Positions 1-6,701 of a DNA stretch of 6,701 nucleotides are shown here, piece by piece; position 1 is the first letter of the stretch, and each line of letters begins with the position of its first letter. The stretch is from contig MGQK01000049.1 in assembly GCA_001797815.1 (NCBI GenBank), forward strand, positions 4,120 to 10,820. The letters run 5' to 3'. The DNA is from Deltaproteobacteria bacterium RBG_13_61_14. GTDB lineage: Bacteria > RBG-13-61-14. The position numbers and the translations under genes are program-made. The notes beneath the pieces were generated by a model that was not told the origin of the DNA, did not search any database, and worked only from the letters and a program-made list of their open reading frames with translations.

Positions 1-50
1 AACTGGCGGCCCAGGCCGAGGAAGCGAAGAAACCGGGAGTGAAGTCATGA
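1..50 (+). CDS. C-terminal end of an upstream gene (partial), possibly the MetV-type partner of MetF
   Basis: Reading from base 3, 15 codons end in TGA at 48-50 and encode LAAQAEEAKKPGVKS. This stop overlaps the metF ATG as ATGA, the usual sign of translational coupling within an operon. The peptide is an Ala/Glu/Lys-rich tail without a diagnostic motif, so the product cannot be named from it. In acetogens and related bacteria the gene just upstream of this type of metF is often metV, which encodes a small zinc-containing partner of MetF, so metV is a reasonable guess from context only. Another frame is also open to a TGA at 40-42 but would give an arginine-rich, unlikely peptide. Confidence 0.55.
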   Translation, partial: LAAQAEEAKKPGVKS

Positions 51-1024
51 AAAGCGGAAGTAACCTGGAACGGGTAATCACGGCCGGCCAGTTCGCGGTG
101 ACCGCCGAGATCGGACCGCCCATGGACGCCAACCCCGAAGTGGTGATCGAGAAGGCGAAGGTGCTCAAGGGCTACGCCGACGCCTTTAACATCACCGATT
201 GCCAGACCGCGGTGGTGCGCATCTCCAGCATCGCCGCCGCGGTCCTGGTCCTGCGCGAGGGCCTGGAGCCGGTCATGCAGATGACCTGCCGCGACCGCAA
301 CCGCATCGCCATCCAGGCGGACCTCCTGGGCGCGGCCGCGCTCGGCCTCAAAAACTGCCTGTGCATCGCCGGCGACCACCAGTCCTTCAGCGCCGCCGGC
401 CGGCTCAAAGGCCATCCCGGCGCCAAGAACGTTTACGACGTGGATTCCATCCAGTTGGTCAACATCCTCAAGATCATGCGCGACGAAGGCCGGCAGCAAG
501 GCGGCGACCCGCTCAAGACGCGGCCCCAATTTTTCATCGGCGCGGCCTGGACGCCGCTGGGCGACCCGATTGAGTTCCGGCCGATCCGGCTGGGCAAGAA
601 AGCCAAAGCCGGCGCGGACTTTATCCAGACCCAGGGCATCTTCGACGTGGAGGCCTTTGCCCGGCAGATGGAGAAAGTCCGCAACCTGGGCCTGCACGAG
701 CAGACCGCGATCCTGGGCGGGATCATCGTGCCCCGCTCGATGATGATGATGAAATATATGAACCAGAACGTGGCCGGGGTGAGCATCCCGGAGAAATTGA
801 TCGCGCGGATGGCCAAGGCCAAGGAATCGGCCGGCGCGGACAAGGAGAAGGCCAAGCAGCTCCAGGAGGAAGAGGGCACCAAGCTCGCGGTGGAGCTGAT
901 CGAACAGGTGCGCGCGATCCCCGGCATCAAGGGCGTGCACGTCCAGGCCATCGAGTGGGAGACCCAGATCCCGGAGATCGTCAAGCGCGCCGGACTCTAC
1001 CCGCGTCCGTCAGCGCCGGCGTAA
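47..1024 (+). CDS. metF: Methylenetetrahydrofolate reductase, MetF family (acetogen-like type)
   Basis: Reduces 5,10-methylene-tetrahydrofolate to 5-methyl-tetrahydrofolate in the cytoplasm, feeding methionine synthesis or the methyl branch of the Wood-Ljungdahl pathway. The 325-residue protein shows the FAD-dependent TIM-barrel pattern of the family. The N-terminal VTAEIGPP (about 19-26) carries the conserved glutamate. NITDCQ (48-53) and MTCRDRNRIAIQADLLGA (79-96) match the folate/flavin-binding strands, and CIAGDH (105-110) matches the usual 'ltGD' motif. The GPP plus RDRN style resembles the reductases of acetogens and other anaerobes more than the E. coli enzyme. The ATG at 47 is preceded by GGGAG at 35-39 (7-base spacing) and overlaps the stop of the preceding gene. 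An intrinsic terminator lies 60 bases past the stop, so metF looks like the last gene of its operon. The end of the protein is slightly odd: a Lys/Val-rich tail continues in another frame beyond the stop. Confidence 0.93.
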   Translation: MKSGSNLERVITAGQFAVTAEIGPPMDANPEVVIEKAKVLKGYADAFNITDCQTAVVRISSIAAAVLVLREGLEPVMQMTCRDRNRIAIQADLLGAAALGLKNCLCIAGDHQSFSAAGRLKGHPGAKNVYDVDSIQLVNILKIMRDEGRQQGGDPLKTRPQFFIGAAWTPLGDPIEFRPIRLGKKAKAGADFIQTQGIFDVEAFARQMEKVRNLGLHEQTAILGGIIVPRSMMMMKYMNQNVAGVSIPEKLIARMAKAKESAGADKEKAKQLQEEEGTKLAVELIEQVRAIPGIKGVHVQAIEWETQIPEIVKRAGLYPRPSAPA

Positions 1025-1083
1025 AGAAGAAAGTGAAAGTCGGTTAGGGACTCGGTCCCCAAGGGATGCCCCTTATTATTGAT

Positions 1084-1117
1084 AAACCTGCCCTGGCCAG
1101 GGGCGGGTTTGTTTTTT
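1084..1117 (+). terminator. Rho-independent terminator after metF
   Basis: Bases 1084-1094 pair with 1100-1110 in an 11-bp stem with two G-U pairs and a 5-base loop (GGCCA). The stem is directly followed by G and six T (1112-1117). This is a textbook intrinsic terminator on the + strand, placed between metF and the glycosyltransferase gene, so it separates two transcription units. Confidence 0.9.
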
Positions 1118-1143
1118 GATCCTTGCTTTGATACCATCGGCTC

Positions 1144-2769
1144 ATGTCGGCCGGGCAGGATGAGCATCCGACCCTTTATCGCAAACTCGAAGCGGCTCTG
1201 CAGTCCCGTTTCAGTCTGATCCTGGCCCTGGTTTTTGTCCTCGCCCTCTCCCTGCGGCTGATCTATCTCAACCAGATGGACCGGGGCATCTATTTCAACA
1301 TCCTGAAAATGGAGGGCACCGACTGTTTCCTCTTCTGGAAATGGGCGCTGGAAATCATCGAAAAGGATTCCCTCGGCTCCGGCGTCTATCACCAGTCCCC
1401 CCTCTATCCCTACTTCCTCGCCGCAACCTTCAAAATTTTCGGCGCCAACTTCTACATCCCGCGCTTCCTCCAGATGGCGCTCGGCTCGATTACTTGCGTG
1501 ATGATCGCGCTCCTGGGCCGCAGAGCCGGAGGGCCGGTAGCCGGAGTGCTGGCCGGTCTCTTCGCCGCCATTTACGGCCCCCTCATCCTTTACGACGGCG
1601 CTATCCTCCGCACCAACCTCATCACCTTCCTGAACACCCTGGTGGTTCTGCTCATGTTCCGGGTCCAGGACCGGCCCGGATTCGCGAGCGGCCTGGTTTT
1701 GGGCCTGGTCTATGGCCTCGCCATTCTGGCCAAAGAGAATATTCTGATTTTGATTCCGGGGTTGATCGTTTGGTCCTTGCTCTTTAAAAAGGGCACCGGT
1801 TGGAAACCGGCGGCACCTCTCTTACTTGGACTGGTTTTGGGTCCGGGGTTTGTTTTCGGATTGCTGGTCGCGCGCAACGTCAAAGTCGGCGCTCCGGCTT
1901 TTAGCATTTCTTCGCGCGGGCCGCTGGAATTCATCAGCGGCAATGTGCCGCAAAGCCCGGGCGTGGGCTGGGCGATCCCGGAGAACGCGGACCGGATGCT
2001 CCAGGCTTCGGCCGGCAAAATGACGGGGGCGATCCGGGAGGTGTTGAAGGAGAACCGGGAAGATCCCTGGGGCCTGGCGCAGAAGCAGTTTACCAAGCTC
2101 GCCGCCTTCCTCAACAACTACGAGTTCCCCAACAACATCAGCCTCTACGTGGAGCGGCGCTACGTCCCCTTCTTCCGCTTGCCCTGGCCCGGCTTTGCCG
2201 TAGCGCTCGCTTTCAGCCTGATCGGGATGGCGGCCGGCCGCAAACGCTGGCGCGAGCTTTTCCCGCTCTATGCCTACGTGCTCCTTTATGCCCTGGCCAC
2301 CGTGGCCTTTTACATTCTCGCCCGGTTCCGCATCCCGCTGGTGCCGGCGCTGATCGGCTGGGCCGGGCTCGGCTCGGCCGTGATTCTCCGGGAAATTTTA
2401 GAGCGGAAAGTTTTCAGAGGGATCGCCTGGCTCCTGCTCGCGGCCGGCCTGATCGCGGTGAACCGGCCCCGGCCCGCGGACCGGCTGATTGTTGGCGATT
2501 ACCAGAACATGGCACGCTATCACCTGATCTCCGGCCAGCCGGAGCGCGCGAAGGAGATTCTCCAGGAAGGGATTGTCCGCACCCGGCAGATCCTGGCGGA
2601 GAAAGACAGCGCCGAATACCGCTTTCGCCTGGCCCGGCTGCTGCTCCTCTTGGGCGCGCCCCGGCAAGTGATCCTTCCCGAAGTGGACCATGCCCTGGGC
2701 CTGAACCCGCCTATCTACCTCAAGCTTTCCCTGGATTCCCTGCGCGGACAACTCGAAAGGGTGAAGTAA
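1144..2769 (+). CDS. GT39-family (GT-C fold) integral membrane glycosyltransferase with TPR-like tail
   Basis: Predicted to transfer a sugar from a polyprenyl-phosphate donor to a protein or lipid acceptor on the outer face of the inner membrane. The 541-residue protein begins with a short basic soluble stretch. A first membrane helix follows (about 24-43), then an acidic loop MEGTD (56-60) at the usual place of the GT-C catalytic acidic residues, and HQSPLYP (83-89), all typical of the family. Many hydrophobic helices follow (about 110-240 and 350-440). ARN (243-245) followed by a 'SISSRGPLEF..GN' stretch (254-267) and RFRIPLVP (394-401) are further family hallmarks. The last 90 residues are soluble and helical and look like TPR-type repeats. 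An in-frame stop at 1129-1131 limits the start, and ATG 1144 is the first candidate. No Shine-Dalgarno sequence or convincing promoter precedes it, so translation may be leaderless. Acceptor and sugar cannot be told from sequence. Confidence 0.85.
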   Translation: MSAGQDEHPTLYRKLEAALQSRFSLILALVFVLALSLRLIYLNQMDRGIYFNILKMEGTDCFLFWKWALEIIEKDSLGSGVYHQSPLYPYFLAATFKIFGANFYIPRFLQMALGSITCVMIALLGRRAGGPVAGVLAGLFAAIYGPLILYDGAILRTNLITFLNTLVVLLMFRVQDRPGFASGLVLGLVYGLAILAKENILILIPGLIVWSLLFKKGTGWKPAAPLLLGLVLGPGFVFGLLVARNVKVGAPAFSISSRGPLEFISGNVPQSPGVGWAIPENADRMLQASAGKMTGAIREVLKENREDPWGLAQKQFTKLAAFLNNYEFPNNISLYVERRYVPFFRLPWPGFAVALAFSLIGMAAGRKRWRELFPLYAYVLLYALATVAFYILARFRIPLVPALIGWAGLGSAVILREILERKVFRGIAWLLLAAGLIAVNRPRPADRLIVGDYQNMARYHLISGQPERAKEILQEGIVRTRQILAEKDSAEYRFRLARLLLLLGAPRQVILPEVDHALGLNPPIYLKLSLDSLRGQLERVK

Positions 2770-2800
2770 GCGGCATCGCGCAAAATTTAACTCTGCATAC

Positions 2801-2829
2801 TAACGCCCTAAAGCCCAAAGCCTAAAGCC
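2801..2829. repeat. Imperfect heptamer repeat between the glycosyltransferase gene and smpB
   Basis: On the + strand the units are TAACGCC (2801-2807), a single C, then TAAAGCC (2809-2815), CAAAGCC (2816-2822) and TAAAGCC (2823-2829). The array fills most of the space between two convergent genes and ends 2 bases before the smpB stop codon. No hairpin terminator is visible in this 62-base gap. Confidence 0.6.
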
Positions 2830-2831
2830 TC

Positions 2832-3293
2832 TTACCTTTTGATCGCTCTCCCCATCTCCCGCTCCAGCTCGCGGCGCTTGATATCCTGGCGGCGGTCGTA
2901 GATCTTCTTGCCTTTGGCCAGCCCGATCTCCACCTTGGCGATGCCCCGCTTGAAATACATACGGATCGGCACCAGGGTGTAGCCGCGCTCCTGGACCCTG
3001 CCCATCAGGCGCTTGAGCTCGCGTTTCTTGAGCAGGAGCTTGCGCGGCCGGCGCGGGGGATGGTTCCAGATGTTGCCGGCGCTGTAGGGCGCGATGTGGA
3101 GCCCGACCAGGAAGAGCTCCGGACCCTTGAAGCGGGCAAAGCTTTCCTTGAGGCTGACCCGGCCCTCGCGCAGGGACTTGACCTCGGTGCCCTTGAGCAC
3201 CAGCCCGGCCTCCACGCGCTCTTCCACCGCGAACTTGCGGTGGACTTCGCGGTTCAGGGCAATGGGTTTTTCACCTTCCGGTTTGGGCGACAT
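2832..3293 (-). CDS. smpB: SsrA (tmRNA)-binding protein SmpB
   Basis: Binds tmRNA and brings it to stalled ribosomes for trans-translation, which rescues the ribosome and tags the unfinished protein. At 153 residues it has the normal family length. Recognisable blocks are GLVLKGTEVKSLREG (30-44), NHPPRRPRKLLL (77-88) and VPIRMYFKRGIAKVEIG (108-124). The basic tail KGKKIYDRRQDIKRRE (127-142) enters the ribosomal mRNA channel in known SmpB proteins. The start is ATG at 3293, with only a weak GGTG-type ribosome site just upstream that is supplied by a repeat-like sequence. It lies 79 bases downstream of the MoxR gene on the same strand and may share its transcript. The tmRNA gene itself is not in this window. 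Confidence 0.97.
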   Translation of the reverse strand: MSPKPEGEKPIALNREVHRKFAVEERVEAGLVLKGTEVKSLREGRVSLKESFARFKGPELFLVGLHIAPYSAGNIWNHPPRRPRKLLLKKRELKRLMGRVQERGYTLVPIRMYFKRGIAKVEIGLAKGKKIYDRRQDIKRRELEREMGRAIKR

Positions 3294-3296
3294 TTT

Positions 3297-3324
3297 TCAC
3301 CACAAGGACACAGAGAGCACAGAA
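3297..3324. repeat. CACAAGGACACAGAG-type spacer repeat at the 5' end of smpB
   Basis: The stretch reads as CA/GA-rich low-complexity sequence (ACCACAAGGACACAGAGAG followed by CACAGA). On the - strand it ends in GGTGAAAAATG, so it forms the leader and the start-codon region of smpB. Close variants of this 'ccacaaagacacagag' sequence occur as dispersed intergenic sequence in many uncultured bacterial genomes. That statement comes from memory and not from a search. Confidence 0.5.
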
Positions 3325-3330
3325 ATTTCT

Positions 3331-3365
3331 TGTTCACGGTTCACTGTGCACTGTGCACCGTCCAC
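3331..3365 (-). repeat. Five-unit tandem heptamer array, consensus GTGNACN
   Basis: Read on the - strand the 35 bases divide exactly into GTGGACG, GTGCACA, GTGCACA, GTGAACC and GTGAACA. The array sits in the 79-base gap between the MoxR gene stop and smpB. It is not coding in any convincing frame. The regular 7-base period distinguishes it from random sequence. Confidence 0.75.
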
Positions 3366-3372
3366 TTCCTTC

Positions 3373-4335
3373 TCAGTGCAGGAAGTCTTTGGCCGGGGCC
3401 GTTGCCGGCGCGTTGGCCGCGGCGCGTTTCTGTTCCAGGAATTGGGCGACTTCTTTTTGGGCCTTCTGGATATCGCCCTCGTATTTGAGGAGGAGGTTGA
3501 GGGTGTTCTGCACGGTCTCTTCGCCCAGGGTCTCGGCGTTGAGCAGGGTCAGCGCCCGGGCCCAGTCCAGGGTTTCGGAGATGGAGGGGAACTTTTTCAG
3601 GTCGAGCTGGCGCAGGCGTTGGACGAAGCTGACCACTTCTTTGGCCAGGGTCTCGGCGATGCCGGGCACTTTCAGGCGGACGATGCAGAGCTCCTGCTCG
3701 GCCGCGGGGAAATCGAGGTGAAGGTGGAGGCAGCGGCGCTTGAGGCCGTCGCTCATTTCCCGGGCGTTGTTGGAAGTGAGGACCACGTAGGGGATGTGCT
3801 TGGCCTTGAGCGTGCCGAGCTCGGGCACGCTCACCTGGAAGTCGGAGAGCACCTCCAGCAGGAAGGCCTCGAACTCGGGGTCGGACTTGTCCACCTCGTC
3901 AATCAAGAGCACGCAGGGCCGCTCCTGCTGGATGGCCCGCAACAGCGGCCGGGGCAGCAGGAACTTCTCGGAAAAAAAGACATCCTCCTGGGCCGAAATC
4001 CGCTCCACCGCCGCCTTGAGACCGCGGGCGTCCTCGAGCACCTCCCCGATCTTCTCCTTGAGGATCTGGGTGTAGAGCATCTGCTTGGCGTATTCCCATT
4101 CGTATAGGGCCTTCGCCTCGTCCAGCCCTTCGTAGCACTGCAGCCGGATCAGGTCCAGGCCCAGGGCCTGGGCCAGGACTTTGCCCAGCTCGGTCTTGCC
4201 CACCCCGGCCGGGCCTTCCACCAGGAGCGGCTTTTGCAGCCGGCAGGAGAGGAAGACCGAGGTGGCCACCCGCCGGGGGCAGAGGTAATTTTGTTCGCGG
4301 AAACGGCGTTCCACTTCTTCCGGCGAGTTGAACAT
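3373..4335 (-). CDS. MoxR-type AAA+ ATPase
   Basis: A cytoplasmic AAA+ ATPase of the MoxR group. Such proteins act as chaperone-like motors that mature or activate partner proteins, often together with a von Willebrand factor A protein. In the 320 residues, Walker A is GPAGVGKT (41-48), Walker B is LLIDEVD (143-149), sensor 1 is TSNN (187-190), and an arginine pair RR (200-201) fits the finger position. The region between Walker A and B has the long insertion seen in MoxR proteins. The C-terminus ends in an Ala/Pro-rich tail (about 304-320). The ATG at 4335 lies one base after the stop of the PocR-domain gene, so translation is probably coupled. A purine-rich AAAGG is present about 13 bases upstream. 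No VWA-domain gene, the usual MoxR companion, is present nearby, so the target of this ATPase is unknown. Confidence 0.9.
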   Translation of the reverse strand: MFNSPEEVERRFREQNYLCPRRVATSVFLSCRLQKPLLVEGPAGVGKTELGKVLAQALGLDLIRLQCYEGLDEAKALYEWEYAKQMLYTQILKEKIGEVLEDARGLKAAVERISAQEDVFFSEKFLLPRPLLRAIQQERPCVLLIDEVDKSDPEFEAFLLEVLSDFQVSVPELGTLKAKHIPYVVLTSNNAREMSDGLKRRCLHLHLDFPAAEQELCIVRLKVPGIAETLAKEVVSFVQRLRQLDLKKFPSISETLDWARALTLLNAETLGEETVQNTLNLLLKYEGDIQKAQKEVAQFLEQKRAAANAPATAPAKDFLH

Positions 4336-4336
4336 T

Positions 4337-4999
4337 TCAGAACAGGCCTTTCAGTTTGGCCAGGTTCTCCGTGTCCAGGAGCATGGCGGCGGGTTCTGCT
4401 TCCAGTTTTTTCAGCGCGGATTGCCGCGATTCCATGACGGCGTTCAGGTGCAGCCGGGTGGTGATCAGGCGCTTGGCGTTGACGAAGACGAACGCGTCCA
4501 GCGCCTTGGCCAGAAAGCGGACCGCATTTTTAAACAGTTCCGGGTCGAGCTGGGGCGCGCGTTCGGCAAAGCCCGAGAGGCTCTTCGCCTCTTTCTTCAG
4601 CTGGGGCTGGCTTTCCAGCAGGCGCTGGGGCGACCAGGGCCCGTCGCGATAAGGCCCCAGCACCACCCGGCCGATGAAATCGAACTGGTAGTTGAGCGGG
4701 AAAGCGGCGTATTTGAAGCCGCAGAAGCAGGTGGCCGCGTTCACGGTCGAGCCGGAGAGGGGCTGGGTGAGCAGGCGGTCCCGGGCCTCGGCGCAAAGCC
4801 GGCGGCCATCCTTAAGCCGGGCGACCTCCTCGCAAAAGCCGTTCGGCTCCAGGCTCTCGATCAGGGTCTGGCCGCTCTCGCTGGAGACCCGGAGCCCAAG
4901 GTGAAAGGCCTGGGTGAAGGCCTCGCACACCTCGCGGAAGACCGGGAGATCGAGGAGGTCGGTCAGGGTGATCCGCGGGTCGAGCATGGACTCGCTCAT
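4337..4999 (-). CDS. Stand-alone PocR-type sensory domain protein (220 aa)
   Basis: Contains a PocR-type ligand-binding domain, a PAS/GAF-like sensor module usually joined to an AraC regulator or histidine kinase. The domain spans about residues 10-180. It shows 'LTDLLDLPVFREVCEAFTQA' (12-31), a strand pair around LRVSSESGQTL (36-46), then the cysteine pattern FC (55-56), LC (68-69) and CFCGF (91-95). The typical AAFPLNYQFDFIGRVVLGPY (98-117) follows. After it come helices (about 151-205) that would normally lead into an output domain, but none follows. The open frame reaches up to 5167, but the start at 4999 is preferred. That ATG overlaps the GTPase stop as ATGA, and the extra 56 residues upstream are low-quality Arg/Pro-rich sequence lying over the GTPase gene. 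The ligand is unknown, and the clustered cysteines could bind metal or sense redox. The domain assignment rests on pattern recognition. Confidence 0.8.
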   Translation of the reverse strand: MSESMLDPRITLTDLLDLPVFREVCEAFTQAFHLGLRVSSESGQTLIESLEPNGFCEEVARLKDGRRLCAEARDRLLTQPLSGSTVNAATCFCGFKYAAFPLNYQFDFIGRVVLGPYRDGPWSPQRLLESQPQLKKEAKSLSGFAERAPQLDPELFKNAVRFLAKALDAFVFVNAKRLITTRLHLNAVMESRQSALKKLEAEPAAMLLDTENLAKLKGLF

Positions 5000-5709
5000 C
5001 GGGGTAAAGTGAAGCCGCCCGTCGAGACCAGGGCGGATTTCAGGCTGAGCAGGGACCGGATCTTGTCGGTGGTCAGGGCGGAGACTAAGTCCTGGACCTG
5101 GAAGCCGTATTTGCGGTCGAACTCGTATTTCTGGTTCAGGGAGTCGAAGGCCATCCGCATCAGGCACTCGAAGGTCTCGAACACCCCCTTGCCCTGGCTG
5201 GCGACAGCCGCTAAGGTGGGGAAGCGGCTCTGGCCCCAGTCGTGGCGGATCTCTTCCAGCGACTTGATCTGGTCGAGGTCGCGCTTGTTGAACTGGATCA
5301 CGATCGGGATCGCGTCAAAGTCAATCCCGTTGGCCTTGAGGTTCTCCTTCAGGTTCTTGAAGCTGATCGAGTTGCTGAGCGCCTGGCTCTTCTGCGAGTC
5401 GGCCACAAAGCTCACCGCGTCGGCCCCGGCCAGCACCGCCTTGCGGGTGGAGTTGTGGATCACCTGGCCGGGCACGGTGTAGAGCTTAACCTTGACCGAA
5501 AGGCCGGAAGGGGTCTTATACTGCAGCGGCAGCAGGTCAAAGAAGAGCGTCCGGTCGTTCTGCGTTTCCAGGCTCATCAGCCGGCCCCGGTGGTCCGGGC
5601 TGAACATCCCGTGCAACGCCTGCAGGTTGGTGGTCTTGCCCGACAAGGCCGGGCCGTAATAGACCAGCTTAACCGCCACTTCTTTAAACTCAAAATTCCA
5701 CTGAACCAC
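4996..5709 (-). CDS. MglA-like small Ras-family GTPase with C-terminal extension
   Basis: A GTP-binding switch protein related to MglA, the polarity and motility GTPase of Myxococcus and many other bacteria. With the proposed start it has 237 residues. Visible motifs are the P-loop GPALSGKTTNL (19-29), the MglA signature TLFFDLLP (54-61), VPGQ (79-82) in place of the eukaryotic DTAGQ, FVADSQ (101-106), NKRD (141-144) and the SAK-equivalent SQGKGVFETFE (171-181). MglA is usually about 195 residues, and here about 45 extra residues follow. A longer frame begins with ATG at 5754. GTG at 5709 is preferred because its first residue lines up with the start of known MglA proteins, as I recall them, and because AGGAGG lies 12 bases upstream. 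The stop overlaps the PocR-domain start. No roadblock-type MglB partner is encoded here. Confidence 0.88.
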   Translation of the reverse strand: MVQWNFEFKEVAVKLVYYGPALSGKTTNLQALHGMFSPDHRGRLMSLETQNDRTLFFDLLPLQYKTPSGLSVKVKLYTVPGQVIHNSTRKAVLAGADAVSFVADSQKSQALSNSISFKNLKENLKANGIDFDAIPIVIQFNKRDLDQIKSLEEIRHDWGQSRFPTLAAVASQGKGVFETFECLMRMAFDSLNQKYEFDRKYGFQVQDLVSALTTDKIRSLLSLKSALVSTGGFTLPR

Positions 5710-5721
5710 GGTCGCTCTGAC

Positions 5722-5727
5722 CCTCCT
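5722..5727 (-). promoter_or_regulatory. Strong Shine-Dalgarno (AGGAGG) that decides the GTPase start
   Basis: The - strand reads AGGAGG here, 12 bases before the GTG at 5709. It lies inside the longer alternative frame that begins at 5754, where it would serve no purpose. The more upstream ATG has only a poor GAGCGGG-like stretch before it. Confidence 0.6.
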
Positions 5728-5744
5728 GGAGTTTGTCCCTTGGC

Positions 5745-5773
5745 ACTTTACCATAACCCGCTCGATCTTCCAA
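5745..5773 (-). promoter_or_regulatory. Possible sigma-70-type promoter for the GTPase/PocR/MoxR cassette
   Basis: On the - strand TTGGAA (5773-5768) is followed after exactly 17 bases by TAAAGT (5750-5745). Each box matches its consensus at 4 of 6 positions. Transcription would start near 5738, downstream of the ATG at 5754 and upstream of the AGGAGG, which fits the shorter GTPase. A 5-bp inverted repeat (AAGCA 5772-5776 and TGCTT 5782-5786) abuts the -35 box and could bind a regulator. This is a weak prediction. Confidence 0.3.
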
Positions 5774-5803
5774 GCACTTTTTGCTTATGCTAAACTGGCA
5801 AAG

Positions 5804-6493
5804 ATGAAAAGCAGCGCTCCGGCCACGGCCCTCCGCCTCCTGCTCGCTCTCGCCCTCGGGTTCTCCCTCGGCCGCTGCCAGGTGAAAACCCGGGCCGCGC
5901 CTCCCCCTTCGCCCCACCCCTATTTACCAATAGAGCCGGGAGGCGCCTGGACCTTGCAACTCACCCACTGGGAGTATCCTTCCCGGTTTGACTCGATGCC
6001 GCTGGTTTTTGCGCGGGAGGAGTTTTTCCGGATCGGCTCCATGGAGCAAAGGCCTGAAGGCTGGACCATCCGCACCGAGCCGGGGGTAGCATCTCTGCTG
6101 TTCCTGGGTGGTTTGGGCCTGGAACCGGCCGACCTGATCCAGGACAGCCAAGGCTTTTGGCTGAGAGAGCAGGCGAAAAAGAAAGACCCGGGCGTGCTCT
6201 TGCTCCCGGCCTCGCCGAGCGCGGGCCAGACCTGGTCCGCCCCGGCGCCCACCGGCATCGAAGTCCAGTGCCGGGTGCTGACCCTGGGCGAGCCTTTTTC
6301 CGCCGGAACAAGGATCGAAGTCCCCGACGCGCTCGCCCTGGAAATCAATTTTCAATCCGAGGGCCAGGCCGAGCGCCGGGTGCTGTGGCTCGGCCGCGGG
6401 CTCGGTCCCCTCTCGCTCGAAGCCTACACCGGCCCCCGCCTCCTGGACCAATGGCAGCGGACCGATCTTTATCCCTTTATCCGGCAGCCTTGA
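5804..6493 (+). CDS. Secreted protein of unknown function, possibly a lipoprotein
   Basis: The 229 residues begin with a clear signal sequence: Lys and Arg at 2 and 11, then the hydrophobic core LLLALALGFSLG (12-23) and Cys25. The sequence before that cysteine (LGR) is not a good lipobox because Arg stands at -1, so lipidation is doubtful. A proline-rich linker (32-39) follows. The mature part starts with YLPIEPGGAWTLQ (40-52), has GQTWSA (141-146), and ends near VLWLGRGLGPLSLEAY (193-208). The order of these three blocks resembles a loosely defined group of envelope beta-rich proteins with 'YFPL..GN.WTY' at the front and 'W.ApGvGlV' at the end. Their function is unknown. It is transcribed divergently from the GTPase gene and convergently with the transporter fragment. 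The ATG at 5804 has no strong ribosome site. I do not recognise a specific role. Confidence 0.75.
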   Translation: MKSSAPATALRLLLALALGFSLGRCQVKTRAAPPPSPHPYLPIEPGGAWTLQLTHWEYPSRFDSMPLVFAREEFFRIGSMEQRPEGWTIRTEPGVASLLFLGGLGLEPADLIQDSQGFWLREQAKKKDPGVLLLPASPSAGQTWSAPAPTGIEVQCRVLTLGEPFSAGTRIEVPDALALEINFQSEGQAERRVLWLGRGLGPLSLEAYTGPRLLDQWQRTDLYPFIRQP

Positions 6494-6528
6494 TCTTCCC
6501 GCCGGCAGGATGCTCGCGAGCCTTATTT

Positions 6529-6701
6529 TTAAGCGACAAACTCTTCTTCGCGCAGGGTGGGGAATCCGAAGGCGAGGCCTATTGCCACGATCTCCGGCAT
6601 TCGGAGCGAGGCCTGCTTCAATAGCTCGACCTGGCTGAGGGCCTGCCGGGTGGACCCGTCAAAAAGGATCCGGCCGCCGGCCATGAGCAGGGTGCGGCGG
6701 G
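6529..6701 (-). CDS. C-terminal end of an ECF/CbiO-type ABC transporter ATPase (partial)
   Basis: Enters from the right edge on the - strand and ends with TAA at 6529-6531, giving 56 visible residues. The sequence has the pattern MAGGRILFDGSTRQALSQVE (6-25), LLKQASLRMPEIVAIG (26-41) and a final TLREEEF. This matches the tail of EcfA/CbiO ATPases of energy-coupling-factor importers (cobalt, nickel, biotin, other vitamins). In those proteins a 'gri..dG.p.evf..velL...gl..P' region follows the switch histidine, and the domain then ends with 'lt.ee'. The nucleotide-binding motifs lie outside the window, so the call depends on this tail alone. The gene is convergent with the secreted-protein gene, with 35 bases between the two stops. 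Confidence 0.7.
   Translation of the reverse strand, partial: RRTLLMAGGRILFDGSTRQALSQVELLKQASLRMPEIVAIGLAFGFPTLREEEFVA

Follow-up and report, generated by a model that had tools for sequence, protein, structure and literature searches.

The closest described counterparts of the arrangement considered here are the actinobacterial conservons (AGPS). These operons combine: a sensor kinase, CvnA; a roadblock protein, CvnB; CvnC; and a Group 2 GTPase of the MglA family, CvnD. CvnF, a GAF protein, is an accessory component. A second point of comparison is the MglA-MglB polarity module, in which a GTPase of the same family is coupled to MglB. The third is SofG of Myxococcus xanthus, which we take to be MXAN_6703; together with the bactofilin BacP, SofG positions the type IV pilus motors PilB and PilT. 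For the PocR family, the proposed role is ligand binding. Regulation of SofG is unsettled, and the literature disagrees on whether MglB acts upon it: MglB is stated to be a GAP for SofG in one account (PMC11016934) and not to be one in another (PMC4316618).

Here, a window of 6,701 nucleotides (the whole stretch of DNA analysed), from contig C49 of the 4.74-Mb draft genome (G000) of Deltaproteobacteria bacterium RBG_13_61_14, encodes an MglA-family GTPase followed by a PocR-domain protein and a MoxR-type ATPase. With the conservons it shares an operon that joins an MglA-family GTPase to a sensor kinase or to a separate GAF-like sensor protein. Unlike the conservons, the window lacks a roadblock gene and CvnC, its GTPase is of Group 1 rather than Group 2, the sensor is PocR rather than CvnF, and the phyla differ. 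With SofG of M. xanthus the likeness extends to: the orthologous GTPase branch; the TVPGQ motif, arginine finger and C-terminal extension; and a PocR gene directly 3' with an ATGA overlap. The differences are that HisKA and HATPase domains are present in the M. xanthus PocR protein but not in that of the window, and that the window GTPase does not adjoin PilT genes.

Organization of the locus

The cassette and its flanking housekeeping gene comprise the following features.

4996..5709, minus strand: SofG-type small GTPase (MglA family, Group 1), 237 aa; GTG start, C-terminal extension
4337..4999, minus strand: stand-alone PocR-domain protein, 220 aa; PocR domain followed by a single long C-terminal helix
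3373..4335, minus strand: MoxR/CoxD-like AAA+ ATPase (NCBIfam MadB-like), 320 aa; third in the transcription unit by position
2832..3293, minus strand: SmpB, flanking housekeeping gene, 79 bp 3' of the ATPase gene

Transcription of the cassette, all on the minus strand, runs from the GTPase through PocR to the AAA+ gene. The GTPase gene ends and the PocR gene begins within a shared ATGA, and a single base (position 4336) lies between the PocR stop and the ATPase start. Re-reading of the sequence confirmed all of these points as given in a preliminary description of the locus: the gene trio, its coordinates and family calls, the overlap and the 1-base gap. The absence of the partners expected at the locus was likewise borne out, in that the window contains no roadblock gene and the PocR protein has no output domain. 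Scans for promoters and terminators across the cassette gave no signal above chance. A role in anti-phage defence was considered and dropped, as PADLOC returned weak generic AAA matches only.

Two further genes occupy the remainder of the window. One is a divergent, possible lipoprotein gene (5804-6493, plus strand) with a signal-like start and LGRC, and with no Pfam or NCBIfam match. The other is a partial ABC transporter ATPase gene, represented by its C-terminal end (6494-6701, minus strand; L033 10737-12167, in a cobalt/ECF-like arrangement).

The GTPase is of the SofG type

By sequence, the window GTPase is of the SofG type, an established orphan of MglB. This assignment follows from the Group 1 motifs, the tree branch, and the 239-aa M. 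xanthus orthologue with its neighbours. The GTG start is backed by an alignment in which the orthologues start with MVQ, and AGGAGG is visible upstream. The protein contains: GPALSGKT at G1; the arginine finger R53; TVPGQ at G3; and NKRD at G4. The hallmarks of MglA Group 1 are TVPGQ in G3 and an arginine finger before the G2 threonine (Wuichet and Sogaard-Andersen, PMC4316618); both T78-V-P-G-Q82 and R53-T54 are invariant in the GTPase alignment, which places the protein in this group. Its structurally solved relatives, by sequence, are MglA proteins.

In a tree of 70 MglA-family GTPases built by a quick method, the branch of the window protein also holds the M. xanthus SofG-type copy (99% SH-aLRT) and is separate from 21 other sampled members, including the genome's own MglA. 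In M. xanthus AM003 the MglA family comprises three genes, encoding proteins of 195 aa (adjoining mglB), 372 aa and 239 aa. The orthologue of the window GTPase is the 239-aa gene, the sole one of the three with the length given for SofG (PMC4316618). It adjoins two PilT-type genes and a GNAT gene, and MXAN_6704 is a GNAT (PMC4048283).

On contig C77, the genome also encodes a second, ordinary MglA immediately preceded by a roadblock (MglB-like) gene; contig C12 has a weaker roadblock match. No MglB gene lies within four genes of the window GTPase, and contig C49 contains no roadblock match. An ordinary MglA deprived of its MglB was rejected as an identity for the window GTPase on two counts, the tree and the presence of a distinct mglB-mglA pair on contig C77. 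If MglB does serve SofG, no new regulator is needed, which counts against PocR as the partner.

The genome's third MglA-family GTPase, on contig C107 (L043 8000-8938), has a long low-complexity C-terminal tail, broken by a short N run. It lies downstream of a long acidic protein, and comparable pairs occur in other genomes (L155, L162 and L165).

The GTPase-PocR pair is conserved

A GTPase scan of named genomes yielded 80 SofG-type loci, mostly from Myxococcota, and PocR neighbours were detected with an HMM grown from the window PocR protein. A full PocR domain is encoded directly 3' of the GTPase in 69 of the 80. Ten further loci gave a weak PocR match; in the five that were scanned with Pfam, the gene encodes a histidine kinase with no PocR match, which counts against PocR as the partner. 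L049 alone has neither a full nor a weak match beside its GTPase. In 57 of 79 loci, the downstream gene starts 4 bases inside the GTPase gene, forming the ATGA overlap. Beside other MglA-family GTPases, a PocR gene was found at none of 54 control loci, many of which span only 1.5 kb per side. Among the loci compared, the PocR neighbour is specific to the SofG branch.

Six additional SofG-type GTPases, in other families, were inspected in a wider sample of 386 genomes. The next gene encodes a PocR protein extended by a long C-terminal part in three cases and a kinase with a smaller sensor part in two, and is cut off at a contig end in the sixth. Also counting against a PocR partner, no PocR domain was found genome-wide in L049 or G058, both of which have a SofG-type GTPase.

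Taken in aggregate, these neighbourhoods support the earlier proposal that the PocR protein is a regulator or effector of the GTPase, to the extent that it is a plausible partner in MglB's place and that the pair forms a conserved unit. The expectation that the adjacency would be conserved in relatives thus holds for the GTPase and PocR genes; it fails for the ATPase.

In the literature searched, no work joining PocR to a motility MglA was found, the two matches being Salmonella expression studies. Nor was a PocR partner of SofG found, in a search that did not cover the original SofG paper or the supplements of the GTPase survey. In the literature searched there is apparently no description of the PocR kinase adjacent to SofG in M. 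xanthus.

Two observations on individual loci are recorded here. The SofG cluster of M. xanthus AM003 (L119 2099-8225) contains two PilT-type genes, the GNAT gene (MXAN_6704, developmental mutant) and the PocR kinase. In Aliikangiella (Kangiellaceae; L117 and L087), gammaproteobacterial SofG-type GTPases are followed by a histidine kinase with no recognisable PocR domain; these GTPases form a long tree branch, possibly reflecting horizontal transfer.

A PocR protein without its kinase

The window protein matches Pfam PF10114 (3e-16; 60 bits against a cut-off of 23.9; positions 1-156 of 162) and contains the sole PocR domain found in the genome. HisKA and HATPase_c are absent after this domain, the protein ending at the HisKA boundary: it terminates in LAKLKGLF, where the M. 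xanthus protein continues LDRLKSTFLGTVSHELRTP. At least 200 residues extend beyond the PocR domain in 68 of 71 complete PocR proteins, and those scanned carry HisKA and HATPase_c. The kinase-less form accounts for the other three, from this genome and two order-mates (G001 and G002). The preliminary description was correct that the window protein lacks an output domain; it missed that nearly all relatives have a histidine kinase as output, so that only this lineage shows the form without one. It also missed that the GTPase falls in the SofG branch. Since separate branches carry the kinase, its loss in this lineage, rather than its gain elsewhere, is the simpler reading, in a tree that does not settle the direction.

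A rival reading is that the PocR gene is a decaying remnant of a lost histidine kinase, kept only as an operon spacer. Such a remnant might end exactly where the kinase would begin, as this protein does, and the PocR protein evolves faster than the GTPase (32% versus 65% identity between the window and L034). However, the frame is open in three genomes, and a comparison of the PocR genes of the two order-mates gives dN 0.24 and dS 1.0 (dN/dS about 0.24), which shows purifying selection. The kinase-less proteins also retain the invariant residues Y97, G110, G115 and P116, the helix residues T180, H184, K217 and F220, and the ATGA overlap, and the modelled protein folds confidently. Decay is therefore considered very improbable.

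The main rival to direct contact with the GTPase is that the PocR protein acts in trans on a kinase encoded elsewhere, with the GTPase downstream of that kinase and not touching PocR. In nearly all relatives, PocR and a kinase form a single fused protein, and G000 contains 19 matches to the kinase half of the M. xanthus protein. There is also precedent in Streptomyces conservons: the GAF-type accessory CvnF8 stimulates the kinase CvnA8, and CvnF proteins occur where the partner kinase has no sensor of its own (PMC13343842). Against this, no kinase gene lies beside the GTPase-PocR pair in G000, G001 or G002, and the closest kinase in G000 (contig C56, 45% identity) is a membrane kinase that possesses both an N-terminal part and a response regulator of its own. 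The idea that the kinase was split off and now lies at another site in the genome was rejected, as this best candidate looks like an independent two-component unit. Action in trans is thus judged unlikely.

Fold and interface models

The AF2 model of the PocR protein has a pLDDT of 91.9 and a pTM of 0.80. Its layout is: helices; two strands; two helices; three strands; and a 67-residue helix spanning residues 153-219. In VIA-align, the model aligns with M. xanthus MglC (Z 10.4) and MglB (Z 10.3), and also with Rag and Ragulator subunits, these roadblock scores being tied with the CodY GAF and IclR-type domains. Foldseek prefers CodY. Profile comparison found no homology between PocR and MglB/roadblock (hhalign probability 0.4%), the window contains no Robl match, and a sequence search found no PDB relatives of the PocR protein. 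PocR as a sequence relative of roadblock was accordingly rejected.

A resemblance in fold with no sequence homology suggests a common fold class for PocR and the roadblock/GAF proteins, not family membership, yet makes an MglB-like role structurally possible on the basis of the model. The comparison with the MglA-MglB module is then as follows: the GTPase family is the same, and the PocR model appears to share a fold class with MglB and MglC (Z about 10); the window differs in having no coupled MglB, no profile homology to it, and a long helix added to PocR.

Modelling of the GTPase-PocR complex had been proposed as a check in the preliminary description. A linked model, with neither a PocR dimer nor nucleotide, reached a pTM of 0.53 with no confident interface, which counts against direct contact as far as a model of this composition goes. 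For this model, the two neighbouring L058 genes, naturally in frame with each other, were translated as one across the intervening stop codon, a device of modelling and not a claim of read-through. That PocR serves SofG-type GTPases as their cognate regulator (GAP or GEF), as a roadblock-like dimer replacing MglB in a ligand-dependent cycle with the kinase as an optional output, is regarded as doubtful.

The MoxR-type ATPase is probably a neighbour

The ATPase matches AAA domains and the NCBIfam model 'MadB family AAA-type ATPase' (NF047784), scoring 345 bits where the curated cut-off is 475. Nothing relevant on MadB as an AAA ATPase turned up in the literature searched. About ten other sampled genomes contain strong relatives, mostly adjoining a VWA-CoxE gene; the two are adjacent in G058, G050, G049, G026, G016, G022, G034 and L049. 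In its ATPase type, the window gene resembles the MoxR-VWA chaperone pairs (CoxD-CoxE, NCBIfam MadB), and a VWA-CoxE protein to match is encoded in the genome. It differs in that the two genes are on separate contigs, the VWA-CoxE homologue lying on contig C56 and hence not adjoining the ATPase.

The preliminary description had treated the three genes as one unit, in which the ATPase would remodel the GTPase-PocR complex. The 1-base gap in the window favours such a machine. So do two SofG-type loci of another lineage, with the ATPase and VWA genes a few genes 3' of the GTPase, a placement that chance would rarely produce in a genome of that size. In L049 (6001-10566), RibBA, the MoxR-type ATPase and VWA-CoxE are encoded within a few genes 3' of the GTPase; the same order recurs in G058 (contigs C148 and C61, seen as L036 and L129, with near-identical contig ends). 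However, both loci lack PocR. The order-mates G001 and G002 retain the GTPase-PocR pair but have neither the ATPase nor its VWA partner, and the ATPase is not near the GTPase in 79 of the 80 other loci; its usual neighbour, in the eight genomes or loci named above, is VWA-CoxE. The three-gene unit as a conserved entity was rejected on these gene neighbourhoods, and a three-gene machine is considered improbable. Proximity of ATPase and SofG in L049 and G058, with no PocR, means that a link between them is not zero, but that the ATPase stands outside the conserved unit. It probably adjoins the core pair without belonging to it, and is read as a MoxR-VWA chaperone subunit sharing the transcript.

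Proposed mechanism and significance

The explanation preferred here, and held to be marginally probable, is a two-gene signalling unit in which a PocR dimer is the ligand-controlled partner of the SofG-type GTPase; direct binding is inferred. The PocR protein would dimerise through its long C-terminal helix, and its PocR domain would bind a small ligand. The protein would touch the GTPase directly, setting either its GTP/GDP state or its cellular location. In Myxococcota, the attached kinase would tie the unit to a phosphorelay; in the window lineage, the GTPase would be the sole output at the locus. If the unit resembles M. xanthus SofG in this respect, that output would be the placement of PilB/PilT pilus motors, of which the genome encodes several copies. 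Besides one bactofilin, the candidate targets are five PilT-family genes that exceed the cut-off and several pilus-type ATPase genes of more distant similarity.

Because the kinase half is missing here, the PocR sensor is the best candidate for the missing regulator of SofG. A conserved PocR neighbour that is kinase-free in this lineage suggests that the PocR half is the part that matters to the GTPase. This makes control of a bacterial Ras-like switch by a metabolite sensor directly testable in M. xanthus, and extends the G-protein/sensor-kinase operons beyond the actinobacterial conservons.
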